This document shows, one piece after another, positions 1 through 64,000 of a stretch of DNA of 64,000 bases (position 1 is the first letter of the stretch; each line of letters begins with the position of its first letter). The notes under the pieces are model-generated. The model was not told the DNA's origin. It saw nothing but the letters and a program-made list of their open reading frames with translations, and searched no databases. The DNA comes from Blattabacterium cuenoti (GTDB taxonomy: Bacteria; Bacteroidota; Bacteroidia; Flavobacteriales; Blattabacteriaceae). The stretch is from assembly GCF_014252435.1 (NCBI RefSeq), contig NZ_CP059220.1, positions 248,001 to 312,000 on the forward strand. Direction: 5' to 3'. The translations under genes and the position numbers were made by a program.

Positions 1-397
1 TCAAATTAAAAATAACAAAATATCTCATCATTCTAATTTTATTTTAATGGAATTTATTGATAATATAGAAATTTGTTATGCAGCTGCTGATGTAATTGTA
101 TCTAGAGCTGGGGCTTTAACTATATCAGAAATATGTTTGATAAGAAAGCCTTATATATTAATTCCTTTTCCTTGGTCAACGGATGATCATCAAAATAAAA
201 ATGCAAAAGTATTAGAAAATCAAAAAGCAGCATTAATCATTAAGAATAATGAAATAAATCAAAAGTTAGTGGATTCTACAATAAGATTATTACAAGATTC
301 TTGTTTAAAAAAACAAATGATGCAAAATATGATTCAATTTGGAAAACCTAATGCAACAAAAGACATTGTAAATGAAATTTTACATATTATATTATGA
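1..397 (+). CDS. murG: MurG C-terminal part, peptidoglycan lipid II synthase (truncated by window edge)
   Basis: The frame is open from base 2 with no stop, so this is the 3' end of a gene that begins before the window. The visible ~131 residues carry the UDP-GlcNAc-binding C-domain pattern of MurG: an acidic stretch, then AAADVIVSRAGALTISEI, then the PYILIPFPWSTDDHQNKNA segment equivalent to the family's PfphA..dHQ..NA motif. MurG transfers GlcNAc from UDP-GlcNAc to lipid I on the inner face of the membrane. Its stop overlaps the murC start as ATGA, so the pair is probably translationally coupled. The order murG-murC-ftsQ-ftsA-ftsZ is the normal dcw arrangement. Identity is confident; only the start is missing. 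Confidence 0.95.
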   Translation, partial: QIKNNKISHHSNFILMEFIDNIEICYAAADVIVSRAGALTISEICLIRKPYILIPFPWSTDDHQNKNAKVLENQKAALIIKNNEINQKLVDSTIRLLQDSCLKKQMMQNMIQFGKPNATKDIVNEILHIIL

Positions 398-1767
398 ATT
401 TAAATAAAATTAATTTTTTTTATTTTCTAGGTATAGGTGGAATTGGAATGAGTTCATTAGCTAGATACTTTCATTATATGGGAAAAGTAGTACATGGACA
501 TGATCAAAATAAAACTTATCTAACTAAAAATTTAGAACAAGAAGGTATTATGATTAATTATCGTGATAATATAAAATTTTTACCAAAATGGATTGATTCT
601 AAAAAATGTTTAATCATATATACTCCAGCTATTCCTCATGATCATCAACAATGGATGGCTTTAAAAAAATGTGGAAAAAATATAAAAAAAAGATCTCAAG
701 TATTATCTTTAATAACAAAAGAATCTATTTGTATCGCTATAGGAGGTACTCATGGAAAAACAACTACATGCAGTATATTAAGTCATATTTTTTATAATGC
801 TGGAATAAGTTTTACTGCTTTTTTAGGAGGAATACCAGATAACTATGGATCGAATTTAATATTAAATGGGAATAAATTTATTCTAGTAGAAGCTGATGAA
901 TTTGATCATTCTTTCTTATACTTATCACCAAATATAGCTTGTATTACATCTATAGATCAAGATCATGTAGATATTTATCCTAAAAAAACATGTATGAAAA
1001 AAGCTTATATCAATTTTTCAAATCAAATAAAAAAACCATATAATAAACTCTTTCTTTGTAAAGAAGATACATTTTTTCAAGAAAATGCTATTTATTATTC
1101 AGTAGAAAAAAAAGAAAGTTATTATTCGAATCGAATTTACATTAAACAAAATAGATGGTATTTTGATTTTCATACTCCAAAAGAAATATGGAGATCGATC
1201 CCATTACCTATTCCAGGAATTCATAATGTAAAAAATACTACTGCGGCTTTGGCTATTTCTGATTATTTAAATATTCATCAAGAAAAAGTTCGAAATGCAT
1301 TATATTTATTTTCAGGAATTCAAAGAAGATTTTATTTTCATTATATATCTAAAAAAAAAATATATATAGATGATTATGCTCATCATCCAACAGAAATTAA
1401 TGCATTAATTCATACTGTGAGAAAATGCTATCCTAAAAAAATCATATTAGGTATTTTTCAACCACACTTATTTAGTAGAACTAAGTTTTTTGAAAAATCT
1501 TTTGCAAGAAGTTTGGAAAAATTAGATTTATTAATCTTGCTAGATATTTATCCAGCAAGAGAATCTCCTATGGATCATAATATTAATTCGAATATTTTAT
1601 TGCAAAAAATAAAAATCAGTCCTCAAAATAAAGAAATATCTTCATTGTCAAAAATTTTAGAAAAAATTAAAAAAAAATGTTTCGATATTATTATTACAAT
1701 AGGAGCAGGAAATATAGATAATTTAATTATTCCTATCAAAAAATGGTTGAATAAAACATATGGATAA
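394..1767 (+). CDS. murC: UDP-N-acetylmuramate--L-alanine ligase
   Basis: MurC adds L-alanine to UDP-MurNAc with ATP, the first amino acid of the peptidoglycan stem peptide, in the cytoplasm. The 457-residue product has normal family length. It shows the N-terminal nucleotide-sugar Rossmann signature GIGGIGMS (about residues 13-20), the Mur-ligase P-loop GGTHGKTTT (about 118-126), the EADEFDHSF segment, and the C-domain DDYAHHPTEI motif. The ATG overlaps the murG stop by four bases (ATGA), and ftsQ starts directly after its stop with no spacer. Nothing is missing compared with the family. Confidence 0.97.
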   Translation: MNLNKINFFYFLGIGGIGMSSLARYFHYMGKVVHGHDQNKTYLTKNLEQEGIMINYRDNIKFLPKWIDSKKCLIIYTPAIPHDHQQWMALKKCGKNIKKRSQVLSLITKESICIAIGGTHGKTTTCSILSHIFYNAGISFTAFLGGIPDNYGSNLILNGNKFILVEADEFDHSFLYLSPNIACITSIDQDHVDIYPKKTCMKKAYINFSNQIKKPYNKLFLCKEDTFFQENAIYYSVEKKESYYSNRIYIKQNRWYFDFHTPKEIWRSIPLPIPGIHNVKNTTAALAISDYLNIHQEKVRNALYLFSGIQRRFYFHYISKKKIYIDDYAHHPTEINALIHTVRKCYPKKIILGIFQPHLFSRTKFFEKSFARSLEKLDLLILLDIYPARESPMDHNINSNILLQKIKISPQNKEISSLSKILEKIKKKCFDIIITIGAGNIDNLIIPIKKWLNKTYG

Positions 1768-2532
1768 ATGAAAAGAAAGAGAGTCTCTTTTATTTTTATT
1801 TTATTCTTATATATTATATTTTTAATGTTATTGACTTTTTTTACTGTTAAAAACCATAAAAATAGGAGTTTGAAAAAATTCCATATTATTATTCATTCCA
1901 AATCCAATAATCATTTTATCAATAAAAAAATCATTCAAAATATTATTTTTCATGAATCAAACAAAAATGAAAAAACCATTGGTCAATTATGTATATTAGA
2001 AATAGAAAAAAAATTGAATCGTTATCCTTTTATAAGAAAATCCGAAGTATTTTTGAATACAAATGGATCGATATATATCGAAATTTTTCAAAAAAAACCT
2101 ATTTTAAGAATCAAAAATAACAGTCAAGAATATTATCTTACTGAAGATGCAGAAGAATTAAAATTATCGAACTTTTATTCATCTCCAGTCATGTTAGCTA
2201 ATGGTGCTTTTTCAAAAAAGGAAAAAAAAATTTTAGTAGAATTAATAGAATTTATAAATTCTGACTATCTATTAAAAGATCAAATTATCAGCTTGAAAAA
2301 GGAAAATAACCATTCAATTATTTTAATGCCAAAAGTAGGAAATCATCGTATTATATTAGGTGATATGAAAGATTTTAAAAATAAATTGAATAAATTACGA
2401 TCATTTTATGAACAATATCTAAACAAAATAGATATCAATCAATATCAAAGTATTAATTTACAATATAAAGACCAAGTAGTAGCAAAAAAAAGATTAATCT
2501 ATGGAATATCAAGATATAGCTATAGGTCTTGA
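1768..2532 (+). CDS. ftsQ: Cell division protein FtsQ/DivIB family
   Basis: The product is 254 residues with a short basic N-terminus, one hydrophobic membrane segment (about residues 8-27), then a periplasmic part resembling the POTRA and beta domains of FtsQ. FtsQ links early and late divisome proteins. Primary sequence is poorly conserved in this family, so the call leans on topology, length and its place between murC and ftsA. It starts immediately after the murC stop, and its last 32 bases overlap the start of ftsA in another frame, a long overlap that suggests tight coupling. The protein is lysine- and isoleucine-rich like the rest of this genome. Confidence 0.85.
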   Translation: MKRKRVSFIFILFLYIIFLMLLTFFTVKNHKNRSLKKFHIIIHSKSNNHFINKKIIQNIIFHESNKNEKTIGQLCILEIEKKLNRYPFIRKSEVFLNTNGSIYIEIFQKKPILRIKNNSQEYYLTEDAEELKLSNFYSSPVMLANGAFSKKEKKILVELIEFINSDYLLKDQIISLKKENNHSIILMPKVGNHRIILGDMKDFKNKLNKLRSFYEQYLNKIDINQYQSINLQYKDQVVAKKRLIYGISRYSYRS

Positions 2533-3877
2533 TGTAGGGACCACAAAAATTGTAGCTATGGTAGGAAGGAGAAATGAATATCATAAAATTGAAATTTTAG
2601 GTATAGGTAGGTCTAAAAGTATAGGGGTACATAGAGGTGTAGTAAATAATATTACTCAAACTATCGAAGCAATTCGCGAAGCCGTATCGGAAGCCGAACA
2701 TAGTTCTGGATTAAAAATAAAAGAAGTGATCGTAGGAATAGCAGGGCAACATATTAGAAGTTTGCAGCATAATGATTATATCACTCGTTTAGATTTTGAA
2801 AATGTGATCAATCAAAAAGATATACAGAGATTGATCAATCAAGTTCATAAATTGGTTATGTTACCAGGAGAAGAAATCATTCATGTTCTTCCCCAAGAAT
2901 ATAAAGTAGATAGTCAATCGGAAATAGGAGAACCTATAGGAATGTATGGAAGTCGTTTAGAAGCTAATTTTCATGTAGTAGTAGGACAAATTTCTTCAAT
3001 TCGTAATATTGGAAGATGTGTAAAAGCTGCAGGATTAAATTTATCAGGTCTAACCTTAGAACCTTTAGCTTCTGCTGAAGCAGTATTAAGTAAGGAAGAG
3101 AGGGAAGCAGGCGTTGCTTTAGTTGACATTGGAGGAGGAACAACCGATATTGCTATATTTAAAGATAATATTATACGACATACAGCTGTGATTCCTTTTG
3201 GAGGAAATGTGATTACTGATAATATTAAAACAGACTGTTTAATTATTGAAAGACAAGCAGAACTACTAAAGATTAAATTTGGATCAGCATGGCCAGGAGA
3301 AAACAAAGAAACAGAAATAGTTTGTATTCCCGGATTAAGAGGACGTGATCCTAAAGAAATTTCTTTAAAAAATCTTTCTCAAATTATTCATGTACGAGTT
3401 GGTGGAATTTTAGAACATGTGAATGTAGAACTCAATAATTATGGAAATGAAGAACAAAAAAAGAGATTAATAGCAGGTCTAGTTATGACTGGAGGAGGTT
3501 CGCAATTAAAACATATCAGACCATTGACAGAATATATTACTGGTATGGATGTACGTATAGGATATGCAAATGAACATATTTCAGGAGGAGAAAACGGTTT
3601 CATCAGTAATCCGGAATATGCTACATCTATAGGTTTAGTGATTAAAGGTATTGATGACAAAGAAAAGTATATGAGTGGAATAGATAATTCATTTATACAT
3701 AGCAGAAATAATAAAAAAGAAATTTTTTCCAAAAAAGATTATAATCAAAGCAATAGTTATCATCCGAATTTAACGAATAATTTGAATCATACTATAAAGA
3801 AGAAAAAAAATAAAACAAAATCTTTTTTTGAAAATTGGGCAGATAAATTTCGTCAAATATTGAATGATACAGAATAA
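2501..3877 (+). CDS. ftsA: Cell division protein FtsA
   Basis: FtsA is the actin-like ATPase that tethers FtsZ filaments to the membrane. The 458-residue product has the actin-fold phosphate-1 loop GLDVGTTKIVAMVG near the start, the phosphate-2 loop DIGGGTTDIAIF near residue 210, and the adenosine-binding MTGGGSQLKHI segment near residue 328. The C-terminal tail is lysine-rich and ends in a segment (FFENWADKFRQIL) that could form the amphipathic membrane-targeting helix. The start at 2501 lies inside ftsQ; it is used because the first conserved motif follows within ten residues. ftsZ begins seven bases after its stop. Confidence 0.97.
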   Translation: MEYQDIAIGLDVGTTKIVAMVGRRNEYHKIEILGIGRSKSIGVHRGVVNNITQTIEAIREAVSEAEHSSGLKIKEVIVGIAGQHIRSLQHNDYITRLDFENVINQKDIQRLINQVHKLVMLPGEEIIHVLPQEYKVDSQSEIGEPIGMYGSRLEANFHVVVGQISSIRNIGRCVKAAGLNLSGLTLEPLASAEAVLSKEEREAGVALVDIGGGTTDIAIFKDNIIRHTAVIPFGGNVITDNIKTDCLIIERQAELLKIKFGSAWPGENKETEIVCIPGLRGRDPKEISLKNLSQIIHVRVGGILEHVNVELNNYGNEEQKKRLIAGLVMTGGGSQLKHIRPLTEYITGMDVRIGYANEHISGGENGFISNPEYATSIGLVIKGIDDKEKYMSGIDNSFIHSRNNKKEIFSKKDYNQSNSYHPNLTNNLNHTIKKKKNKTKSFFENWADKFRQILNDTE

Positions 3878-3883
3878 AAAGCA

Positions 3884-5227
3884 ATGAAAAAAGAATATTT
3901 TATAAAAAAAGAAAAAATTGATACTGAATTGTCTAAAAATCGTTCTGCTTCTATCAAAGTCATTGGAGTAGGAGGAGGAGGAAGTAATGCATTGAGCTAT
4001 ATGTATGAACAAGGGATTGATGGCGTAGATTTTATAGCATGTAATACGGATGTACAAGCTTTACGAAATAATCCAGTACCTAAAAAAATACAATTAGGTG
4101 TATCTATTACAGAAGGATTAGGTGCTGGAGCAGACCCTGATATAGGAGAAAAATCTGCATTAGAAAACATTGAGGAAATAAAAGAAATATTAGATGCTCA
4201 TACGAAAATGACTTTTATTACGGCAGGAATGGGTGGTGGAACAGGGACTGGTGCAGCTCCAATTATAGCAGGAATTTCAAAAGAAAAGGGAATTCTTACT
4301 GTAGGTATCGTTACAATCCCATTTCATTTTGAAGGGAAAATGAGGTTAAAACAGGCTCAAAAAGGAATTGAATCATTAAGAAAAAACGTAGATTCTCTTA
4401 TTGTTATTAATAATGATAAATTAAGAGAATTGTATGGAAATTTAGGATTTAAAGCTGGTTTTGCAAAAGCAGATGAAGTTCTGACCACTGCAGCTAAAGG
4501 GATAGCTGAAGTTATTACTCATCACTATAAACAAAATATAGATTTAAGAGATACTAGAACTGTCTTGAAAGATAGTGGGACTGCTGTCATGGGATCATCT
4601 ATTGCTGTTGGAGAAAACAGAGCAAAAGAAGCCGTAGTTCAAGCTTTAGATTCTCCATTATTAAATGATAATAAAATTACGGGTGCTCAAAATGTTCTAC
4701 TTCTCATTGTTTCAGGAAAAATAGAGATTACTATAGATGAAATAGGAATTATTAGTGATTATATTCAATCAGAAGCAGGAAATAACGCAAATATTATTAT
4801 GGGAATAGGAGAAGATGAAAAATTAGACGAAAGTATATCGGTGACTATAGTAGCTACTGGTTTTCCTACAGAAGTTCAGAGAGTAATTAATCATGAAGAA
4901 AAAAAAGTATTCCATAGGTTAGAAGAACCTTTTGAACAAAAGTTGATGAAAAAAAGACATATCCATGCAGATCAAGAAAGGATAAAATCATTTTTCCCTG
5001 AAAATAAACATGTTAAAAAATCAGAAAAAATTTCTAATAAAAAAGATAATATTTCTTTAAATGAAAATGTTTTTGATCGATCTATAAATTCTGATTTTTT
5101 CATGGAAAAGAAATATAAAAAATACCATTTAGAGGATAATTTTGAAATTCCTATTTCATCTTACAGTAGAAAAAAAAAAATTATGGACAAAGAGCTTCAT
5201 AAAGAAGAAGATCATGAAAATAAATGA
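3884..5227 (+). CDS. ftsZ: Cell division protein FtsZ
   Basis: FtsZ is the tubulin-like GTPase that forms the cytokinetic ring. The 447-residue product shows the N-terminal [11 protein letters not shown] loop, the tubulin signature [10 protein letters not shown] (about residues 114-123), and the [10 protein letters not shown] and FAKADEVL segments of the T7/synergy region. After about residue 330 comes a lysine-rich low-complexity linker, then a possible C-terminal binding peptide ([16 protein letters not shown]) followed by an extra charged tail. Position directly after ftsA is canonical. A free-living Flavobacterium FtsZ is usually longer in the linker (recalled, not checked), so the tail looks shortened. 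Confidence 0.97.
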
Positions 5228-5258
5228 ATTTATATAATATCATCATTTTACATTGATT

Positions 5259-6665
5259 ATGAAGTACTTCGATATTCCTAAAGGAACAAGAGATTTTTCT
5301 TCAATTGAGATAAATAATAGAAATTTTATAATTAATATTATTCAAAATCAATTTGAACTTTTTGGATTTCAGCCCATAGAAACACCATCTTTTGAAAAAA
5401 CTTCCATTATTAATGGAAATTATGGAGAAGAGGGTAACTCTTTAATTTTTAGGATACTTAATTCGGGAGATGTTTTGAAAAAAAAAATATCTGATTTTTT
5501 AAAATCAATCAAGAATTTAGACAAACAAAATATTTCATCCAACGTATCGGATATATTAACTCAATATGTATCTGACAAAGTACTTAGGTATGATTTAACG
5601 GTTCCTCTTATACGATACATAGTTATGTACAAAAAACAAATTCTTTTTCCTTTTAAACGATATCAAATACAACCTGTATGGAGAGCCGATAAACCACAAA
5701 AAGGAAGATTTAGAGAATTTTATCAATGTGATTCCGATATTATTTCATTTCATCCTTCGTTATGGGAAGAAATAGAATTAATTCAACTTGGTAACAGTAT
5801 TTTTACTAAACTCAATCTTCCTATCATTATCTATATTAATCATATAGATGTTTTAAAAGGATTAATAGAGATTTCTGGTATACAAAAAAAATTTTGGAAA
5901 CAATTTATTATATGCTTGGATAAATGGAATAAAATAGGACAAGAATTAGTAAAAAAAGAAATGAAGTCTAAAGGGATGTCCTCTAAATCTTTGGATAAGA
6001 TATCACATTTCTTAAATATGAAAACAAGTTTTCATGAAATATATGAAGATTTATATATAGCATTTGAAAATTCCAACAGTGGAAAAAAAGGAATAGATGA
6101 ACTTTATTTTATTTTTAAAATGATAAAACATGTTTCTAGAAAACACATAAAACTTAAATGGAGTCTTTCTTTATCAAGAGGAATGAATTATTACACGGGC
6201 ATAATATGGGAGATGGTTCCGGACAATGACATGAATGAATATTCTATTGGAGGAGGAGGTCGATATAATTTAAGTCATTTTTTTGGAAAAAAAAACGTAT
6301 CTGGAACAGGTTTCTCTTTAGGACTAGATAGAATTTATTTATCAATGGTTCAAAATAATTTATTTAAAAAAAATATAAATTTTTGTTCATCAAAAATTTT
6401 ATTTATTAATTTTGGACATAAAGAAGTTCTACATGCATATAGTATCATAAACTTTTTAAGAGAAAAAGGTATATCAACACAATTATATCCTAATAACATC
6501 AGGATAGGAAAACAATTTAAATATGCGAAAAAACAAAATATTCCATTTGTTATTATTATCGGAAAAAATGAAATAAAAAACAATAAAATAAAAGTAAAAT
6601 ATATAAAAGAACAATTGGAAAAAGAATATAATAATATACATGATTTGTTAAAGGATTTATTTTGA
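5259..6665 (+). CDS. hisS: Histidine--tRNA ligase
   Basis: This class II aminoacyl-tRNA synthetase charges tRNA-His, whose gene lies at 26.5 kb. The 468-residue product begins MKYFDIPKGTRDFS, the normal HisRS opening, then shows motif 2 (RYDLTVPLIRY and the RADKPQKGRFREFYQCD loop) and motif 3 (GTGFSLGLDRIYLSM), followed by a short anticodon-binding domain. A TTG two codons upstream (5253) also keeps the frame open, but the ATG at 5259 fits the family start better. It follows ftsZ by 31 bases and faces the phosphopantetheinyl transferase convergently. Confidence 0.95.
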   Translation: MKYFDIPKGTRDFSSIEINNRNFIINIIQNQFELFGFQPIETPSFEKTSIINGNYGEEGNSLIFRILNSGDVLKKKISDFLKSIKNLDKQNISSNVSDILTQYVSDKVLRYDLTVPLIRYIVMYKKQILFPFKRYQIQPVWRADKPQKGRFREFYQCDSDIISFHPSLWEEIELIQLGNSIFTKLNLPIIIYINHIDVLKGLIEISGIQKKFWKQFIICLDKWNKIGQELVKKEMKSKGMSSKSLDKISHFLNMKTSFHEIYEDLYIAFENSNSGKKGIDELYFIFKMIKHVSRKHIKLKWSLSLSRGMNYYTGIIWEMVPDNDMNEYSIGGGGRYNLSHFFGKKNVSGTGFSLGLDRIYLSMVQNNLFKKNINFCSSKILFINFGHKEVLHAYSIINFLREKGISTQLYPNNIRIGKQFKYAKKQNIPFVIIIGKNEIKNNKIKVKYIKEQLEKEYNNIHDLLKDLF

Positions 6666-6761
6666 TTGAAACAAGATATAAAATCATTATATTTTTTATT
6701 CTTTTATGAATTTTGTTTTCAATAAAAAAAGGATGAATCGATACTAAAATAAAATCCTTAA

Positions 6762-6812
6762 AATTGTAAATGGTACAATTGTTGAAAAAAAAAATGAATA
6801 AGTAATATTCAT
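6762..6812. terminator. Paired stem-loops between convergent hisS and PPTase genes
   Basis: Two perfect 7-bp dyads lie in the 153-base spacer between two genes that converge. The first is AATTGTA (6762-6768) paired with TACAATT (6774-6780), loop of 5. The second is ATGAATA (6794-6800) paired with TATTCAT (6806-6812), loop of 5, preceded by an A-run and followed by T-rich DNA. The location suits a bidirectional transcription end, but the stems are all A/T-rich and short, so this is a modest candidate. Confidence 0.35.
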
Positions 6813-6818
6813 TTATAT

Positions 6819-7445
6819 TCAACATTTTTTTTCTATATTGTCTATAATATAAACGAGATAATGGTTTTCTATTTTTCTATAAAAAGCAAAAAATTTTTTA
6901 CTATAGAATTCTTTTATAATCCAACATGATATATAAGTATCATTTTCCATGCAAAAGGGAGATACTTTATAATGATCTAAAAAACTATAAAATATTCCAC
7001 CTTCTAATTTGTATAAACTTTCTTTAATACCCCATATAATGTGAAGATAATCTTCTTCATAATTTGGATCAATAAATATAGATTCATCATTTCGAATAAA
7101 TCTATTTTTTATTTTCACTATTTTTTTATCCTCTCGTAATTTTTCTATATCTATTCCTATTCGATACAAACTTATAGCAATAGCCATTCTTTCAAATGAA
7201 TGGCTAAATGAGACATATTCTTTTCTTCCTTTTAGAAAAGGTTTTTTTTTATTGTAAAAAAAATTTTTAATACCCATTATATGTTTGATAACATAAATAA
7301 TTCCTAAAAATTCTTTCTTTCTTTTTTTTTTCAAAGTAAAAAAAAATAATTTTTCTTTTTTAGAAAGGTTGATTTCTTTTAATAAAATAGATTCTGAGAA
7401 ATGTTTCCATTTTATAATAAAAATCTTTGTATGAAATTTAATCAT
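6819..7445 (-). CDS. 4'-phosphopantetheinyl transferase superfamily protein
   Basis: The family moves the phosphopantetheine arm from CoA to a serine of acyl carrier protein, which activates fatty-acid synthesis. The 208-residue product is Sfp/AcpT-like: SFSHSFERMAIAIS (about residues 78-91), then GIDIEKLR with the metal-binding acidic pair, and the WGIKESLYKLEGG motif (WxxKEA-x-K equivalent) around residues 142-154. The N-terminal region is weakly conserved. fabI in this window shows that fatty-acid synthesis is kept, which explains the need for the enzyme. It could be the only PPTase of the genome, but that cannot be seen here. Confidence 0.85.
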   Translation of the reverse strand: MIKFHTKIFIIKWKHFSESILLKEINLSKKEKLFFFTLKKKRKKEFLGIIYVIKHIMGIKNFFYNKKKPFLKGRKEYVSFSHSFERMAIAISLYRIGIDIEKLREDKKIVKIKNRFIRNDESIFIDPNYEEDYLHIIWGIKESLYKLEGGIFYSFLDHYKVSPFCMENDTYISCWIIKEFYSKKFFAFYRKIENHYLVYIIDNIEKKC

Positions 7446-7526
7446 AATCTATTTTTCATCTCTTTTTTTTAATCTAATCATTTTTTTATACTATTGTTAT
7501 TGAATTAAATTTTGCATCAACTATTA

Positions 7527-8531
7527 ATGAAAGATAAAATTGAAAATATATTAAAAAATATTATAATTAATAATATAAATATTATTGAATCTAATTATGT
7601 AAAACATATTGATTTATCAAAAAAAAATGAAATTATTATTCATTTATCCTTACCAAATCCTACTATGCATTTGAAAAATAAAATGATAAAAGAAATTACT
7701 AAATCTATCAGATGTGATCAGGATATAGGACATAATACAAAATTATCTATAAATATAGAATCGATATCCCAAAAAAAATATTCAATAAATAATATCATAG
7801 CTATAGCTTCTGGAAAGGGGGGGGTAGGAAAATCAACAATAGCATCTAATATAGCCGTTTCTTTATCAAATATGGGTTATAGCGTAGGACTATTGGACGC
7901 AGATATTTATGGACCTTCTATTCCATTAATGTTCAATATTAATATTGAAGAAGATTCTATTTTAGAACATGAAAAAGGCATTATCAAACCAATCTATAGT
8001 CATGGTATTAAAATATTGTCTATAGGTTTTTTTTCAAAATATGGCCAGGCAATTCCCTGGAGAGGTCCTATGGTTACTAAAGCAGTAATGCAATTTGTTT
8101 ATGGAACTTATTGGGGGAATTTAGATTTTTTAATTATCGATTTTCCTCCAGGAACAGGTGATATACATTTGTCTATTTTACAAGAAGTTTCATTAAAAGG
8201 AATTGTAGTAGTTAGCACTTCTCAAAAAATCGCAATTTCTGATGTAGCTAGAACAGTGGAAATGTTTCGTATTAAATCTATTTATGTTCCAATACTTGGA
8301 ATAATAGAAAATATGTCTTATTTTATTTATAAGGAAAAAAAATTTTTTTTATTTGGAGAAAATGGAGTGAAAAATTTTGCTAAAAAAATGAATATTGTTT
8401 TTCTGGGCGAAATTCCTATGTTAAATATCATACAAACATATTGTGATTTAGGGATACCAGTCATTTTCAAAAATGATGAAATTAAAAATATTTTCATGAA
8501 AATTACAAAAAATATGATCAATCAAATATAA
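7527..8531 (+). CDS. mrp: Mrp/ApbC/NBP35-family P-loop ATPase, Fe-S cluster carrier
   Basis: Mrp proteins bind and hand on iron-sulfur clusters in an ATP-linked way. The product (334 residues from the ATG at 7527; a TTG at 7512 is also possible) has an N-terminal MIP18/DUF59-like domain, then the deviant Walker A SGKGGVGKST (about residues 94-103), DADIYGPSIP, and DFPPGTGD. The C-terminal CxxC that holds the bridging cluster in many Mrp proteins is not present after ENMSYFI; the region reads YKEKKFFLFGENG instead. I recall that Flavobacteria Mrp proteins also lack it, so this may be lineage-typical. It converges with the PNP homologue 13 bases away. Confidence 0.92.
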   Translation: MKDKIENILKNIIINNINIIESNYVKHIDLSKKNEIIIHLSLPNPTMHLKNKMIKEITKSIRCDQDIGHNTKLSINIESISQKKYSINNIIAIASGKGGVGKSTIASNIAVSLSNMGYSVGLLDADIYGPSIPLMFNINIEEDSILEHEKGIIKPIYSHGIKILSIGFFSKYGQAIPWRGPMVTKAVMQFVYGTYWGNLDFLIIDFPPGTGDIHLSILQEVSLKGIVVVSTSQKIAISDVARTVEMFRIKSIYVPILGIIENMSYFIYKEKKFFLFGENGVKNFAKKMNIVFLGEIPMLNIIQTYCDLGIPVIFKNDEIKNIFMKITKNMINQI

Positions 8532-8544
8532 TGTTTTTTTCAAG

Positions 8545-9330
8545 TTAATAACATTGAATAAGATCATTGATGATTAATATGACAAGAGATATAGAAGGTT
8601 CTATTTCTGGAATAAAAAATGAACGTGCATGTTTTTTTTTATATGATTCTATCATGATGATCATGGTAATAGCAAATATTTTTATATTCATATACTTAGC
8701 TATTAAAACATCTGTTGGCAAATCCATTCCTATGCAATCTCCACCCATAGATCGTATCATGGAATATTCAGCATAAGTTCTATAATTGAAATATGGAATA
8801 GAAACATATATACCTTTTTGAATCATAATATTATGATTCATCGCTATATTTTCTGCTATTTCGAGCATATTTTGATCATATGGTTGAATAATTTCCCAAA
8901 AATTATTTTTTATAAGTTTTTTGACTTTATTTTTTTCTGGAAAAAAATTAATATGATCTTGAATAAACATCACATCTCCAATTTTGTAATTAGGATTTAC
9001 TCCATATGATTCATTGATGAATATTAACTTATTGATTCCTATATTTTTGCATAATATAATAGGAAAATAATGATGATTTATTTTTTGTATCTCAATCAAT
9101 GTTTCCATGAAAAAAATAATATTTTTATTGTTCATTTTTCCAAATAGTAATTTTCCATATAAATGTTTAAGTATAGGAATGTCTTTATAAGGAATACATA
9201 TCAGATCTTTTATGTTTTGGATCAATTCATGAAATTGATTTTGAAATCCTAATAAAAAAATTCCAATATCAGGTTTTTCTTTAACTTTTTCTTTTATATA
9301 TTGTTTTGATTTTTCTAAATTTATGGACAT
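8545..9330 (-). CDS. punA: Purine nucleoside phosphorylase family protein with degraded active site
   Basis: The 261-residue frame aligns end to end with trimeric PNP/MTAP enzymes, which split purine nucleosides with phosphate. Framework segments are clear: IPYKDIP, GKLLFGK, VNPNYKIGDVMFIQDHINFFP (split across residues 111-131) and GGDCIGMDLPTDVLIAKYMNIKIF (193-219). The catalytic positions are not. The GTGLG/GSGLG phosphate loop reads GFQNQ (28-32). The GRFHxYEG segment is replaced around 75-80. NAxGG reads NESYG (106-110). The GPxFET motif reads YFNYRT (180-185), so its glutamate is lost. The ITN/ITD base-binding segment reads ITMIIM. The frame is intact and unbroken, so this may be a gene in early decay or a protein with a new role. 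Family call is firm; PNP activity is doubtful. Confidence 0.8.
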   Translation of the reverse strand: MSINLEKSKQYIKEKVKEKPDIGIFLLGFQNQFHELIQNIKDLICIPYKDIPILKHLYGKLLFGKMNNKNIIFFMETLIEIQKINHHYFPIILCKNIGINKLIFINESYGVNPNYKIGDVMFIQDHINFFPEKNKVKKLIKNNFWEIIQPYDQNMLEIAENIAMNHNIMIQKGIYVSIPYFNYRTYAEYSMIRSMGGDCIGMDLPTDVLIAKYMNIKIFAITMIIMIESYKKKHARSFFIPEIEPSISLVILIINDLIQCY

Positions 9331-9411
9331 ATATTTATATTATTTTTATGAAATTTTAGAATAAAATATCATATTCCAAAATAGAAAATTAAAAAAAAAT
9401 AATAAAATCGT

Positions 9412-10440
9412 TCATCGTATAATGTTGACTTCTTTGGATAAAAAAATTCCAAACTTTTTTTGTACTTCCTTTCTAAGAATGACGGAAATATTATATATAT
9501 CCATTCCACTAGCTCCTCCGTAGTTCACTAAAATTAAAGGATTTTTATCATGTATTCCTACATTTCCTATTTTTTTTCCTTTCCATCCTATGTGTTCAAT
9601 AAGATAACTAGCAGATATTTTAATTTTATTATTCAAAATATATATTCCTATAATATTGGGATATTGATTCTTTAATTTTTGAAATAAAGTATTTTCTATA
9701 ATAGGATTTTTAAAAAAACTACCGGCATTTCCAATTATTTTAGGATTGGGAATTTTTCGTCTTCTAATATTGAAAATAGCTTTTCTTAAATCAAACAAAT
9801 TTGGTTTTCTAATATTCATATTTTTCAATTCTTTTCTAATTTCCACATAAAATGAATTAAATTTTTGATATTTGTTTTTTTTTAAAATAAAAAAAACAGA
9901 CAATATTACAAATTGATTTTTCCCATCAGGATTTCTAAAAATAGAATTTCGATATTGAAATCGACATTTTTTACGTGGAATTTCTATTATTTTGTTACTA
10001 TTAATTTCATATACTACTACTTTTAATAAACATTCTTTTACTTCAGTTCCATATGCTCCAATATTTTGTATGGGAGAGGCTCCTACTGTACCAGGAATAA
10101 ATGATAGGGTTTCTAAACCACTAAATCCATTTATTATAGTCCATTCTACAAATTCATTCCAATCTTCCCCAGCATATGCTTGAACCAAAACTTGATCCTT
10201 ATTTTCATATACAACTTTTTTTCCTTTCATATTCATCTTAATGACTAATCCTGAATAATAATCATTTAAAAAAAGAATATTACTTCCATTTCCCAAAACA
10301 CATTTTGGAATAGAAGGATCCTCCTTCAAAAATATATTTCGAATATCTTCTAAATTGTGAATTTCTGTGTAATAACGAGCATAAACATCTACACCAAATG
10401 TATTTAATTTTTTCAAAGAAAAATTTTGTTTAATTAACAT
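9412..10440 (-). CDS. murB: UDP-N-acetylenolpyruvoylglucosamine reductase
   Basis: MurB is the FAD enzyme that reduces UDP-GlcNAc-enolpyruvate to UDP-MurNAc with NADPH, feeding murC. The 342-residue product shows the FAD-binding LGNGSNILF (about residues 46-54), GLETLSFIPGTVGASPIQNIGAYG (105-128), the RNSIFR segment, and GNAGSFFKNP with the catalytic serine (about 240-249). Length fits the E. coli type. It is divergently arranged with the ytxH-like gene. No irregularity was seen. Confidence 0.96.
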   Translation of the reverse strand: MLIKQNFSLKKLNTFGVDVYARYYTEIHNLEDIRNIFLKEDPSIPKCVLGNGSNILFLNDYYSGLVIKMNMKGKKVVYENKDQVLVQAYAGEDWNEFVEWTIINGFSGLETLSFIPGTVGASPIQNIGAYGTEVKECLLKVVVYEINSNKIIEIPRKKCRFQYRNSIFRNPDGKNQFVILSVFFILKKNKYQKFNSFYVEIRKELKNMNIRKPNLFDLRKAIFNIRRRKIPNPKIIGNAGSFFKNPIIENTLFQKLKNQYPNIIGIYILNNKIKISASYLIEHIGWKGKKIGNVGIHDKNPLILVNYGGASGMDIYNISVILRKEVQKKFGIFLSKEVNIIR

Positions 10441-10531
10441 AGTGAAAAATATTTCCTAAATACATAAATACAATTTTGCCCATAAACATGAGATGAGTAA
10501 ATTTATCATAATAATAATAAACCGTTTTTTT

Positions 10532-10807
10532 ATGAAAAAAGGAGGGAGTTTTTTTTTGGGGATAATTATAGGAACTATGACCGGTTTGATTCTGGGAATC
10601 ATGTTATCTCAAAAAAAAGAACATAAAATTCAAAACATATTTGAAAAAAAGACAGAAAACTTGAAAAATAATATACAAAATATGAGTAAAAAAATAGGAA
10701 AAAAAGTTCAACACTTGAAATCAAATATTGAAGGAAATTGGAAAAAAAATAAAATAACAAACAATTTAGATAAAATAGATCAAGTAGAGGATGAATTAGG
10801 AACTTAA
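10532..10807 (+). CDS. YtxH-domain small membrane protein
   Basis: The product (91 residues from the ATG at 10532; an upstream ATG at 10493 is in frame but would add an atypical 13-residue prefix) has one glycine-rich hydrophobic segment (GSFFLGIIIGTMTGLILGIM) followed by a lysine- and asparagine-rich helix, the layout of YtxH/gas-vesicle-like proteins common in Bacteroidota. A GGAGGG sequence is within the codons just after the start, not upstream. The next gene is a two-helix membrane protein, a pairing I recall from Flavobacteria. The molecular role is unknown; envelope stress or cell-surface function is only a guess. Confidence 0.7.
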   Translation: MKKGGSFFLGIIIGTMTGLILGIMLSQKKEHKIQNIFEKKTENLKNNIQNMSKKIGKKVQHLKSNIEGNWKKNKITNNLDKIDQVEDELGT

Positions 10808-10816
10808 TGAGGAAAC

Positions 10817-11143
10817 ATGTTCATTTTTATTAGAAATTTAATCCATAGTAAATGGTGTCATTTAAAAAATACAATTACAAAAATATTAGTAACTATAATC
10901 ACAGAAATTTTTCTGAACTTTTTTTTATTAATATATTTCATTATTGTATTTTTCCTAATAAGCTTTTTATTAGGTTTTTTGTTCTCTTTCTATTTTGAAA
11001 ATTATATTATTGGATTCGGTATTGTCACTATTTTTTATTCTGTAATTTTCTTATTTTTATTCTTTTTATGTAAAAATTTTATAAAAAGTTTGATTAAACA
11101 TTTATTAGATAAATCAATTATTAAAATTTTTAATAAAAAATAA
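10817..11143 (+). CDS. Small membrane protein, possibly holin-like/DUF1469 type
   Basis: The 108-residue product has a polar N-terminal third and two long hydrophobic segments (about residues 35-62 and 68-90), ending in a lysine-rich tail. This resembles the phage-holin-superfamily III / DUF1469-type proteins often found next to YtxH genes in Bacteroidota, and it follows the YtxH-like gene by nine bases. No catalytic motif is visible. It is probably an inner-membrane protein; the family assignment rests on topology and neighbourhood. rlmB follows by one base. Confidence 0.6.
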   Translation: MFIFIRNLIHSKWCHLKNTITKILVTIITEIFLNFFLLIYFIIVFFLISFLLGFLFSFYFENYIIGFGIVTIFYSVIFLFLFFLCKNFIKSLIKHLLDKSIIKIFNKK

Positions 11144-11144
11144 T

Positions 11145-11909
11145 ATGATGAAACCTTCATATATCATCGTTTATGGAATTCAACCCTTAATAGAAGCTAT
11201 TCAAGCTAACAAAAATGTTCATCAACTTTTTTTACAAAATGGACTTCAAAAAGGATCGAATGCATACAAAAAATTGATACATATTTCTAAACAAAAAAAT
11301 ATTCCAATTCAAATTGTTTCAAAAAATAAATTTTTGAAATTAAAAAATAAAAATCATCAAGGAGTATTTTCTTTTATTTCACCTATAAACACCTATAAAA
11401 TTAGAGATTTAATACCTATTTTTTATAAAAAAGGTAAAAATCCTATTTTAATTATCATGGACCATATTACCGATGTAAGGAATTTTGGATCCATAATACG
11501 TACTGCCGTATGTTCTGGTGTAGATGCCATCATCATACCACAAAAACATAATGCTATAATTGGATCCGATTCTATCAAAACTTCTTCAGGTGCGTTATTT
11601 AAAATTCCCATATGCAAAGAAAAAAACATAAAAAATACTCTACATTTTTTGATAAATTCTGGATTAAAAATTGTTGCAGCAACAGAAAAATCTAACGAAT
11701 ATTTATATAATATTGATTTTTCCGTTCCCATTGCATTGATATTTGGAAATGAAGAAAAAGGTATTTCTCGTAAACATATAGAATTTTCTTGTGAAACAGT
11801 AAAAATACCAGTAAAAAAAGGGATGGATTCTTTCAATGTATCCGTAGCATGTGGAATTATTTTATATGAAGTATTGAGACAAAGAAATATATCGAAAATT
11901 GTTCCATAA
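11145..11909 (+). CDS. rlmB: 23S rRNA 2'-O-methyltransferase, RlmB/TrmH (SpoU) family
   Basis: SpoU-family enzymes methylate ribose 2'-OH in rRNA or tRNA using SAM in a trefoil-knot fold. The 254-residue product has the N-terminal substrate-binding domain beginning YIIVYGIQPLIEAI, then motif 1 MDHITDVRNFGSIIRTA (about residues 105-121), motif 2 LIFGNEEKGIS (about 199-209) and motif 3 ending FNVSVACGIILYE (about 229-241). The YGIQPLIEAI opening favours RlmB (G2251 of 23S rRNA) over TrmH. Two in-frame ATGs are adjacent at the start. Confidence 0.9.
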   Translation: MMKPSYIIVYGIQPLIEAIQANKNVHQLFLQNGLQKGSNAYKKLIHISKQKNIPIQIVSKNKFLKLKNKNHQGVFSFISPINTYKIRDLIPIFYKKGKNPILIIMDHITDVRNFGSIIRTAVCSGVDAIIIPQKHNAIIGSDSIKTSSGALFKIPICKEKNIKNTLHFLINSGLKIVAATEKSNEYLYNIDFSVPIALIFGNEEKGISRKHIEFSCETVKIPVKKGMDSFNVSVACGIILYEVLRQRNISKIVP

Positions 11910-11911
11910 AA

Positions 11912-12928
11912 TTAATACAATTCACTTCGAAATTGACTCAAAAAACGAATGTCATTATCAAAATAGATACGAAGATCTTTAATATTATAAATGATAAGAG
12001 CTAACCGTTCTAATCCGATTCCAAAAGCAAATCCGGAATACATTTCCGAATTAATATGGACATTGTTTAAAACTTCAGGATCAATCATCCCACATCCCAT
12101 AATTTCTAACCATTCATTATTATAAAATATGTCAATTTCAGCACTAGGTTCTGTAAATGGAAAATATGAAGGACGAAATCTTATTTTTATGTTACCCAAA
12201 ATCGAATCAATCATATAATGAATCGTTTTTTTCAAATCAGAAAAAGATACTTTTTTATCTATATAAAATCCTTCTGCTTGATGAAACATAAAATTTGAAC
12301 GTGACGAAATCGTTTCATTTCTATATACTTTTCCTATAGATAAAATTTTTAATGGAGGTTTATTTTGTTTCATATATCGTATTTGTACGGAAGAAGTATG
12401 TGTTCTCATTAATACATTTTTATTTTCACATAAAAAAAATGTATCATGCATATCTCGAGATGGATGATCAAATGGAATATTTAATGCAGTAAAATTATGC
12501 CAATCATCTTCTATTTCAAATCCATCCACATAGGAATATCCTATATTAGAAAATATATCTATCATCCTATTTTTAAGAATAGAAAGTGGATGTAAAGATC
12601 CTATTTCGGAATATTTTCCTGGTATAGTGGTATCAAATGATTTTTTACATTGATGTGTATAATAAGATGATTTTTTTTTGAAATCAAAAGATTGTATTTT
12701 TTTGTTCACTTGAACTTTTAAATCATTCAGAATCTGTCCATAAATTTTTCTATTTTCTATCGAAAGATATTTTAATTTTTTCAGTAAAAATGGTATAATT
12801 CCTTTCTTTTTTCCTATGAATTCAATTCTAAATTTTTCTACATCTTGATGTGTTTTTATATAAAACGATTCTATATTCTTTTTTATTTGATCGATTTCTG
12901 TTTTCATTGATATCAATAATTTTTTCAT
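11912..12928 (-). CDS. pheS: Phenylalanine--tRNA ligase alpha subunit
   Basis: PheS is the catalytic subunit of the alpha2beta2 class II synthetase. The 338-residue product has an N-terminal coiled-coil (about 1-85), motif 2 around residues 195-225 (RTHTSSVQIRYM and VYRNETISSRSNFMFHQAEG), and motif 3 GFAFGIGLERLALI near the C-terminus. pheT is not in the window. It converges with rlmB with two bases between stops. The substrate ties in with the phenylalanine operon at 38-42 kb. Confidence 0.96.
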   Translation of the reverse strand: MKKLLISMKTEIDQIKKNIESFYIKTHQDVEKFRIEFIGKKKGIIPFLLKKLKYLSIENRKIYGQILNDLKVQVNKKIQSFDFKKKSSYYTHQCKKSFDTTIPGKYSEIGSLHPLSILKNRMIDIFSNIGYSYVDGFEIEDDWHNFTALNIPFDHPSRDMHDTFFLCENKNVLMRTHTSSVQIRYMKQNKPPLKILSIGKVYRNETISSRSNFMFHQAEGFYIDKKVSFSDLKKTIHYMIDSILGNIKIRFRPSYFPFTEPSAEIDIFYNNEWLEIMGCGMIDPEVLNNVHINSEMYSGFAFGIGLERLALIIYNIKDLRIYFDNDIRFLSQFRSELY

Positions 12929-13167
12929 TATTTATGTTATCAAAAATAATGTGATTTGAAAAATCATATTTATAAATATTACCTGTTTAATCATAAAACA
13001 ATATCTAAAAATAAATATAAAAAAAATAGTCTATTCTTTTTATTAAATATTTAAAAAAAAAATAAATAGGTAAATCATTACATATCAATTTTTTATTTTA
13101 TCAAGAATTGATTATAATATCATTGTTTGATGATTTAGATCAATTTTGTTTATTAATAAAAAAAATT

Positions 13168-13686
13168 ATGATTTACTTAGATATAATGATATTATTTATC
13201 GTTTTTTATGGAGGATATCATGGTTATCAAAAAGGATTTATATCCCAATTTTTTACATTTTTTATATTTCTAATTTTTTTTTACAAAGGTATTTTTATCT
13301 ATAAATATTTTATAAAAGTATTAAAACATATACATATTTTCGAAAATAATGCATTATTATTTATGATATATTCTGCATTTATTTCATTTTTTTCGGTTAT
13401 TATATTTTCTTTTTTTACAAAAAAAATCATTCAATGTATCATGAATGTTCTATGTATCCAACCTATTGATAAGTGTATAGGTGGCATTTTAGGTATGGTT
13501 AAATATTTTTTATATGTTTCAATATGTTTTTTTGTAATACAAGAAATGAATCAAAAAATGAACTTAATTCCGAAACATCTTTTAAATAATTCCTTTGAGA
13601 AAGAAATTGAATTTCTTTTATATAAAAAAGGATCGTTTTTTGATAGATATAATGAATACAAATCAAAAATAAAAAATGAACTGTAA
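13168..13686 (+). CDS. CvpA family membrane protein
   Basis: CvpA (colicin V production) proteins are inner-membrane proteins of unclear biochemical role linked to envelope integrity. The 172-residue product starts MIYLDIMILFIVFYGGYHGYQKGF, the usual CvpA opening, with four hydrophobic segments (about 5-22, 25-50, 60-85, 105-130). A TTG at 13108 extends the frame by 20 residues, but the ATG at 13168 matches the family start. It is divergent from pheS across a 239-base spacer. Confidence 0.8.
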   Translation: MIYLDIMILFIVFYGGYHGYQKGFISQFFTFFIFLIFFYKGIFIYKYFIKVLKHIHIFENNALLFMIYSAFISFFSVIIFSFFTKKIIQCIMNVLCIQPIDKCIGGILGMVKYFLYVSICFFVIQEMNQKMNLIPKHLLNNSFEKEIEFLLYKKGSFFDRYNEYKSKIKNEL

Positions 13687-14603
13687 CAAACATATTTTAA
13701 AAACAAAATCAAAAACTGATTTTGAATAATTAACATTCGATATATTTAAAAATCAATACAACAAAAATAAAAAATATAGATAATATTATTTTTATTCCTA
13801 TTTTTTTTTTGAAACATGTCGTATTGATAGTGCTCAAAAAAAGTATAAATTCTGATATTCTGCTTTCTAGTAATGGTACAATAGGAACTAATATATACCA
13901 TTATATTTCAAATTGAAATATGCACAATCAAAGTATAGAAAAAGAATGGAATGTTTTTTACGGGTTAATCAATCAATTTCAAATTGAAAGTATCTTTCCT
14001 AAAAAAAGAAACAACGATTCATTGATTTATATGATCAACTATTTCATTCAAAAAAAACATGAAAAAATGGTAGTTATTGTTTTTCATTTGAAAATTCAAA
14101 AAATATCGATCATTCCATTTTTTGTTCTAAAAATGAAAAAAATGTGGATTTTGGTCTTTAGTTTCTTGTTATTCTATTTTATAGAAACATATGATATGGA
14201 ATTTTTTTACGATCAACCAATCATCAATATGAAAAAAGAATGAATGAAAAAAAAAAAAATACACGAAATGATCAGAAAATATTTTTTTTAAAAAAATCCA
14301 TTCGAAAGATGGAATAATAACATACATTTTCCAATCATACGAAACAAATAATTTGGTATTTCAAAGTATTCCTTGGATGAAAATTGAGATTAAATCCATT
14401 GAATATTCTTTTTCCACATGTATCAAATAATAAAATAGAAGAAATTGATATGATTGATTTTTCTAATGATGTATCTTGTTCTTTTATATAGACTGAATAT
14501 ACAGGAAAAAGAGACACTAATAATGAATTCGAAGTATTATATCGTATATATTTGTCGTATATACGAAAATTCCATACAAGATCCTCTTTTTTTTTAATTT
14601 TTT
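13687..14603. pseudogene. Decayed spacer, unidentified; weak GldH-like remnant on minus strand
   Basis: These 917 bases hold no convincing intact gene. A 107-codon plus-strand frame (13920-14243) has one hydrophobic stretch and no recognised motif. On the minus strand, an open stretch at about 14335-14580 reads with segments such as LFPVYSVYIKEQDTSLEK and LFDTCGKRIFNGFN; the spacing of a DT(x)LE element and a GKxxxNGF element is reminiscent of the GldH lipoprotein family, but it has no start, no lipobox and a stop soon after. The most economical reading is one or two eroded genes. The GldH idea is tentative. Confidence 0.35.
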
Positions 14604-16892
14604 TTATCTTTTCATCAAAAAATACGTATCATCTTTGTATGATCGATATGCAAAAAATTTTTTGTATAAAAATAGTATATCTTCTATATTGACCGAAATT
14701 TTTTTCGATTCTAGGAGAATTTTTAACATTAAAAATGTATTTTTTTCTCCGTATTTATTATGAATAATACCTATTACTTGTTGATTCAATTGTTCTTTGA
14801 TTTGATCAAAAATTTTTTTTTTTGTGTATGAAGAATATTTTATATCTTTGCAATTTCTATCTATTGTTATTTTTTTTATGATATTGAAATGTTGAATCAT
14901 GATAAGTTCAAGGGATGATAAATTTTTTTTTTGTTTATACGTTATAGGTTTATGACTGTTTTGTACATGAAATAAGGTTTGATCTGTTAAAATATCTGAT
15001 GAATCAATAATTTCTTTAATTTTATCATATATGTATAAGTAGAAAACTCCAGCAATGGGTTCTCTTATTTCCGTTTTTTTAATTACTTGAATTAGAGAAT
15101 TTTCAACATATAAAAAACTTTGTTTTACTTTCATAAACCTATTTCTACTCTGTTTCAGAGTTTCTATATTATCTTTTGTAATTCCTTCTATTGTTTTTCT
15201 ATAAATGTTTTCAATGCATTCAATATTAGATTTTACAAGATCAAAAGTTTGACTTAAAGAACTTTCTAAAGTGAGAGGAATTACGTTCATAAACGTTTTC
15301 TTTTCTTCTATATTTTTTATTTTATAATAACTTTTATAAAAAACAAATAATATGAAAATAAAAAGAATCAATAGAGCTAAAGATTTGAAAAAATACAAAA
15401 ATGTAGCATTGATTCCTGCTATAGAAAAAGCAATCAAACCTGTTAATATCCATCCTCTTATAACCTTTATTACACCAGATATTCTATAAACAGCACTTTC
15501 CCTATCCCATGCTCTATCTGAAAGAGATGTTCCCATTGAAACCATAAAAGTTACAAATGTAGTAGATAATGGTAATTTTTGTACAGTCGCTAGTGATATG
15601 AGTATACTAGATATAGTTAAATTAGAGGAAGCTCTCACTAGATCAAATGCTATATTATCTGTTTTTTTCACATTTGTATTTTTAAAATTTTTTTCTATTT
15701 TAACTAAAAATCTTTTTGGAAATAACCGAAAAAAAAATCGACTAAAATATATACAAAATCGAACAATTCCCCTAGAAAAAGAATTAGAAAAAAATTTTTC
15801 TTTTCCTTCATTTTGTCTACTTAAATTCAGTTCTGTACTAGTAATATGTTTGGTTTTATTCGAAAACCATAGTGTTAAAATCATAATGATACTGGATAAG
15901 ATCAGAACCCATGAAGATACCTCTACATTTCCAGATAAATCTTCCATATTGAATGTTTCAGATGGAGGACTACCTTTTTCTTTCCATATTTTATATGATT
16001 CGATACTTGCGATAGGAATTCCTATGAAATTAACTAGATCATTTCCTGAAAATGCCATAGCAAGAGAAAAAGTTCCATATAATACAACAAATTTTAATAT
16101 GTTATATCCTAAGGATATAAATATTTTTGCAATGATCATCCATGTCAAAAACATTACAAATAAAAATAGAATAGAATGATGAAGACTCCAATCTATTACA
16201 TGGTGAAGAAACCAATAAAATCCTGTGATTTTTTTTCCATATAATCCTTTAAAAGAACTATGTAATCCTTTAACAATAAGAAAATAGGTCATACTGCTTA
16301 AAGAAATAGCAGTCCATATAACACCAAAATATGGTAATCGTCTTTCATAATCAAAACTGAAAAAAAAACGAATAAAATAATGAATTAAAGTTCCTGATAT
16401 AAAAGAAATGATAATAGATAAAAAAATACCTAAACTAATATTTATGGTGGTTTCGGTTTTGATATATTGAGTTAAGTATTCAAAAGGTTCATGGTTTAAT
16501 ACCATTTTAATAATAGCTATGCTAAAAGAACCTCCTAATAGGCAAAAAACCATAGATACGGTAGTAGATGTAGGTAACCCAATAGTATTAAAAATATTTA
16601 ATAAAATAATATCGGATATCATTACCGCCAAGAAAATAAAAATTATATCCGAAAAATAAAAATATGATGGATTAAATATTCCTTTTCTCGCTACTTCCAT
16701 CATTCCATTAGATAAACATGCTCCTAATAATATTCCTAAGCTGGAAAAAATCATTATTGTTTTTCGAGTAGCAACTTGGGATCCAATTGCAGAATTTAAA
16801 AAATTCACCGCATCATTAATTAATCCAACAATAAGATCAAATATAGACAGTAAAAAAAGGATTCCTATAACTAAAGGATAAAAAAGTTCCAT
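14604..16892 (-). CDS. pit: Inorganic phosphate transporter, PiT family, with long C-terminal helical tail
   Basis: PiT proteins carry phosphate or metal-phosphate across the inner membrane with a cation gradient. The 762-residue product has the two PiT signature repeats: LINDAVNFLNSAIGSQVATRK near residues 25-45 (one per half, the second AFSGNDLVNFIGIPIAS near 280) and about ten hydrophobic segments. The second half starts with DLVRASSNLTISSILISLATVQKLPLSTTFVTF (split, about 422-454). After residue ~540 a soluble alpha-helical tail follows that resembles a PhoU-like domain, as in large Bacteroidota PiT proteins (recalled). It is the largest transporter in the window and appears intact. Confidence 0.9.
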   Translation of the reverse strand: MELFYPLVIGILFLLSIFDLIVGLINDAVNFLNSAIGSQVATRKTIMIFSSLGILLGACLSNGMMEVARKGIFNPSYFYFSDIIFIFLAVMISDIILLNIFNTIGLPTSTTVSMVFCLLGGSFSIAIIKMVLNHEPFEYLTQYIKTETTINISLGIFLSIIISFISGTLIHYFIRFFFSFDYERRLPYFGVIWTAISLSSMTYFLIVKGLHSSFKGLYGKKITGFYWFLHHVIDWSLHHSILFLFVMFLTWMIIAKIFISLGYNILKFVVLYGTFSLAMAFSGNDLVNFIGIPIASIESYKIWKEKGSPPSETFNMEDLSGNVEVSSWVLILSSIIMILTLWFSNKTKHITSTELNLSRQNEGKEKFFSNSFSRGIVRFCIYFSRFFFRLFPKRFLVKIEKNFKNTNVKKTDNIAFDLVRASSNLTISSILISLATVQKLPLSTTFVTFMVSMGTSLSDRAWDRESAVYRISGVIKVIRGWILTGLIAFSIAGINATFLYFFKSLALLILFIFILFVFYKSYYKIKNIEEKKTFMNVIPLTLESSLSQTFDLVKSNIECIENIYRKTIEGITKDNIETLKQSRNRFMKVKQSFLYVENSLIQVIKKTEIREPIAGVFYLYIYDKIKEIIDSSDILTDQTLFHVQNSHKPITYKQKKNLSSLELIMIQHFNIIKKITIDRNCKDIKYSSYTKKKIFDQIKEQLNQQVIGIIHNKYGEKNTFLMLKILLESKKISVNIEDILFLYKKFFAYRSYKDDTYFLMKR

Positions 16893-16944
16893 AATAAGTA
16901 AGGATATTTAATTAATAAAGATGTATTATTTTTTTTGTAATATT

Positions 16945-17547
16945 TTACAATTTTTTTAAAAATTCTTTAATTACGTCTTCTACAGAAAATTTTGGATGAT
17001 TGTTTAAAATGTTTTCCAGAATTTTGTTCGAATTTTTAAAAGAAATTCCAAGTGCGTTTAAAGCACTTAAAGCTTCTTTTTTAATTAAATACGATTCATT
17101 TTTCAATAATTTTTCATGTTTTTCTTTTTTATGGATTTCTTTTGAAATTTTTTCTTTTAGTTCAATGATAATTCTTTGAGCCATTTTTATTCCAATTCCT
17201 TTAACTCCTTTAAATGATTGGACATCTTCTTTATATATACATTCTATTATCTCATATGGATTAATAGATGATAATATAACTATAGCTAAATTAGGACCGA
17301 TTCCATTAACATATATCAGATAAATAAATATTTTTCTTTCTATTTTTTGAAAAAAACCATATAAAACATGTTGATTATCTCTGATAAAAAGATATGTGTA
17401 GATATATACATTCTTTCCTTCTTTTTCTTTAATTAGAAAGGAATAAGTATATGAAGAGATATAAACATGGTATCCTATTCCATGACAATCTATTATTAAA
17501 TAGGATTTATTTTTTTCAACTAATTTTCCTCTTAAATGTGTTATCAA
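16945..17547 (-). CDS. ruvA: Holliday junction DNA helicase subunit RuvA
   Basis: RuvA binds four-way junctions and loads the RuvB motor. The 200-residue product has the N-terminal OB-fold (MITHLRGKLVEKNKSYLIIDCHGIGYHV), the helix-hairpin-helix pair (VNGIGPNLAIVILSS and VKGIGIKMAQRIIIELKEKI), and a C-terminal domain III (ALSALNALGISFKNS..). Normal length. It sits downstream of der on the same strand with 27 bases between. ruvB and ruvC are not in the window. Confidence 0.95.
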   Translation of the reverse strand: MITHLRGKLVEKNKSYLIIDCHGIGYHVYISSYTYSFLIKEKEGKNVYIYTYLFIRDNQHVLYGFFQKIERKIFIYLIYVNGIGPNLAIVILSSINPYEIIECIYKEDVQSFKGVKGIGIKMAQRIIIELKEKISKEIHKKEKHEKLLKNESYLIKKEALSALNALGISFKNSNKILENILNNHPKFSVEDVIKEFLKKL

Positions 17548-17574
17548 AGTATTTTCAAAAAAACGGAATAAAAA

Positions 17575-18933
17575 TTATTTTTTTCTAAAGTGAATTTTCA
17601 TTGGAACTCCTATGAAATCAAAATGATAACGTATTTGATGCTCAATGAATTTTTTATAAGATTTTTTTATATGTTGAGGAAAATTTGAAAAAAAAATGAA
17701 TTTGGGAGAATATGAAGGTAATTGAGTACAATACTTAATCGTTATCAATTTGTTCAATTTATTATTTTTTACAGGAGTAGGTGGATGTTTTTTGAAAATA
17801 GGTAACATGATTTTATTTAGAATATTGGTTTTTAATTTTTTTTCTTTAGATCTTATGATCTGAAATGCTATGGGGATAATTTTTTGTATTCCATATTTAT
17901 TTTTAGCCGATATAAAAATAATAGGTACATTGGAAAACGGATAAATTTTTTTACGAATCAAAAATTCGAATTGTTTTTTGATAAACCAATTTTTTTCATA
18001 GAAACAATCCCATTTGTTAATAAGGATGATCACACATTTATGGTACCTTTCTATTATTTTGAAAATATTCATGTCCTGTCTATCCCATCCAATCAATGCA
18101 TCTACCATAAGTAAACAAACATCTGTATATTGTATGGTTTTCAAAACTCTCGTAGTGGAATAAAATTCCAGATTTTCTGTTATATTTGATTTTTTTCGCA
18201 TTCCAGGTGTATCTACTAAAATACATTCATGTCCTATATCATTATAAATGATATCCAAACAATCTCTTGTAGTTCCGGAATTTTTGGTAACAATGTTTTG
18301 TTCCCTTTCGAAAAAAGAATTTAACAATGTCGATTTTCCTACATTTGGACGACCTATTATAGATATTTTTGGATAAGATATTCTTTTTGTCAAATATTTA
18401 TTTTGTTGTTCATACAATAATTTTTTTTTTTGAAAAATATCAACTAAATTATCCAACAATTCTCCTGTTCCACTCCCATTTAATGCTGATATATAATAAT
18501 AACGTACGAATCCTAAATAAAAAAAATCTGTATGAGAATGACATGTATATTTTCTACTATTATGATTATCAACTTTGTTAACTACTAAAAATATAATTTT
18601 ATTATACTTTCTTATAAAATGTGTGATTTCTAAATCCAAATTAACTAATCCTACTTTTATATCTACTAAAAATAAGACTACATCTGATTCTTTGATTGAT
18701 AAAAATATTTGATCATTGATTTTTTTTTCAATAAATTGATTTGGTTTCAAAGAAAAACCACCTGTATCTATTACAGAAAATACAAATCCATTCCATTCTG
18801 AATATCCATATATTCGATCTCTTGTTACTCCACTTATTTCATGAACAATCGCTTTTTTTTCTCCTATAAAACGATTAAATAACGTTGATTTTCCTACATT
18901 TGGACGACCTATTATAGATACAATATAATTCAT
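17575..18933 (-). CDS. der: Ribosome biogenesis GTPase Der (EngA)
   Basis: Der is an essential GTPase with two tandem G domains acting in 50S subunit assembly. The 452-residue product begins with G1 GRPNVGKSTLFN (about residues 8-19), then DTGGF and NKVD. The second G domain starts with GRPNVGKSTLLN around 193-204, followed by DTPGM and NKWD. The C-terminal KH-like domain ends in a basic tail (IGVPMKIHFRKK). Domain order and size are normal. It is divergent from trmD. Confidence 0.97.
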   Translation of the reverse strand: MNYIVSIIGRPNVGKSTLFNRFIGEKKAIVHEISGVTRDRIYGYSEWNGFVFSVIDTGGFSLKPNQFIEKKINDQIFLSIKESDVVLFLVDIKVGLVNLDLEITHFIRKYNKIIFLVVNKVDNHNSRKYTCHSHTDFFYLGFVRYYYISALNGSGTGELLDNLVDIFQKKKLLYEQQNKYLTKRISYPKISIIGRPNVGKSTLLNSFFEREQNIVTKNSGTTRDCLDIIYNDIGHECILVDTPGMRKKSNITENLEFYSTTRVLKTIQYTDVCLLMVDALIGWDRQDMNIFKIIERYHKCVIILINKWDCFYEKNWFIKKQFEFLIRKKIYPFSNVPIIFISAKNKYGIQKIIPIAFQIIRSKEKKLKTNILNKIMLPIFKKHPPTPVKNNKLNKLITIKYCTQLPSYSPKFIFFSNFPQHIKKSYKKFIEHQIRYHFDFIGVPMKIHFRKK

Positions 18934-19019
18934 ATTTAAAAATTATTCATAAAGGTAGATTTTTTTTACTAGTTTCATAATTAGATTATTAGTCAAAATG
19001 TATCTTATTAAACAAAATT

Positions 19020-19679
19020 ATGCGTATAGATATTGTTTGTGTCAAACCAGAAATTCTTTCTAGTCCATTTTATCATTCAGTTATAAAAAAAGCAATCAAT
19101 AAAGGATATATCGATATCATTATTCATGATCTTAAAGAATATGGATTAGGGAAATATAAAAAAATAGATGATTATCCTTATGGAGGTGGATCTGGTATGG
19201 TTATTAGAATAGAACCAGTTGATCAATGCTTTTCTAAACTATTATCAAAAAGAAATTATGATGAAATAATTTTTATGACTCCAGACGGTGATCTATTTTC
19301 GCAAAAATATGCAAAATATTTAATCAAAAAGAAAAATATTATCATTCTATGTGGACGCTACAAAGGAATTGACCAAAGGATTCGAGATCATTTGATTTCT
19401 AAAGAAATTTCTATTGGAAAATACATTTTATCTGGAGGAGAATTAGCTTCTGCCATTTTAGTTGATACTTTAGTGAGATTATTACCTGGAGTGATTAAAA
19501 ATAAAGAATCTATTCTTACAGATTCATTCCAAAAAGAATCTAATTTTATATCTCCTCCCATTTATACTCGTCCAGTCATTTATAAAGGATGGAAAGTTCC
19601 AAACATACTTTTATCGGGACACCATAAGAAAATCAAACATTGGTTAGAAGAAATGGAACAATTACAAAAAATCAAATAA
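19020..19679 (+). CDS. trmD: tRNA (guanine-N1)-methyltransferase
   Basis: TrmD methylates G37 of tRNAs reading CNN codons, which prevents frameshifting. The 219-residue product has the family opening MRIDIVCVKPEIL, the DDYPYGGGSGMV motif (about residues 55-66), the SAM-binding knot ILCGRYKGIDQR (about 109-120) and YILSGGELAS (about 136-145). Normal length. It follows der divergently and is separated from gyrB by a ~250-base spacer with a perfect 8-bp dyad. Confidence 0.96.
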   Translation: MRIDIVCVKPEILSSPFYHSVIKKAINKGYIDIIIHDLKEYGLGKYKKIDDYPYGGGSGMVIRIEPVDQCFSKLLSKRNYDEIIFMTPDGDLFSQKYAKYLIKKKNIIILCGRYKGIDQRIRDHLISKEISIGKYILSGGELASAILVDTLVRLLPGVIKNKESILTDSFQKESNFISPPIYTRPVIYKGWKVPNILLSGHHKKIKHWLEEMEQLQKIK

Positions 19680-19699
19680 TTTGTTTCCAAAAACTGTTG

Positions 19700-19726
19700 A
19701 TCATACATTGTTTCATATTGTATGAT
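19700..19726. terminator. 8-bp perfect dyad downstream of trmD
   Basis: ATCATACA (19700-19707) pairs perfectly with TGTATGAT (19719-19726) with an 11-base loop, 21 bases after the trmD stop. Its place at the end of trmD and ahead of the gyrB promoter region suits a transcription end. No uridine tract follows directly, so it could also be an operator-like dyad for gyrB. Confidence 0.3.
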
Positions 19727-19879
19727 ATAATTTGATTTACTTTTTTCATATCAAGGTATTTTTACCGTAAAATTGTATACATTTTTTATAAAAATGATTG
19801 ATTTTTATAAAAAAAATGCTTTTTTACAACATTTTTTTCTTATAAGAAAATATTAATATCAAAATATTTTTTCTATATT

Positions 19880-19887
19880 TAGATTTG
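19880..19887 (+). promoter_or_regulatory. Candidate Bacteroidota -7 promoter element for gyrB
   Basis: TAGATTTG matches the Bacteroidota -7 consensus TAnnTTTG. It lies 46 bases ahead of the gyrB ATG at 19933. The in-frame TTG at 19885 falls inside this element, which argues for the ATG as the real start. No clear -33 TTG was found at the expected distance, so confidence is limited. Confidence 0.4.
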
Positions 19888-19932
19888 TTTCATAAATTTT
19901 TAGAAGAAAAAAACTCTAAAAAATTGTATTTG

Positions 19933-21876
19933 ATGATTAAACAAAATAATAAAAATACTGATCCAAATTATACAGCAGATAGTATTCAATCTTTAGAAGG
20001 AATAGAACATATCAGGTTAAGACCTTCTATGTATATTGGAGATGTTGGAATTAGAGGATTACATCATTTAGTGTACGAAGTAATTGATAATTCAGTTGAT
20101 GAATCTTTAGCTGGTTTTTGTAATAAAATATGGGTTACGATCGGAAAAGACGGATATATAACAGTACTTGATAATGGAAGGGGTATTCCAATTGATATCC
20201 ACAAAAAAGAAGGAATATCTGCTTTAGAAGTAGTGATGACTAAAATCGGAGCAGGAGGAAAATTTGACAAAAATTCTTATAAAATATCGGGTGGATTACA
20301 TGGAGTAGGAATTTCTTGTGTAAATGCTCTGTCCCAAAAACTTATAGTCACCATATATCGTGATAGAAAGATTTATAGACAAGAGTATTTGAAAGGAAAA
20401 GCAGTTTATCCTGTAAAATTATTAGGTAAAACGGATATGCGAGGAACAAAAATTCATTATATAGTAGATCATGATATTTTTCAATATACAAAATATAAAT
20501 TTGAAATTATAGCTAATAGGTTAAAAGAGCTTTCTTTTTTAAACAAAGGATTACATCTATTTTTGATAGATGAAAAAAATTATACAAAAAAACATTTTTT
20601 TTCAAAAAATGGATTAAAAGAATACTTACTTATTTTAAATAAAAATCAAAACCCTTTAACAAGGGATACTCTTTTTATTGAGGGAGAAAAGAATAACACT
20701 AGAGTAGAAGTCGCTATGTTATATAATTCTTCTTTTCAAGAAAAAATTTATTCTTATGTGAATAATATTAATACTTTTGAAGGAGGAACTCACATTACTG
20801 GATTTAGAAGATCCTTAACAAGGACATTAAAAAAATATACAGAAAGTTATAGTCGATTTTCTCATAATAAAGAGAAAATAGAATTTACAGGAGATGATTT
20901 TAGAGAAGGTCTAACAGCTATTGTTTCTGTTCGTATCACACATCCTCAATTTGAAGGACAAACGAAAACTAAATTAAGTAATCATGAAGTAGGTGGTGTA
21001 GTAGATAAAATTGTAGGAAAAGCATTTCACATTTTTTTAGAAGAACATCCAAGTGATAGAAAAAAAATTATTGATAAAATTATTCTATCCGCCAAAGCGC
21101 GTCAAGCTGCAAGAAAAGCTCGCGAATTAATACAAAAAAAAAATCCCCTAGTTAATAGTATATTACCTGGAAAACTTTCCGATTGTTCTTCAAATAATCC
21201 AGAACATTGTGAAATATATTTGGTAGAAGGAGATTCTGCAGGAGGTACGGCAAAACAAGGTAGAGATAGAAAATTTCAAGCAATTTTACCACTACGAGGT
21301 AAAATACTCAATGTAGAAAAATCGGTTCAATATAAAATATTTGAAAATGAAGAAATAAAAAATATATTTACTTCTTTAGGTGTTACTATTGGAACGGATG
21401 AATATCAAAAAGTTTTAAACGTTCAAAAACTTAGATATAACAAGATTATTATTATGACCGATGCAGATATAGATGGAAGTCATATTGCTACTTTAATATT
21501 AACTCTTTTTTTTCGTTATATGAGACCCCTCATAGAAAATGGACATATTTATATAGCAACACCTCCACTATACTTTATTCGAAAAGGACCCCACCATCAA
21601 TACGCTTGGAATGAAAAAGAAAGAAATCATATCATTGATCAATTTGGGGGCGATAGAAAATTGATGAACATACAACGTTATAAAGGGTTAGGAGAAATGA
21701 ATGCAGATCAACTTTGGGAAACGACAATGAATCCAAAAAAAAGAACTCTACGTAAGGTTCATATAGAAAATTATTCCAAAGCGGATAAAACGTTTTCTAT
21801 TCTTATGGGTGATGAAGTTCCACCACGAAGACATTTTATAGAAAAAAATGCAATTTATGCAAATATAGATGTTTAA
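19933..21876 (+). CDS. gyrB: DNA gyrase subunit B
   Basis: GyrB provides the ATPase and TOPRIM halves of DNA gyrase, which introduces negative supercoils. The 647-residue product has the GHKL ATPase motifs (EVIDNSVDE near residue 50, LDNGRGIP near 82, GGLHGVGISCVNALS near 122), the transducer domain, and TOPRIM EGDSAGGTAKQGRD (about 433-446) and DADIDGSHI. The C-terminal QRYKGLGEMNADQLWETTM motif is present. The ATG at 19933 is preferred to an upstream TTG because the conserved part starts soon after. uppP follows by 11 bases. Confidence 0.97.
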   Translation: MIKQNNKNTDPNYTADSIQSLEGIEHIRLRPSMYIGDVGIRGLHHLVYEVIDNSVDESLAGFCNKIWVTIGKDGYITVLDNGRGIPIDIHKKEGISALEVVMTKIGAGGKFDKNSYKISGGLHGVGISCVNALSQKLIVTIYRDRKIYRQEYLKGKAVYPVKLLGKTDMRGTKIHYIVDHDIFQYTKYKFEIIANRLKELSFLNKGLHLFLIDEKNYTKKHFFSKNGLKEYLLILNKNQNPLTRDTLFIEGEKNNTRVEVAMLYNSSFQEKIYSYVNNINTFEGGTHITGFRRSLTRTLKKYTESYSRFSHNKEKIEFTGDDFREGLTAIVSVRITHPQFEGQTKTKLSNHEVGGVVDKIVGKAFHIFLEEHPSDRKKIIDKIILSAKARQAARKARELIQKKNPLVNSILPGKLSDCSSNNPEHCEIYLVEGDSAGGTAKQGRDRKFQAILPLRGKILNVEKSVQYKIFENEEIKNIFTSLGVTIGTDEYQKVLNVQKLRYNKIIIMTDADIDGSHIATLILTLFFRYMRPLIENGHIYIATPPLYFIRKGPHHQYAWNEKERNHIIDQFGGDRKLMNIQRYKGLGEMNADQLWETTMNPKKRTLRKVHIENYSKADKTFSILMGDEVPPRRHFIEKNAIYANIDV

Positions 21877-21887
21877 CATTGGTTTCC

Positions 21888-22688
21888 ATGAATTATATTC
21901 AATCAGTTATATTAGGTGTTATTGAAGGAATAACGGAGTTTTTTCCTATTTCTTCTACAGGTCATATGATTATTGCTGCTTATTTGATGAGAATATTAGA
22001 TGATAGAATCACGAATTTATTCCTTACTTCTGTTCAAATTGGATCCATTTTATCGATCATATTTTTATATAGAAAAAAAATTTTTTTTCAAAAATTTAAT
22101 TTTTACTTCAAAATTTTTATTTCTAGTTTTCCTATATGTATTTTAGGTTTTTTAGTTCAAAAAAAAACCGATATATTTTTTGATAATCCATTAATAGTTG
22201 CTATATCTCTTTTTATAGGAGGTCTCATCATTTTACAATCTGAAAATTTGTATGAAAAAAACATTTTGGATAAAACCACCCATATTACTTATTACAAAGC
22301 TTTTATAATTGGATTATTTCAATGTATTTCTTTAATACCAGGTACTTCTAGAAGTGCTTCCACTATTATATCTTGTATGTTACAAAATATTAACAGAATA
22401 GCATCTATCGAATTTTCTTTTTTTTTATCTATTCCGGTTATTATTATTGCTACATGTAAGAAATTATTTGATTATTATTATTCAATGGATTTTTATTTTT
22501 TTTTCAAAGAAATGAAATTTTTATTATTAGGTAATACGATATCTTTTTTTACATCCATTATGTCCGTAAAATATTGTATGAAATATTTAAAAAATCATAG
22601 TTTTAGATTATTTGGATATTATAGAATTTTTCTAAGTATCATTTTTTTGATGATACATTATTTGGTTCAACCTATTCAAAAATTTTGA
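21888..22688 (+). CDS. uppP: Undecaprenyl-diphosphatase (BacA type)
   Basis: UppP dephosphorylates undecaprenyl-PP so the lipid carrier can be reused for peptidoglycan. The 266-residue product starts MNYIQSVILGVIEG and has motif EGITEFFPISSTGHMI (about residues 13-28) and the catalytic PGTSRSASTI (about 153-162), with about seven membrane helices. A TTG at 21879 is possible but adds nothing conserved. Its stop overlaps the truB TTG start (TTGA), so the two are likely coupled. Confidence 0.95.
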   Translation: MNYIQSVILGVIEGITEFFPISSTGHMIIAAYLMRILDDRITNLFLTSVQIGSILSIIFLYRKKIFFQKFNFYFKIFISSFPICILGFLVQKKTDIFFDNPLIVAISLFIGGLIILQSENLYEKNILDKTTHITYYKAFIIGLFQCISLIPGTSRSASTIISCMLQNINRIASIEFSFFLSIPVIIIATCKKLFDYYYSMDFYFFFKEMKFLLLGNTISFFTSIMSVKYCMKYLKNHSFRLFGYYRIFLSIIFLMIHYLVQPIQKF

Positions 22689-23398
22689 TAGAATTTTTAT
22701 CAGAAATCCAAGATGGACAAATAATTCTAATCGATAAACCATGGGGTTGGACATCTTTTCATGTTGTGAAAACAATTAAAAAATATATCCATAATATTCA
22801 TAGAATAAAAAAAGTACTCAAAATTGGACATGCTGGGACTTTAGATCCTCTTGCTACAGGATTATTAATTATCCTTATTGGTCCGTGTACTAAAAAAATG
22901 AATATTATTCAAAATTATAAAAAATGTTATACAGGTATCATTAAATTAGGATGCGAAACTTCATCTTATGATTCCGAAACTGAAGAATATAATTTTTCGT
23001 CCTTTTCACATATCACTCCTAAATTGATTCAGGAAACATCTAATCAATTTATAGGAAGAATTCAACAATATCCTCCTTATTTTTCTGCTTTAAAAAAGAA
23101 AGGAAAAAAATTTTATGAATATTCCAGAAATGGGGAAAAAATGGATTTTATACAATCTAGATGTATAGAAATTGATAAATTTCATATTTTAAAAATCAGT
23201 ATTCCATATATAAAATTTTTCATCCAATGTGGAAAAGGGACTTATATTCGATCTATAGCTAAAGATTTTGGAATTGCTCTAGAAAGTCGAAGTTATTTGC
23301 TTTCTCTAAGAAGAGAAAGTATAGGTCATTTTTCAATAAATAGTAGTTATAACATCAACCAAATCATTCATTTTCTTGTGAATAAAAAAAAATTATAA
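22685..23398 (+). CDS. truB: tRNA pseudouridine(55) synthase TruB
   Basis: TruB makes pseudouridine 55 in the T-loop of most tRNAs. The 237-residue product has LIDKPWGWTSFHVV near the start, the catalytic HAGTLDPLATGLL (about residues 51-63, aspartate nucleophile), RIQQYPPYFSALKKKGKKFYEYSR (about 120-143) and CGKGTYIRSIAKDFG (about 181-195). No ATG lies between the frame opening and the first conserved block, so the TTG at 22685, overlapping the uppP stop, is the likely start. It converges with rpsP. Confidence 0.95.
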   Translation: MIEFLSEIQDGQIILIDKPWGWTSFHVVKTIKKYIHNIHRIKKVLKIGHAGTLDPLATGLLIILIGPCTKKMNIIQNYKKCYTGIIKLGCETSSYDSETEEYNFSSFSHITPKLIQETSNQFIGRIQQYPPYFSALKKKGKKFYEYSRNGEKMDFIQSRCIEIDKFHILKISIPYIKFFIQCGKGTYIRSIAKDFGIALESRSYLLSLRRESIGHFSINSSYNINQIIHFLVNKKKL

Positions 23399-23415
23399 TG
23401 AATTTTTATATAAGA

Positions 23416-23754
23416 TTAAATTTTATATTTTTTATACCAAACATCAAATTTTTTATGAGCTTCTTCATGAGTAAATGCTCCTTTTTTTACGCCTTCTAAT
23501 AAATGTTTTTGAAGTAGTACTCCCTTTTTGGAAAAAATAGATTTGACCGTATTTGTAGGTTGAGCTCCTTTCATTAACCAAGAGATCGCACTTTTTATTT
23601 TTAATACCGTTGAAGGTGGATTTGTATGAGGATTATAATTTCCTATTTTTTCAATAAATTTTCCATCTCGTGGAGAACGAGAATCCGTTACAATGATATG
23701 ATAAATAGGTTTATGTTTTTTTCCAATTCTTTGTAAACGTATTTTAACTGACAT
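23416..23754 (-). CDS. rpsP: 30S ribosomal protein S16
   Basis: S16 is a small-subunit assembly protein. The 112-residue product has the family opening [42 protein letters not shown] (spread over residues 1-42), then the [16 protein letters not shown] segment, and a short lysine-rich tail shorter than in free-living Bacteroidota, where S16 often carries a long alanine/lysine extension (recalled). It is alone on the minus strand between truB and tRNA-Gln. Confidence 0.96.
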
Positions 23755-23868
23755 AATTTATAAAAGTTTTGAATGATCAAAAAATGATTAAAGTTCATAA
23801 AGCAATCCAAATTTAGATATAATTATCATGTTTTTGAAAAAAAATGGTATATATTTACATTTTTCATA

Positions 23869-23937
23869 GACCCGTTGTGTAACGGTAGCACAGCAGATTT
23901 TGGTTCTGTTAGTTGGGGTTCGAGTCCCTACGGGTCT
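23869..23937 (+). tRNA. tRNA-Gln (anticodon TTG)
   Basis: Cloverleaf read by eye: acceptor GACCCGT (23869-23875) pairs with ACGGGTC (23930-23936), followed by a discriminator T. Anticodon stem GCAGA/TCTGT with loop TTTTGGT gives anticodon TTG at 23900-23902. The T arm carries GGTTCGAGTCC. The 3' CCA is not encoded and must be added by CCA transferase. It lies 55 bases ahead of the symporter gene. Confidence 0.93.
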
Positions 23938-23991
23938 GTTGCTTGCTTTTTTTGAATACTTTTTTTTTGGAGATATATCGAATTTTATAAA

Positions 23992-25389
23992 ATGAGTATT
24001 GAAATGAATATAAAGAAAGAAACAATTTTATTTATTGCTTTTATTAGTGTTTGTACTTATATATTTCTTCATATTTTCAGGGATTTTCTAGAACTAAATC
24101 AGTTCAGTCTTTGCATATTTAGATATCTAGTTATATCTTTTTTTATTTTATATGCTATACTAAAAAAAGATTTAACTACTTGGATTTTAATATCCATGAT
24201 GATAGGAATAGAATTGGGATTAGACCAACCCAAGATCGCAGTAGAATTACGTTTTTTATCTCAAATATTTTTGAGATTGATCAAAACGATCATAGCTCCT
24301 ATCTTATTTTCAACTTTAGTAGTTGGAATAGCAAGTCATTCTAATATTAAACAGCTAGGTAATATGGGATGGAAGTCTTTATTATATTTTGAAATAGTAA
24401 CGACTTTAGCTTTATTTGTTGGACTTATTGCTATTAATATATCTCAAGCTGGAGTAGGAATTGTCATTCCTTCAGGAATAACAGAACAAATTCTTCCTAA
24501 AGTACACAAAACATCTTGGCAAGATACGATTATTCATGTTTTTCCAGAAAATTTGATAAAATCCATATATCATGGAGATGTTTTATCTATTGTTCTATTT
24601 TCCGTTATATTCGGAACGTCTATGGTTTTTTTAGATGAAAAAAAGAGGAATCCTATTTTAACATTTGCAGAAAGCCTGTCAGAAATTATGTTTAAATTCA
24701 CAAAAATCATCATGTATTTTGCTCCAATAGGAGTAGGATCTGCTATAGCCTATACAGTAGGTAACATGGGATTAGATGTCTTGTTCAATTTATTTCAATT
24801 ATTGTTAACTCTTTATCTAGCTTTATTTATTTTTTTATTAGTTGTTTTTTTACCTATTCTTTTATGGATAAAAGTTCCATTGAAAGGTTTTATCAAAGCA
24901 TTATCTGAACCGGTTTCATTAGCTTTTGCTACTACAAGTTCCGAATCTGCATTACCTATACTTATGGAAAATTTAGAAAAACTAGGAGTTCCGAAAAAAA
25001 TTGTTGCTTTTGTTATTCCTACAGGATATAGTTTTAATTTAGATGGGACTACTTTATATTTATCTTTATCTACTGTTTTTGTGGCACAGGCTTCTGGAAT
25101 ACCGTTGAGCTTAAGTCAGCAAATATTTATTGGATTAACTTTAATTTTAACTAGCAAAGGAGTAGCGGGAGTGCCTCGAGCTTCTTTAGTCATTCTTTTA
25201 GGTACTGTAGCTACTTTTGGATTACCTAACTGGCCCATATTAGCTATTGTCGGTATTGATGAATTAATGGATATGGCTAGAACGACTGTTAATGTGATAG
25301 GTAATGGATTAGCTAGTTGTGTCATAGCTCGTTCTGAAGGAGAATTAGATGATAAAAAAATGTTAGATTATATAAAAAAAGATTTGTAA
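23992..25389 (+). CDS. gltP: Glutamate/aspartate:cation symporter (DAACS family)
   Basis: The family takes up acidic amino acids or dicarboxylates with Na+ or H+. The 465-residue product has an added N-terminal membrane segment pair, then the DAACS core starting LRLIKTIIAPILFSTLV (about residues 100-116). The serine-rich re-entrant motif ATTSSESALPILMENL lies near 312-327 and the substrate/cation site PTGYSFNLDGTTLYLSLSTVF near 344-364. For an endosymbiont making amino acids, importing host glutamate or aspartate as nitrogen donor is a reasonable role; that is inference. The stop abuts the TTG of mvaD. Confidence 0.92.
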   Translation: MSIEMNIKKETILFIAFISVCTYIFLHIFRDFLELNQFSLCIFRYLVISFFILYAILKKDLTTWILISMMIGIELGLDQPKIAVELRFLSQIFLRLIKTIIAPILFSTLVVGIASHSNIKQLGNMGWKSLLYFEIVTTLALFVGLIAINISQAGVGIVIPSGITEQILPKVHKTSWQDTIIHVFPENLIKSIYHGDVLSIVLFSVIFGTSMVFLDEKKRNPILTFAESLSEIMFKFTKIIMYFAPIGVGSAIAYTVGNMGLDVLFNLFQLLLTLYLALFIFLLVVFLPILLWIKVPLKGFIKALSEPVSLAFATTSSESALPILMENLEKLGVPKKIVAFVIPTGYSFNLDGTTLYLSLSTVFVAQASGIPLSLSQQIFIGLTLILTSKGVAGVPRASLVILLGTVATFGLPNWPILAIVGIDELMDMARTTVNVIGNGLASCVIARSEGELDDKKMLDYIKKDL

Positions 25390-26472
25390 TTGATTTTGAA
25401 TTCGGAAAATAATGGTTTCTTTTTTAGCAAAAAAAAATATTTCATAGAATCAAATGGAACAGTTACAAAAAAAAGCCATTCTAATATAGCTTTGATCAAA
25501 TATTGGGGAAAACATACAAAAGAAATTCAAATACCTTTGAATTCATCCATTAGTTATTCACTTGAACAAGTTTATACCGTGACACGGCTTATTTATTATA
25601 TGAAAAAAAAAAAATCCAAAAATTTTTCTTTAAAAATTTTCCTATCCGGAGAAAAAAAAAATATTTTTCTTCAAAAAATTCGAAATTTTTTTCATAGAAT
25701 TGCATATTATTGTTCTTATTTACAAGATTACAATTTTATCATAGAAACCCATAATACTTTTCCCCATAGTTGTGGAATAGCTTCTTCTGCATCGTCTATT
25801 AGTGCTTTGTCATTATGTATCATGGAAATTGAAAAAAAATTGGGGTCTTTTTTGACAAAAGAATTTTTTTTCAAAAAAGCTTCTTTTTTGTCCAGATTAG
25901 GTTCTGGTAGTGCTTGTCGATCTATTTATTCTGGATTAGTTGTTTGGGGATATCATAAATATATAAAAGGAAGTAGTAATCTTTATTCTATCAGATATCC
26001 ATATCAAGTACATCCTATTTTTACAAAAATGTTAGATACTATATTAATAGTAGATGAAAAACCAAAAAAAATTCTGAGTTCAAAAGGACATCAATTAATG
26101 AATCGTCATCCTTATGCAAAAGAAAGGTTTAAATATGCTAATCAAAATATGAATCGTATGATATCAATATTAAAAACTGGAGATTTACCAGAATTTGGCA
26201 AGTTAGTAGAATATGAATCATTAACACTTCATGCAATGATGATGACATCAAATCCATATTATTTATGTATGAAACCAAATACTTTAAGCGTTATTCATAC
26301 TTTATGGGATTTCAGAATAGAAAGCAAAAAAAATATTTATTTTAGTCTTGATGCGGGAGCTAATGTCCATTTATTATACCCTATTCAAGAAAAAACATCC
26401 ATATCAAAATGGATTAATAGCGATCTTTTATCTTACTGTAAACAAATTATTACAAGCTTTTGTATTTATTAG
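25390..26472 (+). CDS. mvaD: Diphosphomevalonate decarboxylase
   Basis: MvaD makes isopentenyl diphosphate from mevalonate diphosphate, so isoprenoids (including the undecaprenyl carrier recycled by uppP) come from the mevalonate route. The 360-residue GHMP-kinase-fold product has SNIALIKYWGK (about residues 31-41), the ATP loop HSCGIASSASSISAL (about 125-139), and LDAGANVHLL near 320. No ATG lies ahead of the conserved block; the TTG at 25390, directly after the symporter stop, or the TTG two codons later, is the likely start. tRNA-His follows 19 bases downstream. Confidence 0.93.
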   Translation: MILNSENNGFFFSKKKYFIESNGTVTKKSHSNIALIKYWGKHTKEIQIPLNSSISYSLEQVYTVTRLIYYMKKKKSKNFSLKIFLSGEKKNIFLQKIRNFFHRIAYYCSYLQDYNFIIETHNTFPHSCGIASSASSISALSLCIMEIEKKLGSFLTKEFFFKKASFLSRLGSGSACRSIYSGLVVWGYHKYIKGSSNLYSIRYPYQVHPIFTKMLDTILIVDEKPKKILSSKGHQLMNRHPYAKERFKYANQNMNRMISILKTGDLPEFGKLVEYESLTLHAMMMTSNPYYLCMKPNTLSVIHTLWDFRIESKKNIYFSLDAGANVHLLYPIQEKTSISKWINSDLLSYCKQIITSFCIY

Positions 26473-26491
26473 TTATATTTGTATGATTCAT

Positions 26492-26567
26492 GGTGGACGT
26501 AGCTCAGTTGGTTTAGAGCATCAGATTGTGGTTCTGAGGGGCGCCGGTTCGAATCCGGTCGTTCACC
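26492..26567 (+). tRNA. tRNA-His (anticodon GTG)
   Basis: Acceptor GTGGACG (26493-26499) pairs with CGTTCAC (26560-26566); an extra G at 26492 opposite C at 26567 gives the G-1:C73 pair specific to tRNA-His. Anticodon stem TCAGA/TCTGA with loop TTGTGGT gives anticodon GTG at 26528-26530. The T arm has GGTTCGAATCC. No encoded CCA. It lies between mvaD and the convergent aspC. Confidence 0.95.
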
Positions 26568-26587
26568 CTTCGATTTTTTTTAGAAAT

Positions 26588-27781
26588 CTAAATATTTAAT
26601 GTGGATTTAATTCTTGTAAAAGCTTCGATTATTTTATCCTCTGATGATGCATAGGAAATTCGTAAAAAATTATCATTACCAAAAGCACTTCCACTGACAG
26701 TCGCTACTTGACTTTGATCAAGTAACAATTCAGATAATTCATCTGCATTATGAATACGTTTTCCATGTAACGTTTTTCCAAAAAAATAGGATACATTTGG
26801 AAAAATATAAAAAGCTCCTTTAGGTTTATTAAATTCGAATCCATGTATTTCCTTCATCATATCTAATACTAGATTTCTTCTTTTTTTAAATTCTATAATC
26901 ATATATTTTATTTTACTTGGACAAGATTTTAATGCAGATACAGCGGCTCTTTGTGCTATAGAATTTGTACAAGATGTCATTTGACCCTGTATTTTATCAC
27001 AAGAATTCACTATCCATTCTGGAGCTCCAATATACCCAATTCTCCATCCAGTCATTGAAAATGATTTCGATAATCCATTGACTGTTATGACTTGAGGATA
27101 TATATCTGAAAATATTCCAATACTAGTAGGATGTTTTTTATCATAATGGATATGTTCATAAATTTCATCGGATAAAACCATGATATTCGGATATTTTTGT
27201 AAAATTTTAGATAGTTCTTTCAATTCTTGATAAGAATATACACTTCCTGTAGGATTACATGGGGTACTCAAAATGAATAATTTTGTTTTATTTGTTATCG
27301 ACTTTTCTAATTGTTCTGGTTGAATTTTAAAATGATGATCCATACTTGTTTGAATGATAACGGGAATCGATTCACAAAATTTTACCATTTGAAAATAACT
27401 AACCCAATAAGGAGATGGAATGATCACTTCATCATTTTTATTAAGTAAAGATAACAAAACATTCATAATAGATTGTTTTGCTCCAGTCGATACTATAATT
27501 TGAGAAGGGTTATATCTTAAATTATTATCACGATAAAATTTTTCGCATATAACTTCTTTCAAATCTGAATATCCAGAAACTGGTGTATAATAGTGATATC
27601 CATCATCTATAGCTTTTTTAGATGCATTTAAAACAAAATCAGGTGGCAAAAAATCAGGTTCTCCTAAACTTAAATTAATAATATCATATCCTTTACTTTT
27701 TAAATATCGAGCTTTTGCTGACATAGATATTGTTTGTGAATATGATAGGTTTTGTAAACGATGGGACAATCTATTTTTCAT
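26588..27781 (-). CDS. aspC: Aspartate aminotransferase, class I/II PLP enzyme
   Basis: The enzyme exchanges amino groups between aspartate/glutamate and oxo acids. The 397-residue product is of the bacterial AAT-I-gamma type: INLSLGEPDFLPPDF near residue 35, YYTPVSGYSDLKEVI, the NPTGS loop near 173, DEIYEHIHYD near 201, and the PLP lysine in GLSKSFSMTGWRIGY (about 233-247). In this genome it could also serve aromatic or branched-chain transamination. It is preceded by a good -7 promoter match at 27805-27812. Confidence 0.93.
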   Translation of the reverse strand: MKNRLSHRLQNLSYSQTISMSAKARYLKSKGYDIINLSLGEPDFLPPDFVLNASKKAIDDGYHYYTPVSGYSDLKEVICEKFYRDNNLRYNPSQIIVSTGAKQSIMNVLLSLLNKNDEVIIPSPYWVSYFQMVKFCESIPVIIQTSMDHHFKIQPEQLEKSITNKTKLFILSTPCNPTGSVYSYQELKELSKILQKYPNIMVLSDEIYEHIHYDKKHPTSIGIFSDIYPQVITVNGLSKSFSMTGWRIGYIGAPEWIVNSCDKIQGQMTSCTNSIAQRAAVSALKSCPSKIKYMIIEFKKRRNLVLDMMKEIHGFEFNKPKGAFYIFPNVSYFFGKTLHGKRIHNADELSELLLDQSQVATVSGSAFGNDNFLRISYASSEDKIIEAFTRIKSTLNI

Positions 27782-27804
27782 AGATAGAAAATTTGAAATG
27801 AATA

Positions 27805-27812
27805 CAAATCTA
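27805..27812 (-). promoter_or_regulatory. Candidate Bacteroidota -7 promoter element for aspC
   Basis: On the minus strand the bases read TAGATTTG, a full match to TAnnTTTG and identical to the element ahead of gyrB. It ends 24 bases from the aspC ATG, which predicts a short leader. No clear -33 TTG was seen at the expected distance upstream. Confidence 0.4.
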
Positions 27813-28419
27813 AATAAATTTAGAAATAAATTGATTTATATTTCCATTATGGAATAGATGAAAAAATATTATACCAATTAATTCAATCAAACAACTAATC
27901 TATGAAAAATGTTTGTATACATATTGTAATACATATATTAACGTTTGATAACATTGGATAATGTTTATCCAAAACATGTTTTTTTACATTTATGAATAGA
28001 AAAAGTATTGAAATATTTTTTTTGTATCATTGATGATGAAATTAGGAACATAGATGCCAATAGGTCCATTATCTATCACCTAAAATTAAATGTTGATTAG
28101 TAGATGATGTAGACAAAAATATTCAAATTGGACAACAAATCATATATCATATTCATTTTCAAAATACACATACTATTTGTATACAATAAGAATAAATTCA
28201 AAAAAAAATTATATTTTGGGAATACCATAGATATATCAACAATAATATACTATTCATAGTTGAATAACAATTTATTTTAAAAAAAAACAATTATAAAACT
28301 GAAAACGGATCATTATATTTTCAAGATGTCAACATAATTGTTGAAATGAATAGGATAAATCATGCAATTTTTTTGACACTAAATAAGTCATTTATATTTC
28401 CCATATTTAAAATAATAAT
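27813..28419. other. Gene-free spacer, probable eroded gene, not identified
   Basis: About 600 bases between divergent aspC and the amidohydrolase gene have stops in all six frames and no intact coding region. Short plus-strand stretches look protein-like, for example a piece at about 28034-28078 reading MMKLGT then, after a stop, MPIGPLSIT, and a piece around 28104-28190 reading VDDVDKNIQIGQQIIYHI. These look like scraps of one old gene broken by stops and shifts, but I could not name the family. No RNA gene pattern was recognised. Confidence 0.35.
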
Positions 28420-29406
28420 ATGATGAAAGTGATTTCAAAAATGAATTTAAAAAAAATATTGATAGACAAAATAAAACAATCAGGTGGATGGGTCAATGCT
28501 CATTCTCATTTAGATAGAGCATATACCCTGACAAAAAAAAATTTCAAATACTCGTATTTTTCTTTGAAAAAAAAATGGTATTTAGTCGACGATATGAAAC
28601 GTTTATCTACCCAAGAAGATATTTATATGCGCATGGAAAAAGCTTTAGAAAATTTTTTAATACAAGGTACACAAGCTTTGTGTTCATTTATTGATGTAGA
28701 TGAAATTATTGAAGATCGTGCTTTAAAAGCTGCTCAAAAGTTGCAAAAAAATTATGAAAATTCTATCAAAATTTGTTTTGCAAATCAAGTTCTAAAAGGT
28801 GTTTTGGATAAAAATGCTCAATATTGGTTTGAAAAATCAGTTGATTTCGTGGATATTATTGGTGGATTACCTGCAAAAGATGATGGAAAGGAAAATCAAC
28901 ACTTAGATTTGTTATTGAAAACAGCAAAAAAAAATGGAAAAATAGTACATGTTCATGTAGATCAATTTAATTCTAATCAAGAAAAAGAAACAGAAAAATT
29001 AGCAAAAAAAACAATTGAACATGGTATGCAAGGAAAAGTAGTCGCTGTACATAGTATTTCTTTAGCCGCACATTCCAAATATTATCGTTATCACACATAT
29101 CAATTAATGAAAAAAGCAAATTTAATGGTCATATCTTGTCCAATTGCTTGGATAGATCATAATAGAAATGAATTGTTAACTCCAAATCACAATTCTATCA
29201 CACCAGTAGATGAAATGGTTCCTGAAGGGATTATCGTCGCTATAGGAACTGATAATATATCTGATATATACAAACCGTTTTCCGATGGAGATCTTTGGAT
29301 AGAACTACGTGTAATGTTAGAAGCTTGTCACTATTATAATATTGATCAATTAGTAAAAATTGCTACAGTAAATGGATTGAAAGTATTAGGATTGAAACAA
29401 ACATAA
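28420..29406 (+). CDS. Cytosine-deaminase-like amidohydrolase, substrate unknown
   Basis: The 328-residue product belongs to the metal-dependent amidohydrolase (TIM-barrel) superfamily, closest by eye to bacterial CodA-type deaminases. It shows the first metal motif VNAHSHLDRA (HxH, about residues 23-32), HVHVDQFN near 182-189, AVHSISLAAHS near 210-220, and GTDNISDIYKPFSDGD near 281-296 with the barrel's last aspartate. In E. coli CodA the residue after HCD is a catalytic glutamate; here it is glutamine (HVDQ). It is shorter than CodA because the composite beta-sandwich parts are reduced. The fold and metal sites look intact. It might release ammonia from a host nitrogen waste compound, but that is inference. 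Confidence 0.75.
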   Translation: MMKVISKMNLKKILIDKIKQSGGWVNAHSHLDRAYTLTKKNFKYSYFSLKKKWYLVDDMKRLSTQEDIYMRMEKALENFLIQGTQALCSFIDVDEIIEDRALKAAQKLQKNYENSIKICFANQVLKGVLDKNAQYWFEKSVDFVDIIGGLPAKDDGKENQHLDLLLKTAKKNGKIVHVHVDQFNSNQEKETEKLAKKTIEHGMQGKVVAVHSISLAAHSKYYRYHTYQLMKKANLMVISCPIAWIDHNRNELLTPNHNSITPVDEMVPEGIIVAIGTDNISDIYKPFSDGDLWIELRVMLEACHYYNIDQLVKIATVNGLKVLGLKQT

Positions 29407-29411
29407 ATTTT

Positions 29412-30899
29412 TTATTTTTCTGGACGCATTTGTGGAAAAAATAAAACTTCTTGAATCGAATCTTTTTTAGTAAGTAACATCACTAATCGATCGATTCCAA
29501 TTCCAACTCCTGCAGTAGGAGGCATTCCAAATTCTAAAGCACGTATAAAATCCTTATCCAGATAAAAATTTTCATCATGATTCCTATTTTTTTCCTGTGA
29601 TTCTATTTGTGTTTTCAAACGATTTAGTTGATCAATAGGATCGTTTAGTTCTGAATAAGCATTTGCAATTTCTTGTCCATTTACTATAAGTTCAAAACGT
29701 TCCGATAAATTTTGTTTTACCCGATGTTTTTTAGTTAAAGGACTCATGTATAATGGATAATCAATAATAAATGTTGGATTCACATAGTGCATTTTACATT
29801 TTTCTTCAAAAATATTTTCAATCAGTTTATCTTTTCTCATTTTTTCATTTTCTTCTATGGATAATTTTCTGCATATATTTCTCAATTCTTTTTTTTCCAT
29901 ATTTTTTATATCAAATCCAGTATATTTTTGAATCGAATCTAATATAGGAATACGTGGTATAGGAGAATGGAATGGTATACTATTTTTTTCTTGAAATTTT
30001 TTGAAAATTTGTTCCATAAACCTTTCTATAAAATTCATCATCCAATAATAATCTTTATAAGCAACATAAAGTTCTAAAACAGTAAATTCTGGATTATGAA
30101 CACGATCCATCCCTTCATTTCTAAAATTTTTAGAAAATTCATATACACCATGAAATCCTCCTACTATAAGTCTTTTTAAATAAAGTTCATTAGCTATTCG
30201 TAAATATAGTGGTATTCCAAGTGCATTATGATAAGTCATAAATGGTCGAGCTATAGCTCCACCTGGTATAGATTGTAATATTGGAGTCTCTACTTCTAGA
30301 TATTCCTTTTGATTCAAAAAATTTCTTATTTCTTGTATAATTTGAGTTCGTTTTACGAAAGTATTTTTTATATGATCGTTGACTATCAAATCGACGTAAC
30401 GCATACGATAACGCTGTTCTACATTGGTAAATTCATCATATATTTTTTTTTTATTATCTTGTTTGACTTGTGGTAAAGGACGTATCGATTTAGATAACAA
30501 AGTAAACTTTTGAACATATATAGTCATTTCTTTCATCTTAGTTTTGAATAAAAAACCTTGTATTCCAATAATATCTCCTATATCTAGGAGTTTTTTTATA
30601 AAAATGTCATAAACTTTATCCTTTTCTATTTTATCCAAAAGTAAATGATTCTTCTTCAAATATATTTGAATACTACCCGTATGATCCTTAATTTCTCCAA
30701 AAGATGCTTTTCCTAAAATACGCAAACGCATTAATCGTCCTGCTATACTAATTTCTTTTTTTTCTATGAACTCATCTTTTATCTTACGAACAGTAGTAGT
30801 AATGATATATTCTTCTGAAGGATAAGGATCTATTCCCAGTGTTTTTAATTGATCTAGTTTTTTTCTTCGTATAATTTGTTGTTCTGATAAATAGAGCAT
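29412..30899 (-). CDS. lysS: Lysine--tRNA ligase (class II)
   Basis: The 495-residue product is a class II LysRS: N-terminal OB-fold anticodon domain (SIAGRLMRLRILGKASFGEIKD split over about 51-72), motif 1 around ETPILQSIPGGAIARPF, motif 2 FRNEGMDRVHNPEFT (about 262-276) and motif 3 GVGIGIDRLVML (about 467-478). It starts MLYLSEQQIIRRKKLDQL, a usual family opening. It converges with the amidohydrolase gene (five bases between). Confidence 0.97.
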   Translation of the reverse strand: MLYLSEQQIIRRKKLDQLKTLGIDPYPSEEYIITTTVRKIKDEFIEKKEISIAGRLMRLRILGKASFGEIKDHTGSIQIYLKKNHLLLDKIEKDKVYDIFIKKLLDIGDIIGIQGFLFKTKMKEMTIYVQKFTLLSKSIRPLPQVKQDNKKKIYDEFTNVEQRYRMRYVDLIVNDHIKNTFVKRTQIIQEIRNFLNQKEYLEVETPILQSIPGGAIARPFMTYHNALGIPLYLRIANELYLKRLIVGGFHGVYEFSKNFRNEGMDRVHNPEFTVLELYVAYKDYYWMMNFIERFMEQIFKKFQEKNSIPFHSPIPRIPILDSIQKYTGFDIKNMEKKELRNICRKLSIEENEKMRKDKLIENIFEEKCKMHYVNPTFIIDYPLYMSPLTKKHRVKQNLSERFELIVNGQEIANAYSELNDPIDQLNRLKTQIESQEKNRNHDENFYLDKDFIRALEFGMPPTAGVGIGIDRLVMLLTKKDSIQEVLFFPQMRPEK

Positions 30900-30969
30900 A
30901 GATTTCTATATAAAATGAAAGAAATGAAGGTACATTTGTTTTTTTTATTATATAAATTTTCAAAAAAAT

Positions 30970-31647
30970 ATGGATAAAAAAAAACTTGTTTTTGAAGACT
31001 TAGGAAAAAAAGAATATGAAAAAACATGGAATTATCAAAAAAAGTTGTTTAATAATATGATAAAAAGGAAACATTATTCTTCTAAAGAAGTAGGATATAT
31101 TCTTTTTGTAGAACACCATCATCATGTATATACAATAGGAAAAAATGGAAACAAGAAAACCAACTTATTAGTTTCATCGGATTTTTTAAAAAAAAAACAG
31201 GTTTCGTTTTATCATATAGATAGAGGTGGAGATATTACTTATCATGGACCAGGTCAATTAATTGTATATCCAATTTTAGATTTAGAATATTTTTTCAAAG
31301 ATATTCATAAATATCTTCGTTTTTTAGAAGAGGTTATTATCCATTTTTTATGGAGTAATTACAAAATTCATGGAATCAGAGAAAAAGGGAAAACTGGAGT
31401 ATGGTTAAATAATCAAAAAAAAATATGTGCTATGGGAATTAGAATCAGTCGTTGGATTACCATGCATGGATTTGCTTTAAATGTGAATACAAATCTGAAT
31501 TATTTCAATTATATCATTCCTTGTGGAATTCAAAATAGAAAAGTCACTTCTTTAAAAGAGTTTTTCAAAAAAAAAGTTTCATTTCATGAAGTAAAATATC
31601 AAATTAAAAAATCTTTTGAAAAAATATTTAATGTGGATATGATATGA
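30970..31647 (+). CDS. lipB: Lipoyl(octanoyl) transferase LipB
   Basis: LipB moves octanoate from acyl carrier protein to lipoyl domains of enzymes such as pyruvate dehydrogenase. The 225-residue product has DRGGDITYHGPGQLIVYPI (about residues 77-95), the GKTGVWL segment, KICAMGIRISRWITMHGFALN (with the catalytic lysine, about 151-171) and YIIPCGI with the catalytic cysteine near 186. Normal length. lipA is not in the window. It converges with mtaB. Confidence 0.96.
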   Translation: MDKKKLVFEDLGKKEYEKTWNYQKKLFNNMIKRKHYSSKEVGYILFVEHHHHVYTIGKNGNKKTNLLVSSDFLKKKQVSFYHIDRGGDITYHGPGQLIVYPILDLEYFFKDIHKYLRFLEEVIIHFLWSNYKIHGIREKGKTGVWLNNQKKICAMGIRISRWITMHGFALNVNTNLNYFNYIIPCGIQNRKVTSLKEFFKKKVSFHEVKYQIKKSFEKIFNVDMI

Positions 31648-31667
31648 AAACATTCACAAAATGAAAA

Positions 31668-32990
31668 TTAATTGAATGGATTGGCTATCACAATTCCATC
31701 TTTATCTATTTCCGTTAGAATCACATTTTGTAACGTATTATGATAATATATTGGCTTTATTAATTTTTTCAGAATTTTAGTTCTAATATAATTTTCTGTA
31801 TAACCATATAAATATTTTTTATTGTTAGTCGACTTTTCAAAAAGTACTGTCTTTTTTGTGAAAATTTGCATTTCACAAAAAATACGGTACTTTTTATATG
31901 AAAGTATTCTCAATACTTTATTCCGTTTATTTTTAATTTTTTTAGATACGTGTCCTGACATAGAAATAGATTTTGTATATGGTCTTGGAGAATAAGTAAA
32001 TATATGAAGATATGAAAGGTCTAATTTTTCCAAAAATTGATATGTTTCATAAAAATGTTGATGTTTTTCTCCAGGAAATCCAACAATAACATCTGAACCT
32101 ATACAAGCTTCAGGATTGGATTGTTTGATTCTATATATTTTTTCTTGATACAGTTCTCTATTATAACGTCTTGACATAGATCCTAAAATCGTATTACTAC
32201 CCGATTGTAACGGAATATGAAAATGAGGTACAAAACATTTACTTTTGGATAAAAAATCAATAAGTTCGTTTTTTAACAAATTAGGTTCTATGGATGATAA
32301 ACGTATTCTTACTTTTTCTTTTATTTGATCTTCTATCATTTTGATTAAATCGAAAAATGTATATGTATGACTACTTTTAGTATATATTTTTTCTTGATAA
32401 TCTCCAATATTTATTCCGGTAAAAACAATTTCTTTCACTCCTTTGTTTATGAGAAAATGAATATTATTCAATATATTTTCTATTTTTTCAGATCTTGAAG
32501 GTCCCCTAGATCTAGGAATCACACAATAATTACATTTGTAATCACATCCATCCTGTATTTTTAGAAAAGAACGAGATCTATGATCTCCCGCAATAGAAAA
32601 TGAAGGAAAATAAGAATATTTTTTCTTTTCTGTTTTCGTAATATTCTTTTTTTTTTTAGAAATATAATCTATTATTCGAGATTTTTCTTCATATCTTAAA
32701 ACTAAACTCACTCCCATAATAGATGATACTTCTTTATAATTAAGTTGCGCATAGCATCCTATTGCTATAATAAAGGCTTTCGAATTCATACTCTTTGCTT
32801 TACGAACTAACATTCGAAATTTGATTTCGGCATTTCTAGTTACGGAACAACTGTTAATTACATAAATATCAGCATAGCTTTTAAAAGAAACGTGTTTATA
32901 ATATAAATTGGAAAACTTTCTAGATATAGTTGATGTTTCCGCATAATTCAACTTACATCCTATAGTATAAAATGCAACTTTTTGTTTCAA
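31668..32990 (-). CDS. mtaB: tRNA t6A37 methylthiotransferase MtaB
   Basis: MtaB is a radical-SAM enzyme that turns t6A37 of tRNA into ms2t6A. The 440-residue product begins KVAFYTIGCKLNYAETS, the MtaB-type opening with the first UPF0004 cysteine. The other cluster cysteines are at VINSCSVTRNAE and AIGCYAQ. The radical-SAM triad is in DGCDYKCNYCVIPRSRG (about residues 147-163). A TRAM-like C-terminus follows. The CKLNYAETS opening favours MtaB over MiaB. It lies 20 bases downstream of the peroxiredoxin gene on the same strand. Confidence 0.93.
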   Translation of the reverse strand: MKQKVAFYTIGCKLNYAETSTISRKFSNLYYKHVSFKSYADIYVINSCSVTRNAEIKFRMLVRKAKSMNSKAFIIAIGCYAQLNYKEVSSIMGVSLVLRYEEKSRIIDYISKKKKNITKTEKKKYSYFPSFSIAGDHRSRSFLKIQDGCDYKCNYCVIPRSRGPSRSEKIENILNNIHFLINKGVKEIVFTGINIGDYQEKIYTKSSHTYTFFDLIKMIEDQIKEKVRIRLSSIEPNLLKNELIDFLSKSKCFVPHFHIPLQSGSNTILGSMSRRYNRELYQEKIYRIKQSNPEACIGSDVIVGFPGEKHQHFYETYQFLEKLDLSYLHIFTYSPRPYTKSISMSGHVSKKIKNKRNKVLRILSYKKYRIFCEMQIFTKKTVLFEKSTNNKKYLYGYTENYIRTKILKKLIKPIYYHNTLQNVILTEIDKDGIVIANPFN

Positions 32991-33010
32991 TACTTTTTGA
33001 ATATTTTATT

Positions 33011-33643
33011 TTAATATGACAAATAATCTATAATTCCCTCACGATTGGCTTTCATGGTTTTTTCTCCCTTTTTCCAATTTGCTGGACAAACTTCTCCACT
33101 TTTTTCATGATGTTGAATCGCATCGATCATACGAATCGCTTCATTCACATTTCTACCGAAAGGAAAATCATTGATTAAAATATGTCGTATAATTCCTAAT
33201 TTATCGATTATAAATAAACCTCTATAAGCAATTAACTCTCCCGATACTTTCCATTTTTCATTTTTGTTGCAATAATGAAAATTTCCAGATAAAACTCCAT
33301 AATCATATGATATAGTTTTATTGATATCCGAAACAATAGGATAAGTGACTCCCAATATGCCTCCTTCTTCTTTTGGAGTATGTAACCAGGCCCAATGAGA
33401 CTGTTCCGAATCTGTAGATACGGCTATCATTTGTACATTCCTTATTTCAAAATCTTTTATTTTGTTTTGAAAAGCATATATCTCTGTAGGACAAACAAAT
33501 GTAAAATCTTTTGGATAAAAAAAAAGCAATACATATTTTTTACCTTGAAATCGTTCTAAAGTAAAATCTTGTATCAAATCTTTTCCATTTAATACTGCAT
33601 TAGCGGTAAAGTTCGGTGCTTTTTGAGATATCAAATTTTTCAT
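33011..33643 (-). CDS. 2-Cys peroxiredoxin (AhpC/Prx1 type)
   Basis: This thiol peroxidase removes H2O2 and organic peroxides, normally recycled by thioredoxin (trxA is at 61.7 kb). The 210-residue product has the peroxidatic cysteine C51 in DFTFVCPTEI and the resolving cysteine in GEVCPANW near residue 172. The LGVTYPIVSD and SGELIAYRGLFIID segments are typical. It is followed downstream by mtaB and preceded by dnaG on the same strand. With no catalase seen in this window, it may be a main peroxide defence. Confidence 0.95.
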   Translation of the reverse strand: MKNLISQKAPNFTANAVLNGKDLIQDFTLERFQGKKYVLLFFYPKDFTFVCPTEIYAFQNKIKDFEIRNVQMIAVSTDSEQSHWAWLHTPKEEGGILGVTYPIVSDINKTISYDYGVLSGNFHYCNKNEKWKVSGELIAYRGLFIIDKLGIIRHILINDFPFGRNVNEAIRMIDAIQHHEKSGEVCPANWKKGEKTMKANREGIIDYLSY

Positions 33644-33691
33644 TACTCTTTATTTATATATAATTGCGAATTTATAAAAAAATTTGTATGA

Positions 33692-35542
33692 TCATACATA
33701 CCTATGTAATTTTTTAAAAATTTTATTTTTCATATTTGTTAAATACATAATCTTTTTTATAACACATTTACTATTGTTGATATGTTTGATATTATCAATT
33801 TCTTTTTGAATTAATTTTAAAATATATAAAGATTTATATTTTAATAAAATGTCATCTACATATTGATGCAGATGATCTTCTTCCGAAGGAATTTGAATTC
33901 CTTTTTTTTTCCATTTTGATAATAGATTCCATTTTTTGTTTTGGTTTTGTCCTGTAAAAGGAACACTTTTTTTCAAAAAAATATTTTGGTTTTCTTTCGA
34001 AATAAAAGATATTTTCCAATATTTGAAAAAATGAAGTAATCGTTCAAAAACGGTCATCAGTTTTCCATCTATTTTGATTGTTTTATTCCCATGATTTAAA
34101 ATTAATTCTATTAATTTTTTTTCTAGGAAAATTACGACATCTTTTTCATGATTGTTTAATTTGATTTGAAAATTATATTTTTCATTATCACTATTTTGAA
34201 TAATCAAACTATGAATACTTTTTTTTCGATTAGTTGATTGTTTTTTATTGATTCTTTCCAATTCAAAAATTAAAATATCTTGACGTATGTTTAGTATTCT
34301 AGAAGCCTCTTGCAAGAATAATTCTCTCTGTATGAGATTCCATATTTTTGATATACTATGCAAAATACTATCAACTAAAAATGATTTTTTCACTGGATCA
34401 TCACTATAGAATTCACTAAATATTTTTTTTTTAAAAGAAATAAAATTATAACTATGTCGATCCAAAAAATGTTTTAATTCCATATGAGAATATTGTTTCG
34501 ATATCAAATCAGGATCATATCCTTTAGGGACCGATAGTAAACGCAAATTCATTCCTTGTTCTAATATCATATTAATAGATCTCAAAGAAGCTTTGATTCC
34601 GGAATAATCTCCATCATAAAAAATGATGATATTTTTTGTGAATTTCTTAATCAATGATATTTGATAGATAGTGAGTGAAACTCCAGAAGAAGAAACTACA
34701 TTTTTGATTCCTGATTGGTGTAAAGAAATAACATCAGTATACCCTTCCACTAAATAACACAAGTTTTCTTTTAAAATATATTTTTTAGATTGAAATAAAC
34801 CATATAATGTTTTTCCTTTTTGGAAAATATCGCTTTCCGATGAATTCATATATTTTATATGACAAGATCCATCATCAATATTTCTTCCACCAAAACCAAT
34901 AATTTTTCCGGACCAATCGTGTATTGGGAACATGATTCGTTTGCGAAAACGATCAAAATGATTGTTATTTTTTCTCGGAACAGTCAAACCAGATTTGATG
35001 AGATCCGATAGAATAAACCCTTTTTTCAAAGCTTCTTCAGTAAATGTTCTCCAATAATTGAGAGCATATCCCAATTGAAATTCTTGAATAATTTCCGATT
35101 TAAACCCTCTTTTTTGAATTAAATAATCCAATCCAATATCTTTCCCCTCTTTTGTTGAATATAATTGCTTGATAAATACATATTTTGCATACTTTTGTAT
35201 AGTATATAGTTTATCATAATTCTTATCATTCTCATTTTTTTCATGAAATTCTTCATTATAAAGTTCAATATGATATTTCTTAGCTAAATAGGATAATGAT
35301 TCTTCATAAGAAAAATGTTCATGTTCCATAAGAAAAGTAATAATGTTTCCACCTTTTCCAGAACTAAAATCTTTCCATATTTTTTTTATAGGAGAAACGA
35401 TAAAAGAAGGATTTTTTTCCCTTGAAAAGGGGCTTAACCCTCTATAATTTAATCCACTTCTTCTTAATTGTACAAAATCTCCAATCACATCTTCTATACA
35501 AGAAGAAGAAAGTATTTTCTCTTTCATTTTTTTCGAAATCAT
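33692..35542 (-). CDS. dnaG: DNA primase DnaG with no zinc-ligand residues in its N-terminal domain
   Basis: DnaG makes RNA primers at the replication fork. The 616-residue product has the N-terminal CHC2-fold region, the RNA polymerase/TOPRIM core (LVEGYTDVISLHQSG, FYDGDYSGIKASLRS) and a C-terminal helicase-binding region. The N-terminal fold is recognisable but all four zinc ligands of the usual CPxH...CxxC pattern are replaced: S37, S40, D58 and S61 in LSPFSREKNPSF and WKDFSSGKGG. I recall a similar SPF...KDFSSGKGG pattern in free-living Flavobacteria, so the loss may be old and lineage-wide. Otherwise the protein looks functional. Confidence 0.95.
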   Translation of the reverse strand: MISKKMKEKILSSSCIEDVIGDFVQLRRSGLNYRGLSPFSREKNPSFIVSPIKKIWKDFSSGKGGNIITFLMEHEHFSYEESLSYLAKKYHIELYNEEFHEKNENDKNYDKLYTIQKYAKYVFIKQLYSTKEGKDIGLDYLIQKRGFKSEIIQEFQLGYALNYWRTFTEEALKKGFILSDLIKSGLTVPRKNNNHFDRFRKRIMFPIHDWSGKIIGFGGRNIDDGSCHIKYMNSSESDIFQKGKTLYGLFQSKKYILKENLCYLVEGYTDVISLHQSGIKNVVSSSGVSLTIYQISLIKKFTKNIIIFYDGDYSGIKASLRSINMILEQGMNLRLLSVPKGYDPDLISKQYSHMELKHFLDRHSYNFISFKKKIFSEFYSDDPVKKSFLVDSILHSISKIWNLIQRELFLQEASRILNIRQDILIFELERINKKQSTNRKKSIHSLIIQNSDNEKYNFQIKLNNHEKDVVIFLEKKLIELILNHGNKTIKIDGKLMTVFERLLHFFKYWKISFISKENQNIFLKKSVPFTGQNQNKKWNLLSKWKKKGIQIPSEEDHLHQYVDDILLKYKSLYILKLIQKEIDNIKHINNSKCVIKKIMYLTNMKNKIFKKLHRYV

Positions 35543-35566
35543 GATTTTTCTTTTTTTTCTTGATTA

Positions 35567-36223
35567 TTATAATCCTCCAAATTTCATTTGACGAATAATT
35601 TTTTTTGGATGAGAATTGGAAAAAATTGTAGATCCTGATACTAAGATATCTGCTCCATTATCGAACAATAAAGAAGAATTTTCTACATTCACTCCTCCAT
35701 CAATTTCTATAAGAGCAGAAGAATCTTTTTTTAATATTAAATCTTTAGTTTCTTTTAATTTCTGATATGTTTGTTCGATGAACTTTTGTCCACATGAACC
35801 AGGATTGACACTCATCAATAGAACAAAATCAACATCATTGATCACGTCTTGTAAAAGAAATATTGGAGTATGTGGATTCACAGCTATACCCACTTTCATT
35901 CCATATTCTTTAATATAAGAAATTGTTTTATGTAAATGAATACAAGTTTCGTAATGAATATGCAAATGATTCGCTCCACTATTTTTGAATTCTTGTATGA
36001 AACATTCTGGACGAAGAATCATTAAATGAACATCTATTGGTTTATTAGTGTATTTTTTTACATATTTTGTAAATAAAGATCCGAAAGATATATTCGAAAC
36101 AAAAGATGTATCCATAATATCAATATGGAACCAATCTGCTTCACTGTTATTTAACATTTCTATATCACGATATAAAAATGCTAAATCAGCTGAAATTAAA
36201 GATGGAGCTATAATTTTTTTCAT
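35567..36223 (-). CDS. rpe: Ribulose-phosphate 3-epimerase
   Basis: Rpe interconverts ribulose-5-P and xylulose-5-P in the pentose phosphate pathway. The 218-residue TIM-barrel product has APSLISADLAFL near residue 6, the metal/catalytic WFHIDIMDTSFVSNISFG (about 31-48), VHLMI with histidine near 67, LLMSVNPGSCGQKFI (about 135-149) and IEIDGGVN (about 172-179). Normal length. It sits between fabI and dnaG on the same strand. Confidence 0.96.
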   Translation of the reverse strand: MKKIIAPSLISADLAFLYRDIEMLNNSEADWFHIDIMDTSFVSNISFGSLFTKYVKKYTNKPIDVHLMILRPECFIQEFKNSGANHLHIHYETCIHLHKTISYIKEYGMKVGIAVNPHTPIFLLQDVINDVDFVLLMSVNPGSCGQKFIEQTYQKLKETKDLILKKDSSALIEIDGGVNVENSSLLFDNGADILVSGSTIFSNSHPKKIIRQMKFGGL

Positions 36224-36280
36224 GTTTCCTTTAAGATAACAATAATTTTATTCCGTATTATCACGATTTGATAGAATCGA

Positions 36281-37078
36281 TCATTTGATCATTTCACTCA
36301 ATCCAGTACTAGAAAATCCACCATCATGATATAGGTTTTGCATTGTGACTTTTCTCGTTAAATCCGAAAAAAGTGTAATAATATAATTAGCACAATCTTG
36401 TGATGTAGCGTTTCCTAATGGAGATATTTTTTCAGACATCATCATAAATTGTTGTAATCCTTGAATCGATTTTGAAGATCGGGTTACACAGGGTGATTGT
36501 GATATTGTATTTACCCTAACTTTTTTCTCCTTTCCCCAATAGTAACCAAAATTTCGTGTGATACTTTCTAAATAACATTTATAATCCGACATATCTCCGT
36601 AATGAGGAAAACATCGTTGAGAAGCAATATAAGTCAATGCGACAATCGATCCCCATTTTTTCATGGCTTGTTTTTCCCATGCAACTTTCATAATTTTATG
36701 AAAGGAAACAGCAGAAATATCCCATCCTTTTTTTAAAAATTCATAATTGATACAAGGATATGTGAAACCCTTTCTTAGGTTAATGGACATTGCAATAGAA
36801 TGTAACAAAAAATCAATCTTACCTCCAAAATGAATCAACGCCTTATCAAACAACATATGAAGATCCGAAATCGACGTTGCATCTGCAGGTATCATCATAG
36901 AATTCGTTTTTTCAGACAATTTATGAATATTTCCAATTCTTAAAGAAGCTGGAGTATTAGTTAATACTAATATTGCTTTTTCTTCATGTGCACGTTCTGC
37001 TACTTTCCAAGCAATTGAATCTTCATCTAATGCTCCAAATATAATTCCTTTTTTTCCAATCAATAAATTGTAAGACAT
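36281..37078 (-). CDS. fabI: Enoyl-[acyl-carrier-protein] reductase (NADH), FabI type
   Basis: FabI reduces enoyl-ACP in the last step of fatty-acid elongation. The 265-residue short-chain dehydrogenase has the modified NAD-binding opening LLIGKKGIIFGALDEDSIAW (about residues 5-24), and the catalytic Tyr-x6-Lys pair at Y160 and K167. The C-terminal QNLYHDGGFSST segment is the usual FabI ending. Nine bases separate it from the metK stop, so the two are probably co-transcribed. The active-site neighbourhood (RCFPHYGDMSDYKCYLES) differs from E. coli but keeps the key residues. Confidence 0.93.
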   Translation of the reverse strand: MSYNLLIGKKGIIFGALDEDSIAWKVAERAHEEKAILVLTNTPASLRIGNIHKLSEKTNSMMIPADATSISDLHMLFDKALIHFGGKIDFLLHSIAMSINLRKGFTYPCINYEFLKKGWDISAVSFHKIMKVAWEKQAMKKWGSIVALTYIASQRCFPHYGDMSDYKCYLESITRNFGYYWGKEKKVRVNTISQSPCVTRSSKSIQGLQQFMMMSEKISPLGNATSQDCANYIITLFSDLTRKVTMQNLYHDGGFSSTGLSEMIK

Positions 37079-37086
37079 AAAAAAAA

Positions 37087-38343
37087 CTAATTTTTTAATT
37101 TAAAAATATCTTGTATTATTGGTATATAATCTAATTTTTCCCATGTAAAAAGTTCTACATCTTTTCTTATTTGATTTCCTTTATCATCCCAAAAAAATTT
37201 GGAAACTTTTTTGGGAATTCTGCCCATATGTCCATAAACCGAAGTTTCTTCATACATGGGGTGACGCAATTTTAATCTTTGTTCTATATCGTATGGCCGT
37301 AAGTCAAATATTTTTTTTATATTCGATGTAATGAATTCATTGCTCATTGATGACGTACCATAAGTATTGACAAAAACATTGATGGGATTGGAATAACCTG
37401 CTGCATAAGATATTTGTACCAACAATTCATCCGAAACTCCTGCAGCTACAATATTTTTTGCTATATGTCTAGCTGCATAAGCACCGGATCTATCCATTTT
37501 AGATGGATCTTTTCCAGAAAATGATCCACCTCCATGAGAACCTTTTCCTCCATAAGTATCCACAATAATCTTTCTTCCAGTTAGTCCGGTGTCTCCATGA
37601 GGACCTCCTATTATAAATCTACCAGTCGAATTCACTCTATATTTAGTTCGATGTGTAAATAGATTTTTGATATTTTTGGATAAAAAATTTTGTATTACTC
37701 TAGGTATTAAAATATTTTTTACATCAAAAATCATTTTCTTGTTCATTTTTTCTTGGGTATCAAATTCGTCATGTTGAATCGAAAGTCCTACCGTATGAAT
37801 CCTAATTGGAATATTATATGGAGAATATTCTATAGTAATTTGAGATTTAGCATCTGGACGTAAGTAAGTCATTGCTATTCCTTCTTTTCTAATGAATGAT
37901 AGTTCTTTCAATAAATGATGGCATATTTCTAACGATAAAGGAATATAATTATTTGTTTCTTTAATAGCATAACCAAAAACAATACATTGATCTACAGATT
38001 TTATGTCTTCTTTTCTCAAATTCTGAAATCCCTTTACTAAATCAGGAGATTGTTCTTGAATAGATGATAATATTCCACAAGAATCTGCATGAAATTTGTA
38101 TTCATTTCTTGTATATCCTATTTTTCGTAAAATATTTCTAGCTATTTTTTGAATATTTACAAATGTTTTAGAATGTACTTCTCCAGCTATTATGATTTGC
38201 CCAGTTGTAACTAAAGTTTCGATTGCCGTTCTGGATGATGAATCGTTTGCCAAAAAATGATCCAATATAGCATCTGATATTTGATCGGATATTTTATCGG
38301 GATGTCCTTCGGAAACAGATTCACTGGTAAATAAGTAAGACAT
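37087..38343 (-). CDS. metK: S-adenosylmethionine synthase
   Basis: MetK makes SAM from methionine and ATP, which feeds trmD, rlmB and the radical-SAM enzyme mtaB here. The 418-residue product has the opening LFTSESVSEGHPDKISDQ (about residues 4-21), GEVHSKTFVNI, the nucleotide-binding FIIGGPHGDTGLTGRKIIVDTYGG (about 243-266, with the P-loop-like GGGSFSGKDPSK next) and SGAYAARHIAKNIVAAG. Normal length. It lies 21 bases downstream of the aromatic operon's last gene and may be transcribed with it. Confidence 0.97.
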   Translation of the reverse strand: MSYLFTSESVSEGHPDKISDQISDAILDHFLANDSSSRTAIETLVTTGQIIIAGEVHSKTFVNIQKIARNILRKIGYTRNEYKFHADSCGILSSIQEQSPDLVKGFQNLRKEDIKSVDQCIVFGYAIKETNNYIPLSLEICHHLLKELSFIRKEGIAMTYLRPDAKSQITIEYSPYNIPIRIHTVGLSIQHDEFDTQEKMNKKMIFDVKNILIPRVIQNFLSKNIKNLFTHRTKYRVNSTGRFIIGGPHGDTGLTGRKIIVDTYGGKGSHGGGSFSGKDPSKMDRSGAYAARHIAKNIVAAGVSDELLVQISYAAGYSNPINVFVNTYGTSSMSNEFITSNIKKIFDLRPYDIEQRLKLRHPMYEETSVYGHMGRIPKKVSKFFWDDKGNQIRKDVELFTWEKLDYIPIIQDIFKLKN

Positions 38344-38364
38344 TATATCAAAATGATTATTGAT

Positions 38365-39456
38365 TTATTTTCTGACCTCATTTTGAATTTTAATCGACTC
38401 TTTATGTAATAATTGAAATATTTTTTCTAAAAGTTCTTCTGATATATTCAATTTCTTACCTAAAGATAGATATTTATCCATGATAAAATTCCATCTTTCG
38501 GGTTGAACAGTTGCTATATCGGAATCCATTTTCAATGGACCTAATTTTCGAGAAATATTCATTCTGTTATACAAAAGGATAATGATATTTTCGTCCAATT
38601 CCTCGATTAAAATTCTGCAAATATTTAATTTTTCCTGATGTGTAGAAAATATGTTTTTTTCTTTCATCAATTGATTAATCATATTCAACAAAACCTTTGG
38701 AGTGATTTGTTGTGTTCCATCACTCCAAGCAAGATCAGGATTGCAATGACTTTCAATCATTAATCCTTCACAATGAAAAGACAATGCTTGTTTTGCCACA
38801 TCTAAAATACCTTTTCTATTTCCACAAATATGTGATGGATCACATATAACAGGAACTCTTGGAAATAGTTTTTTGAATTTTAATAATCCCATCCAATTTG
38901 GTTGATTCCTATATGTTGAACTTTTATAAGTATAAAAACCACGATGTATGACTCCTAAATTTTTAATACCTTTGCTCAATAAACGTTCTAAAGCCCCTAT
39001 CCATAACTCAATATCCGGATGTATTGGATTTTTCACTAAAACAATTGTATTTTCATTTCCTTCTAAAGCGTTTGCAATTTCTTGAACAGTGAATGGACTT
39101 GCCGTACTTCTAGCTCCTATCCAAAGGATATCTATATTAAAAGATAAACATAGCTTAACATGTTCTTTATTAGCAACTTCTGTTGCAACTAACATTCCAG
39201 TATTTTTTTTGACCTTATTTAACCATTCTAGACCTTTTTCTCCAATTCCTTCAAAATTATTTGGTTTAGTTCTTGGTTTCCATATTCCTGCACGAAATAT
39301 ATGAACAAGATTAGGATGTTGATTTAATTGAGCAGCCGTTTCTAAAACTTGTTTTTCACTTTCTGCACTACAAGGACCAGATATCACTACAGGTTTATTC
39401 CATTTTTCGATCCATGATCGATCTATATTATTATTAAGGATGTCTTTGTTCATCAT
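38365..39456 (-). CDS. aroG: Bifunctional DAHP synthase / chorismate mutase
   Basis: The 363-residue protein joins the first step of the shikimate pathway to the branch step towards Phe/Tyr. The N-terminal two-thirds is a KDO8P-synthase-like DAHP synthase: PVVISGPCSAESEKQVLETA (about residues 23-42), RAGIWKPRTKPNNFEGIGEKGL split over about 55-76, GVIHRGF, and CDPSHICGNR near 210. From about residue 275 a type II (AroQ) chorismate mutase follows, with LIEELDENIIILLYNRM and KMDSDIATVQPERW. This fusion order is typical of Bacteroidota. It ends the pheA-aminotransferase-tyrA operon, 15 bases after tyrA. Confidence 0.93.
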   Translation of the reverse strand: MMNKDILNNNIDRSWIEKWNKPVVISGPCSAESEKQVLETAAQLNQHPNLVHIFRAGIWKPRTKPNNFEGIGEKGLEWLNKVKKNTGMLVATEVANKEHVKLCLSFNIDILWIGARSTASPFTVQEIANALEGNENTIVLVKNPIHPDIELWIGALERLLSKGIKNLGVIHRGFYTYKSSTYRNQPNWMGLLKFKKLFPRVPVICDPSHICGNRKGILDVAKQALSFHCEGLMIESHCNPDLAWSDGTQQITPKVLLNMINQLMKEKNIFSTHQEKLNICRILIEELDENIIILLYNRMNISRKLGPLKMDSDIATVQPERWNFIMDKYLSLGKKLNISEELLEKIFQLLHKESIKIQNEVRK

Positions 39457-39471
39457 GACACGTTGATTAAA

Positions 39472-40317
39472 TTAATTATACACATTTTTTATATCATTTC
39501 CTTTTTTAAGATACTGATGAATTTTATGAAATTGATTATTCAATAAATAATTACGAAATAATTCTAAATAATAAATATTAGTATCTATAGCATGAATTAA
39601 ATTTTTTTTATTAGAAAGAAAAATAGGTAACCATGTTTCAGGGTTGCTTTTTGACAAACGTGTAGTAGATTTGAATCCGCTACCCATTATATGATGAATA
39701 ACGTCTTTTTGATTATGAAATATTTTTAGTATGGTATTAGATAAAGAAAAAGATATTACATGAGGTAAATGCGATATATAGGAAATATAGAAATCGTGTT
39801 CCTTAGAAGTGATATAAATTAAATGCATTTCCATCATAGAATAAATTTTCATCACAACAGACATGGCTTCTGGATCACTAAGTCCAGAGTCACAAATAAT
39901 ACAATTTTTTCTATAAAAAAGGTCATGACGTGCTGAAATGGGACCGGAATCTTCTACTCCTGCAATTGGGTGAGTGGCTACAAATCTACTTCTTTTTGGA
40001 TGAGATGATACTTTATGACAGATATCATATTTAGTAGATCCTGTATCAAAAATCACGGCATCTTCTTTAATATTATTCAAAATATTAGGTAATATTTTTT
40101 CAATTCCATCTACTGGAATAGATAAAATAATGATAGATGATTGCATGACAAGATCATTTAAAGGAATGATCTCGTCTACAATACCAAGTCTCAGTGCGTA
40201 GTTCGCATTGTGATCATTAGTATCTGTACCTATGAATCTATCTCCAAAATTGGAATGTCTTAACCCCAAACCGATGGACCCACCAATTAAACCTAATCCT
40301 ATTATACCAATATTCAT
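39472..40317 (-). CDS. tyrA: Prephenate dehydrogenase
   Basis: TyrA oxidatively decarboxylates prephenate to 4-hydroxyphenylpyruvate, the tyrosine precursor. Tyrosine is also needed by insect hosts for cuticle. The 281-residue product starts MNIGIIGLGLIGGSIGLGL with the NAD Rossmann loop GLGLIGGS, then DTGSTKYDICHKV and THPIAGVEDSGPISA (about residues 112-126, with the catalytic histidine) and the C-terminal dimer helices. A longer frame opens upstream (40365), but ATG 40317 overlaps the aminotransferase stop by four bases (ATGA) and begins exactly at the family start. Confidence 0.94.
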   Translation of the reverse strand: MNIGIIGLGLIGGSIGLGLRHSNFGDRFIGTDTNDHNANYALRLGIVDEIIPLNDLVMQSSIIILSIPVDGIEKILPNILNNIKEDAVIFDTGSTKYDICHKVSSHPKRSRFVATHPIAGVEDSGPISARHDLFYRKNCIICDSGLSDPEAMSVVMKIYSMMEMHLIYITSKEHDFYISYISHLPHVISFSLSNTILKIFHNQKDVIHHIMGSGFKSTTRLSKSNPETWLPIFLSNKKNLIHAIDTNIYYLELFRNYLLNNQFHKIHQYLKKGNDIKNVYN

Positions 40318-41471
40318 AAACAAAGTCGATTTTTTGCTTCCTTCAAAATTTCTATAGGACAACATATGGAAAATCTAACATAACCCATTCCATTAGTACC
40401 AAATATTCTTCCAGGAGTAATAAATATATGATATTTATGGAAAATATTTTCCGACCATATGATATCATCTTGTTCCAATCCATTTAATTTTGCCCATACA
40501 AAAATACCAGCACTGTTTTTAGAATATTTTAAATCAAAAGCATCACATATTTCCCATACCACTTTTTTTCGTTTCATATATTCCTCATTAATTTTTCGAA
40601 ACCATTGAATATCATGTTTCAATGCTTCGATAGCTCCTATTTGTATTGGATAATACATTCCAGAATCCATTTGACTTTTCACTTTTAATATATTTTGAAT
40701 AAATTCTCGCTTTCCTATTACCATTCCAATTCTCCATCCAGGCATATTATAACTCTTACTTAAAGAATTCAATTCTAAAGCTATGATTTTTGATTTTTTT
40801 ATATTAAAAATACTTAAATAACTATCATCATTCAGTATAAAACTATAAGGATTATCATAAACAAGTAAAATACGATGTTTTATCGCAAAAGAAACGAGTT
40901 TTTTTAAATTTTCCAATGTAACCGTAGCACCTGTAGGCATATGAGGATAATTGACCCACATAATTTTTACCTGAGACAAATCTAAGGAAGATTCTAATAA
41001 TTGTATATTCGGAAACCAATTTTCTTTTTCATGAAGATCGTAATAAACAATTTTCGCTTCCAACAATTTGGAAACAGAATAATAAGTCGGATAACCGGGG
41101 TTGGGAATTAATACCTGATCATTTTTGTCTAGATAAGACATGCTGATATGCATAATTCCTTCTTTAGATCCCATTAAAGGTAATATTTCATATTCAGGAT
41201 CTACTTGAACTTTATATATTTTAAGATACCAATCAGAAATAGCATGACGAAACTCTTCTATTCCAATATAACTTTGATAAGTATTTGCATGATCATATTC
41301 CGATGCTTTTTTCATTTTAGATATGACACCATATGGTGGAAGAAGATCTGGATTCCCTATTCCTAAATTAATGATTTTTGCACCATTTTTTTCAAGAAAA
41401 ACAATTTCTTTCATTTTCTTCGAAAAAAAATATTCCGATATATAAGATATTTTTTTTGATGGTACAATCAT
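40314..41471 (-). CDS. Class I/II aminotransferase in aromatic amino-acid operon
   Basis: The 385-residue PLP enzyme sits between pheA and tyrA with 4-nt overlaps on both sides, so it most likely transaminates phenylpyruvate and 4-hydroxyphenylpyruvate to Phe and Tyr. It shows INLGIGNPDLLPP (about residues 34-46), the NYPHMPTGA loop near 160-169, YDNPYSFIL near 191, and the PLP lysine in ELNSLSKSYNMPGWRIGM (about 216-233). The sequence type resembles proteins sometimes labelled LL-diaminopimelate aminotransferase or AlaC, so a role in lysine synthesis is an alternative; operon context favours aromatics. Confidence 0.88.
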   Translation of the reverse strand: MIVPSKKISYISEYFFSKKMKEIVFLEKNGAKIINLGIGNPDLLPPYGVISKMKKASEYDHANTYQSYIGIEEFRHAISDWYLKIYKVQVDPEYEILPLMGSKEGIMHISMSYLDKNDQVLIPNPGYPTYYSVSKLLEAKIVYYDLHEKENWFPNIQLLESSLDLSQVKIMWVNYPHMPTGATVTLENLKKLVSFAIKHRILLVYDNPYSFILNDDSYLSIFNIKKSKIIALELNSLSKSYNMPGWRIGMVIGKREFIQNILKVKSQMDSGMYYPIQIGAIEALKHDIQWFRKINEEYMKRKKVVWEICDAFDLKYSKNSAGIFVWAKLNGLEQDDIIWSENIFHKYHIFITPGRIFGTNGMGYVRFSICCPIEILKEAKNRLCL

Positions 41472-42316
41472 GATTTTCTTATTATTCCATTTTTATATTC
41501 TCCCATAATTGATAATTTATAAATACATGAAATATTTTGTATTTTCTTTTTCATTTTATAATAATCTTTTACATGATTAAATATGATGTCCACATAAAAT
41601 GAATATTCCCAAGGTTTTTTTAAAATAGGAATGGATTGAATTTTTGTCATATTCATACCCAAATGAGATATAAAACCTAATATTTTCGATAAACTACCAA
41701 TAGTATGTGATATTTTGAATTTCAAAGAAGCTTTATCAAAAGAATAAGAACATCCATCATCCATATACGAGCCATTTTTAATCACAAAAAACCTTGTAAA
41801 ATTACTTGAAATAGTTTGTATCCTATGAAATAGGATCTCTAATCCATATTCTGTAGCTGCATGTTCAGAAGCAATTGCTGCAATTCCTTTTTTTTTGTAT
41901 TGAGATATATACTTAGCAGCTGATGCTGTATCTGAATATTCGGATACTTTTATTTCAGGATGCCCATAGATAAACGATTCACATTGTAAAATAGCCATAG
42001 GATGAGAATAAATTTCTTTGATATTTGTTAATTTTTGTCCAGGATAAGCCATTAAATGATGTTGTATTGGCATATATATTTCTCCTATGATTTTTAATTT
42101 ATACTCCGAAATGAGTCTATAATTTGTCAATATCGTTCCCGCTATAGTATTTTCTATAGCCATTACTCCAGTATCTACATCAGAATGAGCAACCGAATGG
42201 GCTAATTCTTTAAAAGAATTACATTCCAATAATTGATAGTTGCATCCTTTAAAATATGTTAAAACTGCTGCATGATGAAAACACCCCTTTACACCTTGTA
42301 TTGCTATTCTTTTCAT
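41468..42316 (-). CDS. pheA: Prephenate dehydratase
   Basis: PheA converts prephenate to phenylpyruvate. The 282-residue product is the monofunctional type (chorismate mutase is fused to the DAHP synthase instead): IQGVKGCFHHAA near the start, MAIENTIAGTIL (about residues 56-67), the catalytic-site region around 165-172 (SSNFTRFFV, the TRF motif), and a C-terminal ACT domain (LKFKISHTIGSLSKILGFISHLGMNMTKIQSIP, spread over about 198-230). The ACT domain suggests phenylalanine feedback, although the ESRP motif in it reads IQSIP. It heads the aromatic operon. Confidence 0.95.
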   Translation of the reverse strand: MKRIAIQGVKGCFHHAAVLTYFKGCNYQLLECNSFKELAHSVAHSDVDTGVMAIENTIAGTILTNYRLISEYKLKIIGEIYMPIQHHLMAYPGQKLTNIKEIYSHPMAILQCESFIYGHPEIKVSEYSDTASAAKYISQYKKKGIAAIASEHAATEYGLEILFHRIQTISSNFTRFFVIKNGSYMDDGCSYSFDKASLKFKISHTIGSLSKILGFISHLGMNMTKIQSIPILKKPWEYSFYVDIIFNHVKDYYKMKKKIQNISCIYKLSIMGEYKNGIIRKS

Positions 42317-42346
42317 GAAAATTAAGAAAGATTGAATTTACTTAGG

Positions 42347-42361
42347 TACTACAAAGTAGTA
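42347..42361. promoter_or_regulatory. Perfect inverted repeat in leader of pheA operon
   Basis: TACTAC-AAA-GTAGTA is a perfect 6-bp inverted repeat with a 3-base centre, 31 bases upstream of the pheA ATG. On the minus strand it contains TACTTTG, one base short of the Bacteroidota -7 element. It could be a repressor operator overlapping a promoter, or a chance palindrome in AT-rich DNA. Confidence 0.3.
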
Positions 42362-42555
42362 TCATCAATCAAAGAAATATAAAAATTATTCCAATCAATA
42401 CAATTTTTTTTCCATTCGGATTTCTATCATTGTATTGTCACAGATCAATGTATATACAAATTTACAAAATAAAAAGTATTAAAACGGTTAACTTTATATT
42501 TTTTATTTTGATCATATATACCCAAAAAAAATCTTCTACAGAATGGAAAAAAAAC

Positions 42556-43849
42556 ATATCCATCCCTTTCATCAGTTTGTTCTTCTATATCCGTTCCTAA
42601 ACAACAAAGTATTGGGAAAAAGATTCTTTCGTTTACTGGACCAGGTTTCATGGTCGATGTAGGATATATGGATCCTGTTAATTGGACTTCCGATATAACT
42701 GGAATGGTATAAATTCGGTTATATAATTTGATCCGTTATGTTGATATCTAATTTGTTTGCTATTATTTTACAATATTTATACCTAAAATTAGGAATTGTT
42801 TGTGAACGAGATTTAGCAGAAGTTTGTAGAGATCACTATGCTCATTTTATTAATGTTATATAATGTATTCTTTGTAAAATTTCTATTTCAGATTGTGATT
42901 TATCAGAAATTATGGGATCTGTTCTTGCATTTAAATTCCTTTTTGGTCTACCTATGACATGGGGGTTTTTCTTCCGACTATCGATGTTTTTATTATTCTT
43001 GTTTTTTCAGTACAAAGGATTTAGATATATTGAATGTATCGTTGCTATATTCATTCTTCCCATTTTCATTTGTTTCAGTTTGAAAATTTGTAGTTACAAA
43101 CCAAAAATTACTTCTATATTACAAGTAGTCATACCCCATATTTATATTATCAAGAACTTACGTACATTTTATATATATAGGAATATTATCTTATCCAGTC
43201 ATGCCACATCATCTTTATATACATTCAAGTATTATACAAACTAGAAATTATTCACGTACCAATGATGGAAAAAAAATGGCTATTACATACGCTACTATAG
43301 ACAGGCCATTCTATTGATATTTAGCTTTTTGGATTCATTCATCTATATTGATGAAATTTGCATCTACTTTTCATAAATACGGATACACGGATGTAGCAGA
43401 TATTATGGATGCACACAAATGACTCCATCTAATTTAAGGTGATAGTTTTGCTGATATATTGTTTGCTATTGCTCTTCTTGCATCAGGAAAAAATTCGACG
43501 CTTACTGGAACTTTATCTGGAAAAATTGTAATGGAAGAATTTTGAAATATTCGATTACAACCTTGGATAAGAAGAATCATTACAAGATTAAAGGTAATCG
43601 TACTTGCTATTATGGCATATTTTTTTTGATGGATAAAAAGGAACGACATAACTATTAATTATAAGTCAAATTATGTTATTGATACAAATTAGTTTTGCTA
43701 TCATTCCATTAGTTCATTTTACATGATATCCGGAAAAAATGGGAATGTTTATCAACGAATTGATTTTAAATACATTATCATGGATCATTACTATGAGGAT
43801 CCTAGTATTGAATTTATTTTTAATATATGATATATTAAGAAATAGCTAA
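42556..43849 (+). pseudogene. mntH: Pseudogene of NRAMP Mn2+/Fe2+ transporter (MntH)
   Basis: Reading the plus strand across frames recovers an NRAMP transporter in order. After SLSSV..SI come FTGPGFMVDVGYMDPVNW (helix 1 with the metal motif, DPGNW in active proteins), ISNLFAIILQYLYLKLGIV, CERDLAEVCRDHYAHF, MGSVLAFKFLFGLP, FQYKGFRYIECIVA, VMPHHLYIHSSIIQTRNYS (helix 6, MPHN in active proteins), [47 protein letters not shown], and AIIPLVHFT. At least two frame shifts and several stops break it (about 42711, 42864, 43190, 43318, 43422, 43543, 43627, 43728). It cannot make a transporter. The tail overlaps the 3' end of rplI on the other strand by about 15 bases. Confidence 0.92.
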
Positions 43850-44287
43850 TACTTCGAAATTTAGTAAAAATTCTATTTTTTTGTGCAAATGTATATGAGC
43901 ATGATGTTTTCCTATTGTTTTTATAGATTTATTTCCTGGAATTCTGATACATTTTTTATCTATAGATATGCCATTTTTATTTAAAATAATCATGATATCA
44001 TGATTATTAATAGAACCAAAAATTTTTCCTCTTTTATTCACTTTCACCGGGATTTCGATCACTAATTTTTTTAATTTTTCCTTTATCTTTTGTAATTTAT
44101 CCATTAAAAAACGTTCATTTTTAGAACGTTGTTTAAACATTTCCGAAATATTTTTTTTTACTCCAGGGGAAGATATTACCGCAAATCCTTTTGGAATTAA
44201 ATAATTTCTAGCATAACCAGATTTTACATCTAATTCATCATATTGAAATCCTAAATTGTCTACGTCTTTTTTTAAAATAATTTTCAT
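43835..44287 (-). CDS. rplI: 50S ribosomal protein L9
   Basis: L9 binds 23S rRNA and sits at the base of the L1 stalk. The 150-residue product has MKIILKKDVDNLGFQYDELDVKSGYARNYLIPKGFAV in the N-terminal domain (residues 1-37), a long connecting helix, and the C-terminal domain (GKIFGSINNHDIMIIL, then IKTIGKHHAHIHLHKKIEF). It closes the rpsF-rpsR-rplI operon, 11 bases after rpsR. Confidence 0.96.
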   Translation of the reverse strand: MKIILKKDVDNLGFQYDELDVKSGYARNYLIPKGFAVISSPGVKKNISEMFKQRSKNERFLMDKLQKIKEKLKKLVIEIPVKVNKRGKIFGSINNHDIMIILNKNGISIDKKCIRIPGNKSIKTIGKHHAHIHLHKKIEFLLNFEVLAIS

Positions 44288-44298
44288 AATAGATACAT

Positions 44299-44619
44299 TT
44301 ATCTTAAATCATCTGTCACAAAAGGAAGAAGACCTATTTGTCTACATCTCTTAATTGCCGCATTCAATTTATGTTGATTTTTTTGTAAAGTACCTGTAAT
44401 CCGTCTTGGTAGGATTTTACCTTGTGCATTCAGAAATTTTGTTAAAAATACAGAATCTTTATAATCTATATATTTTATATTTCTCTTTTCAAAATAACAA
44501 TATTTTTTTTTGACTTTCGTTTCAATCTTAATAGGAGATAAATATCTTAAATCATGATCTCCTTTTAATTTCTTGGAATTATGTTTTTGATTAGATTCTT
44601 CTGAAAGTAAATTCATCAT
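44299..44619 (-). CDS. rpsR: 30S ribosomal protein S18
   Basis: S18 is a platform protein that pairs with S6. The 106-residue product has a longer, poorly conserved N-terminus, then YIDYKDSVFLTKFLNAQGKILPRRITGT (about residues 50-77) and AIKRCRQIGLLPFV near the C-terminus, the signature of S18. Its ATG overlaps the rpsF stop by four bases, in keeping with stoichiometric production of the S6:S18 pair. Confidence 0.95.
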   Translation of the reverse strand: MMNLLSEESNQKHNSKKLKGDHDLRYLSPIKIETKVKKKYCYFEKRNIKYIDYKDSVFLTKFLNAQGKILPRRITGTLQKNQHKLNAAIKRCRQIGLLPFVTDDLR

Positions 44620-44963
44620 TTTTCTTTATTTTTAAAAAGTTTATTCCTTCGATTAACGGAATATTCTATTCCATATTGGTTGAGTTTAACGGTTAAAAAC
44701 CGTAAAATACGTTCATCTTGTTTTAATTTCAATTCTAATTCAGAAATTAAATGAGAATTGAATAAAAATTCAAATAAATGATAACATCCACTTTTTTTTT
44801 TTTGTATTGGATACGCAAATTTTTTTAATCCCCAGTATTCTTGACAAATGATTGTTCCTTTTTGGTTTATTATATAATTTTCATATTCTTTTACTGTTTT
44901 TTTTGCCTGATCATCCGATAATATAGGAGTTATGACCATAATGTTTTCATAATGTTTCAACAT
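44616..44963 (-). CDS. rpsF: 30S ribosomal protein S6
   Basis: S6 binds S18 on the platform of the small subunit. The 115-residue product starts MLKHYENIMVITPILSDDQ and shows EYWGLKKFAYPIQKKKSGCYHLFEF (about residues 43-67) and DERILRFLTVKL (about 85-96), the usual S6 blocks. First gene of the rpsF-rpsR-rplI operon. It starts 44 bases from the gltX stop. Confidence 0.95.
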   Translation of the reverse strand: MLKHYENIMVITPILSDDQAKKTVKEYENYIINQKGTIICQEYWGLKKFAYPIQKKKSGCYHLFEFLFNSHLISELELKLKQDERILRFLTVKLNQYGIEYSVNRRNKLFKNKEK

Positions 44964-45006
44964 CGAAATTTTTTTTGTATGTTTTTTATAAATTACAAAA
45001 AAATCT

Positions 45007-46539
45007 TCAAATTGTTTTTGTATTAATTTCGTTAATCAATTTTTTGATACGATTCATACTTTGTTTTTTTCCAATCATTTCTAAAATAATCATAATATCC
45101 ACGCCTTTGAAAACACCTACTAGAGATAATCTCATTAATTTCATATAAATTTTCCACATATTTTTATCGACTTTATCTTGAAAAACTATTTTTAAATTAT
45201 CCAATGTAAATGGAGTCACACTGAATAACAAGTTATGTAATTTTTCTAATTGATGTAGAAAATATTGGTATTTTTCATGGTTATACAACAAATATTGTTG
45301 ATCATAATAATATGGATCTATGAAAAAATAAAAAGAATGATCCCATATTTCATGAATGAAATGAATTCGATCGATAGTGAGATCGATCACCCGATACAAA
45401 TAATTTTTTTTATACCGATGAAAAATAGAACGTTTTTTTAGCTCTTTACATAAAAAAGTAAACACTTTTTCCTTATTCCGATTTAAATACCTTCTATTAA
45501 ACCAAACCATCTTTTTCATATTAAAAAGAACACCAGATTTTTGAATCTTTTCAAGAGAAAAAGATTGTTCTAATTCTTTTAAAGAGAATATTTCTTGATT
45601 TCCTCCAGGATTCCATCCTAACAAAGCCAACATATTGATGAATGATTCTGGAAGATATCCTAATTCTCTATATCCAGGAATCATCTTTTTAGTATTTGGA
45701 TCCATCCATTTGATAGGAAATATGGGGTCTATCGTTTCTTCATAATTTCTTTTGCTCATTTTTCCTTTTCCATTTTTTTTTAATATTAAAGGTAAATGAG
45801 CAAAATAAGGTGGATTCCATCCAAAAGAACGATACAATAATATATGAAAAAACATAGAAGATATCCATTCTTCTCCTCGAATAACATGAGTTATTTTCAT
45901 TAAATGGTCATCTATTGTATTAGCTAAATGATATGTAGCGGTACCATTAGATTTTAAAAGAATTTTATCATCTAAATAATTCGTATTCATCTCTATATTT
46001 CCACGAATAATATCATGGATTTTCAATTGTTCTCCTGGATTCATTTTAAATCTCACGACATATGGATTTTGATCTTTCAGTTTAATGGCTAATTTTTTTT
46101 TTGTCATGGTTAATGAATTATTAAAATTCATACGAGTTTTGTAATTATAAGAAAAAAAAATCCCATGTTTTTGAAAATCTGTTCTTTTCTGATCAAGATC
46201 TTGATCTAAATCAAAAGCATAATAAGCGTATCCATTTTGTAATAATTGATTCAAATAAAAACGATAAATATATCCGCGTTTGGATTGATAATAAGGAGAA
46301 AAAGGTCCACCAAAACCAATTCCTTCATCTGGAACGATTCCACACCATTTTAATGATTCTAATATATGAGATTCTGCATTGCGTATATATCTTTTTTGAT
46401 CTGTATCTTCCATCCTGAGAATAAATCTTCCTCCATTTTTTTTAGCAAATAAATAATTGTATAAAGCAGTCCTGATTCCACCTAAGTGAATGGGACCTGT
46501 AGGACTAGGAGCAAAGCGTACTCTCACAGGAGTGAACAT
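45007..46539 (-). CDS. gltX: Glutamate--tRNA ligase
   Basis: GltX charges tRNA-Glu (and possibly tRNA-Gln before amidation, if no GlnRS exists; not visible here). The 510-residue class I synthetase has VRFAPSPTGPIHLGGIRTALYNYLFA with the HIGH-type motif, and the KMSKR motif in GKGKMSKRNYE (about residues 245-255). In-frame ATGs at 46569 and 46551 would start inside or near mnmE; the ATG at 46539 begins closest to the conserved opening and avoids the overlap, but the choice is uncertain. The C-terminal anticodon domain is present. It follows mnmE on the same strand. Confidence 0.94.
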   Translation of the reverse strand: MFTPVRVRFAPSPTGPIHLGGIRTALYNYLFAKKNGGRFILRMEDTDQKRYIRNAESHILESLKWCGIVPDEGIGFGGPFSPYYQSKRGYIYRFYLNQLLQNGYAYYAFDLDQDLDQKRTDFQKHGIFFSYNYKTRMNFNNSLTMTKKKLAIKLKDQNPYVVRFKMNPGEQLKIHDIIRGNIEMNTNYLDDKILLKSNGTATYHLANTIDDHLMKITHVIRGEEWISSMFFHILLYRSFGWNPPYFAHLPLILKKNGKGKMSKRNYEETIDPIFPIKWMDPNTKKMIPGYRELGYLPESFINMLALLGWNPGGNQEIFSLKELEQSFSLEKIQKSGVLFNMKKMVWFNRRYLNRNKEKVFTFLCKELKKRSIFHRYKKNYLYRVIDLTIDRIHFIHEIWDHSFYFFIDPYYYDQQYLLYNHEKYQYFLHQLEKLHNLLFSVTPFTLDNLKIVFQDKVDKNMWKIYMKLMRLSLVGVFKGVDIMIILEMIGKKQSMNRIKKLINEINTKTI

Positions 46540-46558
46540 GTTTGGTAACATACAAAAT

Positions 46559-47965
46559 TTATTTTCCAATACAAAATTTAGAAAAAATATTGTTCAATAT
46601 GTCTTCACTTGTTATCTCTCCTATGATTTCACCCAAATGATTTGATGCACATTTAATATGAATGAGAATCAATTCCTCTGATATACCTCGTTTTAAAGAA
46701 TCATAAGCGAATTGGATTTCATTCAATGAATTCTTAAATGATTCATAGTGTCTACTTTGTAAAACAATATATTTTCTTTTTTTTAATTTTTTCATAAAAA
46801 CACAGCTTAAATAGTTTAGCATTTCTTCAATTCCTTCTCCGTTTTTTGCAGAAATATGAAACAATCCATCTACTTTGGACTTGATATCGATATAATCATG
46901 AAAATGACAAATATCAGATTTATTTGCTATGGCAAAAATTATTTTTTGCGAATTTTTTTTATAAATATTTTGAATTATATGAATCATTTCTTTTTGTTTT
47001 TTTTCATTGAATGAAGAATCAAAAACATATAATATTAATTGAGAATTTTCAATTTTTTTCATCGTATTTTTAATACCCATATATTCTATTGGATCATGTA
47101 CATTTTTCCTCATTCCTGCAGTATCTAAAAATCGAATTGGAATTCCTTTTAAAATCATAGACTCTTCTATAATATCTCTAGTCGTTCCTCCTATAGGGGA
47201 TATAATAGAACGATCTTCTTGAATAATTTGATTAAATAATGTAGATTTACCTACATTTGTTTCCCCGATAATTGCTACAATGATACCTGTTTTTATCGCA
47301 TTTCCTAATGAAAATGATTCAACTAAATTTTTGATTATTTTGATCAATTTTTGTAAAAAATTACATAGTTCCATTCTATCAGAAATCGATACTTTTTCTT
47401 CGTGAAAATCCAAATCTAATTCTAACATAGATGAAAAATCTAATAAATCTTGTCTTAATTTTTTAATCATATTAGATAATGAACCTTTAACATGCTGTAA
47501 AGAAATATCGTGATAAACTTTATTATCAGATGAAATCAGATCGGATATTGCTTCAGCCTGTGATAAATCTATTTTCTTATTTAAGAAAGCACGAAATGTA
47601 AATTCACCAGCACGAGCTAAACGCACGCCATTTCGAATTAAAAGTTGCAAAATATTTTGTTGTATATAATAAGATCCATGACAGGAAATTTCCACCATAT
47701 TTTCTCCTGTATAAGATAAAGGATTCCTAAAAACAGAAACTAATACTTTATCTAAAAAAGAATATTTTTTATTGTTATTATTATCTTGAATATATCCTAA
47801 ATGAATAGTATGTGTAGGTTGATCTTCTAGTTTTTTATTTTTTTGTATAGAAAAAAAAATTTTACTAACAATAGATATGGATTGATTTCCTGAAATACGA
47901 ATGACAGAAATCGATCCATAACCAAAAGGAGTAGCTAATGCTGTAATAGTATCATCATTTAACAT
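46559..47965 (-). CDS. mnmE: tRNA uridine-5-carboxymethylaminomethyl synthesis GTPase MnmE
   Basis: MnmE with MnmG modifies U34 of several tRNAs. The 468-residue product has the N-terminal folate-binding domain (DTITALATPFGYGSISVIRISG, about 5-26; EISCHGSYYI), the inserted G domain with GETNVGKSTLFN (about residues 227-238), DTAGM and NKSD, and the C-terminal FSKFCIGK carrying the conserved cysteine of the CIGK ending. All key elements are present. mnmG is not in the window. Confidence 0.97.
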   Translation of the reverse strand: MLNDDTITALATPFGYGSISVIRISGNQSISIVSKIFFSIQKNKKLEDQPTHTIHLGYIQDNNNNKKYSFLDKVLVSVFRNPLSYTGENMVEISCHGSYYIQQNILQLLIRNGVRLARAGEFTFRAFLNKKIDLSQAEAISDLISSDNKVYHDISLQHVKGSLSNMIKKLRQDLLDFSSMLELDLDFHEEKVSISDRMELCNFLQKLIKIIKNLVESFSLGNAIKTGIIVAIIGETNVGKSTLFNQIIQEDRSIISPIGGTTRDIIEESMILKGIPIRFLDTAGMRKNVHDPIEYMGIKNTMKKIENSQLILYVFDSSFNEKKQKEMIHIIQNIYKKNSQKIIFAIANKSDICHFHDYIDIKSKVDGLFHISAKNGEGIEEMLNYLSCVFMKKLKKRKYIVLQSRHYESFKNSLNEIQFAYDSLKRGISEELILIHIKCASNHLGEIIGEITSEDILNNIFSKFCIGK

Positions 47966-48059
47966 GATATTGATTCATATGAATATGGTTTGATTAAAAG
48001 TAAGTACTTTTTTATAAAAAAAAAAAATACAATGAAATATATTGATCCAATTTATTTAT

Positions 48060-48815
48060 GATTTCAAAAGAATTGTTCCATTTTATATCAATCATATCAA
48101 AAGCTGGATATTCGATTCTTTTTAATTCCTTATTTTACAATGTAATGATACCAATATATTGATGAAATTCCTTTTTATATCAAACATTCGTTTTTTATTA
48201 CAGAAAGTGAATGAAACAAATTATGAAAATTGAAAAAATCATAGGCCTATTCAATATATAATAGGTTATTCTTATTTTTGGAATAAAATATTTTTTGTTA
48301 ATGAAAAAGTATTGATTATAAAGGATGAAACACAAGAACTCGTATTTTGTATATTAAATGATATATAAAATATTGATACGATTGATGATGAACCATAAAT
48401 GATATCTGTATTCATAAATCATACATCCAAACATAATGTAAAAATTGACTTTACCAAAGTTGACATTTTGGAAAACGATATATGAAAAAATAATTCATAG
48501 ACCAACTATTATCGTAAGAAATCCTAAATATTCGAAACAAAAATTACTCAGTTATCATATTATACAATATGAACCTGATAAGGAATGATTTGTTCCGTAT
48601 GAAGATCCTTTAATATTCTATCAAAAAATTTATTTCTGGATGAAAAAAAAATTTACTAATGTAGTTTATGTTGATTTCGCAATTCGTCCATTGATTTACA
48701 CGGATATGATTCTTATTCTAAAAAAGAAATGGATTTGTTCATATAAAAATTAAAAAATATTTTCAATGTTTTGATAGAATGATTCGTGCTAAATATGATG
48801 GATACAATAAAAAAA
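48060..48815 (+). pseudogene. prmC: Pseudogene of PrmC/HemK release-factor glutamine methyltransferase
   Basis: The plus strand keeps the order of PrmC blocks in broken frames. RPIQYIIGYSYFWNKIFFVN (48243-48302) matches the PIQYILG..F....F.VN block. VLIIKDETQELVFCIL matches vLIPRPETEELV. HNVKIDFTKVDILENDI matches the motif before the active site. IIVRNPKYSKQ stands where the catalytic NPPY should be. YEPDKE, FVPYEDPLIFYQKI, VVYVDFAI and a final AKYDGYNKK follow. Stops interrupt it (48364, 48396, 48483, 48587), the GTGSG SAM-binding loop is deleted and NPPY has become NPKY. The start is not definable. PrmC methylates the GGQ glutamine of RF1/RF2. Confidence 0.85.
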
Positions 48816-48822
48816 TAATAAA

Positions 48823-50823
48823 ATGACTAATAAAAAAATAAAAGAAAAAATATATAGATTAAGAAAAGAATTATCAATACTCAATAAAAAATATTACAAT
48901 TTTAGTTATTCGGACATATCTGATTTTGATTTTGATAAAAAATTGAAAAAACTATATGATTTAGAGAAAAAATACCCTGAATGTTTTGATTCATCTTCTC
49001 CTACTTTAAAAATAGGATCGGAAATAGAACAGAAAAAATCCAAGGCTATCAATTATAAATATAAAATGTATTCTATTAATAATTCTTATTCTAAAGAAGA
49101 ATTAAAAAAATGGAATAATAAAATAGAAAAATCGATTAACAATTTTTCCTTTATATGTGAACCAAAGTATGATGGAGTAGCTATCAATCTGATTTATAAA
49201 AATGGCATTCTTATACAAGCCATAACTCGTGGAAATGGAGAAAAAGGAGAAAATGTGATAAGAAACATCCCAATCATCAATTCGATTCCCCTAAGATTGA
49301 TAGGGAATCATTATCCTTCATATATCGAAATACGAGGAGAAATATTCATACCTATTCATCATTTTGAAAAAATGAATCAACAACGCCTAAAACATGGATT
49401 CAAACTATATTCTAATCCAAGAAATACAGCTAGTGGAATGTTACTTAATGTTCAAAACAAATCATACCAAAAAAAAATATTATGTTGTATAGCATTTCAT
49501 GCAGTAAGCACAGAATTTCATATCAATCAATACGATTCTTTACAAATCATGAAATATTGGGGTTTTAATATTCCATATCATACACGTATTTGCAAAAACA
49601 TCAAAGAAGTTTTTCGATTGATAGACTTTTGGTCCCATTACCAAAATAAACTTTCTTATCAAATAGATGGAATAGTCATTAAAATCAATGAATATGAAAA
49701 ACAATCGATTTTAGGATATACCAAAAAATATCCAAGATGGGCAATAGCCTATAAATTCAAACAACCATATTCAGAAACTAAATTAATAGGATTAACTTTC
49801 CAAATTGGAAGAACCGGTATTATTACTCCTGTAGCGAATGTTGATCCTACTCCAATGAGTGGAACAACAGTAAAAAGAGTCTCCTTATACAATATCAATT
49901 TCATAAAAAAAAATAAAATTCATTATGAAGATACTTTTTTATTAGAAAAAAGGGGTAATGTAATACCAAAAATCACCAAAATAAATGAGCAAAAAAGATC
50001 CGTCAATGCATTTCCTATCCCATTTATCAAAAAATGTCCATCATGTCATAGTTATTTAATAAAAAAAAAACAATTATTCTATTGTATGCATGGAAATTGT
50101 TCTTCTAAAATAATTATGAAATTGAAACATTTTGTCAGTGATAATGCTATGAATATAAAAAAAATTGGTTATAAAATGATTGAAAAATTATATAACAATG
50201 GTGTGTTATCTCATTTTCATGATTTTTTTCAATTAAAAATAGAACAATTACTCCAAATAAATGGAATCAAAGAAAAATTAGCAAAAACCATGATTCATAA
50301 TATCCACATATCTAAACAAAAGACTCCTTATCATAATGTATTATATGCTTTGGGAATTCGTCATGTTGGAGAAGATATATCTCAAAAATTAACAATCAAT
50401 TTTTTGGATATTCATTCTTTAATGAATGCAAAATATAATGATTTAATATCCATTCCAGGAATAGGAAATCAAATTTCAAAAAGTATTATTCATTACTTTT
50501 CTGTTCAAGAAAATAAAAAATTAATTCAAGTTCTTATTCAATTAGGATTGAATTTTTGTTCTGATTTTTCCATGACAAAAAATAAAATACATCCTATTCA
50601 AGGTAAATATTTTGTTTTTACAGGTAAATTATCTTGTATGACTCGTAAAAAAGCCAAAATTATCATTGAATCGTTTGGAGGTATAGTTTTTAACAATGTA
50701 AACAATCAAATTGATTTTATCATAGTTGGAAATAACTATGGATCCAAACTAAAAAAAAGTATAGATAAACATCATATCAAAATTTTAACAGAAAATCATT
50801 TTTTGGAAATGATTGAAAATTGA
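48823..50823 (+). CDS. ligA: NAD-dependent DNA ligase LigA
   Basis: LigA seals nicks in replication and repair using NAD+. The 666-residue product has the Ia domain, the adenylation motif CEPKYDGVAINL with lysine K115, the OB-fold (QIGRTGIITPVANVDPTPMSGTTV, about 326-349), a four-cysteine zinc finger (CPSCHSYL..YCMHGNCSS, about 406-427), helix-hairpin-helix repeats and a C-terminal BRCT domain (GKYFVFTGKLSCMTRKKAK, about 594-612). All domains are present, in contrast to the trimmed PolA nearby. It starts right after the prmC remnant. Confidence 0.97.
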   Translation: MTNKKIKEKIYRLRKELSILNKKYYNFSYSDISDFDFDKKLKKLYDLEKKYPECFDSSSPTLKIGSEIEQKKSKAINYKYKMYSINNSYSKEELKKWNNKIEKSINNFSFICEPKYDGVAINLIYKNGILIQAITRGNGEKGENVIRNIPIINSIPLRLIGNHYPSYIEIRGEIFIPIHHFEKMNQQRLKHGFKLYSNPRNTASGMLLNVQNKSYQKKILCCIAFHAVSTEFHINQYDSLQIMKYWGFNIPYHTRICKNIKEVFRLIDFWSHYQNKLSYQIDGIVIKINEYEKQSILGYTKKYPRWAIAYKFKQPYSETKLIGLTFQIGRTGIITPVANVDPTPMSGTTVKRVSLYNINFIKKNKIHYEDTFLLEKRGNVIPKITKINEQKRSVNAFPIPFIKKCPSCHSYLIKKKQLFYCMHGNCSSKIIMKLKHFVSDNAMNIKKIGYKMIEKLYNNGVLSHFHDFFQLKIEQLLQINGIKEKLAKTMIHNIHISKQKTPYHNVLYALGIRHVGEDISQKLTINFLDIHSLMNAKYNDLISIPGIGNQISKSIIHYFSVQENKKLIQVLIQLGLNFCSDFSMTKNKIHPIQGKYFVFTGKLSCMTRKKAKIIIESFGGIVFNNVNNQIDFIIVGNNYGSKLKKSIDKHHIKILTENHFLEMIEN

Positions 50824-50884
50824 AACATATTGAATATTAGATAGATGTTTATGAACGTACTTTGAAAAAAAAGTAGCTTTTATA

Positions 50885-50943
50885 GAGGTTTTTTTTTTCA
50901 TATAGAAAACAGTATATTTAATCAAGTGGAGGTTTTTTTCATA
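50885..50943 (+). repeat. Two short near-direct repeats in the lon leader
   Basis: GAGG followed by ten T and CATA (50885-50902) recurs as GGAGG followed by seven T and CATA (50928-50943), about 43 bases apart, both 35-95 bases before the lon ATG at 50981. GGAGG is a perfect Shine-Dalgarno core but is too far from that ATG, and the codon at the usual distance is ATA followed by a stop five codons on. Purpose unknown; it might be a regulatory leader or a relic. Confidence 0.3.
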
Positions 50944-50980
50944 AAAAAATCATCACAGTAAGTATGAAATCTATTTTTTT

Positions 50981-53392
50981 ATGTTATTAAAAAATACATT
51001 TACCGGATCTAGTTTTGAGTCTGAAGCAGAATTTATTCCATTAATGAGTCAAGATGAAGAAGATCAATTACTTAAAGACGAAGTTCCCGAACAATTAGGT
51101 ATCCTAACAGTAAGAAATATGGTTTTGTATTCTGGAATTGTTTTTCCAATTATTGCAGGTAGAAGTGGATCCATCCAATTACTACAAGATGCTTATGGAT
51201 TGGACAAAACAGTAGGAGTCTTAACACAAAAAAATCCTGGAATAGAAAATCTCAGTGAACAAGATTTATATTCCGTAGGAACCGTAGCTAAAATTTTAAA
51301 ATTGTTAAAAATGCCTGATGGAAACACTACTGTTATTTTACAGGGAAAAAGAAGATTCAAAATCAGTCGTTTTATTCAAAACGATCCATATTTTAAAGCT
51401 GAAATTATCGCTTTAGAAGAAAAGAAACCTTCCTGTAAGGATAAAGAATATATTGCTTTGGTAGAATCAATAAAAGATATTGCTATAAAAATTATTCAAG
51501 ATAATCCCAATATACCATCAGAGGCAAGTATTGCTATACGAAACATAGAAAGTCCATCTTTTTTAATCAATTTTGTAGCTGCAAATATGAATTTATCAAT
51601 AGGAGATAAACAACAATTATTAGAATACGATGATTTAAAAAAAAGAGCAATAGAAACTTTACGATTCCTCAATGTAGAACATCAGCAAATTAAATTGAAG
51701 AATGATATTCAATCTCGTGTACGAAATGATATGGATCAGCAACAGAGAGAATATTTTTTACATCAACAAATTAAAGCTATTCAAGAAGAATTAGGGGATA
51801 TTTCTTATGAAAAAGAAATAGATGATATGCGTGATAAAGCTACTAGAAAAAAATGGACTCAAGAAGCAAAAAAACAATTTGATAGAGAACTGATAAAAAT
51901 GCAAAGAACAAATCCTCAAATGCCTGAATATACGGTACAAAGAAATTATCTAGAGCTAATGATAGATCTTCCTTGGAAACAATATTCAAAAGACAATTTT
52001 GATTTAAAATACGCACAAAGAATATTAGATAGAGATCATTATGGATTAGATCAAGTCAAAGAACGTATTATAGAATATTTAGCCGTATTAAAATTAAGAG
52101 GCGATATGCGTGCTCCTATTTTATGTTTTTACGGGCCACCAGGAGTCGGAAAAACATCATTGGGTACATCCATTGCTACAGCTCTCAAAAGAAAATATGC
52201 ACGAATTTCTCTAGGAGGATTACATGATGAATCAGAAATTAGAGGTCACAGAAGAACTTATATTGGAGCTATGCCTGGTAGACTTTTACAGTCCATACGA
52301 AAAGTGGGAACTTCTAATCCTGTTTTAGTTTTGGATGAAATTGATAAAATGGGTATAGGAACTAATGGGGATCCATCATCTGCTATGTTAGAAGTTTTAG
52401 ATCCAGAACAAAATACTGAATTTTATGATAATTTTTTGGAAATGGGGTATGATTTATCAAAAGTATTATTTCTAGCAACTGCGAACTCTATTTCTCATAT
52501 ACAACCAGCTCTTGTTGATCGAATGGAAATCATAGAAATTAATGGATATACCATAGAAGAAAAAACATACATTGTAAAAAAACACATTTTACCTAAACAG
52601 TTAAAAGAAAATGGACTCAACAAATATCATCTAACACTTGGAAAAAGACAAATAGAAAAAGTAATTGAAAGTTATACCAGAGAATCTGGATTGAGAAACC
52701 TGGAGAAACACATAGCTAAATTAACACGTTATGTTGCTAAGCATATAGCTATGAATAAAAAGTATGTAAAACGGTTAAGTATTGAAAAAATAGAGAGTAT
52801 TCTTGGAATTCCTCATGAGCCAGATCGTTATGAAGGAAATAATGATCCAGGAGTGGTAACTGGATTAGCTTGGACTCATTTTGGTGGAGATATATTATAT
52901 ATTGAATCTAGTTTATCTAATGGGAAAGGTCATTTGAGTATAACAGGAAATTTAGGAGAAATTATGAAAGAATCCGCAACGATCGCTATGCAATATATTA
53001 AAGCTCATTATCAAGAATTTAATATAGATCCCATCATGTTCGAAGAAAAAAATGTACATATACATGTACCAGAAGGATCGGTTCCAAAAGATGGACCATC
53101 TGCTGGTATAACCATGTTAACTTCTTTAGTATCCATATATACAAAAAGAAAAACCAAACCGTATATAGCAATGACGGGAGAAATTACTTTAAGAGGAAAA
53201 GTTTTACCTGTAGGAGGTATAAAGGAAAAAATTTTAGCAGCTAAACGTGCTAACATCAAGAAAATCATTCTTTCCAAGGAAAATAAAAGAGATGTAGAAG
53301 AAATTAAACCAGAACATGTAAAAGGAGTAACTTTTGATTATGTTAGAAATATGAATGATGTCATTCATTTATCTCTTTTGTCAGAATCATAA
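50981..53392 (+). CDS. lon: ATP-dependent protease Lon
   Basis: Lon degrades damaged and regulatory proteins in the cytoplasm. The 803-residue product has the N-terminal substrate-recognition domain starting at the LGILTVRNMVLYSGIVFPI block (about residues 40-58), a central coiled coil, the AAA+ module with Walker A GPPGVGKTS (about 384-392) and Walker B VLVLDEIDKM, and the C-terminal protease with catalytic serine near 707 (PKDGPSAGIT) and lysine near 750 (GGIKEKILAAKRA). Full-length. The ~150-base leader holds two short T-tract repeats. Confidence 0.97.
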   Translation: MLLKNTFTGSSFESEAEFIPLMSQDEEDQLLKDEVPEQLGILTVRNMVLYSGIVFPIIAGRSGSIQLLQDAYGLDKTVGVLTQKNPGIENLSEQDLYSVGTVAKILKLLKMPDGNTTVILQGKRRFKISRFIQNDPYFKAEIIALEEKKPSCKDKEYIALVESIKDIAIKIIQDNPNIPSEASIAIRNIESPSFLINFVAANMNLSIGDKQQLLEYDDLKKRAIETLRFLNVEHQQIKLKNDIQSRVRNDMDQQQREYFLHQQIKAIQEELGDISYEKEIDDMRDKATRKKWTQEAKKQFDRELIKMQRTNPQMPEYTVQRNYLELMIDLPWKQYSKDNFDLKYAQRILDRDHYGLDQVKERIIEYLAVLKLRGDMRAPILCFYGPPGVGKTSLGTSIATALKRKYARISLGGLHDESEIRGHRRTYIGAMPGRLLQSIRKVGTSNPVLVLDEIDKMGIGTNGDPSSAMLEVLDPEQNTEFYDNFLEMGYDLSKVLFLATANSISHIQPALVDRMEIIEINGYTIEEKTYIVKKHILPKQLKENGLNKYHLTLGKRQIEKVIESYTRESGLRNLEKHIAKLTRYVAKHIAMNKKYVKRLSIEKIESILGIPHEPDRYEGNNDPGVVTGLAWTHFGGDILYIESSLSNGKGHLSITGNLGEIMKESATIAMQYIKAHYQEFNIDPIMFEEKNVHIHVPEGSVPKDGPSAGITMLTSLVSIYTKRKTKPYIAMTGEITLRGKVLPVGGIKEKILAAKRANIKKIILSKENKRDVEEIKPEHVKGVTFDYVRNMNDVIHLSLLSES

Positions 53393-53442
53393 AAAATTAT
53401 GTTATTTTTTGTGTTAAAATTGATAGAATATTTCATTATATA

Positions 53443-54684
53443 ATGAATGAAAATATAGAAAATAGTCAAAGGACCCCATTCCATGAAATAGATTTAATCA
53501 AATTAGCAAAACAATACGGCACTCCATTATATATATATGATTCTGAAAAAATGAAGGATCAATTTCAAAAATTGAAAAATTCTTTTTTAGATATTCAAAA
53601 ATTGACCATTAATTATGCCTGTAAAGCAAATACTAATTTAAATATATTGAAATTTCTGAAAAAAATGGGATGTGGATTAGATACCGTTTCTATACAGGAA
53701 ATAAAAATAGGATTAAAAGCGGGTTTTCTTCCAGATGAAATAATATTCACACCCAATGGTGTTTCTATAAAAGAAGTGAAAAACGCAGTAGAGTTAGGAG
53801 TTCGAATCCATTTAGACAATTTGTCTATTTTAGAACAATTTGGAGAATATTTTCCTCATCATTCTATAGGAATAAGAATTAATCCACATGTCATGGCAGG
53901 GGGAAATTCAAAAATTTCAGTAGGACATATTGATTCCAAATTTGGAATTTCTTATTATCAAATTCCTCATATGAATCAAATATTAAAAAATACAGGATTG
54001 AAAATAGAAGGATTACATATGCATACGGGATCTGATATATCAGAAATTCAATCATTTATAAATGGAGCAAAAGTGTTATTAAGAATTGCTAAGGATTTTC
54101 CCAATCTTGATTATATAGATTTTGGAAGTGGATTCAAAGTTCCATATCAAAAAAAAGATGATCAAACAGATTTAACTTTGCTCAGTAAATATATAACGGA
54201 ACTGTTTCAACATTTTTGCAAAAATTATGGAAAAATCATTACTTTGATATTTGAACCTGGTAAATTTTTGGTTAGTGAATCTGGATGCTTTTTAGTAAGT
54301 GTTAACGTTATTAAACATACAGTTTCTACTATATTTGCAGGAATCGATTCAGGTTTCAATCATTTTATTCGCCCTATGTTTTATAATGCATATCATCATA
54401 TTGAAAATATTTCTAATCCAAAAGGTCGTTTTCGTTTTTATAATGTAGTTGGATATATATGTGAATCAGACAATTTTGGTTTGAATAGAAAAATATCAGA
54501 AATACGAGAAGGAGATATTTTGTGTATTCAAAATGCTGGAGCTTACTGTTTTTCTATGTCTTCGAATTATAATTCTCGTTATAGACCTTCTGAAGTGATG
54601 ATGATTGATGGAAAAGATTTTCTCATAAGAAAAAGAGAATCCATGACAGATCTTCTTCGAAATATAGTAGAAATTCAAATTTGA
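53443..54684 (+). CDS. lysA: Diaminopimelate decarboxylase
   Basis: LysA makes L-lysine from meso-diaminopimelate, the last lysine step; DAP itself is used by peptidoglycan synthesis. The 413-residue fold-III PLP enzyme has the PLP lysine in [13 protein letters not shown] (about residues 58-70), [13 protein letters not shown] (about 197-204), [10 protein letters not shown] and the [12 protein letters not shown] segment, then CESDNFG with the active-site cysteine across the dimer. tRNA-Ser starts two bases after its stop, so the two are probably read through together. Confidence 0.95.
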
Positions 54685-54686
54685 AT

Positions 54687-54771
54687 GGAGAGATGGCAGA
54701 GTGGTTAATTGCGACGGTCTTGAAAACCGTTGAGGATATTTCCTCCGGGGGTTCGAATCCCTCTCTCTCCG
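54687..54771 (+). tRNA. tRNA-Ser (anticodon TGA)
   Basis: Acceptor GGAGAGA (54687-54693) pairs with TCTCTCC (54764-54770), discriminator G at 54771. Anticodon stem ACGGT/ACCGT with loop CTTGAAA gives anticodon TGA at 54721-54723. A long variable arm (around TGAGGATATTTCCTCC) marks the serine class. No encoded CCA. It is just downstream of lysA and converges with metG. Confidence 0.95.
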
Positions 54772-54777
54772 CTTTAT

Positions 54778-56460
54778 TTATTTTTTATATAATTTGTATA
54801 ATTGTTTATGAATATCTTCATTCGTGATTTTTTTAAATAAAAATGTAAAATGACCCAATGAATGTCCAGGGTTTAAAAGGCACTCGATCTTTTCTATGTG
54901 ATCCCAACATAATAGTTTGATATGAAGAATGTTTAGCAATTTTTGGGATGTATGAGGTAAGAATGGTTCTGACAGTTGCGATAACATGGCTACTATTTGT
55001 AATGAAACATAAATAATAGTATTGATTCTTTTTTTTTCTTTTTTATTCCAAGGTTCTTCTTCTGTTAAATATTTATTTCCGATACGAGCTATTTTCATGA
55101 AATAAGATAAAGAATCCCTAAATCTATAAGAATGAATTAAGTCGCCGATTTTTTTTGGGTATGATCTGATTTCTTTTAATATAATTTTTTCTTTTTCAGA
55201 TAAAATTTCCGGAGTAGGAACTATTCTATTATTATGTTTTTCAACTAAAGTTAAACATCTGTTTACAAAATTTCCTAATATAGCCACCAATTCTGCATTA
55301 TTCTTTCTTTGAAAATCTTTCCAATTAAAATTATTATCTTTTTTTTCAGGCATATTTGCTATGAGTACATAACGTAAGGTATCCTGTTGATTTGGGAAAT
55401 CAATTAAATATTCATGCCCCCAAACGGCCCACTTTTTAGAGGTAGATATTTTTTTATTTTCTAAATTCAAAAATTCATTAGCTAATATATTATACGGTAG
55501 GATGTATCCATGGTTATATGCTTTAAGAATTGATGGAAATATAATACAGTGAAAAACAATATTATCTTTTCCTATAAATTGAATCCATTTTGTGTTTTGA
55601 TTTTTCCAATAGGATTTCCAGTCTATACTGTTTTTTTTAGCCCATTCGATAGTAGAAGATATATATCCTATAGGTGCTTCAAACCACACGTATAGAACTT
55701 TTCCTTTTCCTTGATCCATGGGAACTGGAATTCCCCATTCTAAATCTCTTGTAATGGAACGTGAGTTTAATCCTTGATCTAACCAAGATTTTGCTTGTCC
55801 GTACACGTTTATTTTCCAATTTTTTTTATTATTCATAATCCAATTTTTTAAAAATTTTTGATATTTATTCAAAGGAAAATACCAATGTGTTGTTTTTTTT
55901 CGAATCGGATCACATCCACTAATGGTAGACTTGGGATTAATTAAATCTTCAGGAATTAAATTTTTTCCACAATTTTCGCATTGATCGCCGTATGCATCCT
56001 TTTCTTGACAAAAAGGACATGTTCCCGATATATATCGATCTGATAAGAACTGATGAGCTTTTTGGTCGTAATATTGTTCCGATGTTTGTTCAAATATTGT
56101 TTTTTTTTTATAAAATTCTAAAAAAAAAGAATTGGAAACTTCGTAATGAACTTTGTTAGAAGTTCTGGAATAATTGTCAAATTGAATTCCAAAATTCATA
56201 AAACAATCTCGAATCATATAATGGTATTTGTTCACTATTTCTTTTGGATTCTTATTTTCTTCCTTAGCTTTGAGGGAAATAGACACTCCATGTTCATCCG
56301 ATCCGGATATGAAAATAACATCTATTTTCTTTCTTCTGAGAAAACGAACAAAAATATCTGCTGGTAAATAAACACCGGATAAATGACCAATATGAATTGG
56401 TCCATTTGCATATGGAAGAGCTGCTGTTACTATATATTTATTATTATTCAATTTTTCCAT
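54778..56460 (-). CDS. metG: Methionine--tRNA ligase, short form
   Basis: MetG charges initiator and elongator tRNA-Met. The 560-residue class I enzyme has [16 protein letters not shown] with the HIGH-type motif (about residues 14-29), the zinc knuckle [19 protein letters not shown] (about 146-164), the [10 protein letters not shown] segment, and the KMSKS equivalent KISTS (about 339-343). The C-terminal EMAP/Trbp111-like tRNA-binding domain found in many Bacteroidota MetRS (about 680-700 residues, recalled) is absent. It is divergent from the exonuclease gene, with starts 49 bases apart. Confidence 0.95.
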
Positions 56461-56509
56461 GTATAAATATGATTTTTTTTTTAATATAAAAAAAGTTGAT
56501 ATTGCTATA

Positions 56510-57406
56510 ATGAATGATACTAAAAAGTTATTTTTAATAGATGCATTTCCACTAATTTATCAAAGTTTTTATGCTTATAAAAAATCCCATCTTTTTACTT
56601 CTAAAGGATTAAATACTTCTCCTATTATCCATTTTACAAACTTTTTGATTAATCTATTAATCCGAGAAAATCCTACTTATATGTCTGTTGTATTTGATAA
56701 ACACCAAGAAACTTTTCGAAAAAAAACATACAAAAAATATAAATCTCATAGGAGAAAAATCCCCAAAGAAATACAGATAGCCATTCCTTATATTGAAAAA
56801 ATATTAACAGCTTTTCGTATTTTGTTTATTCATTCATATAATGGATATGAAGCTGATGATGTCATAGGAACAATTGCTAAAAAAGCAGAAAATAAAGGAT
56901 ATATTGTATATATAATTTCTTTAGATAAGGATTTTTTCCAGCTTATTACAAAAAATATAAAAATATATATTCCTCCTTTTAAAGGAAATCCAAAAAAAAT
57001 TATGGGTATAGAAGATATTCAAAGAAAATTTGAAATCCATTATCCAAAACAGATTATCGATTTGTGGAGTATGATGGGAGATTCTTCCGATAATATACCC
57101 GGAATTCCAGGAATAGGAGAAAAAAATGCAAAAAAATTTTTAAAAAAATATGGAAATATTGAAAATTTTTTAAATTCCACTTATGATCTTCAGGGCAAGA
57201 TGAAAGAAAATGTAGAAAAAAATAAACAATTTGGGTACTTATCTAAACAATTAATCACTATAGTTACTAATATTCCATTTAATTTTCAAGATCAAATGTT
57301 TTTCGTCCAATCACCAAATTGGATTGGTATTCAGAAAATTTTCGATGAACTTGAATTTGTTCAACTACTGAAAAAAACATATCAATATTATAAAAAACAT
57401 GAATGA
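56510..57406 (+). CDS. Stand-alone 5'-3' exonuclease (PolA N-terminal domain only)
   Basis: The product (298 residues from ATG 56510) corresponds to the flap-nuclease domain at the N-terminus of DNA polymerase I: LFLIDAFPLIYQSFYAY opening, VVFDKHQETFRKKTYKKYKSHR (about 65-86), GYEADDVIGTIAKKAE (about 115-130), SLDKDFFQL, and the helix-3-turn DNA-binding GDSSDNIPGIPGIGEKNAKKFLKKYG (about 186-211). It ends where the 3'-5' exonuclease and polymerase domains would begin, and nadD follows on the other strand nine bases later, so the polymerase is gone here. It probably removes RNA primers and flaps. An ATG at 56459 is in frame but overlaps the metG start and lacks conservation. Confidence 0.88.
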   Translation: MNDTKKLFLIDAFPLIYQSFYAYKKSHLFTSKGLNTSPIIHFTNFLINLLIRENPTYMSVVFDKHQETFRKKTYKKYKSHRRKIPKEIQIAIPYIEKILTAFRILFIHSYNGYEADDVIGTIAKKAENKGYIVYIISLDKDFFQLITKNIKIYIPPFKGNPKKIMGIEDIQRKFEIHYPKQIIDLWSMMGDSSDNIPGIPGIGEKNAKKFLKKYGNIENFLNSTYDLQGKMKENVEKNKQFGYLSKQLITIVTNIPFNFQDQMFFVQSPNWIGIQKIFDELEFVQLLKKTYQYYKKHE

Positions 57407-57414
57407 TAATCACA

Positions 57415-58005
57415 TTATGTTGTGATATAAAAATTATGTTTCATAATATAAATCCAAACTTTTTCATGAAGAAATGATTTGATATTTTTACCATTCTGAA
57501 TCGAATTTCGAATAAATGAAGAAGATATTTCAATAACTGGAGCTTCATTTAAAAAAATCACTTTTTTCTGTTTCAAAATAGGTTGATCTGATTTCATTTT
57601 TTTTCCTATTCTAGGATATACTAGAATATCATATTTATTTAATATAGTTTGATAATTTTTCCATTTCGTGAAAGACGAAAAAGAATCTTTACCTAAAAGA
57701 AGAAAAAATTGGTTCATAGGATACTGTTTCTCTATATGATTTAATGTATGAATCGTATAATAAGGTTTTATTAACCTTGATTCAATATCTAAAACCATCA
57801 TATTTTTGTAATTATCAATAGCCTGACGAACCATTTTTATTCGGTGTTCATAATCTAAACATATATCTTTTTTTAATGGATTTTTAGGTGAGACAACAAA
57901 CCAAACAGAATGAATATGATTGATGAATTCTAGTACATAATTTGCAATAATTAAATGTCCTAAATGAATCGGATTAAAAGACCCAAAATATAGTACTATT
58001 TTCAT
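57415..58005 (-). CDS. nadD: Nicotinate-nucleotide adenylyltransferase
   Basis: NadD makes deamido-NAD from nicotinate mononucleotide and ATP. The 196-residue product has the nucleotidyltransferase motif YFGSFNPIHLGHLIIA (about residues 6-21, with the GxFxPxHxGH pattern), LLGKDSFSSFTKW near 103, and the C-terminal EISSSFIRNSI (ISSTxIR motif, about 161-171). Normal length. NAD is also the cofactor of the nearby ligA. Confidence 0.95.
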   Translation of the reverse strand: MKIVLYFGSFNPIHLGHLIIANYVLEFINHIHSVWFVVSPKNPLKKDICLDYEHRIKMVRQAIDNYKNMMVLDIESRLIKPYYTIHTLNHIEKQYPMNQFFLLLGKDSFSSFTKWKNYQTILNKYDILVYPRIGKKMKSDQPILKQKKVIFLNEAPVIEISSSFIRNSIQNGKNIKSFLHEKVWIYIMKHNFYITT

Positions 58006-58310
58006 GTATGATGTTTGATTATTTCCATGAATTCAAAAAATTGTATACGATCATTCATTCCTAAAAAAACAACATAGATCATTTCATGATATATCAAATC
58101 ATTAGGTTTTTGTTTCGAAAAAGTTTCTTATTAAAATGATCATCATATAAATGATATCCATTCGTTCACTATTTTTACAATGTGAATATGATTCGTACTA
58201 TAATGATAGTTTCAAATTATCGATTATAACCAATGATTTGTTATATTTTATTTTTCATTGAATTCTTTCCTTATTAATATAATAAATTTTCTTTTTTTTC
58301 AAAAAACAAT
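58006..58310. other. Gene-free spacer between nadD and ftsK
   Basis: About 305 AT-rich bases between two divergent genes. I see no intact frame, no tRNA, no recognisable protein remnant and no clear TAnnTTTG element. It presumably carries both promoters. Confidence 0.5.
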
Positions 58311-60188
58311 ATGAATAAAAAAAATATTTTAAATAAAAACAAAAAAAAAATAAAAAATCATGGAAATAAAATTCGATCCACTATATTCGGATTTTTCCTG
58401 TTATTATTCAGTATTTTTTTCTTTTTAAGTTTTTTCTCTTTTATTTTTCATTGGGAAAACGATCAGAGTCAAATAGAAGACTTTTTTAATAACAATATCA
58501 TTGCAGAAAACATGCTCGGAAAAATAGGAGCACTCATATCCCATTTTTTTATTTATTGTAGTATAGGAATCAGTGCGTTTTTTATTCCTATATTATTATT
58601 TATCACAGGATTACAGTTTTTGTTTGATAAAAAAAAAATATTAAATAATCTTTATAAATCACTAATCTATCAATTTATTTTTTTCAGTACATGGATCCCA
58701 ATTACTTCTCATATTTTTTTTTCCAATAAAAAAATCATTTCCAACAGTATTGTTGGATTTGAATTAGGAAATTTATTAACCAACTTATTTGGTCGAACCG
58801 GAACATATATAATTATTTCTATTAGTGGATTATTTGATATGATGGTGATTGTTCATCTTATTACTTGTCAAATACAAAAAAAAATGAAAAATTATGAAAA
58901 CATAATAAAAAATCACTTTACATTTCCCTCTTATTCGTCATATACAAAAAAAAAGATAGAATATAAAAAAAATATCAATATGTTACATTCTATTTTAAAT
59001 AATAATAAAAATGCATCAATCGATATACAAAAAGTGGATTTAGAATCAAATAAAAAAAAAATATATCAAATACTCAATTTTTATCATATCAAAATATTTC
59101 ATATAAAAGTTGTTGTAGGACCAAATGTGATATTGTATGAAATTGTTCCTCATATGGGGATTCGTATTTCTAAAATAAAAAATTTAGAAAATGAACTTGC
59201 TTTAAATTTATCTGCTTCGTCTGTAAGGATTATAGCTCCTATACCAGGAAAAAATTCTATAGGAATAGAAATTCCTAATAATCAACGTTATAAAGTGTAT
59301 ATGAAAGAAATTTTATTTTCAAAAGAAAGCAAAGAAAAAAGTAAAAACATGGAATTACCTATTTCATTAGGAAAAACAATTTTTAATGAAATTTTTATAA
59401 TCGATTTAGTCAATATGCCTCATATTTTGATAGCAGGATCAACTGGCCAAGGAAAATCCGTAGGATTAAATGCAATCATTGTTTTTTTATTATATAAAAA
59501 AAATCCAAAAGATCTAAAATTTATTTTAATTGATCCAAAAAAAGTAGAATTATCCATATATGAAAAAATTTCAAAATCTTTTTTTGCAAAAATACCTCAT
59601 TCGAAAAATTCAATTATTACGGATTTAAAAGAAGTAGAAAAAACATTAAATGCCTTATGTAAAGAAATGGATAAAAGATTTTCCATTTTAAAAAAAGGGA
59701 AAGTAAGAAATATTCAAGAATATCATATAAAATACAATAGTAAAAAAAATGTGCATTTACCTTATATCGTATTAATTATTGATGAGTTTGCTGATTTAAG
59801 TATGTTTTTTAAAACCACAAAAATAGAAATATATATTACTAGACTAGCACAACTTTCTCGTGCTGTGGGAATACATATGATTATAGCAACACAAAGACCT
59901 TCGGTCAATGTTATTACCGGATTAATAAAATCAAATTTTACAGCAAGAATATCTTTTAAAGTAAGTTCTAAAATAGATTCTAGAACAATTTTAGATTGTT
60001 CAGGTGCAGAAAAATTAATAGGTAGAGGAGATTTACTATTTTCTTCAAACAAAAACGAATTAATTCGATTGCAAAGTCCATTTATGGATTTGGAAGAAAT
60101 ACAAAAAATAGTGAATTTTTATGAAGATATCAATCAACAAAAAAAAGAATATTTTTTACCAGAACCAGATAAATGGATCAAATCATGA
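58311..60188 (+). CDS. ftsK: DNA translocase FtsK, lacking the gamma domain
   Basis: FtsK pumps chromosomal DNA through the closing septum and sits in the divisome. The 625-residue product has a lysine-rich start, about four membrane helices in the first 200 residues, a very short linker, the alpha domain, then the RecA-like beta domain with Walker A GSTGQGKSVGLN (about residues 375-386), DPKKVELS and Walker B YIVLIIDEFADL (about 484-495), and QRPSVNVITGLIKSN. The winged-helix gamma domain that reads KOPS sites and activates XerD normally follows the EVEKIV segment; here the protein stops about 25 residues after EIQKIVNFY. The lptG-like gene overlaps the stop (ATGA). Confidence 0.94.
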   Translation: MNKKNILNKNKKKIKNHGNKIRSTIFGFFLLLFSIFFFLSFFSFIFHWENDQSQIEDFFNNNIIAENMLGKIGALISHFFIYCSIGISAFFIPILLFITGLQFLFDKKKILNNLYKSLIYQFIFFSTWIPITSHIFFSNKKIISNSIVGFELGNLLTNLFGRTGTYIIISISGLFDMMVIVHLITCQIQKKMKNYENIIKNHFTFPSYSSYTKKKIEYKKNINMLHSILNNNKNASIDIQKVDLESNKKKIYQILNFYHIKIFHIKVVVGPNVILYEIVPHMGIRISKIKNLENELALNLSASSVRIIAPIPGKNSIGIEIPNNQRYKVYMKEILFSKESKEKSKNMELPISLGKTIFNEIFIIDLVNMPHILIAGSTGQGKSVGLNAIIVFLLYKKNPKDLKFILIDPKKVELSIYEKISKSFFAKIPHSKNSIITDLKEVEKTLNALCKEMDKRFSILKKGKVRNIQEYHIKYNSKKNVHLPYIVLIIDEFADLSMFFKTTKIEIYITRLAQLSRAVGIHMIIATQRPSVNVITGLIKSNFTARISFKVSSKIDSRTILDCSGAEKLIGRGDLLFSSNKNELIRLQSPFMDLEEIQKIVNFYEDINQQKKEYFLPEPDKWIKS

Positions 60189-61369
60189 TTAAAAAATTAG
60201 ATTTTTACATGGTTCGTTTATTTATAGAACCTTTTTTTATCGTTTTTTTGTCAATATTTGTTTTATTTCTAATCCAATTTTTCTGGAGTCAAATTGATGA
60301 ATTAACGGGAAAAAATATAGATATCATCATTATTATCAAATTTATTTATTATTTTGGAATAATTATCTTTCCTATAGTGATTCCTATTGTTATATTATTA
60401 ACTTCTCTAATAACATTTGGAAACTTATCGGAAAAAAAAGAACTTTTCGTGATTCAATCTTCTGGAATATCTTTTTTTCGCATTATGTTACCCGTGTTTA
60501 TCGTATCATTGATCTTATCTCTTGTTTCATATTTTTTCTCTGATTTTTTCATTCCAAAAGCTCATGTTCAGATTAGAAAATTAGGAGATCAAATATCATT
60601 ATCTTCTCCATCATTAATAATAAAAGAAGGAATATTTGTCAATATATGTTCCAATGTTTTTATCAAAGTAGATAAAAAGATCGAAAAACAGAATCAGAAT
60701 AGATTACAAAACGTTTTCATTTTTTTTCATAATGATGATAATTCTATAATCAATACCATTTTGGCCAAACAAGGATTTATAAATACTAACAAAGTAAAAA
60801 AATATGTTGTACTAAAATTAAGGAATGGATTTTTATATAGCGGAAAATTCGATTGGAGGAATCATTACAATGATAAAAAAAATACATATTATCAAATAGC
60901 AAAATTTAAAACTTTGATTCAAAAATTTCCAATTCCTTCATATCAAGAAAAAAATAGAGAAAACGATCATGAATCATATAAATTTCTCGATACAAAAAGC
61001 TTAATAAAAAGAATTAAATTTTTAAATAAAAAGCAAATCCATTCAAAAAATTTTACATATGAACAAAAAATTTACTTATACAAAACTCAATTAGAACTTC
61101 AAAAAAAATTTACGTTTCCAATAACATGTCTTATCATGTTTTTTATTGGTTCCTCATTGGGAAGTATTATCAAAAAAGGAGGAATTCTATATCCAACTAT
61201 CATATCTTTATCTATATTTATTTGTTATTATATACTAATTACTATTACTCAAAATGAAGTAGAAAAAGGAAATTTGATTCCGTGGATTGGCGCATGGACT
61301 ACAAACTTGATCTTTTTTCCGATTAGCATAGGGATTATCAAAGTAGCAATAAATAATAAATTGTCATGA
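60185..61369 (+). CDS. LptF/LptG (YjgP/YjgQ) family permease
   Basis: Members form the inner-membrane part of the LptB2FG exporter that lifts lipopolysaccharide to the outer membrane. The 394-residue product has the usual plan: three N-terminal membrane helices (opening KKLDFYMVRLFIEPFFIVF), a periplasmic beta-jellyroll (about 120-300), and three C-terminal helices. The ATG at 60185 overlaps the ftsK stop (ATGA) and is preferred to 60173. LptF and LptG cannot be separated by eye; a partner gene is not in the window. Confidence 0.87.
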   Translation: MIKKLDFYMVRLFIEPFFIVFLSIFVLFLIQFFWSQIDELTGKNIDIIIIIKFIYYFGIIIFPIVIPIVILLTSLITFGNLSEKKELFVIQSSGISFFRIMLPVFIVSLILSLVSYFFSDFFIPKAHVQIRKLGDQISLSSPSLIIKEGIFVNICSNVFIKVDKKIEKQNQNRLQNVFIFFHNDDNSIINTILAKQGFINTNKVKKYVVLKLRNGFLYSGKFDWRNHYNDKKNTYYQIAKFKTLIQKFPIPSYQEKNRENDHESYKFLDTKSLIKRIKFLNKKQIHSKNFTYEQKIYLYKTQLELQKKFTFPITCLIMFFIGSSLGSIIKKGGILYPTIISLSIFICYYILITITQNEVEKGNLIPWIGAWTTNLIFFPISIGIIKVAINNKLS

Positions 61370-61590
61370 TATGGTCTTGAAAAATGATTTCATCATGTTG
61401 AACATCCGATAAATATGAACAAATCATCATCAACTAATGAAAAGTAGTAAAAATGAATGTTGGCAATACGGATAATATCAATAATAAAACAATCTATGTT
61501 ATTTGTAGTAAATGAAAAAGGACCAAAATATAATAATCGTATTTCTCATTCGTGATCAAAATGTTGGAGTACTTAGAAAACAAATCAAAA

Positions 61591-61664
61591 CGGTCTGGAC
61601 GGGATTCGAACCCGCGACCTCATGCGTGACAGGCATGTATTCTAACCAACTGAACTACCAGACC
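61591..61664 (-). tRNA. tRNA-Asp (anticodon GTC)
   Basis: On the minus strand the acceptor GGTCTGG (61664-61658) pairs with CCAGACC (61598-61592), discriminator G at 61591. The anticodon loop CTGTCAC gives GTC at 61630-61628. The T arm has GGGTTCGAATCCC. No encoded CCA. It lies eight bases downstream of trxA on the same strand. Confidence 0.95.
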
Positions 61665-61671
61665 AAAAGAA

Positions 61672-61998
61672 CTATTTTATTAAAACATTTAACTTCTCTC
61701 TTATATATTTTTTAGAAGCTGATCCAACATAGATATCCACTTTTTTTCCATTTTTAAAAAAAATCATTGTAGGAATACTACGAATTCCATATTTGGATGA
61801 AATCAAAGGATTTTTATCCACATTTAATTTGAAAAATAAAACCTGATTTTTGTATTTTTCATCATGACACATTTCTTCTAATAATACCGATAAATTTTTA
61901 CATGGAGTACACCATGGTGCCCAAAAATCGACCAATATAGGATCTTTTGATTCATGAACTAATTGATCAAAATTTGTATCGTTTATTTCTTTTAACAT
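61672..61998 (-). CDS. trxA: Thioredoxin
   Basis: Thioredoxin is the general cytoplasmic disulfide reductant and the usual partner of 2-Cys peroxiredoxin (33 kb). The 108-residue product has the active site WAPWCTPCK with C30 and C33; the usual WCGPC glycine is threonine, a known variant. Segments KLNVDKNPLISSKYGIRSIPTMIFFKNGK (spread over about 58-86) with the cis-proline are normal. Length is normal. Confidence 0.95.
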   Translation of the reverse strand: MLKEINDTNFDQLVHESKDPILVDFWAPWCTPCKNLSVLLEEMCHDEKYKNQVLFFKLNVDKNPLISSKYGIRSIPTMIFFKNGKKVDIYVGSASKKYIREKLNVLIK

Positions 61999-62058
61999 AT
62001 AAAAAATTTTTTACAAAAAAAAAGAATAAAACAAATTTACTTTTTTTTTACGAAGATT

Positions 62059-63135
62059 CTAAAATAGAAACCTGGTTAATAAACCAATATAAATATCTAT
62101 TCCTTTTTCGATTTCCGACACTAAAATATACTCATTAGATGTATGAGAACGAGAACTATCACCTACTCCCATCTTAATGGTAGGAAATGTCATGATACTT
62201 TGATCAGAAAGAGTTGGAGATCCATAAGTTTTTATTCCCATGAATTTTGCATGTAAAACAATAGGATGCGTTGAACTTATGTAAGAAGTGGAATGATAAG
62301 AACGTATTTCAATTTTAGAATGAATGGTTTTTTGAATGATTTCTATAAACTCATTTTTTTCATATAAATCATTCATTCGAATATCTACAATAAAAGAACA
62401 AAAATCAGGAATAATATTATGTTGAATACCTCCCTGTATTTGAGTGATATTTAACGTACTATATCCTAATAATATCGATTTTCTATCAAACAACATATTT
62501 TTTAAATTATTTATGTCCTTTATAGCTAAATATATAGCATTAATCCCATTACTTTTTGCAGAATGAACCGATCTACCTAATGCAATACAATATAGCACCA
62601 TTAATCCTTTTTCAGCTACTGCTACTTTCATATTAGTTGGTTCACCTATTATACCCAAATCAATACAACCAAATTCTTTTAAAATGGATCTTATCCCTAA
62701 TTTTCCAGATATTTCTTCTTCAGCTGTAATAGAAATGATTAATTTATATGGAAAATTAGACAAATTACTTAAGTAGAGAAAAGTAGATATTAATGATACG
62801 ACACATCCACCTGCATCGTTACTCCCTAATCCAATAATTTGATCATATTTTTTTGTAGCAGTAAAAGGATTGGTTCTCCATCCTTTTACCGGTTTTACTG
62901 TATCAATATGAGAATTTAATAATATGGTTTTTACATTTTCTTTTTTAGGAAAATTAGAATTTTCTACCCATATATTATTAAATTTTCTTTTTACATAAAA
63001 TCCATGTTTGTGAAAATAATTTTCTATCAAAACGGACGCTTGATATTCATTTTTCGATACTGAAGGAATATTGATCAGTTTGATTAGGAGTTTGATTGCC
63101 TCTTTTTTTAATTTTTTGATATCTATTACAGGCAT
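62059..63135 (-). CDS. argE: Acetylornithine deacetylase-type M20 peptidase
   Basis: ArgE removes the acetyl (or in some Bacteroidota succinyl) group to free ornithine or citrulline in arginine synthesis. The 358-residue M20 metalloenzyme has LNSHIDTVKP (about residues 72-81), GLGSNDAGGCVVSLI (about 97-111, metal ligand aspartate), TAEEEISGKLG (about 136-146, catalytic glutamate pair), IGEPTNMKVAVAEKG and a C-terminal histidine region. Its ATG overlaps the argB stop by 10 bases, which makes an arginine role much more likely than a generic peptidase. Confidence 0.9.
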   Translation of the reverse strand: MPVIDIKKLKKEAIKLLIKLINIPSVSKNEYQASVLIENYFHKHGFYVKRKFNNIWVENSNFPKKENVKTILLNSHIDTVKPVKGWRTNPFTATKKYDQIIGLGSNDAGGCVVSLISTFLYLSNLSNFPYKLIISITAEEEISGKLGIRSILKEFGCIDLGIIGEPTNMKVAVAEKGLMVLYCIALGRSVHSAKSNGINAIYLAIKDINNLKNMLFDRKSILLGYSTLNITQIQGGIQHNIIPDFCSFIVDIRMNDLYEKNEFIEIIQKTIHSKIEIRSYHSTSYISSTHPIVLHAKFMGIKTYGSPTLSDQSIMTFPTIKMGVGDSSRSHTSNEYILVSEIEKGIDIYIGLLTRFLF

Positions 63136-63908
63136 AGTACAGTATTATTGTGAATCTCGTTTAAATAATGAGGATGACCAATAGATACTTTTTTCACTCC
63201 ATTTTGGAATGCAAAAAATGCATTTTCTAATTTCGGAATCATGCCATTGAAAATAGTATGATCTTGTTTCATTTTTTGAAACAAATCAAAATTAATCTTT
63301 TTTAGAAAAGATTTTGGATTGTTTATATTCCGTAATACTCCTTTTTTTTCAAAACATAGATGTAAATCTACTTGATTATTATCATTTGATAACGCAATAG
63401 CTATATGAGATGATATGGTATCTGCGTTAGTATTCAAAAGAGTCCCATATCCATTATGAGTAATAGGACATAATACAGGAACTAGATCATTTTTTAGAAG
63501 AAGTTTGATAAAATGAATATTAATATTTTTTATATCAATATCCCCTACATATCCATAATCAATGTTTTTTTCTTTACTACGAAAAAATGATTTGATACAA
63601 TTTCCATCTGCTCCAGACAAACCTAAAGCATTACAATTATAACCTTGTAATAAGGAAACAATATTTTTGTTAATATATCCCGCATAAATCATAACAACGA
63701 CTTCGAGAGTTTTTTTGTCAGTCACCCTTCTCCCTCTTATCATTTTCTTAGGAATACCCATTCGATCCATCACATTATTTGCTTTTTCTCCTCCTCCATG
63801 AATGAAAATTTTATATCCTTCTAATTTACAAAAAGATTGAATAGAAATATTCAGAAGTTTAGGATCATTAATGATATGTCCACCTATCTTTACTATATGA
63901 ATTTTCAT
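63126..63908 (-). CDS. argB: Acetylglutamate kinase
   Basis: ArgB phosphorylates N-acetylglutamate, the second step of arginine synthesis. The 260-residue amino-acid-kinase product has VKIGGHIINDP near the start, FIHGGGEKANNVMDRMGI (about residues 35-52), GLSGADGNCI (about 97-106), and VPVLCPITHNGYGTLLNTNADTISSHIA (about 137-164). Its ATG overlaps the stop of the preceding argF as ATGA. It may also accept N-succinylglutamate, as in some Bacteroidota; not decidable here. Confidence 0.94.
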   Translation of the reverse strand: MKIHIVKIGGHIINDPKLLNISIQSFCKLEGYKIFIHGGGEKANNVMDRMGIPKKMIRGRRVTDKKTLEVVVMIYAGYINKNIVSLLQGYNCNALGLSGADGNCIKSFFRSKEKNIDYGYVGDIDIKNINIHFIKLLLKNDLVPVLCPITHNGYGTLLNTNADTISSHIAIALSNDNNQVDLHLCFEKKGVLRNINNPKSFLKKINFDLFQKMKQDHTIFNGMIPKLENAFFAFQNGVKKVSIGHPHYLNEIHNNTVLCL

Positions 63909-64000
63909 GATAGAAATTGAAGAATTTTTAAAAAAACTATTTGTGCAGAAAAAATTCTATTTTCCGCCTGTTGCAATATGATCGAATTCGGACTATCTAA
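63905..64000 (-). CDS. argF: Ornithine carbamoyltransferase-family C-terminus (truncated by window edge)
   Basis: The minus strand is open from base 64000 down to a stop at 63907-63905 and reads DSPNSIILQQAENRIFSAQ, the C-terminal QQAENR block of acetyl- or succinylornithine carbamoyltransferases in Bacteroidota. The stop overlaps the argB ATG (ATGA). Together with argB and argE it shows an arginine operon continuing outside the window. Only about 31 residues are visible, so the substrate (acetyl or succinyl) is not decidable. Confidence 0.8.
   Translation of the reverse strand, partial: LDSPNSIILQQAENRIFSAQIVFLKILQFLS

What the first reader, a model, noticed from the sequence alone, without database searches (positions are those of the whole stretch)
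48060..48815. prmC (hemK) pseudogene: release-factor methylation apparently lost
Seen: PIQYIIG, ETQELV, the pre-catalytic DILEND block, NPKY, YEPDKE and EDPLIFYQKI occur in the order of PrmC, with stops between them, the SAM loop deleted and the catalytic NPPY changed to NPKY. Known: PrmC methylates the GGQ glutamine of RF1/RF2, and its loss slows growth badly in E. coli. Inference: this symbiont lives without the modification, or another methyltransferase took over, or RF1/RF2 adapted.
Basis: partly seen in the sequence, partly recalled or inferred. Interest (0 to 1): 0.68.

Follow-up and report, generated by a model that had tools for sequence, protein, structure and literature searches.

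The report
Dead release-factor methylation gene in Blattabacterium
A cockroach-dwelling symbiont carries a wrecked copy of prmC, the gene for the enzyme that chemically tunes the proteins ending protein synthesis, and has no spare copy; this is a real but not unprecedented gene loss that its stop-codon-reading proteins seem able to tolerate.

Summary
The finding is real. Window 48032-48814, between mnmE and ligA, is a full-length prmC (hemK) relic with 5 frameshifts, 5 in-frame stops, a 33-residue deletion removing the SAM loop, and NPPY changed to NPKY (alignment score 386; best null 45). The genome is a Blattabacterium. No second prmC exists in its 586 kb; the only other hit is UbiE/MenG. 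Among 49 Blattabacterium genomes, 39 keep prmC open at this place, 8 carry a single -1 shift in a 10-12-base A or T run but otherwise look normal, and two (this one and G020) have lost it. An intact relative, G063, suggests two separate losses. RF1 and RF2 stay intact with GGQ. RF2 has Ser at the position of E. coli 246, an ordinary residue; only K-12's Thr246 makes RF2 almost wholly dependent on methylation. No compensating change was seen in the release factors, and UGA stops are not avoided. Eight ~300-kb genomes of the same family also lack prmC but keep both factors; Carsonella and phytoplasmas are published precedents. Best reading: termination runs on unmethylated RF1/RF2. Methylation itself was not measured. 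This is a new instance of a known kind of loss.

The parts
48032..48814 (+). prmC (hemK) pseudogene, full extent by frameshift-aware alignment
   Evidence: score 386 vs null maximum 45; 5 frameshifts, 5 stops; TIGR03534 E 6.6e-10
48246..48266 (+). PIQYIIG, relic of the RPIQY(V/I)IG motif of PrmC
48326..48343 (+). ETQELV, relic of RPETEELV
48362..48363 (+). junction of the 33-residue deletion that removes the SAM-binding loop (FDIGTGSGCISITL)
48520..48531 (+). NPKY in place of the invariant NPPY
48568..48630 (+). YEPDKE-stop-FVPYEDPLIFYQKI, relic of the C-terminal conserved block, broken by TGA at 48586
46559..47965 (-). mnmE, intact neighbour that marks the conserved position
   Evidence: TIGR00450 385.9 bits (cut-off 252.6)
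48823..50823 (+). ligA, intact neighbour that marks the conserved position; found in all 49 genomes of the genus
   Evidence: NF005932 642 bits (cut-off 369)

Best explanation
This is a non-functional relic of prmC, the release-factor glutamine N5-methyltransferase, in a Blattabacterium endosymbiont. Shown: the gene is broken in many ways, including loss of the SAM loop and the catalytic NPPY; no second copy exists; RF1 and RF2 are intact with GGQ; the orthologue is open at the same place in 39 of the 48 other genomes. Inferred: relaxed selection in a small, asexual, slow-growing symbiont let the gene decay, and termination now runs on unmethylated RF1 and RF2. This is tolerable because RF2 carries Ser at the position of E. 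coli residue 246 and unmethylated factors are only modestly slower and less accurate.
For: Frameshift-aware alignment and null. Only UbiE/MenG as another hit in the whole genome. Genus survey: 39 open, 8 single homopolymer shifts, 2 lost. RF1 and RF2 open with GGQ and with Ser at the 246-equivalent. Eight family members without prmC keep RF1 and RF2. [quoted passage not shown] unmethylated RF2 kcat 6.0 against 10.4 per s on UAA (PMC8131318).
Against: No direct measurement of RF methylation. Many short motifs survive, so the decay is not very old and the cell may still be adjusting. An unrecognised unrelated methyltransferase, or a host enzyme, could in principle modify the factors.
Confidence: 0.88

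Rival explanations
1. prmC was replaced: another methyltransferase of the symbiont, or a host enzyme, now methylates RF1 and RF2.
For: GGQ is kept in both factors, so a substrate exists. Animals have HemK-type enzymes (HEMK1 acts on mitochondrial release factors; PMC8904536, listed).
Against: The only other hit to the PrmC, HemK-family and MTS models in the genome is UbiE/MenG, and a hit at the same level is seen in relatives that still have prmC. No import route for a host enzyme is known.
Confidence: 0.07
2. The gene still makes some protein through transcriptional slippage or frameshifting, as suggested for homopolymer-frameshifted symbiont genes.
For: Eight relatives have a single -1 shift at a run of 10-12 A or T with an otherwise normal prmC. 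Slippage restores the frame in 12-50% of transcripts of some genes in other insect endosymbionts (PMC5009743).
Against: Here there are five shifts, five in-frame stops, loss of the SAM loop and NPKY. Slippage cannot restore an active enzyme.
Confidence: 0.01
3. Assembly or sequencing error made an intact gene look broken.
For: The genome is very AT-rich and a 12-base A run lies just before the start of the gene.
Against: Lesions are spread over 780 bases and include a 33-residue deletion, point stops and a changed catalytic motif; both neighbours are intact.
Confidence: 0.02

Closest known systems
prmC/hemK of other Blattabacterium (39 open copies, including genomes whose chromosome lengths equal BBge, BGIGA, BNCIN, BBor, BPAA, BCpu and the Mastotermes strain)
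   Same: Same place between mnmE and ligA, same motifs in the same order
   Different: Those are open reading frames of about 300 residues with GTGSG and NPPY; this one is broken and lacks both
prmC-less members of the same family with ~300-kb genomes (G072, G293, G247, G260, G298, G310, G318, G325)
   Same: No prmC, but RF1 and RF2 kept with GGQ
   Different: There no relic of prmC reached the search threshold; here a readable relic remains
Carsonella ruddii and the phytoplasmas, published as lacking hemK/prmC
   Same: Host-dependent bacteria with small genomes without the enzyme
   Different: Unrelated lineages, not Bacteroidota
E. coli prmC deletion mutants
   Same: No GGQ methylation
   Different: The severe phenotype depends on Thr246 of K-12 RF2; Blattabacterium RF2 has Ser at that position

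Membership tests
PrmC (release factor glutamine N5-methyltransferase, TIGR03534) | Sequence similarity over the whole length | tested here: met
   Profile positions 1-299 aligned, 127 of 262 residues identical, local score 386 vs null maximum 45
PrmC (release factor glutamine N5-methyltransferase, TIGR03534) | Score above the curated cut-off of 199.1 bits | tested here: not met
   37.1 bits for the best piece
PrmC (release factor glutamine N5-methyltransferase, TIGR03534) | SAM-binding loop (D-x-GTGSG) | tested here: not met
   Deleted at 48362/48363
PrmC (release factor glutamine N5-methyltransferase, TIGR03534) | Catalytic NPPY | tested here: not met
   NPKY at 48520-48531; NPPY invariant in the seven intact copies aligned
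prmC pseudogene | Reading frame broken by several lesions while the orthologous position is kept | tested here: met
   5 frameshifts and 5 stops; mnmE and ligA flank it as in relatives
prmC pseudogene | Relaxed constraint relative to intact orthologues | tested here: inconclusive
   pN prmC/ligA is 1.51 and 1.44 for the relic, against 0.70-1.43 for other pairs (0.85 for the comparable distant pair G063-G031); right direction, but the top of the control range is close
Loss of GGQ methylation | No other prmC in the genome | tested here: met
Loss of GGQ methylation | Unmethylated glutamine in RF1 and RF2 | not testable with these tools
   Needs mass spectrometry

The most novel reading that the evidence does not exclude
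In Blattabacterium the path to losing prmC may run through an intermediate stage: eight genomes carry a -1 shift in a 10-12-base A or T run while the rest of the gene stays under selection, so the enzyme may be made at a reduced level by slippage before final loss in lineages such as this one. Six of the eight genomes in one fast-evolving set have a disrupted prmC against 4 of 41 elsewhere (set picked after the fact, genomes not independent).
Probability: 0.25. Interest if true: 0.45.

Novelty: new member of a known kind. Interest (0 to 1): 0.3.

Why it matters
prmC is listed among genes universally kept in 34 enterobacterial endosymbionts (PMC11481867), so a loss with RF1 and RF2 both intact is a natural knockout, with a relative that keeps the gene (G063) for comparison. 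It bears on how much GGQ methylation is worth in a slow-growing cell with an ordinary (Ser/Ala246) RF2. It does not reveal a new mechanism.

Tried and rejected
1) Second prmC or a HemK-family substitute: only UbiE/MenG found. 2) Adaptation of release factors: no shared or striking change at or near GGQ. G000 has 1 (RF1) and 4 (RF2) substitutions at otherwise invariant columns, no more than G025 (4 and 5), which keeps a nearly normal prmC. 3) Avoidance of UGA stops: not seen. UGA is 18% (G000) and 25% (G020) of stops against 12% (G063) and 11% (G010) in the first 200 kb. 4) UGA reassignment: rejected for this genome, since RF2 is intact and UGA ends 28 of 157 long ORFs. 5) A single shared loss in G000 and G020: the tree joins G020 with G063, which has an intact gene; AU p 0.042 against G000+G020, a weak rejection. 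6) A prmC remnant in G020: score at the edge of the shuffles, so not claimed. 7) Search of named genomes with LigA found nothing. 8) RNA family in the region: none. 9) Prior report of prmC loss in Blattabacterium: none in the open library searched; the main comparative Blattabacterium papers may not be held there.

Full report
What it is. The region between mnmE (46559-47965, minus) and ligA (48823-50823, plus), both intact and above curated cut-offs, contains no long ORF. A frameshift-aware alignment of this stretch to a profile of seven intact Blattabacterium PrmC proteins (A1) runs from 48032 to 48814 and covers the whole protein. It has 127 identities in 262 residues, five frameshifts (48132, 48193, 48234, 48475, 48728), five in-frame stops (TGA 48059, TGA 48208, TAA 48366, TAA 48396, TGA 48586), a 33-residue gap that removes the SAM loop, and NPKY for the invariant NPPY. 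The local score is 386; 40 shuffles and the reverse complement reach at most 45. The curated PrmC model finds the relic on its own at E 6.6e-10.

Where it is. The window is part of a single-contig 586,140-base genome. The host species of this genome was not identified.

No second copy. Whole-genome searches with the PrmC, HemK-family and MTS models give only one other place, near 499.7 kb, which is UbiE/MenG (230.8 bits, cut-off 216). A search with the Blattabacterium PrmC profile finds only the relic.

Genus survey. Of 49 genomes, 39 have prmC open at this place. Eight have a single -1 shift, each at a run of 10-12 A or T, and no stop otherwise: G003, G012, G025, G009, G011, G017, G028 and G062. 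G000 (the window's genome) is broken many times over. In G020 only about 290 bases remain between mnmE and ligA, with no clear trace of prmC. In the tree of LigA, MnmE, RF1 and RF2, G020 pairs with G063, whose prmC is intact, and G000 is their sister. This suggests two losses, though a single loss is rejected only weakly (AU p 0.042, long branches).

Selection. Between the relic and G063, the nonsynonymous divergence of prmC is 1.51 times that of ligA; for the intact pair G063-G031 it is 0.85. Other control pairs range from 0.70 to 1.43, so this is suggestive, not decisive. The pair G011-G062, which share a shifted A run, has pN/pS 0.22 in prmC, as low as intact pairs. The homopolymer-shifted copies thus look constrained. 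Synonymous differences are high for the distant pairs, so these ratios are rough. The case for a pseudogene rests on the lesions, not on these ratios.

Release factors. RF1 and RF2 are open in this genome and carry GGQ; the local sequences are FRSSGAGGQHVNKTES (RF1) and FRSSGAGGQNVNKVET (RF2). RF2 has Ser at the position of E. coli residue 246, as do all the other RF2 sequences compared; the register of residue 246, four before GGQ, is from own knowledge of E. coli RF2. In E. coli K-12, Thr246 makes RF2 almost completely dependent on methylation, while the Ala246 form is not. All other bacteria are reported to have Ala or Ser there, and prmC deletion is viable with the Ala246 form (PMC5373646). 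In vitro, unmethylated RF2 (Ala246) has a kcat of 6.0 against 10.4 per second on UAA, and unmethylated factors are two- to four-fold less accurate (PMC8131318). UGA is not avoided in the two prmC-less genomes, and the release factors show no distinctive compensating change.

Precedents. Eight ~300-kb genomes of the same family lack prmC by both models but keep RF1 and RF2; ~200-kb genomes of genus g26 keep it. By size and family these are probably scale-insect symbionts (such as Walczuchella and Uzinura) and Sulcia, which is inference. hemK is listed as absent in Carsonella (PMC2175510), and prmC is absent in phytoplasmas (PMC4014445). In contrast it is universally kept in 34 enterobacterial endosymbionts (PMC11481867). 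No paper in the open library mentions prmC together with Blattabacterium.

How it most likely works. Shown: an active enzyme cannot be made from this gene, and no other copy exists. Inferred: RF1 and RF2 act unmethylated, with a modest loss of speed and accuracy that a slow-growing symbiont with an ordinary Ser246 RF2 tolerates. A replacement enzyme or host supply is possible but has no support. The finding is a well-supported case of gene erosion, of modest interest.

Noticed in passing
L128, L137, L150, L134, L136, L142, L153, L164 (prmC of G003, G012, G025, G009, G011, G017, G028, G062): prmC carries a single -1 frameshift at a run of 10-12 A or T in eight Blattabacterium genomes, three at one site and five in a more N-terminal region, with the rest of the gene conserved; possible transcriptional slippage or homopolymer assembly error.
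   Followed up: partly
L174:1147-1305 (G020 prfB): In the other prmC-less genome, prfB (RF2) is interrupted by an A-rich stretch with four TAA codons, flanked by a repeated 'acaaatagaattaaaaaa'; the C-terminus resumes in frame. Possibly an assembly artefact, since UGA is 25% of stops in this genome, but not resolved.
   Followed up: partly
L175 (G007 prfB) and L194 (G014 prfB): prfB has a single -1 frameshift in each of these genomes by the frameshift-aware alignment.
   Followed up: no
G072, G293, G247, G260, G298, G310, G318, G325 (same family, ~300 kb): Five genera of small genomes in the family lack prmC but keep RF1 and RF2, whereas the ~200-kb genomes of genus g26 keep prmC.
   Followed up: partly
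first 200 kb of G000, G020, G063, G010 (L213-L252): UGA is a more common stop in the two prmC-less genomes (18% and 25%) than in two with prmC (12% and 11%), the opposite of avoidance; G+C content differs too and may explain it.
   Followed up: no
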